64,000 bases of DNA from Cyathus striatus. Lineage: Eukaryota; Basidiomycota; Agaricomycetes; Agaricales; Nidulariaceae. Location of the stretch: the NCBI GenBank assembly GCA_025738555.1, contig JAOVFP010000005.1, positions 2,356,001 to 2,420,000 on the forward strand, given 5' to 3'. The notes beneath the pieces are model-generated. The model was not told the DNA's origin. It saw only the letters and a list, made by a program, of their open reading frames with translations, and ran no database searches. This document shows positions 1 to 64,000 of the stretch, one piece after another. How positions within the stretch are numbered: the stretch's first letter is position 1; every line of letters begins with the position of its first letter. The position numbers and the translations under genes were made by a program.

Positions 1-572
1 CTTCGTTCTTTGCCAAACTTTGGAAGAAGGTGACAGCTTCATACTATTTCAGTGATTGGAATAATGATAGCATGCTGAATGTGTGTGTTTGTAGATAGTG
101 AAACTTGAAACATGTTGAGATCTCTGACAGGGTCTTCCTGGAATGGTTTAAACAAGTTGACATATGCAAGGGGGTGTGGATAGCTGCCATGCTCTTCAGG
201 TAGTTTAAATATTAGGTGAACTTGTGCAACACAAAGTCCTGTAACAATGGTAAAGGTAAACCAATAATTTATCATATTAATACACATTGTTAACTCACAA
301 CTAAGAGGGCCTAGATTTCTTTCAGATTCTTTTGCATGAATCAAAACAGTACTGAACCACCCATTTGTGGCTTCTTTCACCCCAGTTTCTGTGAGTCTTT
401 CTGCTTGTGGAAGGGTCGCATGGATAACATCTATCAAACTTTGATTAGAAACTTCTGGTATAGGTGGTAATGAGAGCGTAAACTGCTTGTAGATGGGGAA
501 AAGAGATTTTTCATCAAATGATACACATGCATGTGATCTGACATCCTTCTGAACAAAATCTTCAAGGTACAG
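1..572 (-). pseudogene. Plavaka-type transposase, C-terminal segment (runs off the left edge)
   Basis: This is the C-terminal part of a Plavaka (basidiomycete CACTA-like) transposase. The translation shows the family's late region: a stretch with LSLPPIP, then CVAQVHLIFKLP and HPLAYVNLFKPF, then ITEIV. The frame meets a TGA just after ITEIV and then continues as SCHLLPKFGKE towards position 1, so the gene runs out of the window. The stop fits an arginine codon CGA turned into TGA. The segment is the direct continuation of the piece at 3271-5684. A pogo-like transposon lies between them, flanked by TTGA copies; joining across one TTGA keeps the frame and rejoins [10 protein letters not shown] to LYLEDFVQ. 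Family assignment rests on recalled family motifs. The copy is inactive. Confidence 0.8.
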
Positions 573-576
573 TTGA

Positions 577-3266
577 ACTTGTCCTAACTCATAACCACAA
601 CAAGTCATAACCTGTACAAACTCATAAGATTTCAAGTCCACCAAATTGGTGGGCGGGAGGATTGATCAAAAATGTCATAATCCTGTGAAATGCGATAATT
701 CATAGGTTTGGTGTGGTTCCAAAACTCATAATAGTGTCTTAAAATAGAAATATATATGTAACAATGTGCTCGTTGTGTCTATTGTTTCATTGATGGGCTG
801 CACCAGAATATAGTGAATACATTATGAAACATTTCCAAATGTTTTTCAGGTGTTTCTTATAAATTTTCTGATGGAGGCTAAGCATGAGTGCAACAATGGG
901 CAGCCATAGCATAGCTAGAGTTTCAATATTTTAATCCCCAAGGCTGCAGATCTTTGAGACACCCATACTCCCCCCCCACTCAGAGCCGCATAATCCCAGT
1001 TCTCATCTTGAAACTCTTCTTTTAGCATGATAGCGCCTCTTGAGGTGTTAAAGTCTGGCCTATTGGAGGCCAAGCAACACATTAAAAAGAAGCATGATGC
1101 ACTTCTTGAATGCCTCGGTCACAAAGAACAACTCACAGCAGCAGAAGAAACCTGGCTTGATCATGGTGATGGAAATATCATTGACAAGACAGCAGTTGTG
1201 GATATTCTGGAAAATGCTTCAGACTATGAGCATGGGCTATCTCGACTCAACTCCCAGGAGAAAGCACTGGTAGATAAGCTTAAGGAACTTGGAAATGGGA
1301 TTAGAAACACTGTCATTCCAGGAAAGAAAAGGAAAAGTACGTACCCTAACCTCTGTTTTGTATATTACACTCACCACTGTTCTTACATTAGGACCAGAGA
1401 ATACAAAGTGTACACCTGCAGAATCTCAGTCAACCAAATCCAAAAACACCACCATACCAATTTTTACAAAGAAGGAGAATGCTACACTTGCACAGCAGAT
1501 CGAGATTCTGGATTGGCATCACCAGAGTGCTCATAAGCATCAGGGGGAAACAGCAGCACACTGGGACAAGATCTATCCAAACCTTAAACTTAAGCAACCT
1601 GCAATTTCAAAATGGCTTGCAAAAGAAGATAAGTGGCATACACAGTGGGCTGATGCTCAAGCACAAGGAAATTCAGGAACAATGAAGCGCATAAAGCAGG
1701 CAGAGTTCCCAGAAGTTAATGATATAGTTGAGCTCTGGATTGCAAAAGCAATGGAGGATGGTATTCATTTGACTGGGGAGGTAATATGACAGAAATGGAA
1801 CCAGTTTGCTAACATGGAGGGAATTCCAGAGGGAGACTGACTCACCTTGAGTAATGGTTGGATGGATGCAATAAAGAAGTGGTGCAGTCTAAAGGAGTTC
1901 AAAAATCATGGTGAAGCAGGATCAGCGAATGACACAGATCAAAAATGAACGTGCCTGTATTCATGAAATTCTTGAACAGTATAACTATCCATTGAGGGAT
2001 ATTTTCAATATGGATGAGACTGGCCTTTTTTATGTGTAAGTACACACCATTAAATGTTGACTGTATCTCACATAAAGTTTCTGCATAGAATGCCACCAGA
2101 TCATGGGCTTATGGATCGGCCCACAAAGGGTGTTAAAGGCAATAAAACTCAGTTGACATATGCACTCACAGCAAATGCCGATGGCAGTGAAAGATTGCCT
2201 CCTTTTGTCATTGGTAAAGCAGCTCGTCCTCGAGCATTTCAGAAAAAGACAGGTGCTCAACTTGGGTTTTATTATCACAACAATGCAAAGGTGTGGATGA
2301 CCACCTCTCTTTACCATGAATGGATCTCTGACTGGGACGACAAGTTGCAAAGAGAGGGATGCCACATTCTCTTACTCCAGGATAATTTCAGTGCTCATTC
2401 CCCCCCTGACACCCTCACAAACATTAAAGTTGAAAACTTTTCACCCAATCTCACAGTGCACATACAGCCAAACGATGCCGGTATTATTTACTGCTTTAAA
2501 GCCCACTACCGAGCAAAGTTCATACATTGTGCCATTGATTGATACGATACAGGTACAACACCAGCACTGATCTACAGCATTAACCAACTTGAAGCCATGT
2601 ACATTGCTTCTGATGCCTGGGAGGAGGTGGAGGCGACAACAATTCATAAGTGCTGGCTAAAAACTGGAATTTTACTGCACTCACTTTTGACCAATGCACC
2701 ACACAAGACCTCCCTGACTCCATTTGACTCCATCCCATATGCTGGTGACTCATTTTCAGACTTGCAATTTGATTCTGCACTGAATGATCTGGTTAATATT
2801 GGTGTACTCCACACACGAAACAGACTCACCATTGAAGAGCTTCTCAACCCAGTTGTTGAGCAGGAGCTTGTATCAAGACACACCAGTGATGAAGACATAT
2901 ATCAGGCCATTATGGACATGTGCAATAGAGAGGAAATGCTAGAAATAAATGGTGGGGATGACAATAATATGGAGGAACTTCAAGTTAAACCCACATGACG
3001 AGAAGCACTTGAAGCAGCAATTATTCTTGATAAGTATGTGTCAGATATAAATGATACATATGTGCGAACATTGGAGAAGGAACTTGCAGCATTTGGACGT
3101 CAAACTCATATTGAACAGTCGCATAGCATGGTGCCCACCAAGATCACTCAGTTCTTTTCCTGCGTGTAAGGCATATTACATAATATATGTGTGTGTCGCG
3201 ACAAGTCATAACCCATGAAAACTCATAACTTTTCAGGTCCACCAACCCCTATGACTTATGACAGGT
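577..3266 (+). mobile_element. pogo-like (DDE_1) DNA transposon inserted in the Plavaka gene
   Basis: A 2.69-kb insertion. Imperfect 17-bp terminal inverted repeats (14/17 identical) lie at 577-593 and 3250-3266, the left one beginning ACTTGTCCTAACTCATA. They are flanked by TTGA at 573-576 and 3267-3270. Taking out the element and one TTGA restores the Plavaka frame, which supports these ends. A gapless direct repeat of about 46 bp (about 83% identical) lies near each end, at 600-645 and 3200-3245, and contains repeated CTCATAAC/GTCATAAC motifs that could bind the transposase. A perfect 15-bp palindrome CCACCAAATTGGTGG lies at 638-652. Pogo/Fot1 elements normally duplicate TA and Tc5-like ones TNA, so a 4-bp duplication is slightly unusual. 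Confidence 0.75.
1027..3169 (+). pseudogene. pogo-like transposase (CENP-B HTH plus DDE_1), decayed
   Basis: Transposase of the surrounding element. Order of parts: an N-terminal region from MIAPLEVLK; an intron at about 1338-1391; a CENP-B/Tc5-type HTH region with HWDKIYPNLKLKQPAISKWL; the first catalytic Asp in NMDETGLFY (about 2010); a short intron after FYV (GTAAGT near 2036); the second Asp in LLLQDNFSAH; the third Asp in QPNDAGIIYCFKAHYR, where PND stands for the usual PLD; and the C-terminus KITQFFSCV. The frame is broken by TGA near 1787, 1838, 2540 and 2996, each where arginine (CGA) fits the context, and by a frameshift near 1945. The protein is therefore not made intact, although the element boundaries survive. 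Confidence 0.8.
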
Positions 3267-3270
3267 TTGA

Positions 3271-5684
3271 CTGTAGTACAAGAAGTCTGCAGCTCTGTAA
3301 TGGCTGATGATATCATGTATGGAGACCAATGGGAATGGAGCACTTTTAGCAATTGAGTATGATTTGTTAATCTTCATTACTTCATCACTAGTGACCTTCT
3401 TGTGATCAGACTTTTCATCATCATTTGTAATGCCTTCATCATCACCAGATGTATCCATTACATATCCTGGTGCCACCCATTGCAAGTACACACCAAACTG
3501 GTGAATTGACTCTTGATGTTGTAACCATTTTGCCATTTGTGTGATATAATCTTTTTTGTTCAATGCACCATACCCCAACTTAGCAAGATCAATATGCAGG
3601 CGCTCAGTGCCTTCTGTATTAAACCCATTGGCTGTACCTCGTGAGTGTATAGCATCGCAGTAATGCTTGATATTATGCAGCTTACTAATATTGAAGTGCT
3701 CTCGGATTCCCAGGTCGACAAAAACTTCCTTGTTTACATGAATGGCTTCCCATGCAGCATCTAATGCAGTGAGCAATGTTGTGGAATGTGTTTCAAAATG
3801 GGCATAGTAGATGAAGTCAAGCATGGCTTTTACTGTCTTTTGTACATGGCAATCAGTTATGCCTGCTACAACACCCAGAAAAACTTTCTCCATGTTTTTA
3901 TGCTCGGTTCTGGTCCATTGCAATGTGAGTGAGATACCTCTCTTGAAATGCCGAAGTGTTGGGTGAGTTGTCATTGATTTGAACCTATCATCAACTTCTC
4001 TAATGTTCTCTGTCTGCGAGCCACCCATTGCACTTGAAGCCCAGTTTACAGTATGATCCTTGAATACACCCTTGTGAAGTTGGTGGAGAATGTCGGGCAT
4101 AATACAAGAGAATATATCACAGCGAGGTAAGTCTCACCAAAATGGGTTGATAGGGCAAAGATATTGACTGGAAAATTTATTGTTCTGAATCCCAGCTAGT
4201 TTCTCTTCCAGAAGCACTAATGTTGTTATTGGGGCTCTCCAATTAGCATATGCCCATCCATTACCACACTGTTCTGGCTTCACTAGACACCATGGGCAAG
4301 AGTTTTCCTGGCAGCATACAATAAGACATTGCTCAGGGTAATCAGCAATGTATGCTGCCAGAATGACATATATCATCTGCATGAGACCATCTGCACACAC
4401 CATATCTATACTGTCTTTCCCTACTTCCACAAGCAGCTTCAGAAGCTCTTGCATGCACTCATGGAATAGCTGGTGACCTTGCAATGATTGTTGAGCCTTC
4501 TTAAAGCACTTCAACTTTGTCACAGGTATGTACCCTATAAGAACCATGGCATGCTTGCTTGGCTGACGATGCACAGACTTCTCAATATTTCCAATAGAGA
4601 GGTAAACCGGCCATGCTGCCTTATCCCCACTGAACCGGGACAGGTTGGTTTTGTCAGATGACAAAATTACTGGTGTAATTGTTGCTCCATTAGGTAGGGT
4701 CTTCTATAATTGAAAAGATACCATCAGTCATTCACATTAATTGGCAATATCTAGACCCTATCCATTCTTACCTGCATTTCCCACCACCAATCCGCTGTCC
4801 ACATTTCATTATAAACCTGATCCTTTTGTCCTTCATCATGGAATACCTTGCATGTTGCATAAGATAAATGTTCTTTAAAGGCTAGATTCCCTATAAGTTC
4901 CCTAATACACTCAACAGGATCTCGTTTCCAGAGTGTTACAGTTTCCTCCATTGGCTTTCCTTCATGATCAAGCTCATCACCAATTAGCTTGAAAGCTTTA
5001 TACGTTCACTCAGGGCTGTGTGGTAAGTTATCAATGTGCAACAGTAATGATTGAACATTATGAAATGACGGTTGGGCACCATTATGTATCTGTTCATATA
5101 AAGTAAGCATTCATGTAACAACTTCATGATATATACAAGCTTACAGCTTCTAACTTCAGAAATTCATCCATTTTCATTTGGCTCACACCAGAGCTCATCA
5201 GCCAACACCCAAGCTCCCAGTCAGCTTCATCAGTAAATGGATGCCATGGATCATCTTTAGCAGCTTCTTTCATGCTCCGTAGCCACTCAAACTTCGTTGT
5301 TGACTGTCCAGTTGATGCACTGGCATTTTTCTCACAGGGAAAATCTTGAATATACCAGCTTTCTTCCCCCTCTTCTCCTTTATTTCCTTCATATCCTTCA
5401 CCCATATCCTCCACCTCCTCCACACTGGCCCTCTTTGAATGACATTCTGGTTCTGAATTGGCTGGTGGGTCACATTCAATATATGGCATTTCATTGTTCC
5501 AGTCTAATGCCATATCATCTTCATTTCCATAATCCCCTTGATGAACAGGAGGTGCTACAGATACTGATTTTGATTCCAATAGGTGAGTGTTACATTTCTT
5601 AGATTGTGTTAGGTGTGATGAAAGTGCTTTCATTGTAGCATATATCTTGTGACAGTAATCACATTTATATAAGCCACCAGGCAT
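3271..5684 (-). pseudogene. Plavaka-type transposase, N-terminal and central segments
   Basis: The start chosen is the Met of MPGGLYKCDYC, which opens a C2H2-type zinc finger (CDYCHKIYATMKALSSH, then a CNTH-like end). Acidic and low-complexity sequence follows. Two introns are visible: one after FLKLEA (GTAAGC near 5145), one after WWWEMQ (GTAAGA near 4771). Central family motifs are LWKRDPVECIRELIGN, VILSSDKTNLSRFSGD, CLIVCCQENSCPWCLV, the very characteristic [30 protein letters not shown] and [10 protein letters not shown]. Two stops (TGA after LPHSPE and after INPFW) interrupt it. The gene is cut after FLYYSQ by the pogo-like insertion and resumes left of 572. Plavaka transposases mobilise CACTA-like elements of Agaricomycetes. 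Confidence 0.85.
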
Positions 5685-5941
5685 AATGTGGCAAAGAAGT
5701 GATGGAAATGTTGATGATTGGAGCCTTATACAATTGACTTGCAATTGACTAGTGGAGTTTTGTGCACTTAAGATCAAGAAATTTAATTGGGTGGGTAGGG
5801 AGGATGACTAACAACATCACTGTGGTAGAAATTACTTCCATATGAAAATTTGTTCATTCTTTTGCTTTTGCTCTTTCACCCCCCATCCCTCCCCCCCCTT
5901 TTATCCCCCCCCTTCTTTTACTACCTCTTCCTCACTAAAAC

Positions 5942-7731
5942 ATGGTCAGAGAAAGTCAATGTAATCCTGTTGCTACAGCAAACATTGACAGCCCTTTACC
6001 TACCTCCATATCCAATCCCCAAAAACGTAAACCAACCAAAAAACCTCAGCCCCCCCAGAAGCAACTCAGTATGAGAGGCACACATACTGGTAAGTGACCT
6101 TTCATTTAGTTCTACATGTAATAACTATATGTAGCATCAGCAATGAACAACATGGAGACTGATGAGGGGCAACAGCTTGAGCAGCTTAGTCAATTAAATC
6201 CTGAAGTTATTACAAGGTACCTGGAGTCTACAAACAGAAGGATGGATGCATCAAATGCACCCTCTCAGGAAGATGACAATGGTATGTTATTCTAACAGCA
6301 GATTGTTTACATTATTTATTCTGACACATGATTGGCACATGTAGGAGATGCATTGCCGGAAAGTGAGGATAATGAAGAAACACTTGAAAATATTTTATCT
6401 GCATTGGTATGTCATGCACCTATTTATTCTTGACTATATCACTGAGCATGTATCCCCAGATACAGCCTATACCATCAGCTAGAGTGAACATTGCTCCCGC
6501 TGTGGTCAACTTATGAGCAGTTTCAGCAACCAACTCTCCTAGGCCCTTCTCAATGCCAGTATCTAGACCTCCCACACTGTGGTGTTCATCTCCACCCCCA
6601 TTGCTCCCTCCTTCTTCTCTTGGTTTTTCTGAACATGCTGATACAGCCCTTCCAGAAGGACCCCCTTTTTGAGAATTCTTTTGACTGGGGCAGAAGCCTG
6701 CCATCAGTGATTATAGTCAAGATGCACAACCTGTAATCCAAATGGTTATTGATGAGTATGAAGTTCGGATATGTATGGTGGAGGCATTTCCCTCAGAGAA
6801 GGCAAGCCTGGGATGGATGCGTGATATTTGGGCACAGGCCATGGAGTCGCAGGGTGAGGACTGGGTATTAACAGAGCACATTCAATGCCTTGTAAGTTTG
6901 TTAAGCTTTTCCATACATTTATTTCTGATACTGTGCTACAGATCAGGTCTCGTGGTAGTCGCATTCATGGTCATCTTATCAAGAATGTGCACCTCTTAAT
7001 TCAGCCACACTATGGGTTTAGTGGTGTTGCCAATACCTCCACTGCTATCAAGAATCAAAGGCTGTGTGAGAGGCTGCTTTTAAACTCTGCCTTTCACTAT
7101 CAGGTATGTCATTATTATTGGTGCTATTTAAGATCTAATTTATTGTCTACTAGAATTCTCAGTTGCTGAAGGGATATTGTCAAAACTCTATCATAGGTAA
7201 TATAATTTCATCAACATGGTTCCCAAACCACAATGCAGATGGGATTGTTTACAATGACTATTTCAACCCCATTCCTAATGTTTGTCTTTCGCTCATCTTT
7301 ACTGCTGTGTGTAGTTCCATTTCACTTTTGTGACATTACCATCACTGACACATCTTTAGCTCACATTTGCAATTGAGGAGTGGTCGACAGGGTCCCACAA
7401 GCAGGCCCCTTTTACCAAGAAAGTGGCTGAGACAAAATACAATGCACACCTCAAAGACCTGGAGGCATGGGGTAGCCTGAACCTGGTAGTCACAGAGAAG
7501 ATATGCAAGCATATGTTCGATTGTGCACAGTATGTTGCTGCTATCACCCACTTGTCCCAGAAGTCATATACTCATTTACTTTAAAGCTGCAGTGCTGGGG
7601 TTGATGCCAGTGAACAGGCAGCCCCTCAGCTTGTTGGTGACCTCTTAGAGAGTGCTCGAAAGGAGCTAGACGGGAGAACAGGTGATAGCAATGTTGAAGA
7701 TGATGTTGAGCCTGATGTAGAGGAACAATAG
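5942..7731 (+). pseudogene. DUF6532-like protein gene, multi-exon, with premature stops
   Basis: The start at MVRESQCNP gives a basic N-terminus (PQKRKPTKKPQPPQK). Introns of about 50 nt are readable near 6090, 6281, 6407, 6893, 7104 and 7280. The conserved half reads YEVRICMVEAFPSEK, WMRDIWAQAM, IRSRGSRIHGHLIKNV, NADGIVYNDYFNPIPN and LTFAIEEWSTGSHKQAPF followed by KYNAHLKDLEAW. This order matches DUF6532, a domain of unknown function common in Agaricomycetes. Three TGA codons (after VVNL, after EGPPF and two codons later after EFF) lie in frame before the domain; all can be CGA arginine codons with C to T changes. No function can be assigned. The upstream exons are less certain than the domain exons. 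Confidence 0.6.
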
Positions 7732-7739
7732 TACTTCAT

Positions 7740-7999
7740 GCCATGTATATAGATCTATTTTTATATTGATTTATTGCCAATAAACTGTATTCACATGCAT
7801 CTACTATATCATCAGGAAAGATATGCTGGCTACTATATGAAGTCATGATCACGACTACTATCTAGGCTCTGTATCTTGAATAGACTGATCAACTATCTTA
7901 CCCTATAGTAGTTTTGGACAGTACAGTATAGTACTACATAGTCATGCATGTAGCTATGTAGTGCTACATACAACTATCACATGGTAGGGTGCAGCTACA
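7740..7999. repeat. palindrome-rich AT repeat (CTACATAG-type words)
   Basis: Noncoding sequence between the DUF6532-like and F-box-like pseudogenes. It is made of short self-complementary words such as CTACATAG, TACTACTAT and TAGCTATGTAG. Similar word usage (TGTAGCACT, CTCTGTAG, CTATACAG) recurs at 52.7-53.0 kb and 54.55-54.75 kb. No termini or target duplication can be set. Confidence 0.35.
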
Positions 8000-9120
8000 T
8001 CATGCTACATAAAGGGGGACTATGTGATAGTGGTAATGCCTACTATATAACCAACATAGAACTACATTACCTTGTCTTTTTTTCCTGATGGACTGCAGTG
8101 ATGGGAATTCAAAATCTCTAAAAATGTCATAGGAGAATGACCCTTTGACAAAAACCTTTACTTTGGTTAGATGCAGGAGGGTAATGGGTTTCAATGATGT
8201 ATTCAGAAGCTGAGTTTCTTGAGTGTAAGACTCCAATGTGAGAAACACCCTTTCAATATTTAGGAGTTTCAATAACACACTTGTGACATGTAATGGATCT
8301 AGTCATTGGGAGATATAAAAAATTGTGATGTTTTCATATGTTATATTTAAGGATGTCTCTGATATCAGTACTTCACCCCAATAGGTGTGAAGTTCAGTCA
8401 AACTGAGAGTATTCTTGAATAGATCAATAGAAGTATCTTTAGGCTCTTGAGTGAATCTGTGGCCACATGAAATGGTAAGCCATTTAAGTTTAGGGAAGAC
8501 AGGTGGCTGATCAACCAGGCCCACCAGCATGGTGTAAATGCTTGAATGACAATTAATATTTAACCCATGGAGCTTGTGAGCAAAGCTAATCGTTGTGAGA
8601 AGAAGCAACCCAGCTTCAACTGTGTCACTGAAAATATTTATGCTCAGATCCATTGGATGGAATTCAGTGTGCTCCATCCAATATTTTATAAGTTATTCCA
8701 CTTTAAGGTTGCTTTCCTTGCCTGGCTTATTCACATTAATTCTCAACTCCTCCCAGAGAAATGGCATATTAAAAGCAGCATCTCTCCAGCTTTTGCACAC
8801 ATGACAAAGTCTCAGAACCCATTTCAGCTGCTCTGCTTCTGGGCATTTGTACCAGGCTTCATACATATATTCACGAAATATAGTGGCCAAAATATCAAAC
8901 AGAATCTGACATATTGGTGAAGTGATGCAGGTGTAAGACTGTAGCTTGACACAGAGATCATCCTTTTTGGTTTCAAGAGCTTTCACTTCAGTGTGCAACA
9001 TTTCTAGTTCACGATCAACATGACCTATTGACTGTTTTACATTAGATTTAAGAGTCTTTACATGACAAAGCTGATCTTCTGAAAGTGGAATACTTATTAT
9101 TGATAAGGTGGATGCTTTGA
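8000..9120 (-). pseudogene. F-box-like protein gene with two premature stops
   Basis: One long minus-strand frame shows the usual Agaricomycete F-box layout. It begins with a short coiled coil (RELEMLHTEVKALETKKDDL), then YTCITSPICQILFDILATIF in the F-box position, LRLCHVCKSWRDAAFNMPFLW, and leucine-rich-like repeats (LKWLTISCG, LTELHTYWG, LPLLHLT-like pieces). Two stops interrupt it in frame: TAA after ESNLKVE, where CAA fits, and TGA after FYISQ, where CGA fits. Both are single C to T changes. F-box proteins recruit substrates to SCF ubiquitin ligases; this copy is probably inactive. The true 5' end is unclear because the frame closes at stops just upstream of 9150. Confidence 0.6.
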
Positions 9121-10130
9121 GAAGTGTGATGCCTTGGTTTTGGTCATGCTGCTATCAATGCAAGTATGAGGAACTTGAAGAGAACATGGTTGTTGTATGA
9201 TATATCTTACCACTGTATCCATTTCTTCAACAGTTGATCATTTAGTGGTGGTCAGCTGTGCTTTGCTTTTATGGTTTTCTAGTTCACATTCATTCAATTC
9301 AATTGATTAATGTGCCTATCTTTTATAATTGAATGGAGTATGTGAATTGCTGCAGAATCAATTAAAGTAACTCATTTACAAAAAGAATTTATAAGTCAAA
9401 AATTCAGTGTTTGCAACTAGCCCTGTTATGTATGAGTTTGGAAAAAGAATACATGCCAAGTGTATCAACATGTGACAAATCCCCCTTTCAGTTTCAGCAG
9501 TGCAGTCTAAATTTTCAAGAGAGCCTGAAGCACCACCTAAGGCCCTCAGCTACTCAAGAATTGCAGGAATGCTTGGGGTGAATGTAGTCATAGGATAAAT
9601 GACAACAGGATCTGAACATTTTAGAATAAAATTTGGTAATGATAGACTGAGAGGTCAGTGACAGGATATTTCTGCTTGACATCCTTGATCCTTTACAAGG
9701 CCTGACAAAGAACATGATGGGAACACACATTTGATTGACTGGTAAATTGATGGTATTGAATGAATTCAATTCATTCAACTGTTCCTTGTCCCAGAAATGG
9801 CATTTGGGTGAAGCCAGAGGAAACTCTGGTGGAGGCTCATAGTGATTCTGACATGCAAATCTATCATGATTTTGAAGAAGTTGGCAGATATATCATGTAG
9901 CTGAAATGAAACAGAGCAAAAGATCAGACCAGGAGTTCTGTGGACTTCAAGAAAGCTGTATCTTACAAACAGCATGCAAAATTCAGAAATTCCAAAAAAC
10001 ATGACACATGCTTTCAAACTCCAGTCTCAACTCTCTGATCTCACCAGCTACATCACCACATCTGCTATTGCCATTGTTTTAGTGGTGTGAGGGTTCAATG
10101 GAGGTAGATATAGGTTTGGTTTGAGTGGGG
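9121..10130. repeat. gene-free repeat DNA, with a decayed copy of the 59.8-kb repeat
   Basis: No gene recognised. From about 9740 to 10070 the sequence matches 59.77-59.94 kb in the same orientation, with indels. Shared landmarks are ATTGAATNAATTCAATTCAT, GCTGAAATGAA, AGCAAAAGAT and CTTCNAGAAAGCTG. Where the right-hand copy has CpG (ACTTCGAG, AACGGCATG, ATTCGGAAAT) this copy has CA or TG. It is an old dispersed repeat of unknown class. Confidence 0.5.
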
Positions 10131-12010
10131 GTGGTATATATATGTCCCCTTGTCACTTGTGAGATGGAGGTCAAGGGCAAGGGGTAGAAACATGTCACCT
10201 CATCACTTGAGAGTTGGGGGGACAAGTGTGTGTGTGTGTGTGTGTGTGTGAAGGTGTGGATGCAGGTGTGGCTATGAGGAGAGTGAGAGGGGAGGAAATG
10301 TGTCCCCCATCTCACAAGTGACAGTGGATGAGGGAGAGGGGAGGACAGGTATCCCCTTGTAATTTGTGAGATGGGGGACCAGGAAGGGGGCAGGAAACAT
10401 GTCTCCTCATCATTTGTGAGACAGAGGGAGAGAGGAGAAAGGACATCCCCTCACCACTTGTGAGATGAAGAGATGCATATAGGCATATGTACCCTTGTCA
10501 CTTGCAAGATGAGGGAGAAGGAGAGAGAGGGGGGAAGGCACATGCCCTCATCATTTGCAAGACAAGGGAGAAGGAGAGGAGAGGGAGAATGCATGCACTC
10601 TCATCACTTGCAAAACAAGGGTGAAGGAGTGTCAAGACCGGTATTTCTATGTAAGGTCAGAAGTGTAAGTAGGAAAGTGCAGGACAGAAGGACCATCGGC
10701 TTCAGCTTATATGCTGCGCCCCTTGTTGTTCTCATGGTCCAGGTATTTCGAAGTGCAGAAGGGAGAGACAGGAGTACAGAGAGAGAGAGGGACAGGAGTG
10801 TGGAGTGCAGAGTGCAGAGTCATTACTGTGAAGGCAATGATTCAAGCCGGAGTTGAGCAGAACTTAAAGACAAGTAAGAAGGGTAGTAACTTAGTCGATA
10901 TTTGAACTGAGTAGTAGTAGTACAAATTGTGCTACTTAAATACTATACAACTTCACCAATAACCAGTGAATGAATGGGTAATAGTATACTATTTGATAAA
11001 CATAATAAGATGGTAGCGGAAGGTGGAGTATGATTTGAATACAATATGTACCAAGGACAAACTAAGGATTGAAAGGAATGCTGAGACAAGTATACCCAGG
11101 GTACAATAGAGAAAGCATAATGGAGAGCAGATAAGAACCGGATGAGTAAGGTGACATAAGCTCAGCGACTTTCAGTCAGAAGAGTGGAAGGGTAGAAATG
11201 AAAGGACAATATCTACAAGTTAAGAAGTGCGGAGAGTGCGGAGAGTGTGGAATAGAAGTGTGGAAATAAGGTAGGAAAAGTATGGCTATGACAAGGAGAC
11301 AGAGAAGGGGAAGGTACACACCTTCATACTTGTGAGATGAGGGTGGAGGAGAGGGAGAGGAGCCCAGGGAGAAAACATTTACTCTCATCACTTGCAGACA
11401 AGGGCAAAAGGGAAGGGGCACAGAGGTGCAGGGAGAAAACACATTCCCTCATCACTTGCAAGACAGGGTGATGAAGATGCCAGCAATGGAAACATAAGGA
11501 AGTGCTTGCCCTCATCACTTGCAGCCAAGGGTGAGGGAGGGGAGAAAACACATCCCCTTGTCATTTGTGAGATGGGGAACAAAGATGCCTGTGATGGAGA
11601 AGGGAGGGAACACTTGCCCTCATCACTTGCATACAAGGGCAGGGAAGTGGGAGAGGACACATGTCCCTTGTCACTTGTGAGACAGGGGACAGAAGCATGG
11701 ACGAGCAAGAGGGAGGAAGAGGGTGAAGGGCATGGGGGGAAAACATGTCACCTTGTCACTTGTGAGATGGGGGACAAATACATGAGGCAGGAATGGAGGA
11801 GGGGAGGGAGGGAAGGGGAGCATGCTGGAGGGGGCACTTGTCCTCAGCTTGACATTGCTATGTGTGCATGCATATTTGTCTGCTTTGGGAAGGAGGAGAG
11901 GAGAGGAGGGAGGGGAACAGCAGGAGCATGGAGAGGGAGAAATGGTGCCTGTCACTTGCAAGACAAGATACAGGGGTGAGGGGAGGGAGGGGATGGTGGA
12001 TGATGGAAGA
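10130..12010. repeat. degenerate G/A-rich minisatellite array
   Basis: About 1.2 kb of array, interrupted by a solo LTR. The recurring core is CATCACTTGNNAGANNNGGG followed by G/A-rich filler (GGAGAGGGAG-like), repeating roughly every 40-70 bp with strong length variation. A dinucleotide run of TG occurs near 10228-10250. The long overlapping open frames on both strands here (for example 11392-11979) come from low-complexity composition. No promoter, intron or domain supports coding. Confidence 0.7.
10630..11293. mobile_element. solo LTR (664 bp) with AGGAG target duplication
   Basis: It begins TGTCAAGACCGG and ends GGCTATGACA, with the usual TG...CA ends. AGGAG is duplicated directly on both sides (10625-10629 and 11294-11298). 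It contains the box GCTTCAGCTTATATGCTGCG, which is also found in the LTRs at 16.35, 23.7 and 30.8 kb, so it is a related Gypsy-type family. It still has CpGs, unlike the minisatellite around it. The internal region was presumably lost by LTR-LTR recombination. Confidence 0.8.
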
Positions 12011-12142
12011 GGAGGATGCATATTGTCATTGCAAGTAATGATGTCGAAGCATGTAGCACTGGCAGCTGTGGCAGTGTGCACAGCATGTGAGGCAATAGCC
12101 AGATGGTGGCTATAGGGTGTTAGGTTACATTCATAATAATGC

Positions 12143-12232
12143 CAGCTTGGCTTAGTGGTTAAAGACATTTGTTAGCACCTGGTAGGTGCCAGTTAAGTGC
12201 CAGCTATAGTTCACATTCCTGGTTTGATTCTC
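12143..12232 (+). repeat. tRNA-derived pol III promoter remnant (SINE head or tRNA pseudogene)
   Basis: The stretch starts GCCAGCTTGGCTTAGTGGTTAAAG, shown here only as its A-box core TGGCTTAGTGG. A B-box-like GGTTTGATTC follows at about 12217-12226, matching GGTTCGATTC with one CpG to TpG change. The order and the CTTGGCNNAGTGGTTAA lead resemble class II (Leu/Ser) tRNAs. No acceptor stem pairs well, so it is not called as a functional tRNA. A foldback repeat follows. Confidence 0.5.
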
Positions 12233-12289
12233 AATGGTAACATTTGGGAACTTATTTTTTTTCCTATATTATTAGTAAGAAACTCTGTT

Positions 12290-12578
12290 CTAATTGCCTG
12301 GTATGAAGTACAGGTAAAAATCAGGTGAACTACAGGTAAAGTACAGTATTCTACCTGAAGTCCAGTGGCTGAAATCAGTGATTTTCAAGTGATTTCCAGT
12401 AGTCTATCTGAAGTCCAGGACTCTACCTGGACTTCACCTGGACTTTGCCTTGACTACAGATGAACTCACCTGCACTCTACACAAGGAAAAATATTCCTAG
12501 AGTTCAGGTGAAGTTCAGGTAGAGTCCTGGACTTCAGGTAGACTCTACCTAATTCCATGGGGAACTGTAATGACCTTG
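12290..12578. repeat. foldback repeat of the AGGTAGAGTCC family, small copy
   Basis: It consists of AGTCCAGGTAGAGT-type words in one orientation, followed by their reverse complement (GACTCTACCTGGACTT), so the single strand can fold into a hairpin. The right end TGTAATGACC is the same as the right border of the large copy at 24.94-26.36 kb. It does not encode a protein. It is probably a nonautonomous DNA element whose mobilising enzyme is unknown. Confidence 0.55.
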
Positions 12579-12589
12579 GTGAGGTGGGT

Positions 12590-13883
12590 TGGTGGGAGGG
12601 TGACAAGGTGAGCACAGCAGTGCCATTGGCTCTTGAGCTTGACTCTTGAGTAGTGTTGCCACAGGCTCAGCTCAAAGCCACTAGCTGGATGAGCCAGCTG
12701 AAAATTAGCTGAGCTGAGCCTCTAAATCTGCTGTGGTTATATTTTGAGTGGCTCTCATTCTAGCCAGCTTAGCTGAGGCTCAAGCCCTTGAGCCAAGCAT
12801 GTATTTTGGTATACATTGAGTAAACATAAACTTTCTTAATACTTTCTTAGAATAAAAGCCAAACAAATGGCTTCTATAAGTCTTCTATAAAGTGCTGTAT
12901 TTGAAAAAATATTCAATACATCATTTCTTTATTGTGAAACAAACAATTTAACTTGAAAGCATGCTGTAGTTGTGGCTCTAGAATCCTTGATTTGATATAG
13001 CTGAACAAATATTATAGGTACATCATACAAATTTATTTTACAGACATTTTCTTGCATTAGAATATACACAATATCTCTGTAATTGAGTGCTAGGGAGTGC
13101 ATTGGAGCTGACTGGAAGCTAACTTCTCAATAAATCCCAAATAAATCATTAAATTGGCAAGACAGTGGCATGTGCATGCTTTGTGATATGTGACACTGAT
13201 GTGACAGAAACATGTCATTACATTACTTAGTTGACAGGACCTTGTGTAATTTTTCTGTGCTTTGTTTCTTATAGGAATCAATAGAAATCAGTAACAATAA
13301 TACAGCTCAGTGAGCAACATAAGATTATATGCTATATTTTTTTTTAAAAAAATCCATGGAGTGATAAACATAATATTTGTAGAGGTATGCAAAAATTTAT
13401 ATCTGAGCTGTCAGTTAGCCATGAGCCAGCTGAGCTGAACTGCAAATTTCAACTTTTTGCAGATTGCAAAGCTGAAATTTGCTAAGCTGAGAACATCAGG
13501 AAAAACACAAAGTGTATATTCTGCATAATTAGGACACACATGTTACAAATTCAACTTGTTTAGCAGAATTATCTGTCACAGCAGGAATTGGAGGAATCAA
13601 TGAAATTCAGATGTAATTTATTCTAATTTGGACTGCTCCCTTGAAAATTAGCATAATTTGGACAATATAAGCAGTAGATTAGGCCCTATTGAACACCTAT
13701 TATACTACAATTTAGAGATGTGAGCTATATGTATGACTTATTCAGCATGTTCGTGAACACCAAAATAACATGTATTAGGGTATAGTAACATTATTCTATA
13801 CATCATCTAATATACACTGTGCATCTTTACTGGTGAGCAATGTAATGGTCCCTTCTTTGGAACCCTTTGCACCAATCTAGAGA
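12590..13883. other. noncoding stretch with AGCTGAGC-rich segments
   Basis: No gene recognised. Two segments (about 12650-12800 and 13400-13500) are rich in GAGCCAGCTGAGCTGA-like, partly self-complementary words. The sequence between is AT-rich and CpG-poor. This could be a decayed foldback or MITE pair, but no clean termini are visible. Confidence 0.3.
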
Positions 13884-13887
13884 GTAT

Positions 13888-15260
13888 TGTGGAGGAGATA
13901 ACTCGTAGACGCGTGGCGAGCGTCACACCTGACTGATAGAATATAACTACAATAAACCTAGAATAGAGGAGTTAGCTCTTAGAGACGACAGCGAGAACTT
14001 AGCAATTAGGATTCTGGTTATGTTTTGACCTTTCCTGTAGACCTTCTAGCTCAGAGGGCTCAACGGCGCATGCAAAATTAAAGTCAAAAAGGGAGGTAAA
14101 TTTTCCTTAGGTGAAACCTAGGATATATACATAGATGGCAACAATGAAGGGATAACGCACGCGTGCTCTCATGTCATCATTGCCCAGAAATGATAAGGTA
14201 CGCGATACCATATGAAATAGAAAAACAACGGAACATTCCAAAGGTATAGTAATCATGGTAAGGTAAGAGAAAAAGGCCGTGGTTGTAAAAAGGAACGTTA
14301 ATAGAACTTACCACCCCGAATACTCCTGCCACCAACGAACGATGACGGCGGCTCTCGCTTGACGTGACCACGAAATACGACATCGGAGCAATGAAGATGT
14401 CAGGCTACTCTCCCCAGAAGTAGCCGCGCAGTGGACGAAGCTGCGGCTCAACGACGCGTAAATGGTGGCGGGGCGCTCTGACATCGGACGTTCGTGATCG
14501 GAATATTCGGAGGGGGCAGTGACGAAGGAAAGGCTAGATGTAAGTCATAACATAACAAAAGAGGGTGAAGATAACGGATAAAAGAAAAGAAAAGGTGATC
14601 GAGAAGGAATTTGAATAAGAAAACGAACGGAATATATATCAACCCAACGCCTCGACTCAGCCCCCTTTTCCTTCCACCAATCGGAGCGTCACACGATGAG
14701 GGTAAGGACCCGGTCACCGTATCTTGACGGACGAGACACCGGTCTTGAGGACCAAACGAGTAGCTTGAGGATGGAAAAGGGGTCTTGAGAGGGGGTGAAA
14801 CCCTAAGCCCTAGCGTATTGCGCGGTCCGGGGGGCGCATGGTGCCAAGAAGGTCCGAGCGTCGTCTTGACAGGCCTTGAGGACGCATACACGAAGCCTAG
14901 AGAACGCGAGAGCAAAGTAAAAGCAGCGAGTAATACAGAAAGCAGTAAGTGGAACGCGTTGTAGCGTAGGTGAGACGCGACAGTGCATACGCGCGTCACG
15001 TGTTGTTTGGCATCAGCTTCCCATTATTTGGTCAGACCGCGCCGCGTCTCTAAGTCCACACAAAGGAACGAGAACACAGAAACTCGACACACTGTTTGCA
15101 CCGTGCGTCGTAGAAACAAAGTAAGAGAATAGAAATAAGTAGATATGAAGTTAGAGTAAGTAGAAATAGGTAATTAGAGTTGGATGATAAATGAAACGAA
15201 GTAAATCAACATATAAGTATAGTACTGGGTTATACCAGTGTACCAACTACTCCCTCCACA
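13888..15260 (-). mobile_element. solo LTR-like element (1.37 kb) with GTAT target duplication
   Basis: The ends are TGTGGAGG at 13888 and CCTCCACA at 15260, flanked by GTAT at 13884-13887 and 15261-15264. Read on the minus strand it starts TGTGGAGGGAGTAGTTGGTA, and a plus-strand copy with the same start lies at 53058. It is much richer in CpG than its surroundings (many ACGCG and TCGCC words), so it arrived recently or escaped methylation decay. The ends also form an 8-bp inverted repeat, so a DNA-element origin cannot be fully excluded. Long ORFs inside (for example the 183-codon minus-strand frame at 14448-14999) show no domain. Confidence 0.65.
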
Positions 15261-15264
15261 GTAT

Positions 15265-16344
15265 CAATGCACTCAAGTCATCTATTATTTATTTATTAAG
15301 TCCCCTCATCAAAAGATATAAGGGGATTATCTCACATAATACAACTTGCAGCTAGCTACCAGCAAGGGAGGGAAAGGGTGGGTAAAGGAAAAAAGACAAT
15401 AGACTCAGAACTGGTGCAGGAGGGAGGAGGAATGCAAATTATCAATTTGCTCCCCCATCCTTGTACCAATTGCTCAGAGTGCTGCTCCAAACAAAAGGCC
15501 CTGCCTAGGCATACAAATGAATGGGATAGAGATTGGGTGGAGTCATCGTGAGCCACAGACCTCAATGAAGAGGTCATAATGAAAGACTCACATGTGTTGA
15601 GACTACTGTGTGCCAGCTGCCCATGAAGTGCTGACACTTTATGGCCCAAAGCTGCAACACTCCTATTGGCTCAGTGCAAGAGACTTAAACTGTGACATAT
15701 ATACCACTTAGTGAGAACATTAAGTTACAACATCACCATCAAAATGAAAGCAGTGAGCAGTACCTCACAGTATATCCATCAATCTCATTTTTAAACCTAG
15801 AACATCAACTTGCAAGCCATTGTTGAAATTGAGAAAAATGGGGCTGAAGCTGCCATATATACAAGCTGTGCATGTTTGCAAGATGTAGTTAGTAGGTTAT
15901 AACAGAAGGAACAAAAACATCATAGCTTACCATGGAGGACAGAGTGCTGTTGAGCACTCTGCATGAATGAAACAAGTGTACTGAAGCATACTTGAACATG
16001 GGTGATGAAGATTTAGAGTACAGTCCTAGAAGAAAAGGTGGATTTGGAAGGTGAAAGTTGGGTCAAAGGTAGGAAAGGATCTCAATAACTGCAACAATGC
16101 TAGCTGGCAGATAATCACCTGACTAAATAACCAGAACAAATGAATCTCTGAAGCAACCCTTTGCAAGGCATGTGCTCAAACATTCTCAGCAAGAACATTC
16201 AAGCACACATGAGAACCCAACAAAAACCAAGAACATAAGTGACATCTCAACAAATTCAATAACAACAATCTTGGACATATATCTTATATACTTATATGAA
16301 AACTGGCCCCTGGGCAACATTGCAGCTAGAGCCCTTCATCCAAA
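15265..16344. other. intergenic repeat DNA, no gene recognised
   Basis: The stretch lies between two solo LTRs. A 97-codon minus-strand frame (15356-15649) is open but shows no family motif, intron or compositional support. The rest is AT-rich with scattered stops. Confidence 0.3.
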
Positions 16345-16349
16345 AGGGA

Positions 16350-17048
16350 TGTTACGTACCGATTCTCTTCCTGCTTAGAAGTGGTTGCGAAGACACCCGG
16401 AGGGTGTGGGAGAACTATAACGGAAACCCGAAGTGAGTACGGGTGCGGAAACGTAGAGCGGGAGTGCGGAAAGAACCGTGGCTTCAGCTTGTGTGCTGCG
16501 CCGCCTGGATATCCCCAGGGAATGGTTCGTATTTCGAGGAAGATGATATGTAACCAAGGAAGATGTTCCAGAGTATAAGAGAAGGCTTCACCACTACACT
16601 AGGTAGCGGGAGAGAAACCCAAAGGAAAACCCGGAGCGGGTTTCGGAACTTAGAGTAGGAAGAAAGTGTACAGAGTTGATACGAATACTGAAGACTACCT
16701 ATTACATCTGGAAGACTACTTATACTAAGTAGGAACCTGTAGATACAAATGTAGAAGTATTATACAAAGGACAAGTCAAAGGAGTAAGTAGGAAATGAAG
16801 TCTTGGCAAAGCGGAGTAGGGGCACAAATGACGCGCTCAGAATGAAGAATAAGGAACTAATCTACAAAGGCCATAATGAAACGTATAAGTAGGAATGGAA
16901 GAGAGGAGTAATAGAATGATGACGCGGTGAGGCCGTCATAAGAGAAAGTACGTATCCAGGATACCCGATAGAAAACCCGACGGGTTCCGGGTATGTTGGA
17001 AGGTCACGTGGGAACGTCGGCACGATGTATCCGGACACGGATATAACA
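16350..17048. mobile_element. solo LTR of the 23.7-kb Gypsy family, CpG-rich, AGGGA duplication
   Basis: It starts TGTTACGTACCGATTCTCTT, ends GGACACGGATATAACA, and is flanked by AGGGA at 16345-16349 and 17049-17053. It aligns along its whole length with the LTRs at 23722-24465 and 30839-31582. In the first 160 bp a hand comparison finds 14 CpGs here, one in the 23.7-kb LTR and none in the 30.8-kb LTR, nearly all replaced by TG or CA. This copy therefore shows the undamaged state of the family. Confidence 0.85.
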
Positions 17049-17053
17049 AGGGA

Positions 17054-18486
17054 CCAGAAATCTCAAATAACATTAGCTTATAATTAGTCATCCAAGACTT
17101 GTTGCTTAATTGTTCAATCATTTATGCTATTACTGAGTTATGCAGTAAGTAAAAGCCAGGCTGGTGACATATCCAATTGTATCTCACTGAAATATCACAT
17201 GAAGAATCTTGGGAGAATTGTGTATAATTATACTTAAATTGAGATTCCCTATGAATGATTATTCCCAATTTTGTGAAATTATGTCTCCATGGTTGAAAAT
17301 AGCATTAATTGGAAGAATGTCACACAGTGATACCTGATTCAGACTTTGGGTTTTTCCTGATGGATGAGCTGAGTCTAGCTGAACTTAGTCAAGCCACAGC
17401 AACACTACCCCTAGCACCCATTCCTCTCATATCTTTTTCACTCTCTGTCATAACTTCTTCCAACCTTCCTCCACAAGCAACATCTGAATTAAAAAGTATT
17501 GGCATTTTTCTCTTTTACTTGGAGTAATATAGACATTGAGATAATAGTGCTACCTGGCCACTTAGACTAGCCTGCTAAAGCTGTGGGGACACCAAATATG
17601 TTGATTCTTAATTTAACTTGTTCCCATTCCTTGCCAAGATATTATCTATTTCAACATTTAAGAGGTAGTGGGTATTGCCACTAGCTGGCTCTATAGATGG
17701 TACATTATATGTATATAGAGTTTTTTTAATAAAATTAATACTTTTTGTCAAGATAAATGGAATTTTCAATTATGTGTGTCAAGGAATGTCCAAACACTGT
17801 AACTTGCAGTTTTGGACTCAATAGACTCCACATCTGATGGCTGACTTTTTTTAGATCTTTTTCCTGGGACTAAGGATCATATAATGTCCACTAGACCTCT
17901 GTTAATCTGCAAGCCACTGAAAATTGCTTTGCCACACATAAACATAATCAAGGGCTTGCTCAGCTATACAGTTGGAACTATTATATAATACACAGTCAAT
18001 TAATGTGGAATAATATGACAAGTCTAGCACTTGTATCAATACTTATATATTTGTTTCCTTTTTTACTATATTAATGTATAGGTATCCATAGGTTATGGGT
18101 ACTGTTAAGCTGACCCATATCCAGTATGGACTACTCATGAAGTTGCCTAATGGTAAGCTTGTAAACATTGAAACTCCTCAAAGTCAAGGGCATCTTCATT
18201 ATTGATATCCATAGTAATGAGGATGCAACAAGATCAGTTTATGAATATATAGCTCAGGGTTCAATGATGAGAAATGGTGTGTTATAGTTTAGAAGCAGAT
18301 TCCAAATATTCTCAAAGTCCACTCACTAAGGTTTAGAAATATAGTCTAGGATTCTAAATGCAGTGGAAAGTCACCCACTATAATTGACTGACACCACTCC
18401 TCATGGAGTTATATACATGAGGATATACTCCTTGCCATGGGCACTTTATTGGGCACAATTGACAAGCTTAGAGTGGAACTAGCCAC
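17054..18486. other. AT-rich intergenic DNA, no gene recognised
   Basis: Frames are short and broken on both strands. The small open frame at 17309-17527 has no recognisable motif. No TIR, LTR or tRNA signature was seen. Confidence 0.3.
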
Positions 18487-18723
18487 TATAGTGCAGGGCA
18501 CTTAGTCACCTCCACTTTGGAACAACTGACATCACATCATGGGAAACAATTTTGTTTCTTATTCCTCTAGCCAAAATGATTCTTTTGGCATAAGGAACAA
18601 TATGCTCAGACAGAATTTCAAAATTCTCAAAACTGAAGGTGTTATAATTTTTGTCCAAAGTGAATTCTGCCACATTATATAAGCACTTCCATATATGGTA
18701 ATATATTGCTTAATATGGTAATG

Positions 18724-19096
18724 TTAGTCATCCATTGCCAATGCCACTAACTCAGGAATTCTTCAATGAGAGGTATACTTTCTCAACAAGAATTGCTTCA
18801 CCTTTATTTGTGCCTCTTTTGCTCCAAGCCCTTCCCAATATGCATCCACCCAGCATATCATGCAATGCTCCCATCTCCAAATAGTTTCTATTGGTACCAA
18901 TTCAAGTGCCTTTGGTAAATTGTCCTGAAGTACAGTAAATGTGCCATCACAATGCTCCCTGAGGTATCATTTAACTGCACCCCAAAAGTACTCAATAAAA
19001 TTGAGCTCACATTGAAACTTTAGCAACAAGAATTCTCAAATTCAGATGGCAAATAGAAGATGGCACCATTCCAGCCACTTGTGCAGTGTGCCCTTT
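18724..19096 (-). pseudogene. Tc1-like DDE transposase, C-terminal remnant
   Basis: The minus-strand frame reads LKFQCELNFIEYFWGAVK, then YLREHCDGTFTVLQDNLPKAL, IWRWEHCMICWMDAY and GLGAKEAQIKVKQF. This is the well-known C-terminal block of Agaricomycete Tc1-like DDE endonucleases. The Glu of the catalytic triad is probably in CELNFIEYF. Two TGA codons (after WGAVK and after RKYTSH) sit where family members have arginine. The upstream part is cut off by the Gypsy LTR at 19097, and no N-terminal half could be identified on the far side. Confidence 0.7.
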
Positions 19097-19676
19097 TGTT
19101 ATGGTATAGCCAGTACTCACTAGTACCTTCCATACCTTCGAGTTTCTACTAAGTATTCAACTACTTACCTATTTATTTTTCAATTCTTTTTAGTATAGAA
19201 TGCTCCTTTCACTCATAGAACCACGTAGAACCGTCTCGCATAGAATAGATTCTACGCGAGCATCCTAGTTACTATTAGTTCCGCAAGTATTTAATCAGAG
19301 CTTTCTAATGAGAAATACACATCCTTTTACCCATTTAAATCACGCTGCCTCAATAAGTCTAAGAACCTCATATTAGATATTGACTACGCTATCTACTACT
19401 TGATTACAGTACAAGACCTCGCTCTGTACACTTTACCACAGTCCTAAGAATGTCAAGACCCGCTCTGACCTTCGCGTTGATACTCGTTATGCGACCATCA
19501 CTTACGAGTACATCGGCTGTACCTTACTGATCAGCGACCAATTTAGACCGGTACATCGGGTCCCCAACTCGACTCAAGACTCAAGATTCACTCACAAAAG
19601 GTAATGGATTATTATATTTACTAACTAGGTATATTCATCGGAATACACCACCGTTACGAGCACACGACCCATAACA
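19097..19676 (+). mobile_element. 5' LTR of a truncated Gypsy element (580 bp)
   Basis: Ends are TGTTATGGTATAGCC and CGACCCATAACA. The gag-protease frame starts 31 bp downstream on the same strand, so this is the 5' LTR. One base after the LTR comes TGGTGGACACATTGGG, a candidate primer binding site because it begins TGG. No second copy of this LTR exists in the window, so the 3' end of the element has been lost. Confidence 0.65.
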
Positions 19677-19707
19677 GTGGTGGACACATTGGGAAATAGT
19701 CTCGCAG

Positions 19708-22700
19708 ATGAGTGGGAATCTACAAGATCGATCTAACCACCCGGTAACCTGGAGAAACAACTGCATGGCACCAAAGGAACGAATGACAAAGAATTCGTTA
19801 CTTGGCTGGGACCCTCCTCTGATGGAACAGGGAAATCTGGACAAAGGAAAGGGATCGGCGTTCCCTGGAAGTTTCTCACCTGAGAAGCAGGAACACCAAC
19901 CTGAAACTAATGTCCCAATTAGAATTGAGGAAGAAAATGAAGAAAATCAAAGCTCACATATGCCCCCCGCTCAAGAAGAAGAATTATCACAAAATACAGG
20001 AGAATCATTTGTTCACCCAGAGCTTGTGGAATTCTCAGGACGAATTGGAGTTCTAAAAAATTACAAAGTATCATATCCAAATCAGATCGTCATCACGGAG
20101 GTAAAAATTGATTTACCGGCTACTAGGCCTGTGGAATTCACTAAATGACAACTCAAGACGGATATGGCCCCTGAAGAATTAAAAAATCGGATCGAGACCA
20201 CGTTAACAATATCACGGCAAGCGATTGGGAGACCCCTGCCATCACGAGCACTCTCCAGAAAGGAAGAATCGATCTTCGAGCCAGAAATTGCCTTAGTACA
20301 AGAAGCACTTGCTCTCATACACCAAGTACAGCTTGATGACGAAGTAATTGGCTACATGATAAATAAGGGACACATTCAGAATGTTAATCAGCAATTAAAA
20401 CTAAGGAGAGATCAAGCTAAGAATTCATTCACATTTGAGTGTGAAAAGCTACCTGATTTTCCAATTTGGGGTGAAGGAGAACTTGGAGAGATTTGGGATC
20501 GAAATGAGCTTGAGATACTAGGAGCTTGCTACCGTTTTGAGGTTGATACATTCTTGGCAACACTATCAGACTTCCATGATTTCAAAACTGCTTATCAGTC
20601 TCCTGCAGTATCTTCTCGCAGTACTCCTCAACATATTGCAAACCCTGAAATAAAAAGGGAGTCTATTACCCCTCAGTTGATACCCACATGAAGCCACATT
20701 CAAGATCCAATACGCTTGCAGACACATTCTCCACTGGTTGATACATCGCAATGTTCATGCGTGCAGTCTCCCTTGGCTGATACATCTCAGCGTTACCAAA
20801 CACACTCTCCTCTAATTGATCCATCTCAATGCTCACACATATGTACAGCTTCTATAGCATCCATTAATCCCATATCAGCAAAATCTGCTAAATTATCTGG
20901 CAGTCGAAAACAACATAAAACTCCACCCCACATGCAACAAGAGGAAACTAGCTTACCACGAGTTAGATATGAACCCTTGATTATAGAAGAAAGTATGATT
21001 GAACCACCAAGCATATCAACTCGAGCTCAGCAAATACAGCAAGCCAATCTTAGGAACAACTCAGGTCAGGGAATTGGAGAATCTATGTTTGTAAAGCCAA
21101 CAGCATACTCCAATGCTCCATTTATTCAGGAACTTTTCACAAATAATCATGCAAATAGTAGAGTCCAAAATTCTGGAGATCCTGATCCTGGTGACGAAAA
21201 TAACAGTGATAATGATGATTACTCAGGAAATAGAAGGAATAATAGAGGTATGCGACCGCATAAGCACCCAAGAAAACCTCCACATGATGAAGGGGATGAT
21301 CCAGACCCATCAGATGAAGGGGACAATTCACTACGATCAAATCGAAAGCCCTCAAACCAAACTTGTACAGTGGAGTTTGATTTAAAATTAAAAGTGGATG
21401 TTATTCCAGAGTGGGATGGAAATACTGATAAATTAGGTAATTGGATACAGAAAATAAATGATCTAGCAGATAGGTCTACTACTGTGTTTATCCAATTAGG
21501 ATCTTTAGTACCAACAAGACTACGAGGAAGTGCAGAAGACTGGTACTATAGTCAGACTGCATCAACAAGAAAAGAGTTGGAAGAAAACTGGGGTACTCTT
21601 AAAGAAGGAATTGGTGCTTACTATATGAATCGTCATTGGATGGAAAATCAGAGATCTAGAGCAAATCAATCAGCCTACCATGAAAAAGGTTACACTTGAG
21701 AAACCCCAAGTGAATATTACATACGCAAAACAAGACTTTTACAAACTGTATATTCCTACAGTGATAGTCAGATCATTACAGAAGTTATGCTTGGAACACC
21801 TGCATTCTGGACAAGTATACTCACTCCTCATCTATATAAAACAAAGGAAAGCTTTCAAGCAGCTATTAAATTCCATGAGGGGATTCTTATTAAAATGGAT
21901 GAGGAAGATAGAGGAACTTGATTTCAAGGACAGAGTAATAATTACTATCCTCAGCAGTCTGCATCTCAAGTTCATAATCCTTTCAGACAAAGATTAGTGA
22001 AAACTAATCTGGTTGGCTGGTCTAAAGAAACTATGAACCCACAATTTCCAAAGGATGACTCTGTCATATCTAAAAATGGAACTCCTGAATCAAAGAATGC
22101 AAGGCCCTGTTGACATTGTGGAAGTGGAAAACACTGGGATTATGACTGCAAGCATGCAAGAAAGGGAATGAAATGTGTTCAGGCCAATCTTGTTGATACA
22201 GAAATGGATCCAGATGATCTTAGAGCACAAGCAGATTATGATGATCTATATTACAACCTATCATCTGATGATGAGAAAAATAGCAATGATGAACAGGATT
22301 TTGAGTCACCCCTTCAGAACACCGCCACTGAACACACCACTGAAATCCCAAAAGTGGACAATGTGATGAGTGATGCAGGACTGGAGGGGAGTGCTTGGGA
22401 TGAATTTATGAAGGAGATAGAAAATGATACCAAGGCTACTACATTAAAAATCAATGCAGAGCACTGGGAGGAAAATGTAAAAATAAACTATGCACCAACA
22501 GCTAGTTCAAGTTCAGATTTCACACCAGAAACCAGTAAAATCATTCTAAACAGAAAAACACGAAGAAAAATGTTAAAAGAAGTAATAAAAACATCTTATG
22601 CCATTGAAACAGAATTAAATATGATAACAATGAAACCACATATGGCTAGGCCACCAGGATGTGCCTTCCTTGGATCCAAAGCCACTGAAACCCAAGCTTA

Positions 22701-23130
22701 TATTAATGAACTAGGAGGAACTCCAATCAAGGTTATCATGGATTCAGGATCTGATATCACCTTAATATCAGAAAAAACCTTAAAAGAGATTGTCAAAAAT
22801 CCTAAAATAAAAATTGGACAGTGTATTAAGTTGATACAAGTAACAGGAAATACTATTATTACTGGCTACACTTGCATAGACTTAATTTTTGAAGCTGAGG
22901 AAGGGCCTGTCAAGCTAAGCATAGAGGCATATGTTGTCAAAGGAATGTCAACAGACTGTATACTTGGCAATGATTATTCAGATCAATACTCTCTGTCAAT
23001 TCTATGAAGTGAAGGAAATACTCACATTATCTTTGGGGAAACTGAACGAAAATTACAAGTTCAGAATGTACTAACATCACCATTCACAGATGAGCAAGGA
23101 AATTCAGATTCACTATCTGACTTGTGGTCA
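19708..23130 (+). pseudogene. Gypsy-type Gag-protease polyprotein, broken by TGA codons
   Basis: A single reading frame runs from MSGNLQDRS for about 3.4 kb. The Gag region includes VIPEWDGNTDKLGNWIQKIN and RLRGSAEDWY. A CCHC zinc knuckle follows at about 22108-22150 (C-x2-C-GSGK-H-WDYD-C, with TGA in the second position). The aspartic protease comes next, with VIMDSGSDITLIS as its catalytic DSGS loop and STDCILGNDY as its flap-end motif. Every stop inside the frame (at about 20146, 20689, 21697, 21919, 22111 and 23005) is TGA where CGA arginine is plausible; none is TAA or TAG. Reverse transcriptase, RNase H and integrase are absent because the element ends near 23.13 kb. It lies inside the Tc1-like element. 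Confidence 0.8.
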
Positions 23131-23374
23131 TGATCAGATAGGATGTTGTCATATAAGCCCAATTTCTTTTGAGCTTTGGCCTCTCAAGCTCATACTGCAG
23201 TGATCTTTTGAGCTTTATTTTGTCCAGGCATACAATTATGAGCATAAAATGAGTATTTCTAGGTATAGATACAAGTTCCAAACTGTAATTCTATATCAGG
23301 ACAATTTGAAATTTTTTCACCTGCTGATTCTGGCATTGTTCCAAAGTGGAGGTGACTAAGTGCCTTGCACCATA

Positions 23375-23716
23375 GTCAAAAGCATGTTCAGGACCAGAAG
23401 CAACTGCTTCAGAATGAGGTTCAGTGCCTGCAGCTCAAGAGGTGTACATCAGAGACCTTGGCCAATGATCTCCCAACAAACAAGCAGGTGAATATTATCT
23501 CTTATCTAGGTCAGGTCCTGATCAGCTGCAAGTGGTTAAGCCACTATGCAATAAGGAAAGCAATCTTGTTCATCAGGAATTGCCCCCTAGTATCAAATGA
23601 CCATCTATTCCTGTAGCCATTGAAGAGGACCCCCTCAAAAGATGAGAGGCATCAGTCATTTTCCATTGTCCCAGTCATTATCTATATTTGACATATTCTA
23701 GTGATCAGATAAGCTA
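23375..23716. other. intergenic DNA between the Tc1-like and Gypsy elements
   Basis: No gene or repeat boundary recognised. An 83-codon plus-strand frame (23365-23616) has no motif. Confidence 0.3.
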
Positions 23717-23721
23717 GGCCT

Positions 23722-24465
23722 TGTTACGTACCAATTCTCTTCCTACTGGGAAATGAATGCAAAGATGCCCAGAGGGTGTGGGAGAACTATAATAGAAACC
23801 TGAAGTGAGTACAGGTACAGAAATGTAGAGTGGGAGTGCAGAAAGAACAGTGGCTTCAGCTTATGTGCTGCACCTCCTGGATATCCCCAGGGAATGGTTT
23901 GTATTTTGTGGAAGATGATATAAGACAGAGAAAACATTCCAGAGTATAAGACAAGGCTTTGCCACTACACTAGGTAGTGGAAGAGAAACCCGAAGGAAAA
24001 CCTGGAGTGGGTTTCAGAACTTAAGTGTAGGAAGAAGTGTATGAAGATGATATGAATACTGAAGACTACTTATACTAAGTAGGAACTTGTAGGTATGAAT
24101 GTAGAAGTATAATACAAAGTAGAAGTCAAAGGGATAGGTAGAATATAAAAGCTGGGCAAAGCGGAGTAGGGGTGCAAATGACATGCTCAGAATGAAGAAT
24201 AAGGAACTAATCTACAAAGGCCATAATGAAATGTACAAGTGAGAATGGAAGAGAGGAGTAATATAATGATGATGCAGTGAGGCCATCATAAGAGAAACTA
24301 CATATCCAGGATACCAAATGGAAAACCCAATGGGTTCCAGGTACATTCCCAGGCAGGAACATCAGGAAGTGTAAACCTGTAGTGGGTACATTCCAGGAAT
24401 GGATTGGATATATTGAAAGGTCACATGGGAACATTGGCATGATGTATCTAGACATGGATATAACA
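23722..24465 (-). repeat. 3' LTR of the chromodomain Gypsy element
   Basis: A 744-bp LTR that aligns end to end with the 5' LTR at 30839 and the solo LTR at 16350. Only one of 14 CpGs present in the first 160 bp of the solo LTR survives here. Confidence 0.9.
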
Positions 24466-24941
24466 GTATCCCCCTTTTAGGGCCGAGCCCATGAGGTCAT
24501 ACTGCCTGCAAGAAGATATAACTAAAAATAATACAAGAAATCCTATTGGTCAGTGAATGTTCAAATAAGAGAACATATGCACATCTGGTACCTTTCTAAC
24601 CCCCATCATGGATAAGAGTGTCAATCCAGCAAATATTTCTTCAGAGGAGTTTGCTGCTTTCCTAGCCTATCAGATGGCCAACCAGCAGGCAGAAACTTCA
24701 ACTCTGGCCTCCCAGAGTAGTTCTGGAAAGCCAAGACCAAAGCCGAGGCCAGTAAATCTGGCTCCTAGATGCAGGAATGTTGTGTACATCAACATTCCAC
24801 TAGCACTGATCCCATCTGTCTGTTCTGGTAAGGTGGCAAACATAGTTGTGCTGCAGGTCAAAAATCTGACAGAGATGGGTATTGGGAGTGGGCTGGAAGT
24901 GTCAGGAGAGGTGGCAGGATCTGGATATGAGCTGTATATTT

Positions 24942-26362
24942 CACTCCTCCACGAGATCAGGTGGACTCCACCTGGACTCTACCTGGACTCTACCTGGACT
25001 CCACTGAACTCAAGTGTCTAAGCTGTATGTAGACTCTATTGTTACATGTGTGTGAAAGTGTGACATGTTGAAAAATGTTGGAAAAAGCGTGACATGTGTG
25101 ACAAGCGTGGGAAAAGTGTGACATGTTCGAAAAATGTCACATATCACAATCATCACACTTGCCACACTTTTCGAACATGTCACACTTTTCCCACGCTTGT
25201 CACACATGTCACGCTTTTTCCAACATTTTTCAACATGTCACACTTTCACACACATGTAACAATAGAGTCTACATGCAGCTTAGGCACCACACTTTTTCTA
25301 ACATTTTTCAATATGTCACACTTTTCCAACATTTTCCAACATGTCACACTTTCACACATGTGTGACAAGTATGATGACTGTGGGAAACACGTTACAACTA
25401 TGACAATAGAGTCTAGATACAGCTTATACACTTGAGTTCAGTGGAGACCAGGTAGAGTCCAGGTAGAGTCCATGTAGAGTCTAGGTAGAGTCTGATTGCT
25501 TGAGTCCAGGTAGAGTCCAGGTGGAGTCCAGGTAGAGTCTAGGTAGAGCCTTACTCTACCTAGACTCTACATGGACTACCTGGACTCTACTGAACTTGAG
25601 TTTACTAAAGTCCAGGTAGAGTCCAGGTAGAGTCCATGTAGAGTCCAGGTTCAGTCTAGTTACTTGATTCTACTAAAGTCCAGGTAGAGTCCAGGTAGAG
25701 TCCATGTAGAGTCCAGGTTCAGTCTAGGTACTTGAGTTTACTAAAGTCCAGGTAGAGTCCAGGTAGAATCCATGTAGAGTCCAGGTTCAGTCTAGGTGCT
25801 TGAGTTTACTAAAGTCCAGGTAGAGTCCAGGTAGAGTTCAGGTAGAATCCATGTAGAATCCAGGTTCAGTCTAGGTGCTTGAGTTTACTAAAGTCCAAGT
25901 AGAGTCCAGGTAGAGTTCATGTAGAGTTCAGGTTCAGTCTAGTTACTTGATTCTACTAAAGTCCAGGTAGAGTCCAGGTAGAGTCCATGTAGAGTCCAGG
26001 TTCAGTCTAGGTGCTTGATTCTACTAAAGTCCAAGTAGAGTCCAGGTAGAGTCCAGGTAGAGTCCAGATAGAGTCCAGGTTCAGTCTAGGTGCTTGAATT
26101 TACTTAAGTCCAGGTAGAGTCCAGGTAGAGTCCAGGTAGAATCCAGGTGGAGTCCAGGTGGAGTTCAGTTGCTTGAGTCCAGTGGACTCCAGGTGCAGTC
26201 CAGCTCACACCTGGAGTCCACCTGAACTCTATGTAGAGTCTATTATTTTCTATATGTAAAGTCCAGGTGAAGTCCAAGTAGAGTCCAAGTAGAGTCCAAG
26301 TGAAGTCCAAGTAGAGTCCAGGTGGAATCTACATGGAGTCTACATGATTTCGTGGAGGAGTG
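24942..26362. repeat. large foldback element of the AGGTAGAGTCC family
   Basis: It begins CACTCCTCCACGAGATCA and ends with the inverted counterpart TGATTTCGTGGAGGAGTG. The left part carries GACTCCACCTGGACTCTACC-type words and the right part their reverse complement. A tandem block at about 25440-26340 repeats a unit of roughly 85-115 bp built from GTCCAGGTAGAGTCC, GTCCATGTAGAGTCC and CTTGAGTTTACTAAA. It splits the antisense accessory gene. The right border continues TAATGACC, as in the small copy at 12.3 kb. Confidence 0.65.
25018..25287. repeat. nested near-perfect hairpin of TGTGACATG words
   Basis: Arms of roughly 120 bp, centred near 25150, begin AGCTGTATGTAGACTCTATT and return as its inverted counterpart AATAGAGTCTACATGCAGCT. 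The arms hold TGTGACATG and GAAAAGTGTGACATG words. A third, partial copy follows at 25290-25430. The word usage resembles the core of the palindrome at 35.4-36.6 kb. Confidence 0.6.
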
Positions 26363-27305
26363 TAATGACCTCAATATGAGGCAGAAAGTGGAGAGAACAT
26401 TGGCAAGGGCAAGGGTAAAGGTAAAGGTAACTCTGGGGAGCCAAAGGAATGACAATACCCTCATACTGTTCCCTGCACAAACTTTCAGGATCAGGGAACT
26501 GAGTGTTACTGACTAAGGGAGTCAAACAGGTGAGTAAATCACAATTATCAGTCTGTATAGCTTATAAGAACTCCCTGTAGTGCTTGCATTGCTTGTGGAG
26601 TGATTAAGGGAAAATGTTCCCTTAGTACTCAAGGCCAGAACAAAGCCAGAGTGAGTTCCACCCCATCTGTGCATTTGGAACACTCAGATACCCACATGGG
26701 TCCCCCATCCATTGCACCATCTCATCAGTTGTCTCATCAAAGCATGAAGCGGGCTCAGATTGATGATATGAATGACAAGTTCATTTGTCCTTCATCTGCA
26801 GTAGTGAGTCCATTGTTCTGATCCTCTAGTGCAAATGATTCTGCTAATCTGGTCTCCTTGTCCACTTCCATGAATATTGCAACATCCATTCTAAGCGCAA
26901 TGTGGCTGCAGAACAATACTATCATCTCTTTGCAAAGGGAGATAATCACTCAACTCAGAAACATTGTGGATACCAATCATCAAGTGGTAGGCAAACTTGG
27001 TAAGTTATCTCAAGTCATTGCTGAAGTATCTGAGCATGTTGTCCATGTTTCCAACATCGAAACCCTGCTTGCAGAATGCCTCCAGGATCTGGATACATAT
27101 GAGGAAGTTGTAACAGGTTCCAGAATTGCATTGGAAGGTGAGGTAGTAGCTCAGGTCGAGTCACAGATGCAGAGGGAGTGATGGAAATGGTTGTAACATG
27201 TTACCAAAGAACTATTGTACTTGTATCTCGCTTTTTGCTTGTTTTTCATTGTTTTTGGTTTTTGTATAAGGTGAAACTGCAAGCAGATAATAAGTAATGT
27301 GAAAG

Positions 27306-29220
27306 TTAAGAAATAGGAGTAGGGCCAGGCTTATCCAGATAGCAGGAGTGGAACTCTTCGACGATATCCATAGCATGTTCCAGTTCCATGGCCAGAAGCC
27401 ATGAAAACTCTTCATTGGTCCCTTCATACCCTAGCCAGTGTACATAGTACCTCAGTTTGCAATGCAAACAACAATCCAGTTTAGAGTCCAAAATTTCCGA
27501 GACCTTGTATTCAATATCACCATCAATCTGGACAGGTGGTGGTGGTGGAATAATGTGATCTGAGATAGTATTTTCAGTATTGGGTTCAAGCATGGATACA
27601 TGGAATACTGGGTGGACTGCATGAAATTGTTCTGGAAGGCACAAGGTATGTGAATGCAATCCAGCAAGTGCAATGACTTCAAAAGGTCCTAGGAACTTTT
27701 CTGCAAGTTTCTGGGATGGTTGGGTTGTCTGGAAGTACTTGGCTTTAATGTATACCTTTGTCCTGATGGGGAATGCAGGTGTGGGTTTGCAATGCACATT
27801 GGCAGGTGCTTGTTAACATTTCTGTGCACTGAGTATTTCAGTCCAAAGCATCTCATGAAGTTCCTTGAGGTTTACAGCAAAGTGCAGGCACAAGTGGAAG
27901 TGAGATCATGTTCCAGATGTATTGCAAGGTTTGGGTGATAACCCTTGTTTGCATAGAACAGTGAAATTCCTGTGGTTGTGCTCAGTGCATTATTGTAAGC
28001 AAATTCAGCAAGAAGTAAGAGATCACACCAGTTATCCTGCTGGTAGTTGCAGTAGGCCCAAAGGTATTGTTCCAGAGTTTTGTTTGTGCATTCCATTTGG
28101 CCATCACCTTCAGGATGATAACCTGATGTGAAATGTAAAGTAATGTCAAGGGCCATACCAAGAGAATGGAAGAAATGCAACACAAACTCAGAACCACAAT
28201 CAGAAGTGATGTGTTCCAGGACTCCATGCTTGGAAAAGACATGAAGTACGAATAGAAGCACAAGGTCAGAAGAAGAGCATGTGGTATGAGTAGGAATGAA
28301 GATAGACTGCTTGGAGAAATGATCCACAATAATGAATATAGAATCATACTTGGAAGCTGATGATTTTGGAAGTTGATCTATGAAATCCATAGATATTGAA
28401 TGCCATGAGTGTCCAGGAACCAGAAGTTGTTTCAGGGTTCTGTATGGGCAGTGGTGCTGTGGTTTGGAATGCATGCAAGTATTACAAGACTTACAATAGT
28501 CCTTTACAAATGTCCATATAAGTGGCCAAGTATATTCATGTCGAATTAGCTTGAGGGTCTTGTTCTGTCCAAGGTGTCCTGAAAGCAGGTGGTTGTGTTT
28601 GTACTGTAAAACCTGAAGCCGAAGGGTTCCAGAGTCTGGAACATAGATCTGGTTATCTAGATGGAGGAAACCATCTGGGGTTACAGTCCAACAATTCTCA
28701 GGAGTCCACATTCAGATAACTGCAACTGGGTCATTAGGGAGAGCTGATATGTCAGTATGTAACTGTTTGATGTCCTTGATGATACTAGCATGAAGAGCAG
28801 GTACAATAAGTGAGGTTGCTCAGAGAGAAGTGATAAGCTGTTCCTGGGTGAACACTGGATGATAGTTGTGCAGATTGACCTTAGCATAGTTGCTATCCCT
28901 CTCTTTAGGGTAGACATCCCATCATATAGTCAGAGCATCTGGCTTTGCCCCAAGTTTTCCAGGTTGAAAGCAGATCACTAGATTGAACTGGAAAAGATAC
29001 TCAGACTATCAGGCTTGTCATCAGGATAAGATCTTGGTTGTGGAAAAGTATTCCAAGTTCTTGTGGTCTGTGACAACATCAATAGGTGAACCAGAACCTT
29101 CCAAGTAATGACACCAGACTTGGAATGCTTTGAAGATAGCAAGCAGTTCCTTGTCATGGGTGTCATAGTTTAACTCAGGAGGTGTAAAGAAGTGCATTGG
29201 GGTCTGAAAGAGTTGAAGTG
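27306..29220 (-). pseudogene. Gypsy pol remnant: RNase H, integrase, chromodomain
   Basis: Reading from the right: an RNase H block (NYDTHDKELLAIFKAFQVW, then VVTDHKNLEYF) appears without any reverse transcriptase before it. The integrase follows, with an HHCC zinc-binding motif (HNHLLSGHLGQNKTLKLI, then CKSCNTC), the first catalytic Asp in SMDFIDQLPKSSASKYD, the second in TSDCGSEF, and the Glu in a GQMECTNKTLEQYL context. The end is a chromodomain (YYVHWLGYEGTNEEFSWL), which in chromoviruses targets integration to modified histones. TGA and some TAG stops, plus frameshifts near 27.85 kb, break the frame. Pol lies on the minus strand between gag and the antisense accessory gene. Confidence 0.85.
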
Positions 29221-29229
29221 TTGAGTCTT

Positions 29230-30834
29230 ACCTGCATTGGCTGCACACAAGGGGGAACAATGTGGTCCTCGGCTTGTGTGGTGTCCAGAGGACCACTTCC
29301 TATTTTTTTGAACCCAAAACCGGGTTGGAAAGAGGTGCAGACCTGTGGGTCATGGGACCTGCAGAAGCCAACATAGGAGCCAAAGCAGGTAACCTGGGTG
29401 CCTGGGCTCTAGCCCTGAAAGAGGCAGAGTGGGGACATTCCTTGGTGCAATGCCCCAGATTCCTGCAGAACAAACATAGATTGTTGTCCATGTGATGCTG
29501 ATGTTCTTGTGGCAAGAGTTTGCCATCTCAATCAACCTTGTCGTTTGGTTCTGGTCTCCATTGCTGGGGAGGCTGCAAGGAATGAGGCAGGTGACTACCA
29601 GCATGGTGGGGATAGCTTGGATGGGGTGCATATTGACCTGAAACGAGGTGGGAAGGCACTGGGGTGACTGTGGGGCAGTTTGTGGGAGCTCTAGCAGAGC
29701 TATCCGGAACCTGCAGACCCTGAGGCTGGTGGGATTCCTGCATATGTTCAGACTGGTGTTCCCAGTACCAACTTGAGCTAGCTTAATCATCCTGTGCTTT
29801 GTGGTAGGTTTCCCAACATGAGAGATCTCATCCTTAATGTGACCCAGAAACCCAGAATAGAGTCAGTGGCATAAGGATTTATCATCCCAGTCAGTGTGCT
29901 GCACAAGCCTGTTGAACTGTATAAGATACTTGGACAGTTTCTGCAAATCCTTCATAATGAGGACATCCAGATCATTTTCAGCATCCCCTTCCAGGTTTGC
30001 TAACCCAAAGTTATCCTCTAGCATGACAATGAAAACCTCCCAAGAGTGAAGGAACTCATCATCAGTGTAGGAATTGGAGAGGGTCAGCATAATGAGCTGA
30101 AGTGCCATATCCCAAAGATATGCAAGAGTGAAGTTGACCTGGGAGTGTCCATCTGAGTATTGTGAAGGATTATTCCAGAAGTAAATTTGGCACTGTGTAA
30201 TGAACTGCTCCAACTTCTCAGCACTGGAGCCATCAAAAGTATCTGGCTTTTGAACATTATGTTCCCAATGTGATCCTGACATACCCTGAGTGGATTCTGC
30301 AACTCTCAAAAGAGCTTCAGCAAGCCAGTCTTCCCAGGAGTGGCATGCAAGAGGTGTGTGCCTGGGACTGTTGACATCATCCTCATCACCATCATCCCCT
30401 GAGTCTGAGAATGGTGGAGATGGAGGATTGGGCTGAGAAGGAGGTGGAGGTGGGGGGCCAATGGTACCACCATCGGAACCATGACCCTCAGAAGTTTCCC
30501 AGTCTGCTGCAACTGTACCATATGGTGGTGGGGTGCCATCTGGAGGAGCCTGAGCAGATCTGAGGTTCCCAGCTGCAGGAACAGAGAGCAATTGAGCAGA
30601 AGTCAAGGGTGGACCCAGGAAAGTAGCACTAGGAGGTGATGCTGGGCTGGGTGTAACCCAAGACAGTGTAAAAGGTAGAGAACCTGAAGTACTCCATGGA
30701 GGCTGTTGCCTCATAGCTGCACAGGTGGCACAAGCACCCACAGCATTGGTATGACTAGCAGTATGTGCTGTGTGAGTAACCGAAGTCCCAGTTGGAGCCA
30801 TAGTAGAAGAGATATCCAAGGTATTAGTATTCAT
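29230..30834 (-). pseudogene. Gypsy Gag with CCHC zinc knuckle, decayed
   Basis: The frame starts MNTNTLDISSTMAPTG only a few bases inside the 5' LTR. It has a Pro/Ser-rich N-terminus, an acidic stretch (DSGDDGDEDD), and a Gag core (NVQKPDTFDGSSAEKLEQFI, then FTLAYLWDMALQLIM). A frameshift near 29.8 kb and a TGA before DGKLLPQEHQ precede the zinc knuckle CLFCRNLGHCTKECP. Shortly after, near 29.22 kb, the sequence passes directly into RNase H, so protease and reverse transcriptase have been deleted. Gag forms the virus-like particle and binds the element's RNA. Confidence 0.8.
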
Positions 30835-30838
30835 ATAC

Positions 30839-31582
30839 TGTTACATACTGATTCTCTTCCTACTGGGAAATGAATGTGAAGATGTCCAGAGGGTGTGGGA
30901 GAACTATAACAGAAACCCAAAGTGAGTACAGGTATGGAAATGTAGAGTGGGAGTGCAGAAAGAATCATGGCTTCAGCTTATGTGCTGCATCTCTTGGATA
31001 TCCCCAGGGAATGGTTTGTATTTCATGGAAGATGATATAAGACAAAGGAAACATTCCAGAGTATAAGACAAGGCTTCTCCACTACACTAGGTAGCAGAAG
31101 AGAAACCTGAAGGAAAATCCAGAGCAGGTTTTGGAACTTAAGTGTAGGAAGAAGTGTATGAAGATGATATGAATACTGAAGACTACTTATACTAAGTAGG
31201 AACTTGTAGGTATGAATGTAAAAGTATAATAAAAAGTAGAAGTCAAAGAGATAGGTAGAATATAAAAGCTGGGCAAAGCGGAGTAGGGGTGCAAATGACA
31301 TGCTCAGAATGAAGAATAAGGAACTAATCTACAAAGGCCATAATGAAACATACAAGTGAGAATAGAAGAGAGGAGTAATATAATGATGATGTGGTGAGGC
31401 CATCATAAGAGAAACTATGTATCTGGGATACCTGATAGAAAACCCAACAGGTTCTGGGTATGTTCCCAGGCAGGAACATTCAGAAGTGTAAACCTGTAGC
31501 AGGTATGTTCCAGGAATGGATTGGATATGTTGGAAGGTCACATGGGAACATCAGCACGATGTATCTGGACATGGATATAACA
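30839..31582 (-). repeat. 5' LTR of the chromodomain Gypsy element
   Basis: 744 bp, the same length as the 3' LTR, and followed by the GGCCT duplication. None of the 14 CpGs of the young solo LTR's first 160 bp is preserved. The two LTRs differ at scattered C/T and G/A positions, consistent with CpG decay after insertion. Confidence 0.9.
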
Positions 31583-31587
31583 GGCCT

Positions 31588-32282
31588 GTCTGATGTGAAC
31601 TAGTCCATATTCATGCAAATAATGTAAAATTCTATTCAAAAATGAGCAACACTTCATAATTATTGAATCAGTAAAAGTACAATTATATAGTACTATCTTG
31701 TTTATAGAGTTACTACAATATATGAAAGATGTAAAAGATTAAAAGTAACATCAAGAAAATAAAATACAACAAGAAATAAATGTAAGAAAATGATGAAAAT
31801 GAAAAAAATTGAAAAAAAGATGAAAACATAACTAACATGGGATAATCAGAAAAAACATAACCTTTGATGGGTGAAGTAAAACAATTTGTCCAATCACAGC
31901 CATGGAAAAAATTTGATAAGTTTAATCTGCATAATATAACCTGTCCCATAATAGAAATAGTATCAAAGTCACATAATCCTGCTCTTAAATGATTTGGAAT
32001 CCATAAAAGTATATCACCATTCCTGCTTTTAACCCAGCCATCATTATGACATGAGGCATATATACAGGGTCCCCCAAGTGAAAATAAAATTTTGAAATGA
32101 TCTAAATAACAACAAATTTAGATAATTATCACATAACATCCATCAAAATAAAATACATACTGGGAGTCAATTGAACATTTTTTAGGTTTTTATTGTGCAA
32201 AAAAAAGTTACTCATTAAAAAATCAATACATTTATGATGGATACTGCAAGCAAATTATTTAGTTCAAATTAATTGTTTTCAT
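31588..32282. other. AT-rich 3' flank of the NACHT-WD40 gene
   Basis: A/T-rich sequence with long A runs on the plus strand. The 78-codon minus-strand frame at 31713-31949 encodes only Phe/Leu/Tyr-rich low-complexity sequence and is not supported. No terminator signal can be assigned with confidence. Confidence 0.35.
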
Positions 32283-34157
32283 TTAAATTGTAATAAATGT
32301 TACATACTCTTGAATAGATAGTTTTATACTGGGAAAGATCATATGATTTTCCTGAAATGGACCAGTGGTAATTTGGCTACCTTCCACATTCTGTGTCCTC
32401 ACAGATTTATCAGACAAGCCAGATACCACTTGCTTTCCATCTGGAGAAAATGCTACAGACTCAACTGAGGATGTATGCCCCTCACATGAACCAGCAGCAA
32501 CCTGACCACTTTCCACATCCCATATTCTCACAGTTTTATCATGTGAGCCAGATACCACCTGCTTTCCATCTGAAGAAAATGCTACAGACTCAACTGAGAA
32601 TGCATGCCCCTCAAATGGACCAGCAGCAACCTGACCACTTCCCACATCCCATATTCTCACAGTTTTATCATGTGAGCCAGATACCACCTGCTTTCCATCT
32701 GAAGAAAATGCTACAGACTCAACTGAGAATGCATGCCCCTCAAATGGACCAGCAGCAACCTGACCACTTCCCACATCCCATATTCTCACAGTTGTATCAT
32801 CTGAGCCAGATACCACTTGCTTTCCATCTGAAGAAAATGCTACAGACTCAACTGAGAATGCATGCCCCTCAAATGGACCAGCAGCAACCTGACCACTTCC
32901 CACATCCCATATTCTCACAGTTGTATCATTTGAGCCAGATACCACTTGCTTTCCATCTGGAGAAAATGCTACAGACAAAACTGAGGATGTGTGCCCCTCA
33001 AATGGACCAGCAGCAACCTGACCACTTTCCACATCCCATATTCTCACAGTATTATCCCATGAGCCAGATACCACTTGCTTTCCATCTGGAGAAAATGCTA
33101 CAGACCAAACTGAGAATGCATGCCCCTCAAATGGACCAGCAGCAACCTGACCACTTTCAACATCCCATATTCTCACAGTTGTATCATCTGAGCCAAATAC
33201 CACTTGCTTTCCATCTGGAGAAAATGCTACAGACCAAACTGAGTCTGTATGCCCCTCAAATGGACCAGTAATTAATTTACCAGTAACTCTGTTCCATATT
33301 CCAGCAGTGTTATTCCTAAGCCCTGCAAGAATTTTTGTTCCATCAGCAGAAATTGTAACACTGGTGACTGCTGATGTATAGTGGTAAATTTCAGTTCCTT
33401 TATATCTCCAATATAGCTCACTGTCACCCAATCTAGAAACTGTATTTCTAAACATAGTGTGATATTGAATGTAGATGACTGTTTTAAGTGGTGTAAATGG
33501 TAGTGCAGAAAGATATATATGTGGGGCACTTGTGGTAATTGGATCATAGAAATGCTTGATAAATTCAATAGCATCATAAATGAACTCTTCTACTTTTCTT
33601 TCATTCTGTATATTCAAAGTTATTAATTGTAATATGCAACTTATAGTTTACTCACATTAATACAACATTTCAATTCTCTCAATAGCCACAGTGCTCTAGG
33701 TATTTCATCTAGCAAACTCATAACTTCAAGCCAGTACAAAAACTTTTCATACAAGAAGGTTATAATTTCTGCTGTGGTTTCTTTACTATTTTTAAGACTT
33801 GGAATATCCATCTTATGCAATGGCCAATACATGCTGCAGTATTGTAAATAATTTGGTATGTGCCATTGAATTTTTTCAGATAAATTTTCTACATCTTTGT
33901 TTTTGACATATGATGTCTCCAGTTCACAGATATTGAACTTCAATTTATTGTTCATTATTTTATATATTGTGGTTTCCATTTTAATGGAAAGAAATGCTTT
34001 GTCTATTTTATACTGCTCTATTGAGCATTTTTCTGTTAAAAACTCCACAAAGGATAAGTGCCTTGTAGTTACTTTTTCATCATTGATGGAAAGTACAGGT
34101 TGCAGGTATCCCAATATTATTTCAATTTTATCATTCAGGTCTTCATTGATCTTATCA
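32283..34157 (-). pseudogene. NACHT-WD40 STAND protein gene, C-terminal half (WD40 propeller)
   Basis: Continuation of the gene at 45776-46977, separated from it by an 11.6-kb transposon. The segment resumes at DKINEDLNDKIEIILGYLQP. It has one intron (about 33611-33660) between RELKCCIN and NERKVEEF, a helical linker, one degenerate WD unit (SAVTSVTISADGTKILAGL), and then seven units of 43 residues of the form SVAFSPDGKQVVSGS...TVRIWDVESGQVAAGPFEGH. The seven units are almost identical at DNA level. WD propellers of such STAND proteins sense ligands, as in HET-E of Podospora. The stop follows IQEYVTFITI. Apart from the insertion no defect is seen. Confidence 0.9.
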
Positions 34158-34733
34158 CTAATGTATGGAAACCCGGAGCACCACGCTCAGAAGCATCAAA
34201 ATATTTCATGCTCCGAGCATCGGCTGCTCGGCAGATCACTTATTCCTTCACTTAGATATGTGTGCTCCGGTAATGAAATTCGGTAGTGACTCGCCTCGGT
34301 CAGGTTTTTTTAATAATAGCTAGAGGTGTACAAATAGAGTCAAATTGATGATTACATAAGCATGGTCACGAGCGTCGTTTCCTCGAAGGCAACGATGCTC
34401 ATGACCAGAATGTACAAATAGGTACAAACAGAAGCAAGGAGAGAGCGAACATGTTGTGCAATAATACTTTCTCTACTCCTGGCCTCAGAAAGGACCCAAG
34501 AAGAGGGGAGAAATATATTATATGTAAAGAGAATCAACAAATATTAATTCAAACAACTGCATGTAAGGTTTTCATACACAACATTGAAACTTCCAATTAA
34601 ATTTAGACCAGAATAATAATAGCACTGTAAAGGTTAATGAAACAGTGATCTGTTAACTTGTATACTATGTATTTCCAATTGGTACACAAGAGGAAACAGA
34701 GCTACCTAAAAGATGGTAACTATAACTGGAGTA

Positions 34734-35419
34734 CTAGCTAGATTTATCATCCACATTTAGCCCATCAAGATCAAACCAAGAACAGTACTTGTTACAGGCA
34801 TGCTCAGTTCGAAATTTGTCAAATGCAGAGCCAATATTTCCACCACCAAACAAATTTGCTTCATCTTCTAGCAGTCTTTATCCAAAATTGGTAAGATAAA
34901 ATGATAGATTTCATTGTATATAAAATACTTACGGTGCAGTCATAATCTGTGGGTCAGATAACAGTGTTGAGTTTCCTGTATAATCGTCAAAATCATATTA
35001 TGTCATTAAAATAGTGGTATACATACCTTGAAGATCAGATACATATGCTAAACCACCTGTTTTCTCATACTGAACATGTTGAGTAAAGGACAAAAACTCT
35101 GCTATAAAATAAAGTGGATCCACTTCTGCAAGTAGTGGTATTGCAGATCCATTGTGTATGAATTTGATGAATTCAGAGCTCCCCCCATTACAATCTTCAA
35201 TCAACTCCTCAACAAGGTAAACTCTGCACATTGTTGTTACTTTTCCACCAGATTTTGTAGCCGTTGAGTCATGTACAATTGCTACACCTGCCTTCACGAA
35301 GTGCAGTTGAGGAACTTCAAATGGAGGTGATCCTTTTGCTGATATCACCTGTGATATGTATGAGTATGTATGGGATAGTAATGATGCAGCCCAGTAGAAA
35401 ACATTTGCTTCACACTGCA
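34734..35419 (-). pseudogene. alpha-kinase, C-terminal half of the catalytic domain
   Basis: Continues from 36603 across a foldback insertion. It reads CEANVFYWAASLLSHTYSYI, VYLVEELIEDCNG (catalytic-core region), SEFIKFIHNG, FLSFTQHVQYEKTGGLAYVSDLQG, then, after short introns near 34980-35030 and 34880-34935, STLLSDPQIMTAP and LFGGGNIGSAFDKF, then HACNKYCSWFDL. These are hallmark motifs of the alpha-kinase (MHCK/eEF2-kinase) fold: the DPQI motif, the C-terminal glycine-rich GxGxxG, and zinc-binding His and Cys residues. Alpha-kinases phosphorylate Ser/Thr. The family is expanded in Agaricomycetes with unknown roles. The gene ends KSS-stop close to the left TIR of the carrying element. Confidence 0.85.
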
Positions 35420-35423
35420 TGCA

Positions 35424-36595
35424 CGCCTCGATATTTCAATGTGAAATAGCTTTGAAATACTGTAGAAATATTCTTTATATTACATCATTATTTCGCTTTG
35501 TAATACTCTTACAATTCACATATGATATTTCTCACATATTTGAAAGTCACAATAACAAAGAAATATTGAAACCTGGATCGCCATTTTCTTTGAAATCCTT
35601 TATTCAATATTTCAAAGGTTTTTCACCTATGAAATAACAAAGAAATATTTATTTGGGTAGTCACAATGAGCTTTGTCTACCATTGTCTCATCTTTGTGAC
35701 ATATGTCACAAGGTTCTTATCTAAGAGATCTTAGCAAGATCTTAGTCACAGTGGCATTGTGACATATGTCACGATCGTCACACTTGTCCCACAGTGTCAC
35801 ATATGTCGCAGTCGTCACAGTTGTCGCAGTTGTCGCAGTTGTCACACATGTCACAGTCGTCACAGTCGTCGCAGTTGTCACACTTGTCGCAGTCGTCACA
35901 GTCGTCGCAGTCGTCACAGCTGTCCCACAGTGTCACACTTGTCACAGTCGTCGCAGTCGTCACAGTCGTCACAGTTGTCACAGTTGTGATAAGTGTGACG
36001 ACTGCGACATATGTGACGACTGCGACGACTGTGACGACTGTGACGACTGTGACGACTGCGACATGTGTAACAAGTGTGACAACTGCGACGACTGTGACGA
36101 CTGTGACATGTGTGACAACTGCGACAACTGTGACGACTGTGACGACTGCGACAGTGCGACATGTGTGACAAGTGTGACAACTGCGACAACTGCGACAACT
36201 GTGATGACTGCGACATATGTGACACTGTGGGACAAGTGTGACGATCGTGACATATGTCACAATGCCACTGTGACTAAGATCTTGCTAAGATCTCTTAGAT
36301 AAGAACCTTGTGACATATGTCACAAAGATGAGACAATGGTAGACAAAGCTCATTGTGACTACCCAAATAAATATTTCTTTGTTATTTCATAGGTGAAAAA
36401 CCTTTGAAATATTGAATAAAGGATTTCAAAGAAAATGGCGATCCAGGTTTCAATATTTCTTTGTTATTGTGACTTTCAAATATGTGAGAAATATCATATG
36501 TGAATTGTAAGAGTATTACAAAGCGAAATAATGATGTAATATAAAGAATATTTCCACGGTATTTCAAAGCTATTTCACATTGAAATATCAAGGCG
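35424..36595. mobile_element. 1.17-kb palindromic foldback element inside the alpha-kinase gene
   Basis: The whole element is one near-perfect inverted repeat centred near 36000. The outer 335 bp of each arm (CGCCTCGATATTTCAATG inward) differ at only about three positions. The core (about 35755-36255) consists of GTCACAGTC/GTCGCAGTC 9-bp words on one side and GACTGCGAC/GACTGTGAC on the other. TGCACGC flanks both ends (35420-35426 and 36596-36602, overlapping the first bases of the left TIR). Deleting the element plus one copy leaves LIDTACMQCEANVFYW in frame in the kinase gene. It encodes nothing itself; overlapping ORFs here are products of the repeat. Confidence 0.85.
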
Positions 36596-36602
36596 TGCAC
36601 GC

Positions 36603-38804
36603 AGTGTCAATAAGTGTTTTTTCAAGCTCTGAGTCAACTGCAAAACGACCAATTGAAAAATTAGGCTGTGAATCACTTCGTGTTTTCTTCTTCCCCTTTA
36701 AATCACCTGGAAAGTAAACACACTTAGCAGCAATGGCCTGGTTTAAAACATTACCAAGGCCTGATTTGGCTAAGGGTGTAACAGTTAGCAGCCCTTTGTG
36801 AGCAGTTTTACATGCCCCAATGCCAAGTGCTTCCAGATGGTTGATTGATAAAACGCCAGGATGTGGATCAGAGAGTTCAAATGATTTTGAAGCAGAGTCA
36901 GAAAGGAGCTCTGTCAAACTGATATCAGGAATCGCATAAAATTGGATCTGCTCCACAATATGTTTAGCTTATGCAAGAGAAGTATTGAGTTGATGAAATA
37001 CAACAATATTATAATTAACTTACTGGAATGTGTTTGAAGATTAGCTAACAATCCGCCTGTCTTCAATGCTTCACGAACTTTTTCTCTGTCAGGGGATACA
37101 TAAATGGTTGATATTTGAACACACTTCTTTGCAGGTGTAGATGTTGGGGATAAATCCATGGAGTTTTGAGTATTCTACATAATTGAATGTTAGTATAATG
37201 TAAATGTCATAAGTAATAATAAAACCCATACTGTGCATGTTCTCTTCTGCATACCAGATGACTCAGAAGGTGGCACCTTGCTTCCATCAGTCCATGGTTT
37301 CTGGTTGGGTATGGAACAAGCATTATTGATCACTGGATTTATATCTGTTTCATAGAACTGAGTAGATGTATCAAAGTTGTTTTTTTGGTCCTACTTGTAG
37401 GTCAGATATAACATAATTACATTTGATAAATGAAGATTACCTTAGTTTCCTGAGTTAACAATTCAGTTTTAAAATGAGTTACATTATGAAGTGATTAACA
37501 AATATCTTACCTCTTGCTCAATAATATAATCTAAACACTTATCCCACAACTTTGCTGGTATAACGAGTGCCAATGTGAAAGGTTTGGAAGGTTTTTTAAA
37601 GACCTTTGTTTTATCTTTTCCTCTTCCTTCAGCAAGACAGCGATAATAAAAGTATGGGTGATCCTGTTTCTCAAGTGAAAGATCTGCCCATGAAGAGAGC
37701 TCACAAATTGTTAACTTATTCATTTTGAATGGAAAGCCGTGTGTTTCCTTTATAAGCTTCAGGAAAATAGTATCTTCCACCAACTGTCTGAGCTCAGGAG
37801 GTGTAGCTGTTGCTGGGATATTTTGTCGCCCTTCCTGAAGATTCTACATGAATTTGTTAGTACAAGTGCAATAATATAAAGCAAGACAGAATAACAAACC
37901 AGAATCAATTCAGGCTTCGCTTTTCCTGACACTTCACGCACAGCCTGAATTAAAACACTGATAGTTTCAGTCTGGTTACCAGACTGGTAACATAGACGTC
38001 GATACTTGTCATGTTCACCACTGTAGAGAGAATGTGCACCAGAATATCCAGTAGCCATTAATCGCTGAGAAGAGGCTGACCCTCTGTTGCCTGATGACCA
38101 TGTACTTGGTATTCCAATGGTAGGCAATGCACCATTATTTGTAATAGGCCATCTTTGCAAGCTGGATGTCAAATGAACACTGTTTGATATTGGTGTAACC
38201 TTCCGTGCAAGCAATTCAGAATCTAAACAAAATATCAGGTAAGTATTAAAGTAATAGTAGCATCACAATATGCAAAATCTAACCTTTTCATTGTGCTCGG
38301 TTTACAGATGTTCGTATAGCATTGACATCAATGCTTGTTGCAGCACTTTGTTGATGAGCAACAGCAGGACCTACAATTAAAATTGTTTAATACTCATTTC
38401 AGTGTTAAATTATAATGTTGATATGTACTGAGAATGGAATCATGAGGCAGCTGTTGGTTTGGGCCAGAAATACTGTTCAAAATATCTGGTCCTAATTGAT
38501 TGAAATGTAAGTGACTAAATGGAAATGATGAAAAATGAACAGCACGTAGTATAGTATCTGGCTTCCTGGTATAATGCTCAAAGCATGGCTTGCATACAAA
38601 CTTGCCTGTAGAACCATTATTCCCTACCACATAGTGCCTGTTGTCACCTGGAAGAAGAATAGTGGAGCAGCTACTTCTACCACAAGGAACTGAATCATTA
38701 GCATGAGCATCCTCTGTAAATTGAGCGATAGCTTCAGCATTACCAAAGTTCATGATGTGGAATATAGTTGTTGTGGATGGAATAGAGCAGCTGCTTAAAA
38801 ACAT
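36603..38804 (-). pseudogene. alpha-kinase, N-terminal part
   Basis: The start MFLSSCSIPSTTTIF is chosen as the first Met; an internal Met (MNFGNAEAIAQF) is equally possible. The N-terminal region has a cysteine motif (CGRSSCSTILLPGDNRHYVV, then GKFVCKPCFEHYTRK) that could bind zinc. Several short introns follow, and a mid-region contains MNKLTICELSSWADLSLEKQ. The kinase domain then begins with IGACKTAHKGLLTV and NQAIAAKCVYFPGD, whose Lys is the expected nucleotide-binding lysine, and RFAVDSELEKTLIDTAC, where the foldback element cuts in. One in-frame TGA (in NRAQ-stop-K near 38.29 kb) is again a possible CGA change. The gene is divergent from the integrase-like gene at 39.55 kb. Confidence 0.75.
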
Positions 38805-39552
38805 AAGAGGGATGTCACAGTATTTATATTCACAAAATCCCTGTGTTTAGGATAAGCTGTGATTCTAAGCTTCATGCAAATAACATGAGTCAGCCACACG
38901 TAAAACTGTATTAATGCTAATTATAACATGGACCACTATTATCAAGAACATGCAGCGCAGTCATAGCTTCAAAATTAAACACACAACAACTGTGGGAGTT
39001 GGGTATGTCATATCTCATAGAATGTGAGGTAAGTGATAAGTAAAGTTCATTGTTGTAGAACAATGCAAACTCAAGACTCGGAGCCAAATACTTGTTAGTA
39101 TATACCGGATAAAAACATGAGGTTTAAGTTGCATATGCACCTATTACTCTTACAATGATCAATCAAATACACATGTCTCCTTAGCAGGATTACAAGAGTA
39201 ATAGCAAAGAGTGTTCAATATCTAATATATACAAAATTAGCTAAATGGTAATGTAAGACTATGTCTTTGGTGAAGGCCAAGGCTTTGTGAATAATCGTTT
39301 ACCGCTACACCACCCATAATAGCATTACATTTTCACACATTAAATATCGGCTCCAAGAACATGTGTTATTAGCATCTCAGTTTATGTTTAATTGCAATTA
39401 TGATACTTTTGGATTGCCCATTGTTAGCATAACATATATATACCACAAAAAATGATGAGTGTAAGTATAGCTGTCTCATTTCTGTCTCCTACTCATTTTC
39501 ATTATCATGGCGTGAACAAAACTTGTGAAAAATCAATACTTACCAAATCATA
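38805..39552. promoter_or_regulatory. shared intergenic region of the divergent kinase and integrase genes
   Basis: About 750 bp, AT-rich, without a supported ORF, between divergently transcribed genes. It must hold both promoters if either gene is expressed. TATA-like runs occur (for example ATATATATACC near 39431-39442), but none can be assigned. Confidence 0.35.
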
Positions 39553-41451
39553 ATGTTTGTTTATTATACTTATAAATTGTTAATTTACCTGCTTGTCACA
39601 GCTCCAATTGACGATATTGCACAGTACATACTTATGTACTGGAAAATGTGCCATTCTGACAAGGTAATACTCCGTTATCTGAAGGAAAAACACATGGATG
39701 TTACACGCTATGGCTTGGGGTCAGTAATTCTAGTTGTTTTATTCTTGGTATTTATCTCTATCTTACTTATATATAAAATTAGATTGACACGGTTTCGGGA
39801 AATGCGTGAAGCTATGGGCTTATTCCATTCACGGAAGCAAAAGCATGATGTTGACAGTATTCATGAGGCTATGGTTTGATTGCATACACAATATCCAAAT
39901 GCTGGTGCTCGAGAGATGGTCAGTTTATTATTTCATGAGGAAAATATGGCTGTTACCCAGTATGTTTGTCAATGAATTCAATATCTTCAAATATCTTACT
40001 CTATGGTCTTTTCTTCAACTAGACAAGTGGTTATATCCTATTTTGCTCTCTATGAGCCTGATCTTGTGAAGCAGCGGCAAGCACGAAGGTTGAAGAGGAA
40101 GAAGTGGTGGTCTGCTGGTGTTAATGACATTATTGCAGTGGACCAGCATGACAAATGGAAATACAAGTTTGGCCTTGGTCTACATACTGGCATTGATCCA
40201 TTTGCTGGAAAGATACACTGGCTGAAGGTTTGGCACTCTAACAGCAATCCCAAGCTAATATTTAGCTATTATCTTGAAGCAATTGAAGATATGGGAGGTA
40301 AATATTTCATACCATACATGAATTGCGTTGAATTCTCATTTGATTTATACCATACAGCTATGCCACTAGTCACTCAGAGTGATCCTGGTTCTGAAAACTT
40401 TGGAATTGCAAATGGACATACATTTCTTCGACACTGGCATGATCCTTCACTTAAAGGGACACTCCAACATCGCTGGATGCATGAGAAGAAGAACATAAAG
40501 CCTGAGATCACATGGTCACAGCTTCGGTGTCGATTTACTCCTGGATTTGAAAACATTCTTGATCATGGTGTTAATGAGGATTGGTATCACCCAGATAATA
40601 CTTTAGAGGCGTTAGTCATTATTTTATACAATTTCATCTTATTCTTATCCTTTTTAGATTGGTATTTCACTGGGTCTTTATTCCTTGGTTACAGGGAGAG
40701 CTTGATGCTTACAAGAATCGAGTTAATAACTCAGCAAAACGAGCAGATCACAATAAAATTCTTCCACATGGTGTTCCAAATGATATTTGTTTAAATCCTA
40801 GTGAATATGGTGTGTTAGACTTCAAAGTATGTGTGTTCTCGCTTAGTTAGTAATCTGGTCAACTAATATTTGATAAATTATAGATATCTGTCCAACAAGA
40901 GGCTATACAAGAAGCATGCACTCTGTTTTCACCCCCAGATCACCCAGTATTTGAGCTTGTTCCCAAGTCATTTTCCGACATGGTTAGTGCAATATACATT
41001 CAACATAACTCACCAGCAATTACAAGACATAATGTATGGGATGTGTATTTGTTGATTTTAACAAATATCCAGGCGGCAAATGAAATTCCACATGAGGACT
41101 TTGCTCTATGGACTGATATTATTCAAACCTCAACACAGAATGAAATAGCTGATAATGATGAGGAATTAATGCCAGGACTTCAAGAACTTGAAGGAGGCAT
41201 GGAAAATTGAATGTCAGATGGTTCATATTATATGGGAGGTGTTAACAATGGCCAAGGAATGGGTTAGTAGTAATCACCTGCTAGTTTTTCAGTAGTTGAC
41301 ATTTACATTACAGATGAAACTCATTCAGCTGAACTGGATTATATGATGAATGTGGATGATCCACTTCCATACCAGGAACAAGATTTGGCAGAAATTGAAG
41401 TTAACTTTACTTCAGATGAGAACTTCAGTGATGGAGATGGTACCTGGTAGT
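39553..41451 (+). pseudogene. integrase-core (rve-like) transposase of a basidiomycete DNA transposon
   Basis: An exon chain with short introns gives YPNAGAREMVSLLFHEENMA, YEPDLVKQRQARRLKRKKWW, SAGVNDIIAVDQHDKWKYKF, GIDPFAGKIHWLKVWHSNSN, PLVTQSDPGSENFGIANGHT, LQHRWMHEKKNIKPEITWSQ and VFIPWLQGELDAYKNRVN, then LPHGVPNDI. Candidate catalytic residues are Asp in AVDQHDKW, Asp in TQSDPGSEN and Glu in IKPEITW, an rve-type D-D-E arrangement that recalls integrase-type (IS3EU-like) eukaryotic transposases. Two in-frame TGA codons (after HEAMV, and after GGMEN near the end) suggest decay; the last exon ends NFSDGDGTW-stop. The exact start is uncertain. It is the likely mobilising enzyme of the element, but that link is inference. 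Confidence 0.7.
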
Positions 41452-41867
41452 TTCAGAAATAGATTTCTACTAGTACTACTAGTATACACTTGAAGCTCCT
41501 AGTTAGCTAGTTCTGTTTTCTCAAATATTCTCGCTCTCTCCTTGCTTCTGTTTGTACCTGTTTGTACATTCTTCCAAAACTTCGTCCTCATTACTCAATC
41601 ATCACCTCAACTTATGCACATTAGGTGCAACAGCACAAATGTTGCTTTGAAATAAATATATAGCACCCTTCTACATTTATAGCCCTCTGGGTAAGCTTAG
41701 AAATGAATCCATTGTTACTTATTACACAATATATTCGCTCCCTCCTTGCTTCTGTTTGTACTTATTTGTACATTCTGGTCACAAGCGTCATTGCCTTTGA
41801 GGAAACAACGCTCGTGACCATGCTTATGTAATCATCAATTTGACTCTATTTGTACACCTCTAGCTAT
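41452..41867. repeat. right TIR and duplicated subterminal block
   Basis: The right TIR occupies about 41700-41867. A block of about 45 bp with CTCCTTGCTTCTGTTTGTAC and TTTGTACATTCT occurs twice in direct orientation, at about 41531-41572 and 41733-41775. The outer copy lies within the TIR, so the inner one is a partial duplication of the element end. Confidence 0.6.
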
Positions 41868-42052
41868 TAGTCCTACTCAATAAGTCATTATGGTTTTTCA
41901 TTAGAATTTTTGAGATCAAAGGAGACCATGCGGTAATCTGATGCCAAGTAAGAGGCAAGGAAGTTAAAGTGGAGCTCGAACCAACAACACGGTGCTGGTG
42001 GCGACAGTAACGCTGCTGCCCCGTAAACTTAATTTTCCATCATCCACAGCGC

Positions 42053-43948
42053 ATGACACCAGACAGCACCATGAATGCTTCCCAGGCTGTCTCGTCTACA
42101 AGAGGTATGTTTGCAATGGGCTATTTTCGATTGAACTAATACTGTTTATCTTATCTTGTAGACAGCCCTGGCTACCCTGAGACACCGCAAGCGCAGCGCA
42201 CGTCTTCGTTTAGAACCCAACATCCAACTGTGTCCTTGCCACCTATCGCATCTCTGGGCCTTTTCAGACAGGAGGACGCACAGAGTTATTCTCTGGGTGC
42301 CTATGGCTCCCTCCCTGGTATTCACCTGGCGCACAAACAACAGGCTACAGCAACCAGTTATCCCCAGACTCCGGCTCGTCCTGGGAAGGAGAATCTTGTT
42401 CCTACTCCAAGTTCTCATCATGCTGCCCATAGTAGAGGTCATATACATGGTTATGGTACATTTTTTTTGTTTTTTTTGTTCCCTGTTCTAATCCTTCATC
42501 ATGTCTAGGACATGTTGCTACTTTTTCAACTCCTACACCAGTCCACCATGTGCAATCTCATATTCCTCTTGTGCTCGACTCCCCAGCACCGAAATGGAAT
42601 ATGCCCTGGATTCCTGCTACCGTGATTCCACCCCCACCAACTCCCACAGTCACCTCTGCTCCCTCCCTCAACGAACAACCGACTTCCCTTGCCAATGTTG
42701 TACCCACCGAGAGCTCTTCGAAATCAGCTAACAAGGGTTGCAAGAAGACCGCTACTCATGTGGAGTCAGTGGCCATTAGCAAGTCACCAAAGCAAGCAAA
42801 GGCTGCAAAACGCTCGCGTGCTAAGGCCAAGGGTGCTGGGAGTAAGAGTGGCAAGCAAAACCGAAGATCTGCTGGCGCATCAGACAAGGAGATCATGAAG
42901 CTCAGTCAGCAGGCGAAGGAGGCTGCTTCCTTACCCAAGCCGAAGCCATGGCCACACAAAGTTCAGGAGGTAGTGGCGGAGGTGGATGTAGTTGAATTGG
43001 TGAAGGACATTGAATGGCTAGAGAGCGATGATGAGGAGCAGGCCGGTTCGGATGAAGAAAGCAGCAGCCCCAGCATCTATGATAGTGATAGTGGCGATTC
43101 CAAGCGGCGGCTGACTGAAGCGGAGAAGGCTGTTATTGTACAGTTCATAACCAGCCCGGAGATTTGGCCGACGTTCAAGACAAAGCAGAAGAGGGTCTGG
43201 GGAAAGGTATGCCCGTATCTCTCTTGTTTGTATCACTCCATTTGTTAATACCAGTAATAGATTTCGAAGCTCCTTTCGGGAAGGGACCCAAAGACCATCA
43301 GCAGCTACTGGCACACCAATGCATGGATGAAGTACAAGGCTGTGCGAGAGTGGGAGAACCATACAGGTGGTGGAGATAGAGATGATGAGGGTAGAGTAAA
43401 TAAGAAGATGGTTTTTGGCTATTCAACGCGGGTCATGAAGGCATTCAAGGAGTTGGAGATATATGAGTTGATTGACAAAGTGTATGTTTCCATTCATTTT
43501 ATAATTCACTTTACTCATCTTCCAAAGTGCTAGGGATGCTTCTGATGTAATGCGTGCAAGGGACTACAATTCCACTGCCCCCCTTTCAGATCAAGAAGAC
43601 ATACGTCCACAAAAGCATTGCAAGCACTCTTGCTCTGTCAGTATAGAGCGCTCAGCAAGCAGTGATTCTATCGGCCCATGTGAACACTGGCTTTCTGAGG
43701 CCGTTGGTGCGATAAAAGAGAAAGCTCGAAGCTCTGCGGCTGTTGCACAAGAAAAGCTAGAGCTTGCTCAGAAGCATGATCAGCGTGAGGAAGATGAACG
43801 TCGTGAACGGCAGGAGATGATGAAGATTGATGCGCGTAATAAGAGTCTGGACATGGTAATGCAGATGCTGGCTCATGAGGACATGACTGTGAGGGAAATT
43901 GGTAAGAAGTATATGGCAGAGTTGGATTTAGGGGATATGTTTAAGTAG
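42053..43948 (+). CDS. Harbinger accessory protein, Myb/SANT-like DNA-binding
   Basis: The start is MTPDSTMNASQAVSSTR, followed by an intron (about 42105-42161), a Pro/Ser-rich region, an intron near 42456-42509, and a Lys/Ala-rich basic tract (KSPKQAKAAKRSRAKAKGAG). The DNA-binding region reads KRRLTEAEKAVIVQFITSPE, WPTFKTKQKRVW, then after an intron ISKLLSGRDPKTISSYW, and KMVFGYSTRVMKAFKELEIY. The C-terminus is a charged coiled coil (AQEKLELAQKHDQREEDERR). PIF/Harbinger elements carry such a Myb-like partner that helps bring the transposase to the TIRs. No stop interrupts the deduced exons, and CpG content is normal, so it may be functional. It converges with the transposase gene. Confidence 0.75.
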
Positions 43949-43987
43949 TACTCGTAGTTTACACCTATACTACTGCAGTAAAAAGTG

Positions 43988-45357
43988 TCAAAGCAATTCC
44001 TTCCATCGTAATAGCCCTTGTCGATGCAGATCAGTCATTTGAACACCATTATTAACAACTGGTGCATCTCCTCCGATTACCTCTTCCACATCATTGTCAT
44101 CTCTACCATTAAAACCAGCTATTGCTGTAGGATCATCCATGAAGCCTTCAAGAATGTTGTGTAAAACCATCAATGCTTCAATCTGTTGATGTATAAGATC
44201 AAGATTCCGTCCTGGAATAAATTGAAGAATAGGAAATCTTCCTTTTAGGCGACCAAAAGAATGCTCAACAGCAATTCGTATAGATGAAAGTGCCTGATTC
44301 CAACGCTTGCATTGGTTTGCCTCAGCAGGATCATTTGTGAGATCATAGTCACTGAATGGACGAATAGAAAATGGAGTAAGAGGGTATCCTTTATCGACAA
44401 GAATATATTCATAAGGTCTGAAATAGTTGTTTCGGTTACGCCATAGATCTGAATTCTTGAATACCCGACTGTCTTGCACAGAACCAGGCCAGCCAAGTTC
44501 ATAGGATGTAAACTGGGCATGGTTGTTGACTGTGGCTTGAATGTTTAGCTACTGAGATTGTGAATCAAACTATTATAAGATAAAGAAAACATTGCCCACT
44601 GCATAGAACTTCTTGCGGCACCAATATGCATAGGGATTTTGACTCGGCATATCCTGTAGATGAATATAACTTCCATCGCCTGACCCTAACTGCCCTGGAA
44701 ATGAGGTGCCACGCTCTGCCATTATTGCAGCTTCTGCATCTCGCTCAGCTGGAGTGGGCCAATGAAGAAACTGTGGATGTAGTCTGCGAAGGGCTTTAGT
44801 TACACGAAGAGTGTATCCATATACTGAACCTTCTGAAATTGCCATAACACCAGCGGCCTTTACTCCAGTCTCAGCTCCAGCACGACACAGAAAAGTTGCA
44901 AGCTGATGTTCAACAGGACGCTGAGGTCGGCCTTCTGTACTTGCAAAGACTGGATCATCTTTTATGAAATCCACAATTCTCCAAAATGAAGTTCGGTCCA
45001 TGCTATTAACCTCTTCAAAACATTGCTAATATAGATATATGTACTGGAAACACACCGGAGCCATGATTTAAAAAACCTATCAGAGTACTCAGTTAAAAGA
45101 AGCTTGTAGAACTGAGTGGCTTTCTGCTGATTGTATGGACCCCGCCTTCCGTATCTCCCACTCTTAATTGTGCGAAGGAACCTTGCCTCATTCAGAGCAA
45201 TCTCCACAATCCCCAAAGCAGCAATTTCATCGTCATCATCTTCTGCTTCAGCAAGAAGCAGAATGGCAAGAGCTTCAAGATCGGCCAGAGTTTTCTTGTG
45301 AGACTTGTACTGCTGTGTCTGTGAGTTAATATGATTTCCTGTTCTCTGTCTAGGCAT
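43988..45357 (-). CDS. PIF/Harbinger transposase (DDE_Tnp_4 type)
   Basis: Begins MPRQRTGNHINSQTQQYK. Two short introns are deduced: one joining FFKSWLR to MDRTSFWRIVDF (about 45006-45057), one joining CRKKFYA to LNIQATVNNHAQF (about 44551-44608). Domain landmarks: EGRPQRPVEHQLATFLCRAG, GVMAISEGSVYGYT (HTH region), the first catalytic Asp in GSGDGSYIHL, NPYAYWCRKKFYA, GWPGSVQDSRVFKNSDLW, the second Asp in ILVDKGYPL, and the Glu in VEHSFGRLKGRFPIL. The C-terminus is LLRWKELL. All catalytic motifs are present and no stop interrupts the exons, so the enzyme may be active. Its product would cut at the TATGGAAACC-type TIRs. Confidence 0.85.
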
Positions 45358-45775
45358 CTCAAGCAGTGAAGCGGGGGAAAGGGCAATTGATTTATTAGAA
45401 ACACGGTAGCGCAGCTAGAGCAATGCGCGGCTGCGCCATCAGTGCGCATGGCAACAGGTCAAGTCTTTCAATTTAAACTCAGAAACTCAGCACCAATCAG
45501 AACCTCTTACATCAGCTACTTGGCAGGTGCCTGAACATGTGGGCTCTATCGCTAAACATCTGCTTCCGTTATAAAACACATAACAAAAAAATCTAACGAC
45601 TTATTGAGTAGGACTATTATTAAAAAAACCTGACCGAGGCAAGTCGCTACCAAATTTCATTACCAGAGCACACATATCTAAGCGAAGGAATAAGCGATCT
45701 GCCGAGCAGCCAATGCTCGGAGCATGAAATATTTTGATGCTTCTGAGCGTGGTGCTCCGGGTTTCCATACTAATG

Positions 45776-46977
45776 AAGTGTTGTATATCATTTTTCTGTA
45801 GTGCAACTTTTGCAAGTATTATTACTCCAAGAACATTCTGAACAGTTTGTTTGTCTGTATCACTCCAGGTTACAAATGAAAAGTTTAAGACCTGTGCATA
45901 CAAGTTATATATAGCAAGCTCTTCACTTTCTTGATTTTCTAGAATTAGCTTCAACTTTTTTCTTGGATTTATACTATTTTGTTCATTTGAGGTGATGTAT
46001 GTAACAGCAGTAGAAGCCCAAATGAACAATCCTGCAGCTCTCTGTGTTAATTTTCTCAATTCATCATCATTTAGTTTCCAACCAATCAAGGAAAGCACTT
46101 GAGAGCTTTCAAATTTCTCTTTTAGATAACTATGTATATCATGGTTGGTTTCTGAGCTCACATTTGAGCCTATCTCTAGTTCATAGTCAATAGACGTATT
46201 ATCTTTCACCCACTCCTTTGGCTTGTAGCCAGGTCTACCAGTTACAATAAGTTTGCAAGTTTTTGGAAGCTGTGCCCAAGAAACTAGAGTTTTTAAAAAG
46301 ATGTTCATGTCATTGGAATTCTTGCACTCATCTAATGCATCAATAATTACAACTGGAGGAAAATCCTGCAGCTGCACCTCAAAATCATGAAACATATTGC
46401 AAATTAAATTTTGAAAGTGCCACTTGATATCTTGAGGTAGGAAGTTCATATTCAATTTTCTTGCAATCAATTCAGCAATAGGAGTATGAATGGATGCCAT
46501 GGTGGCAGCAGCAGTGCGCCATACAACACATGGATCATTTAGCTCATCATCATTTCTTTTGAAGAAATGAAAGCCACAGAGCCTCTTGGTTTCAGAAAGC
46601 TTGGATACTAAAGTAGAGGCAATTGCTGACTTTCCAGCTCCTGGATATCCAGTGATCCACAAAATGTTTCTTGACTCAGCTAATAATGAGATAGCTATAA
46701 GAATGATAAACCAATCATTGCAGTTTCACATACTGAAATCATTGAGCCAGTCATCTATCTCCTTAAGCAATCCCTTCCTTGTTCCTTCCATACAGCCAGA
46801 TATATTAAATTTGTCACGAGATAAAGGCTTCAGTTGACTATTAAGTTTTGCTTGAATGTCATTTGTGCCTCCCTGATTAATAAACTGATTTCCGGAAACA
46901 GTGTTCAAAATACTGTTTTGAATGTTCACATTGTGTGCATTGCTAAACGTATGAGCACCAGAAGAGTACATAGCCAT
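45776..46977 (-). pseudogene. NACHT-WD40 STAND protein gene, N-terminal half (NACHT NTPase)
   Basis: The start MAMYSSGAHTFSNAHNVNIQ is followed by NTVSGNQFINQ, a typical N-terminal motif of basidiomycete STAND proteins. A 52-nt intron (about 46684-46735) links DWLNDF to TESRNILWITG. The NACHT domain shows Walker A GYPGAGKSAIAS, Walker B VVIIDALDEC, sensor TCKLIVTGRPGYKP, and RKLTQRAAGLFIWASTAVTY. The frame is then cut after IQHFIS by the Harbinger element and continues at 34157. NACHT-WD40 proteins act in heterokaryon incompatibility and innate-immunity-like signalling through nucleotide-driven oligomerisation. No effector domain precedes the NACHT domain. The insertion should truncate the protein before the propeller. 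Confidence 0.9.
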
Positions 46978-48037
46978 GAATGTAAAATGGTTGTCGATTC
47001 AAGTTTGTATCTTGACGTTCACAGTGTTGTGTTCGTGTTGTGGGAGGGAAGGAAACGCTCGAGGTTATCACGCTGTCTTTATACCTGATACCGCGCGCTG
47101 ATCATAGTTATCTATATCAAGTGCGTACTATAATTATCTTAGCAAACGTGTTGATTATAGTATGTTCAACACGACCACTTCCTCCCAGTAAACAGGGGGA
47201 CAACGTGGAACAGGTGATGTGTACGATCTACCATTCAGAAGTAGAACATTGCATCGCGCTTTGTACACGTCTGACAAGAACTCTTTGTCCTCGAAAACAA
47301 TGAATAATGCAGGGAAGGTGAGGGAAAAGTAAGGCGATGCTAAGGCGGTTATCATCTGACATCCATAATATCAATCCGTGTCATGGCCATCTCCGTTTTA
47401 GGCTATTAAAAGGCTGTGGCATGCAATCTGCCAATTGAGACGTACCGTCTGTCACTGCGAAGCATGTTGTATACGGATATAGCAGACATGTGGAGAGCGT
47501 ACTATATGAAGTGAGGCCTGATAGTGGCGAGGTTGTGTTCTGGTCGCTATTTCAGGAACGAAGCACGCGTTAGATATGGGTACTGGTAACGATACGGCTC
47601 GATAAGGTTTCCCTCTGTTTTCAGCCTAGAATTGACGATCTTCAGCTACCTATCGATTATCTGTGACAACCATCTTGAATTTTGCAATCGATCCCGACAA
47701 AACTGATGCTATGGCCTATTAACAGGTCAGTACAGCCCCATTCACGGGGCGCTTGTTAGTATCCATTCTCATCGATTCGACATAAAGCCACTCCTAAGGC
47801 GAATAGGCAAGTTAGTGTCGTAGCATATGCAACATACTAGATGTGCATTTAGCGCGAGCGAACACACTCTTTATCAAAACGTAAGTCGAGAGGAATAAAA
47901 AGTAGGTAGGGCACTTGCTTTAAGTCTTGAAGAGTTTGAGTAATTGGAGGGAAAAACCAAGGAACTGAGAATAATAGGCGTGCTGTTCTCGATGTGAATG
48001 CGAATCATCTGGGCCGCCATACTTGCATATGATCGAT
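46978..48037. other. CpG-rich intergenic region upstream of the STAND gene
   Basis: Composition changes here from CpG-poor to CpG-rich (TCGATTCGACATAAAG, AGCGCGAGCGAACAC). No gene is recognised. The first few hundred bases are the presumed promoter of the minus-strand NACHT-WD40 gene. Confidence 0.4.
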
Positions 48038-48589
48038 TTACTCATGGTTTCCATTGCAGTGTGCGAACGTCCACTTTATCGACGCCTTCCTTGAACCTCG
48101 TACATCAGCTTGTCGATCTTGTACATACTTATAGCTGAAGCCTGACAGTGACAGAGATAAGAGCGCCGTCGCTGCGCTACAAAGCAGTACAGAGCAAGTA
48201 CGCGAATATGCGACGGGAAAGTTTACATAATCATGACTGTCATGCTCACGAGGTGGTGACGAGCGCGGTCTCGACTCTCCGCTGTCTTCTTTGTCGAGCA
48301 CTCTACCCGATGTTGTTGTTGTAGAGTCTAACTGGTGGTTTTGGGTGTGTTGTCTACCCTGTGCTTCTACTTTTAAACCATACTGATACTCTAATAGATC
48401 TGCCCTATGGATTACCGTGCCATATCCCTCTAGGGCTTTCACTGCCATGTCAAACGCAATACGCATCCCAACCGTCCAGCTCCTCAGCGCTCTACCCTTT
48501 CTCAGACTCTCCAAGTGCCGCGTGTCGCCGGGTAAATACATAACTGCCTCATTCCCGCCATAACCCGTCGTCTCTGGAGCATAAAGCAT
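48038..48589 (-). CDS. hypothetical protein with C-terminal hydrophobic segment
   Basis: The frame of 183 codons contains well-structured sequence: LRKGRALRSWTVGMRIAFDM, then AVKALEGYGTVIHRADLLEY. A Ser/Arg-rich linker follows and a hydrophobic stretch (CSVLLCSAATALLSLSLSGF) that could be a membrane segment. Codon use is GC-rich and CpG is normal, consistent with a host gene. I do not recognise the family. The frame stays open a little upstream (TLFVLGLLQRFAYMLYAP), so the true start may lie beyond 48589, possibly behind an intron. Confidence 0.45.
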   Translation of the reverse strand: MLYAPETTGYGGNEAVMYLPGDTRHLESLRKGRALRSWTVGMRIAFDMAVKALEGYGTVIHRADLLEYQYGLKVEAQGRQHTQNHQLDSTTTTSGRVLDKEDSGESRPRSSPPREHDSHDYVNFPVAYSRTCSVLLCSAATALLSLSLSGFSYKYVQDRQADVRGSRKASIKWTFAHCNGNHE

Positions 48590-48599
48590 ATATGCAAAC

Positions 48600-50540
48600 C
48601 GTTGAAGTAGCCCGAGAACAAAGAGTGTGGTATGCCCAGGCTCGGTTCGGGTGTTGAAGGACCGTCAAGTAGTGTGCATCAATGATTAAGCTTAAGACAG
48701 AGCTTACGATTGGGGTAGGAGAGATATTAGGTTTGTCCCTTCCGTGCTAACGCCCTGTTATTGTTTGCGAAACTGACGTTACTTACAGCGATGGGCTACG
48801 TCGAGAACTTTGACAACTCTTTTTTCATTCCACGGTTCCCCCTCGTAGCCAAACATCTTACGTGGTCCTTCAAACGCGTCTTCGCCGCTCTCTACTTCCA
48901 CTATGCGCAAGTTGCAGCTCCACCTGGAAGATGTGAACTTATTTAGAGATGGTTGTAAATATGGCTTTCGAAGGCGCAAAGAGGTAGGAGATGGTCAACT
49001 CGTAATTGGACGCTCTGGAGAGGTCGGAGTGAATGAGGGGAGAGAATGGGTGGTGATTGATGTTGTGGGGTAACGGGGCTGCGGCAACCGTGCTTAAGGT
49101 AGGGTTACTCATTCATTCTCTTCCGCGATATACTGAAGAAGCGCTACATTTGAACGTAGTAAGATGCTCTATGCAAGTTAGAAGATACATCCAAGCTGTG
49201 CATATATGGATCTTGCTTTCCATCGTCCAAGAACCAAGGGATTTCACGAGAAGCAGTTATCCTACCTACAAATGTGTAAGCCGCCGACCTTGAAGAACGT
49301 CACTCGCTACAATTCTGTGCGGTTATCACTCATTCTACTCATTTCGAATCGGGCGCTAATTCGCACTTTCCTTCAATGCGACTTCCCGGGCGATTCCTTA
49401 GGAATACCTCCACAAATGACGGTCCACACGTAGAAGTGTATTATGCGCATCTTTTACGCCATCCATGTCTTTGGTGGCCCCGCTTCTCAGCGAGGAAACA
49501 GTTTTTCTTCGTGCTGTGTGACTAAGTGTCACAGTCACGCTGACCGTGATTCAACTGGAAAACATAACTTGTAAAAGCAAAGGATTTAATTCAGAAAAGC
49601 TACCCCTATGCAGACATCTTACCACTTGACGAGGGTACTTGTGCTGTCGGCCGTTTTTGTCTGTCGGTAACAAATGTCGGCTGGGGGGAAGGAAGGGACA
49701 AACCTCGGCTATCGATCTCCGACTCTGACTGGAGCTCTATTCGTCTTCTTCAGCTTCTCCTTCCTCGAAGCCACCCTACTTCTTCACAGCCTGTGATAAA
49801 CCTTTCCCGGTTAACACTATGTCTCGAGGACGTAAGAAAGAGGGGGGATAGGTACCGCGAGTCGAACTTCCGTGGGGGTGAGATCTGTGGAAGTGACGGG
49901 ACGTGTCTGACTGGCGTTTATGAACTTTTAGCTCTTGTTTCCAGAGGTGGGCACTAAGCGTTGCCGTCTGCCCCTGGGCTTTTGTACTGTGCTTCGAAAA
50001 CAAGATGTTCAAATTGCTATTATCATCGCCAAGTAATCCTGATACATCGCATGATGGTTATGCTTCGGGTTGTTGTACGTACTTCATCAAGTAAAATACT
50101 CATCAATCAAATAAATTCAAAACGGACCCCTGGACCCAGTAGTAATACAAAAGGCTGTGATACTTAACACCATGTACTTAAATGGTATGTTCAACTTTAG
50201 AGGCGTCTGACCATGAACGGCGATATAAATGTCCAAGTAATGAAGACTTCCAACCGAGTATTCGAGTGCTGTATAGTAAGCTTAACAGCTTACACCGCCT
50301 TCGCAGTCGGTTGAAAGGCCCCAATACCCAAATAGTAAACGAGGGAGTCATAAAACAGATAACGCAACAGAGGATAACAGAAAAGTCTTAGAAATAAGGA
50401 GACACATACCTGAGCAGACAGATAGAAAGGGGAATAGTATATAAAACTCGAGTTCACTGCAGCACAGCTGCAAGTCGTCGGAACGCTACTTCTCGCCCCT
50501 CAGGCCCTGCACTCCAGCAATTGATCAAAACGTTTTCATC
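48600..50540. other. CpG-rich intergenic DNA, no gene recognised
   Basis: Several 60-80 codon frames on both strands, none with a recognisable motif. No LTR or TIR pair was found. Confidence 0.3.
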
Positions 50541-51789
50541 CCATCTATATTGGTGATATAGACAACCAAGGCCGTTACCGCATCATCAACAAACTTGGCC
50601 TCGGATCCTACAGCACAGTATGGCTCGCCACCGACCTTCATTTGAACCGCTTTGCTTCTCTCGAAGTGCTCTCTGCTTATTCATCCTCTGTGTCTTCTGA
50701 ACTGCACATCTCGCAACACCTTCAGCGACAACAAGCACAACCGGACTCCCATCCTAGCAAGGCCCATGTGATACGCATATTCGACACATTCATGATTCAT
50801 AGTCCAAATGGTACACACCACTGTATTGTTACGGAGCTCCCTGGTGTGGATATCGGTGTTCTCGCTCTGCCGGTCAATCATGTGGAACGTTTTTCTTTCC
50901 CCTTGGATACACCTAGGAGGTGGCAGCACAGGTTGCGCTTGGTGTAGCGTATCTTCACAAGTGCGGCATTATTCATGGAGGTAAGTGATCATTCTTGTAT
51001 GCACCACACTCTTAAACACTTATGAATACTTTGTTGTAGATCTCCATACTGGAAATGTGCATTTCTACACTCCCGAGCTCGAAAATGCATCTTTTGCGGA
51101 CGTGAAGCGTATTAATAGGGAATCATTCATTCACCCCATCAGGTACGGGGATAATGTTACCCCATCTCTACATTGTCCTACCACCATAGCCCACGCACCA
51201 TGGATATATCGTGTGGCTGATATTTGCCTTTCTCGTTACGGTGACGTTCACGTCAAGCTCTGTGATTTCAGCGAATCGTTCCCCCACGCCCCAGATCGTA
51301 AGCCTGATAAGCTGCTAACATCCAACATGCCATTCGAGCTTCAAGCTCCTGAAATTATTTTCCACGATATGGTCTGTCCCACTCCTTCGATGGACATTCG
51401 GGCGCTTGGAGTCCTTATGTACATGATTCCAAACTCGAGTCATCATCCGTTTGCGTCGCCTTGCAATAAAGACCAGCTGCTTAAACACATGGCATGTATT
51501 CTTGGGAAGTTTCCGGATAAATGGTGGACCGCTTGGGCTGAACGTGCAGTATACTTTGATGAAAATGGTTTTAGTCAAACATATAAGTTGATGGTGCCGT
51601 TTTCGAGTATCAGTATGAAGACAGCAAAATATCAGTGCAGAAGAGGCCGATGCATTTAGAAGTCTGTTGTACAGGATGTCTCGCTATGTGCCAGAGGAAA
51701 GGATCGATACTGAGGAAGTAGTACGACTCATCCCTAGTGGCTGGAAGAAGAGGAACGTAAAGTATGTGACTGGAAATGGAAGGGCGTAA
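50541..51789 (+). pseudogene. SRPK-like protein kinase, frame-disrupted
   Basis: The kinase reads YIGDIDNQGRYRIINKLGLG, a glycine loop GLGSYSTVWLATD, RFASLEVLSAYSSSVSSELH (Leu replaces the Lys expected in the VAIK position), HHCIVTELPGVDI, then VAAQVALGVAYLHKCGIIHG in a shifted frame. An intron (about 50982-51039) follows, then the catalytic loop HGDLHTGNV, KLCDFSES in the DFG position, LQAPEIIFHD for APE, and SMDIRALGVLMY. The end (AFRSLLYRMSRYVPEERIDT) lies in another frame. Loss of the VAIK lysine, a degenerate DFG and two frame changes argue for a pseudogene, though unrecognised introns could explain one of them. Such kinases are numerous in Agaricomycetes. Confidence 0.65.
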
Positions 51790-52740
51790 CAGGGGTACTT
51801 AATAATCTATAAATACTTTCTAGGGTCTCTGTCTACTTACTCCCATGCACAAGGACAAGACGAACAATGTTGCGCATGCTACATAATAAATGTAAAATAT
51901 AAAATGAAATAGTTTTTGATGGGGTAATAATATGCTAAAATTATGTGTATACGACAAGAAATGAGCGAGCTATGAGGCTCGGAAGATGGGCAGCCAAACG
52001 CATGCGGATTTTGGGTTTTTGCCGAAAATCACCGCTTTGCCAACTATTATGAAAACAACAATAAGAATACATGAAGCATGGTATCTAAAATGTCACTTTG
52101 GAGGGACACAACGGGAATGCACATTCGATTGACTGATAAATCGCACTTGATGGGGCACATCTGATATTGTTGAGATAAACGACGCATCGACGACGACATC
52201 GTTACGTTTAGCCTCAAAGCATGCAGGGGGAGGAAGCAAGAGGCAAATGGATAAGTATTCATCAGTAAATCTGACATCGCATTATTTTTATCTTTTGATG
52301 TCTTTAAAAGTCCGAAGCGATATTAATGACATCAAAGACATCAACGTGACATGACTTCCTAATGATAGGTCATTTTCGATTAACGTCGCGCCAAGCTTCG
52401 CAACGCCAAAATCATATTTCAAAGCCCCTGAAAAGATGCTGAAAGTAACTACCGATATCTTTCAAAGCTTTGTTGTCTTCAGAAAGGAAACGTTGAATAT
52501 GCCTGGATATTTTTATTGGGCAATATCAATATAAAATCATTGAATTTAGTGGTTATATTAAAACAACAGTATAAAAAGAACATGTACGTAGTCTATACAA
52601 TAATTATGAATATAGAACCGATATATTCTCCCGCTCGGTTCATCAGCAAGCACTGGTTTTTGCATATAGCATACTATAGTATGTATATGAATCCTTGTAA
52701 CATGTATAACTTTTCAAATTAGCCAAAGTCACTGTATAGT
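51790..52740. other. AT-rich intergenic DNA
   Basis: No gene recognised. Near 52110-52150 a fragment (ACATTCGATTGACTGATAAATCG) resembles part of the repeat at 9.72 kb. Confidence 0.3.
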
Positions 52741-52990
52741 AGTTTGTAGCACTCTGTAATGTAATTACTGTGCTGTATAGCTCTCTACAATTTATGAGAA
52801 ATCTGTAGCAATATATAATGTAATTAGTATGCTATAAAGTACTATACAGTTTCCAAGTGCTATGCAATAATCTATAATGTAAGTAGTACACTATGTAATT
52901 TTATACAGTTCAACACCAAGTGCTCTGTAATGATCTGTAATCTATCTAGTATGATATGTAGTATTATACAGCACTACTAAATTTAATAGT
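52741..52990. repeat. tandem repeat of about 60 bp, four diverged units
   Basis: Units begin near 52746, 52805, 52861 and 52925 and share TGTAATGTAATTANT and CTATACAGTT words. The word use resembles the palindrome-rich stretches at 7.8 kb and 54.6 kb. Confidence 0.5.
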
Positions 52991-53057
52991 TGAAACTTGT
53001 ACATAGTTGGTAATACCCACAAATCTGCTACATATTACTTAAAGTTCAACTCTCTGC

Positions 53058-53960
53058 TGTGGAGGGAGTAGTTGGTATACTGGTATAACCCAGTACTATA
53101 CTTATAATTTGATTTACTTCGTTTCATTTATCATTTACCTTTAATTATCTATTTCTACTTACTCTAAATTCCTATCTACATATTTCTATCTTTTTACTTT
53201 GGTTCTACGACATGTTGTGCAAACAGTGCACTCGGATTTCTGTGTTTTCATTCCATGTGTGGACTTAGAGATGCGGCGTGGCCTCACCAAATATTGGGAA
53301 GCCAATGCCAAACAACACGTGACGCGTGTATGTGCTGTCATGTCTCGCCTATGCTACAACACATTCCGCTTACTGCTTTCCATATCACTCTCTGCTTTCT
53401 TTTTTTGTATTCTCTAGGCTTTCTTTCCGTTGCCTCAAGGCCTGTCAAGACGACATTCGGACTCTCTGGGCATTATGTGCCCCTCGGACAGCTCAAGACG
53501 ATAGGGCTTAGGGTTGTACACCCACTCAAGACCCCTCTTTCTCATCAAGATACTTACACGTTTGGTCCTCAAGACCGGTGTTTCGAACGCCGAGGCACGA
53601 TGACTGGGTCTTTACCCTCATTGTGCTATGCTATTACTGGTGGAAGGATAAGGTACTTGGGTCAAGGCATTGGGTTTATCTTATATCCGTTCATTTTATT
53701 CTTTTTCCTCAATCATTTTCCTTTCTTTCGTTATACAATTTCGTCACCCTCGTTTTTTCGTTATGATACACGTCTGGACTCTTTTCCTCTCGTCATTCCT
53801 CATCCAATATTCCAACTGCCGGTGTCCGATGACAGAGCACCCCGCCACCAACGACACGTTGTTGAGATTTCACACATCTTTGTGTACCTTTTTCTTTTTC
53901 TGGGCAATGGCGACGTAAGAGCATGCGTGCGCTATCCCTATCAGTCTTATCTTTTGCATT
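53058..53960 (+). mobile_element. LTR-like copy of the 13.9-kb family, diverged 3' end
   Basis: It begins TGTGGAGGGAGTAGTTGGTA and follows the reverse complement of 15260-14150 for about 900 bp, with indels. It includes GTTGTGCAAACAGTGCACTC and the CTTTTTCTGGGCAATG region. After about 53960 it diverges, and no CCTCCACA end is found, so either the 3' end is lost or an internal sequence starts there. The 235-codon plus-strand frame at 53255-53962 overlaps it and has no domain. Confidence 0.55.
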
Positions 53961-54555
53961 GACAATGTATCTACAGATGGCATCATGAACACTCTTACTT
54001 CGTCATCCGCTCTGCTTGCTCCTCAGCAGCAGACTACGACGGAGACTCCTCAGATCCGGTCTCAAACCGATGCTTTAACGCTTCATAGATAGCCACATCA
54101 TCTCATCAAGTTGCCCTCCTCAATGTCCGACGCCGCTGGCAAGAACAGCGCGAAAGCCACGCGATCCACCCCCCTCCTCCCTTCTCTCCCGTGTCACAGC
54201 AACAATGACGCCACTGGATACAGCCCCTTCCTCCCCCCTTCCTCCCTCGTCCCCTGCGCAATAACAATCACCGCACATCATCCAGCCCCCTCCTTCCCTG
54301 CACCATTACGATGATGACGAAGCCCATCCTGTCTCCTGTCGGCAAGTGTGGTGTTGAGGGATTTTGTTCGCGAAGGGTTGGACGGGATGCACAATTTGGG
54401 GTACCATTCTCATTGAATATTATTATTTATCCTGTATCTATTAAAATTACTTAATATATTTATTTATTTATATAACTGAAGGAGTGACACTATTGGCTGA
54501 AGTATTAGAATCCCAAGGAAATCCTACAGGACCTGCCGTAATCCTGGATATTCTA
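53961..54555. other. stretch with a low-complexity open frame, no supported gene
   Basis: A short frame (MNTLTSSSALLAPQQQ) and a 67-codon Ser/Pro-rich frame at 54111-54314 are open, but without motifs. They may be internal-region remnants of the LTR-like element. Confidence 0.25.
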
Positions 54556-54755
54556 AAGCTTCCATAGCATACTGCCAAGCCTCCACAGTGTTGTATAGCA
54601 CTCCATAGCATGCTACCATGTCTCTGTAGTGCTTGATAGCGTGTAGTGATAACTCTGTAGTACTACAGAGTTGAACACCTTTGTTATGGTGCTATGGCAT
54701 TATACAATGCTCTGTAGCACTACTGTAGCACTGTGTAGTATAATCAGTACTTGCT
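54556..54755. repeat. palindrome-rich repeat (CTCTGTAGCACT words)
   Basis: Words such as CATAGCACTCCATAGCATG, CTCTGTAGTACTACAGAG (a perfect 18-bp palindrome) and TGTAGCACT recur within 200 bp. Similar sequence occurs at 52.74-52.99 kb. Confidence 0.45.
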
Positions 54756-54759
54756 GATG

Positions 54760-56290
54760 TTAATATATAGCCCAACTTCACCTCTCTCTTGTTGCATTTC
54801 CCCTGCATCACTAACCTCCAGGTTTCAAAGGAGCTATCACTTAGAATGGCGTTTAGAATTGAATACCATTCATAAAAATATAGTAGACGTACTCGAAGTA
54901 ACCACCATCTCAACCACCTGCCTAACCAGTATTCACAAGCCATTGCAAGCCGCGGGGGTGACATCCTGATAGCACAATGCTTACAGTTATTATGAAGTTC
55001 TTGCAAAAAGAGCTATCAAACTACTGTACGTTCACCGAAAAATTAGTTGGATTAAGTAAAAGTTTGAACTTAGCATTCAACTTTAGGGTCAGTGAGCTTG
55101 AACACACGTTGGTTGACGAGTGGGAAACTGTCTAAAGGACATTGGGTGATTTAGTGATTTTATGGCATTCACTATCGCCGCGTACCTGTCGTGTTCAATT
55201 TGAGTGTAGCCCCGGGTGCATGGAGAACATCGGTAGTGAAGGTGGGCGGGGGGTGCTAGTGAAGGTTGAAGGTTAAAACTCGTTGGGCTTTGGTTGGGCT
55301 CCAACTAAGTCCAGAGTACACTCGGAATTGGAGTTTTTAAAAATATGGCGTGATTTCAGGTACCCAACACCTTCCGTCTCGGCTATTAGAGGCTATTCGA
55401 CGTCTCGACTCTCGACATCAAATGGTTACTGGGACCAGGGCTTGTCCAGATCCTTCACATTTCAATTTCGACAGCTCTTGTGTTGACAAGAAAACTTAGA
55501 CAAAGGATCGGTGTGCACCGTGCAGTGGCGAGTGTTGAGACCTGAGGGATAGGTAGTTAAAGTTAAAAAGTGGTGATAGTTCTGCTATAGAACGTTGGTG
55601 AGTGGCGTTAGTGAGTGTGCCGGTGAGTGGTGAGCATGTTGCATTGACAGTGACTAAGTTAAGGGAATATAAGGTCAGTGAGAGTAATTTAGAGCATGGT
55701 AATATGGCTACTCAGCACTGTAGGAATTATACTTCCAGCTGGAACAATCTCCTGTGCATCTGTAGTACTATGTCCAGCATATTGGAGCCCATCTCGTGAA
55801 AGACACTTTGTGACTGCAAAGTTGGTTTGAAAGAGAACTCAAAAGTTGGGCATCGAATTGCAAATGCAAATAAGCAAGCCCCTTGAAGCGAAAGTTCGTG
55901 GTGGAAGCAAAGCATTGAAAGATGCAGAAAAGCGAACGTCGGGACATGAAATGGTGCGGAAGGAGAAGCTAAGCCGGAATTTGAAAGTAAATGTCACGCG
56001 TAAAAGCTAACGTGATGAAAGATCAAAATAATGCGTTGTCAGATTTACTGATGTTTACGGTACATTGTAAACTACTTAAATACATAAAATCACCAGTAGC
56101 ACGTTGTCAGTAAAATACATAAAAGGTATAGTAATGTATCTAAAAGCATATGTGGAGGCGGCATGGAATGATTATCATTGTGACATTTGAATAAGTAATA
56201 TAATTCTACAGATATATCAGCCTCTGCAATTGCAAGTAGAACCTGATGTATCAGTGTTGTTAATAGCAAGCGGTGTTGATACACCAACTG
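54760..56290. other. CpG-rich intergenic DNA, no gene recognised
   Basis: Only short frames without motifs on both strands. No paired repeats were seen. Confidence 0.3.
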
Positions 56291-56294
56291 TTGT

Positions 56295-57935
56295 AATTAC
56301 AAGAGGCTTCCAGTCTCCTTCCCAGACCCTATAGGATGTCTCGATCCTAGAGCGGTACACAATTTTTATTCCGAGTTCATGAGTTATTTGGGAAACTCTC
56401 AAGTAGTTTTGATTGACCAATCATATCACTTTATTTGATCATTCTCTTTTTGGAAATGGGTACCTTTGAACTTTAATTCGGTGAGACATCCTATAGGGTC
56501 TGGCATATAACATATACAAATAGGAGGGTCGAGCTGACCTCCGCAGAGGCCATTATATTCTGAGTTTGAATTGACCATTTCCAAAAACAGATGATGCATC
56601 AAGAGTTTCGATAGCATTACTTAGCATCACCTCACGTCGATTAAAGAGATCCATACATAACTCGTGATGACAATGATGGTGGACAACATAGACTACAAGA
56701 ACATTTAATGAACTTAGTTATTCAATTGCGACACTGACCATCCCAAACAAATCCGTATTATACACTGTTCCACTGCTCCACAAGTGCACACCATCAGTAA
56801 ATAATAAACCCTGTACCTTGTCCCCCTTGAAGTCATCAGGAATATCAGGAGATTTTTCTCAATATGCAGGTGAAACTTAAAAGCCCTGAGCAGGTATAGA
56901 CACACTGATATCATTGAAGAAACGAGAAACTTCAACAGGGGTGGCAGATCTCTAACTTTCCAATTGTTTAGAACGAACTTCCAGGCCTCGAATTCTGACA
57001 GAGGGCTCAATATCTTTTGAATGCTGAAACAAATGTTGGAACATTGAGTCTACTGTCAAATAGAAGCAAGATTGGCCGTAGGATATTGCAAACTTCATTT
57101 AGACTTCATTCAGAATGTGTTTCGGTCCTCAGAAGTGTTGCAGATGTTAGTAGTTACCAAGCTATTGGTATATCTTTTGGTAAGAGCTCGTTTGTCTCGG
57201 GACTAACAATGATCATTTTGTATTCAAAGTTTTCGGTAGCCTAAGGTATAATTGGTATCCACTATAACTTGTGTTTGTGTGTACTGACCAAGCTCAAACA
57301 AGCTTGTAGTTGTAGCAGTGTCTCAACTCTCTCCCAATGAACATGCCATTCTTTCCTGTTTTACTCAGTGATTCTATATGTTGCTTCCCTGTGATTATAA
57401 TAAGTATATTTTCTTCTGGACAGAAAATGAGCAGCACTCAGAAAATCAATATCTTCCCAAGGCTTGTTCCAACGATTGAAATAGCTTCACTATCACTTTT
57501 GAGGGCAGCCTCACCACATTTCTTTGCCAGAAACACTGCCGTATACCAAATGTGTCAAATATTTTGCTTTGAATGTTGACAACTGAAGGGATTGGAGTCA
57601 TACAGATTGCAATGAAATTGACACGCGTCGACGCGACTCCCCCCCTGAGCATTTACTTTCATACTCAGAATGATGTCGGCGAGCTGGCCATCAAGGTGGC
57701 TGTGGTGTTTGTATATGTTATATGCCAGACCCTATAGGATGTCTCACCGAATTAAAGTTCAAAGCACCCAATTCCAAAAAGGGAATTGATCGATTCAAAC
57801 AATATGATTGGTTGATTACAATGACTTAAATATTTTACTTATCACCTAACAAACTTGGATTAAAAATTGTGCACCGCTCTAGGATCGAGACACCCTATAG
57901 GGTCTGGGAAGGAGACTGAGAGGCTTCCTGCAAGC
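56295..57935. repeat. inverted pair of MITE-like repeats about 1.2 kb apart
   Basis: Arms of about 230 bp at 56295-56530 and 57700-57935 are inverted copies (about 85% by eye). Each arm contains a core of about 190 bp bounded by CAGACCCTATAGG and CCTATAGGGTCTG. The flanks CTCCTTCC and GCATATAACATATACAAA are shared as well, so the duplicated unit is larger than the core. The intervening 1.2 kb has only short frames without motifs. Confidence 0.6.
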
Positions 57936-57939
57936 AGAT

Positions 57940-59355
57940 ATAGTGATTCCCTTTCTTGACGTTGTTAGTCTAATCACGCGGCCATTATGAATATATTTAG
58001 AACGTCGGCGCTCGACGCCTCACACTGCGCAGTGCGCACCAACTGAGCGAGGCAGCCAGATTAGGATGTGTTTGTGTATATTTGTTACACTATCACTCTT
58101 TGAGCCGGCTTCCCATAATCTACTTTTACGCACCCTCGAGAGCCACGCTATAGATCACTGCATATATGTCTTGTACACCATTTCATTCCTAGCTCACAAA
58201 ATTAAAATGATAATCATTTCCACAACAGATAAAAAGGAGATGCTGGTTTTTATAGATTCATACTATTTAGTAATCAAATACTAAAGGTGCTATAGCCTGT
58301 ATCTAAATATTTCATTACATAGACACCGTATATACTTATATTATAAAAGTACGTCTTACAGAAATATAGAAAGGGCAGGAAGAGTCAAGGATGAGTTAAG
58401 AAGTGGCAATGTTCGAACATTTTACGAATCTCGGCGCTGATAAACACATTCCCACTCGCTTGCGCGCTGGAGTGTGCATAACATAAGGAGATTTCTACAG
58501 TGCAAAAATATAGGGATTTAAGAAGCTCCTTTCGCTTTCTATAAAGTAAATATAAATTTTTAGTAATTATGATAGTCTATAGGCGAAGGTTTGCACTTAT
58601 GAACCGATAATTCGATGGTTTTAGTTTCGGTCTGACGAAAAACTGTAGGTCTAAGGAACTCAGTCAATTCTGCATAGTGTCCTAGTGCCGTTTGGATAGA
58701 AATAGTCCAACCTGCATGAGAAATATATTCTTATTCTTGATTCATTCATTATATATCATGTTGTCGAAGCTGTTAATTTGTGCAACACATATATTTAAGA
58801 CAGTGTATTGTATGTTTCAACGTTCCAGTAAAAATAAAAATACATTTGCCATTGAAAATCACGATTCGTTTTATTTATACTCACACAAAAGTACCCACAT
58901 GAAGGTAGTACATCCATTTTGTATAACAGTGTTGAGCACTTACAGTGAATCCTACTATATTTCATTCGTATCAATTGCATTTTATGCCAGTTTCATGCAA
59001 ATGATGTACTATGACTAGTAGGGTAGCTTTGCATGTACAGATATATATGTGAGAAAATGATATCTATTTGCGGCATCTATTCTATTAAACAGGTATCTAA
59101 AATTCTGCTAAATTAAGCCGCAATGAAGGAAGGCGGATGATGAGCGGGACCCACAACATACCGACGCACCCCGCTTGCACCCCGCCGTGGTATGGTTTGA
59201 TTATTTGCTTCGGCCACCCTGTATCGGTCCGTTATGTAATACAGAAGCTTCTTCGCAACTCCTTCCTATCTCATTCGGAAGGGTCCACGCGATATCTGTG
59301 ATACGTGAGATGGGCTTTGTTGAGCCTAAGGTTTCTATTGCAATAACAAGAAACT
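57940..59355. other. AT-rich intergenic DNA, no gene recognised
   Basis: Frames here are short and hydrophobic or AT-driven. The 108-codon plus-strand frame at 58692-59018 shows no domain. Confidence 0.3.
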
Positions 59356-59359
59356 GATA

Positions 59360-59745
59360 CTGTATCAATTCGAATGATTCGGCACCCCTCAAAGAGCGTG
59401 ACAGGCCCAACCAAGTGGACATTTCGTCAACCTGGGACATACGGCGTGACGGACGAAAATTTTCGGCATATATGTCAATGTGTGTTACATCTCATAGAAT
59501 TTTAGTACAGATACATTAAATTATGCAATAGCTTTGCTGTAAATGCATCTTAAACGTGCTCAGAATCGAAAATTTAGAGGAAAAACCCGTGAAATCGCTG
59601 AATCGATCCCAGGTTGGAGAATTTTTAAAATTCGTGACTGCTAAACCTTTCGTCAGTTGCCTTCATGACGCGTGACAAGCACCAAATTTCGGCATATCAG
59701 GAGGGTCTGTGACGCGTGACTGCTGAACTATTCGAATTGATACAG
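59360..59745. mobile_element. MITE with Tc1/mariner-type ends, TA duplication
   Basis: TIRs of about 24-27 bp start CTGTATCAATTCGAAT at 59360 and end ATTCGAATTGATACAG at 59745, flanked by TA on both sides (59358-59359 and 59746-59747). At 386 bp and without coding capacity it fits a nonautonomous Tc1/mariner MITE. Confidence 0.65.
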
Positions 59746-59769
59746 TATATCGAATCTACGGTATCGCCT

Positions 59770-59940
59770 GTAAATCGATGGTATTGAATCAATTCAATTC
59801 ATTCAATCATTCTTTGTTCCAGAAATAAGAGGCTGGCAAATATAGCTGAAATGAAGTGGAGCAAAAGATTAGACGGACTTCGAGAAAGCTGCAGAATCTC
59901 AAACGGCATGTCAAATTCGGAAATCCCACCATTACGTCAC
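59770..59940. repeat. CpG-intact copy of the 9.74-kb repeat
   Basis: It starts ATTGAATCAATTCAATTCAT and contains GACGGACTTCGAGAAAGCTG. The other copy, at 9.74-10.07 kb, has CA or TG at most CpG positions. Confidence 0.5.
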
Positions 59941-60584
59941 CATACCACCACCAACCTACCTTCACCAACTCAAGCTCCCCGGGCCTAAATCCTGCGTCGA
60001 CGTTGCTCTTTACCCCCACTTCGCTCCCCCTATGCTATCAAACCACCGGTGTATGTGACACTCTCAGCAACTCCCACCTACTCCCCCCCTCACCACCTCA
60101 ACGACACCGACACGCCGTCGGCAACACCTCGTCACTGGCTAGTGCCCACATCAATGCATTCCCCTCCTCAACGTTCCAGACCTCAACGCCCCTCTTCAAG
60201 ACCTACAGCCATGCCACATCGCTTGTCACTAGGTACGCCCCCTCGTTCCACTCACCTTACCATCCCCCGCTATCTCATGTTCCCACAGCGTCGCCTACGA
60301 GACGTAGACGACCACTTACATTCACCAAGCCGCCCCTCGACCCTCAACGACAATGTCGCGTTAACAGCCCCCGCCTCTCCCATTACCACCACCCCACCAC
60401 TCATGCCCCCACAACTACAACTGCCGCCGTACTGTCTCTCGTCTCGTCCCCACCACCCAGCGTGTTAAGCCAAACATTTGCTACGAGGGAGTTGTGTAAG
60501 GGCAAAGCCCACTGTACGTCCTCCTCTCCATTCCCTACCTTCTTCCATGTCCTTCATTTCCCCATCTTCCTCTCTTTGACCTAG
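59856..60584 (+). other. long Pro/Ser/Thr-rich open frame, doubtful gene
   Basis: 242 codons are open, rich in Pro, Ser, Thr and His, with no domain, and a second frame is open over 60049-60468. Its first 25 codons lie in the dispersed repeat. It is more likely a by-product of a C-rich tract than a gene, but transcription cannot be excluded. Confidence 0.25.
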
Positions 60585-60599
60585 CTCTGCTTCTTTTCC

Positions 60600-62078
60600 G
60601 TAAGATATGTATTGAACTCATGTTCACAGAATACTTACATGTCCCACGATGCTCTGCGTCGTCCTGCGCCTCACGGCCCTCAGCTACTTGCTAATGAAAG
60701 ACGCAACGAATTCCGTGAAAGCAGTCCGAATCATGATTTAATGGTGGCCTGAGCGTCTATACATGCATGTTTCTCTTTCGTGTGGGAAGGTTTTTATGGT
60801 GCCGAGGGCTTAGTTTGGATGTTGTATTGGCCAGTAGGCAGAGAACATCGATATCAGCTGTTGATTCCGCTGGTCGAAAGGTGTGTTTCTTCCCTTGTCC
60901 TACTTGTCTCTTTGCAGTCCCAGACTCCCCACCTATCTCTTTTTATGATATGTGTTTGTTTCTTTCCTTCCGATTCTTTCCCCTACTTCCTTTTCTTCCG
61001 CTGCAGTGTACACTGTAGTGTGATGACCCACTCCTCCTTTCGCTTGTTGTCTCTACTCTTCGCTGCTCCCATATTCACATTCATACTTTTGCATGGTTGA
61101 ACGACTCGCTGACCCTTTACTTTTGCTATAGTACACATCAAAGCGATTAGCGACGATGGCACGATGGTACATGTTACCACTTCGCCTGTATAAGTACTAC
61201 GTATGGTTATGGGCGGGCTCTTGGTTCTGCGCCCTCATACTTTAGCTTTATACTCCCTAATGCTCCAGTGGAACTTGCCGCTTCCCTTGTCCCAGCTCGC
61301 TCCCGCTTCTAGCCGCGTTTCGTGTGACAAACGAAGTGCATAGGTGGAAAAGCAGTGATAACGATATCGGCTCTTCGATTCCTCCAATTGCCCAAGCCCC
61401 GTCGCAGAGCAGGCTTTCTCAGACGTAGGAACACACACATGTGAAAGCTCTTCATGCCATACGGCAGCCTTCTGGTTCTCCTGGAATGCGTAGCTAGACT
61501 GTCTCGAGTCTTGATGAACTTTGATGACGCTCGCGGCTCAGAGTCGACCTGTAGGGAATGTTAAGTGATGGAGTCAAATGGCATTGGCAAATCGCGATAA
61601 GGTTAAAAATTGAGATTAGATTATTGCTTTGCTTGGTTGTGTTTCGTTTGGAAGGTGTTGCCTTCAATCTAAGTACTTATAGCGAAAAGTTTGATAGATG
61701 TCTTGAGCATCGTCTTTCTTTGGTCTTTCTTTCAATAAAAATGTGGTTACTACATCCTGCACCGCCTACTGAAACTTGAACAAAAAGAATAAAAAGCAAG
61801 ATCACGCAATATGCACATTGCTCAGTGCCAACTGATTTACTTCTTAATTGTGATAACAATACTGTTGAGTAGAATGGTAGAGTGGCGGAGATCTCAAGCA
61901 TAACAATAGAAAGACATTCTTATTAAAGCTATTATAGTATACAAAGCTAAATCAGTAATCACAAAGGCAGAAGAATTACAGCATTGAAAAAGAGAACATG
62001 GGCACATAGCTCAGAGCTGACATAGATGATTAAAGCGCAAGTGGAATAGGATACTCAATAAATCCCGGTAAATTGCTG
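60600..62078. other. intergenic DNA with short doubtful frames
   Basis: Frames at 60.6-61.1 kb are rich in Phe and Leu and lack motifs. The stretch upstream of the dsRBM gene end is AT-rich. Confidence 0.3.
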
Positions 62079-62422
62079 CTAATTCGCGAGTGTCTGAAGA
62101 GCTTGCCTAGCAGCTTCGTCCTTGGCTATTTGTTTCGAGGAGGAGATTCCTACGCCCTTGACTTCTTTGTTAACTGTTAAATTGGGAATTATTAATTATG
62201 CATATTAAAAAGTAAAAGACAGTGGCACGAACTCTTGCATTGTACTGTCCATGTTGGTGCATCGGCAGGTCAAGATGAGATTTCGGACCATGATAGTTGA
62301 GAGCTCATTTGCATGCCCTGAAGATCTGGAATATTATTCGTTAAGCACCACTCCGGGGACAATGATATAGCCTAGAGGTACATACAGTTATTCAATTGGG
62401 TAACAGGGGTACTTCCAGGCAT
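62079..62422 (-). CDS. small double-stranded RNA-binding domain protein
   Basis: Three short exons are deduced. Exon 1 encodes MPGSTPVTQLNN; an intron (GTATGT...CAG) follows; exon 2 encodes LQGMQMSSQLSWSEISS, a TGA, then PADAPTWTVQCK; a second intron (GTTCGT...CAG) follows; exon 3 encodes NKEVKGVGISSSKQIAKDEA and ARQALQTLAN-stop. The final helix with SSKQIAKDEAARQAL is the conserved RNA-contacting KKxAK-type end of a dsRBM. The length, about 80 residues, fits the stand-alone dsRBM proteins common in Agaricomycetes. The in-frame TGA in exon 2 may mean a broken gene or an exon boundary I have misplaced. Confidence 0.6.
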
Positions 62423-62429
62423 CTTGGAT

Positions 62430-64000
62430 GTTGATTGATAGTGTGATATAAAGTTGGTTGGGGTGTGGTAAGAGGTTAACTCAGTGAGAGATGATGTGAG
62501 GATTGTTGGGAGAGTGAGTATGAGTTTTGAGGGGCAGGTTGAAAAGCCTTTTATATGCTACTAGTTATTTATACTCACTGAATTTCTTCAGAAAGTAGCC
62601 CCTTCCTAGGATTTGAATTATTCCTGTCTGTATCAATAAAAGCTGTTGTGTCATGCGACGAGTTTAAGTAGTACTTAAATACTTAGAATATAAAATCCTA
62701 AATATAATAATAAACTCAAATCCCAAGGTGTAAGTTCAGTAAGTTCGAGGGGCGCAATGATTTCTATTCCAAATTTAGAACAAGTTAAAATTAGATCAAT
62801 TGAACTTGTGCTTATTCTTAGAATGCGTCAAGGTATTCAGTGTCAAGGTATTCAGATTATAATTCAGCAAACTCGGTATGTAATTCAGTGTCAAAACATC
62901 TCGTAAATAAATCTGATTCTTGTCTGTATACCACCCTATCTGTGGGGGGAAGAATGCCTGGCAGTTCCTGCCTTATTTCTTCCCTCTTGCTCTACTATAT
63001 ACATTTTCCTAGCTACTTACTTACAAATTGCATAGTAATAAAATATGATTTATCTTCTGGATATTTCACCGGTCGCATCAGCGCCCAGGCGGCAGTCAGC
63101 CAATCGTGCACATAGCTCAGTGCACCCTCTTTCTGTGACGTGCGCTCATTTGAGCGTACCATCGGTTACCTTCCTAATCGGGTAATCAACCAATGCGGCA
63201 GCGCCAGCTGCTCATATCAATTTCATTTATGTCGGCCTCTCGGGTTGGTTTACCGCTTCCGCATGAACTCCTGACCATTGGGGTACTCATTCTCGTTCTG
63301 TTCTTTCTTCCCCCCTTCTTGCACTCTCTCTCTCTGTCTCACTGTCTCGTTGTCTCATTGTCGTCGTTCAAGCTCGCTAAGTCTCGTGTCTCAAGGTCTG
63401 GGCTTTTTAGGGTTTTTCTTGTAAGTCATCATTTGGTTTGTTTCCACACTGTGTCGTTTTGACTTCATCATCATCAGTTTTCTTAGTTCTGGGTCTTTGG
63501 TACTTGTGTACAGAATACAATGTCATGTTTTTAAAGGTAAGGTGGTTATGTATATTATTGGTTTGAGGGTTTTTAACCAGTACTAACATGGAGTTTTATG
63601 TGTTTTTAATAGGTTTTTTTTATATCCCTTGTTTAATTATGGGAGGTGGCGCGGGAACTCAGCCCCTCCCCGCTGTTTCCTCACTCGACACACTTGGTAC
63701 TGGAATCTCGAAATCGAGTTTGAAGAAATTTAAAATTACGGTATGTTGTTATTCTTTTACATGTGTATCAAAGCTGTAGGTATGTGGATGTCCATAACTC
63801 AATACATTAGGTTAGATTCTGGGATAGATGGGTGGCGAGACGACGCTGTAATGTCAAAAATGGATCTGACAGCTTCAGTTATAGTTGTAGTAATGACCAA
63901 AACTGTGAGATGGACTCAAAGATCTATAGCTTTTTATATATCTTAAGTTTCAAGATACACTTCTCGTTTACATTTATAGACATTCTGCTTAGATGCCATG
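62430..64000. other. intergenic DNA to the right edge, no gene recognised
   Basis: Short frames only. A pyrimidine-rich run (CTCTCTCTCTGTCTCACTG) lies near 63326. The upstream 300 bp of the dsRBM gene may hold its promoter. Confidence 0.3.

Follow-up and report, generated by a model that had tools for sequence, protein, structure and literature searches.

We consider it quite probable that the window, as we call the whole 64,000-nucleotide stretch of Cyathus striatus DNA analysed here, holds a decayed transposon of the IS3EU type whose divergently transcribed alpha-kinase is a likely resident helper, with the transposase or a host silencing factor as its probable substrate. Rather than a host gene acquired by accident, the kinase is likely to be a working component of the transposon. 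The element spans positions 34164 to 45769 and lies within a gene of the NACHT type, and it has itself received further insertions.

32283 to 34157, minus strand: continuation of the NACHT-type frame of the target gene, followed by WD40 repeats in another frame (closed frame and domain match)
34158 to 34163: left target site duplication, CTAATG, matching 45770 to 45775
34164 to 34464, plus strand: left terminal inverted repeat, 301 bp (outer 150 and inner 151), starting with TATGGAAACC (repeat and paralogue comparison)
34734 to 38753, minus strand: alpha-kinase gene (PF02816), 11 exons in a hand-built model in which the 9-nt exon 5 is uncertain
about 35409 to 36610: foldback (long-palindrome) element inside the kinase gene, with 456-bp arms 98% complementary; the kinase frame continues across it
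39507 to 41450, plus strand: IS3EU-type transposase with an rve-like integrase core, modelled by hand and compared by eye with a C12 copy
41719 to 41869, minus strand: inner half of the right terminal inverted repeat (repeat comparison)
41870 to 45619: nested Harbinger-like element, 3750 bp including one copy of its duplicated target, splitting the right terminal repeat (DDE_Tnp_4, 6.2e-25; repeat intact in three of three paralogues)
45620 to 45769, minus strand: outer half of the right terminal inverted repeat, terminating in GGTTTCCATA
45770 to 45775: right target site duplication, CTAATG, paired with the left copy
45776 to 46725, minus strand: N-terminal part (NPHP3_N/NACHT) of the target gene (closed frame and domain match)

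Deleting 34164 to 45769 together with one copy of CTAATG yields an open frame of 490 amino acids across the junction, so that the frame of the NACHT-type gene closes over the empty site. Self-comparison of the window detects inverted repeats of 151 bp (34314 to 34464 against 41719 to 41869, 93% alike) that do bound the kinase and integrase unit, as the original prediction had stated, but these are only the inner halves of the 301-bp repeats, which extend 150 bp further out (34164 to 34313 against 45620 to 45769, 95%). The two halves are contiguous at both ends in all three close paralogues (C8, C9, and C12) and at the left end only in the window copy, and for this reason we take the 3.75-kb Harbinger-like DNA to have inserted into the kinase element's right repeat.

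The original prediction had nested the two elements the other way around: a kinase transposon of 7.55 kb, bounded by 165-bp repeats and flanked by a TAG duplication, would have entered the left repeat of a Harbinger element. The window alone is compatible with either order: once the inner unit is taken out, what remains is a Harbinger-like element bounded by repeats, and the closed NACHT frame fits equally well. The paralogues decide, and they make the earlier order extremely improbable. In all three the 301-bp repeat runs uninterrupted at both ends and without Harbinger DNA, and none has its end, flanked by TAG duplications, at the inner 151-bp border. The duplication flanking the true borders is CTAATG. 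The outer ends and their 6-bp duplications also recur in kinase and integrase elements of four repeat groups, whereas Harbinger elements usually generate 3-bp duplications. Harbinger is thus a separate, nested element here, and the DDE_Tnp_4 match lies within it; the transposase of the kinase element belongs to another Pfam family, PF24764.

Inside the repeats, the expected pair of divergently transcribed genes, an alpha-kinase on the minus strand and an rve-like integrase on the plus strand, was recovered in hand-built models. The kinase locus scores 26.7 bits against PF02816 (cut-off 21.3), compared to 18.7 bits, under the cut-off, for a single exon alone; eight of eight homologues scanned exceed the curated cut-off, and the alpha-kinase motifs are conserved in the transposon kinases. 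Foldseek searches with predicted structures, whose overall confidence is low (pTM 0.37 and 0.39), point to the catalytic fold of alpha-kinases, less clearly for the second model, where one eEF2K chain ranked at the top and tyrosine kinases came next. For the transposase, two of two homologues scanned exceed the PF24764 cut-off of 26 bits; the frame fragment from the window scores 14.5 bits, under that cut-off, and the window locus is absent from the genome-wide PF24764 listing. Candidate D, D, and E columns are invariant across 13 sequences, and a search of solved structures with the integrase profile returned no matches.

The window copy is dead. Its kinase model carries an in-frame TGA in exon 2, its transposase model carries three, and the foldback element lies between kinase exons 8 and 9. 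Edged by 10-bp direct repeats with one mismatch, this 1.2-kb insert has dispersed copies elsewhere in the genome. As an alternative it was treated as a kinase intron; the few splice choices tried by hand break the frame, and joining at the direct repeat preserves it. Both the insert and the in-frame stops had been overlooked in the first reading of this DNA. Of 30 kinase copies, 29 were read at the catalytic lysine, and in 8 of these a stop immediately follows it.

A genome-wide search found a kinase within 12 kb at 38 of 44 loci of the integrase family, divergently oriented in every one of the 38, and no kinase match within that distance at the other 6; match counts are lower bounds, and in the random control for the pairing count five contigs were assigned an average length. 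The pattern that would have told against the original prediction, integrases that share these repeats but never have a kinase beside them, is therefore not what the genome shows. The pairing spans four further distant pairs and four repeat groups, whose terminal repeats range from about 300 bp to 690 bp or more. Termini were surveyed in the 25 of 38 pairs with both ends readable from repeat searches: 23 have both termini, and 2 stop short. An exact 6-bp duplication flanks 19 of the 23 full elements (one mismatch in 2, absent in 2), and 22 have TATGG..CCATA ends, with a CCCTA end in one. Among seven further elements, one (C11:302385) also stops short of its terminus. A second PF24764 set of 27 loci has a single kinase nearby, counting detectable kinases, as diverged ones could be missed. 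Kinase-integrase pairs are also present in other Agaricomycetes; part of that search scored only candidates sharing most words, so family absence cannot be read from it.

Distances between kinases and between integrases correlate strongly within the genome (r = 0.95), across the 21 of 38 pairs for which both sequences were obtained and were long enough, the C12 kinase piece being merged from two matches. The correlation also appears across other fungi, where it leans on two distant species, and is weaker within Mycenaceae (r = 0.67, 97 of 10000). Judged by these comparisons, "cargo" is the weaker word for a gene whose divergence follows that of its transposase. This parallel divergence is our reason for regarding the kinase as a likely working part, although co-inheritance alone would yield the same pattern, and therefore only dN/dS speaks for function. 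Between lineages kinase dN/dS is well below 1, indicating purifying selection; dS approaches saturation in many of the pairs, and 17 of 210 kinase comparisons yielded no dS. A ratio as high as 0.74 occurs in one kinase pair. Young copies (dS <0.1) showed no constraint, with ratios of 0.59 and 2.2. In one repeat group, at 13 kinase loci and 10 integrase loci, the copies decay mainly at CpG sites, under a definition (CG in at least 3 copies) that leans toward detecting change there.

Two other accounts of the kinase can be weighed against a resident helper. If a single transposon copy had recently picked up a host alpha-kinase and spread it as neutral cargo, near-neutral change in young copies and stops in several kinase copies would be expected, and both are seen. 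Such a capture is unlikely, as the pairing extends over the four repeat groups and the distant pairs, the two genes diverged in parallel with kinase dN/dS well below 1 between lineages, pairs occur in other Agaricomycetes, and, in the accessible sections of PMC12730594, the same orientation is found in TET-bearing IS3EU elements of rusts and a truffle. One could also suppose that the kinase serves the host, as a domesticated gene or beneficial cargo, with the transposon merely its carrier; 28 of 65 kinase loci lack an integrase, and two of five such loci examined are bounded by repeats and keep kinase sequence with no integrase match. Several of the unpaired matches, however, are short fragments, the two repeat-bounded loci resemble deletion derivatives, an intact host copy in syntenic position is not yet known, and the window copy is dead; we regard a host-serving kinase as very unlikely.

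By analogy with its family, the transposase of the preferred model, in which the kinase is a resident helper, would cut at the TATGG..CCATA ends, and the cut ends would be joined to a target opened with a 6-base stagger. The kinase may be active and may aid its transposon, with either the transposase or host silencing as its predicted target. Our first choice would be counter-silencing, because decay falls mainly at CpG and because a TET/JBP gene lies between the same two genes in related fungal elements.

The original prediction knew of no described alpha-kinase transposon, a statement contradicted by PMC12730594, whose accessible sections describe TET-bearing IS3EU families, from rust fungi and Tuber, that carry transposase and alpha-kinase genes in opposite orientation and have TAYGG..CCRTA termini. 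The pairing itself is therefore not new. The window element shares with these families the 6-bp duplications, the ends, the DDE transposase, and the opposite-strand kinase. In contrast to them, its relatives are Agaricomycetes, and its 753 bp between modelled start codons leave no room for a TET/JBP gene; a genome search with PF12851 (TET/JBP) gave no match, but the control was likewise silent. New, as far as we searched, are TET-less copies in a mushroom-type genome, the parallel divergence, the selection, and the CpG decay. TA..TA termini and 6-bp duplications also match the IS3EU/GingerRoot superfamily, in an account whose accessible sections do not mention a kinase (PMC10045372), and Styx of Zymoseptoria, likened here by description only, is reported in the available part of PMC10853768 to combine an IS3EU-type transposase with extra genes. 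The kinase shares the catalytic fold and motifs of TRPM7/ChaK, eEF2K, and Dictyostelium MHCK-A; unlike them it is encoded by a transposon and carries, beyond the aligned part, a Cys-rich N-terminal segment and a middle domain. The middle domain weakly resembles ubiquitin-like folds.

Alpha-kinase counts in fungal kinomes would need correction if the kinase proves to be a conserved transposon gene. The accessible text of PMC4469406 describes the family as highly expanded in rusts, with 79 and 39 in two table columns, and that of PMC5295586 tabulates PF02816 under "Protein modification"; neither mentions transposons there. The original suggestion that transposons contributed to kinase expansion holds in this genome only in part, for 24 of 35 Pfam alpha-kinase matches, which fall in the transposon-kinase set, and not for the 11 near neither integrase set; two of these eleven were read and showed no meaningful similarity to the transposon kinase. 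More tentatively, a fungal transposon superfamily could have a dedicated kinase as its second essential gene. It would then be the first DNA transposon known to retain a kinase under selection for controlling its own transposition or disarming host silencing, and a large share of the alpha-kinase expansion reported in rusts and mushrooms could consist of transposon genes. Why a transposon would need its own kinase is a testable question, and we found no discussion of it in the accessible parts of the literature searched. In one element the terminal repeats agree at 99.6% over 493 bp, which makes recent activity likely, and work with laboratory fungi is conceivable.

In the window, C5:2356001-2420000, inverted repeats where the original prediction placed them were recovered as 151-bp arms, 93% alike, but each continues outward for a further 150 bp, and the nesting that prediction proposed, a 7.55-kb kinase unit inserted with a TAG duplication in the left terminal repeat of a Harbinger element, is reversed in the light of close paralogues. 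The relevant features are as follows.

32283-34157, minus strand: left flank of the element, continuing to WD40 repeats
34164-45769: kinase element, an IS3EU-type DNA transposon
34164-34313: 150 bp outside the left inner repeat, returning inverted at 45620-45769 (95% alike)
34314-41869: interval bounded by the inner repeats, with alpha-kinase motifs on the minus strand and an integrase on the plus strand
35409-36610: foldback insertion
45776-46725, minus strand: right flank, encoding an NPHP3_N/NACHT domain

All three close paralogues (on contigs C8, C9 and C12) carry an unbroken 301-bp repeat, comprising inner and outer parts, at both ends, and in those on C8 and C9 the two parts align as a single piece. 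The right repeat of the window element, in contrast, is split by 3.75 kb containing a DDE_Tnp_4 transposase, which we read as a Harbinger-like element; it therefore entered the kinase transposon. Because both nestings look alike within the window alone, the empty site could seem exact. Whereas the nesting depends on the paralogues, the outer borders are fixed by the gene they interrupt: they break a minus-strand reading frame, and rejoining the flanks with a single CTAATG, which adjoins both outer ends, yields one open 490-aa frame. The gene hit by the transposon is of the NACHT type (NLR-like), followed by WD40 repeats, some units of which are near-identical 129-bp tandem copies (33000-33257, 92%).

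The window copy is damaged. Exon 2 of the kinase model holds an in-frame stop, the integrase model has three, and the kinase gene is interrupted by a 1.2-kb foldback with 456-bp arms that are 98% complementary. Compared by eye, the C12 relative has sense codons at all four stop positions, and its kinase has other stops elsewhere. The foldback belongs to a dispersed repeat family (126 matches in the genome, with the best candidates alone scored), found on many contigs, about 1.2 kb long and nearly all palindrome, with central 9-bp GTCACA-like units.

Across the assembly (24 contigs, 107 Mb), searches with a piece of each gene found 45 integrase matches, grouped in 44 loci, and 67 kinase matches in 65 loci. 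A kinase lies within 12 kb at 38 of the 44 integrase loci, divergently oriented in every case (37 distinct kinase loci), against a mean of 0.64 pairs and a maximum of 4 in 1,000 random placements of the kinases. Repeat searches gave four groups, and 23 of 25 kinase-plus-integrase elements with repeats on both sides show both termini. The 6-bp duplication is exact in 19 of these 23, has one mismatch in 2 and is missing in 2; elements without both genes show it exactly in 2/7. Two of five unpaired kinase loci examined are repeat-bounded, with kinase sequence and no integrase match. The flanks of one element with a kinase but no integrase, at C9:2518542-2521488, are AGTGCTTCAG and CTGAAGCACT, which are inverted rather than direct repeats. 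Shorter pairs of kinase-element-like repeats (L069-L090), some 2.4-7.7 kb apart, enclose no listed kinase or integrase match. At C18:1611739-1612591 and relatives, terminal repeats of one group contain ~200-bp tandem units, possibly transposase-binding arrays.

The listed protein relatives come from fungi named as Agaricomycetes, and the nearest integrase among them is from Cyathus striatus (73%), which makes a mushroom-type host likely. Kinase searches returned 31 distinct proteins, 10 of which match one of the best 120 of 545 integrases in species and contig size, and in Chiua virens the two genes carry successive locus tags (7918, 7919). Across these ten pairs plus the window, distances between kinases track those between integrases (r = 0.96, 0/10,000 permutations), though r is just 0.67 in the eight Mycenaceae pairs (97/10,000). 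Within the genome, the 21 pairs having both sequences give r = 0.95 (0/10,000). Such correlation would arise from co-inheritance alone; the evidence for function is low dN/dS. Between lineages (dS >0.3) kinases show ratios of 0.12-0.17 and integrases of 0.06-0.09, rising to 0.30 at dS 0.1-0.3 (three kinase comparisons) and to 0.59 and 2.2 in young copies (dS <0.1), as expected where copies decay after insertion.

In one repeat group, C>T changes affect 24% of CpG sites versus 0.45% of other cytosines in the kinase (13 copies), and 20% versus 1.3% in the integrase (10 copies), an excess from which we infer cytosine methylation of the elements. PMC12730594 reports no hypermutation detected in Agaricomycotina, but CpG deamination and hypermutation need not be one process. 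The same paper gives IS3EU 6-bp duplications and TAYGG..CCRTA ends, and mentions briefly that in every TET-bearing family of IS3EU a TET/JBP gene is flanked by an oppositely oriented transposase and alpha-kinase, so the pairing is already in print. The literature searched, which largely excluded subscription papers and Repbase reports, yielded nothing on what the kinase does for the element, how conserved it is or whether selection acts on it. As expected of its family, the transposase would cleave the element at its TATGG..CCATA ends and join it to a target opened with a 6-base stagger. For the kinase, predicted to be an active enzyme, we favour a probable role as a helper of the element. Counter-silencing is our first choice of role, held tentatively, with action on the transposase a somewhat less probable second.

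The proposal that some of the alpha-kinase expansion comes from transposition holds in part, with the transposon accounting for some but not all alpha-kinases of this genome: 24 of its 35 Pfam alpha-kinase matches fall in the transposon-kinase set. The 11 outside lie near neither integrase set, and the second set, 27 other loci of the element's integrase family PF24764 (e.g., C1:7030456 and C6:5545893), has one kinase found nearby, on C17. Both of the two outside kinases inspected resemble a different alpha-kinase type. The alpha-kinase genes at C12:2361600 (L134) and C6:4539200 (L135) look to be of a different type and are unlinked to both sets. Some members of the second integrase group adjoin related terminal repeats (C16:2241510, C7:4701152).
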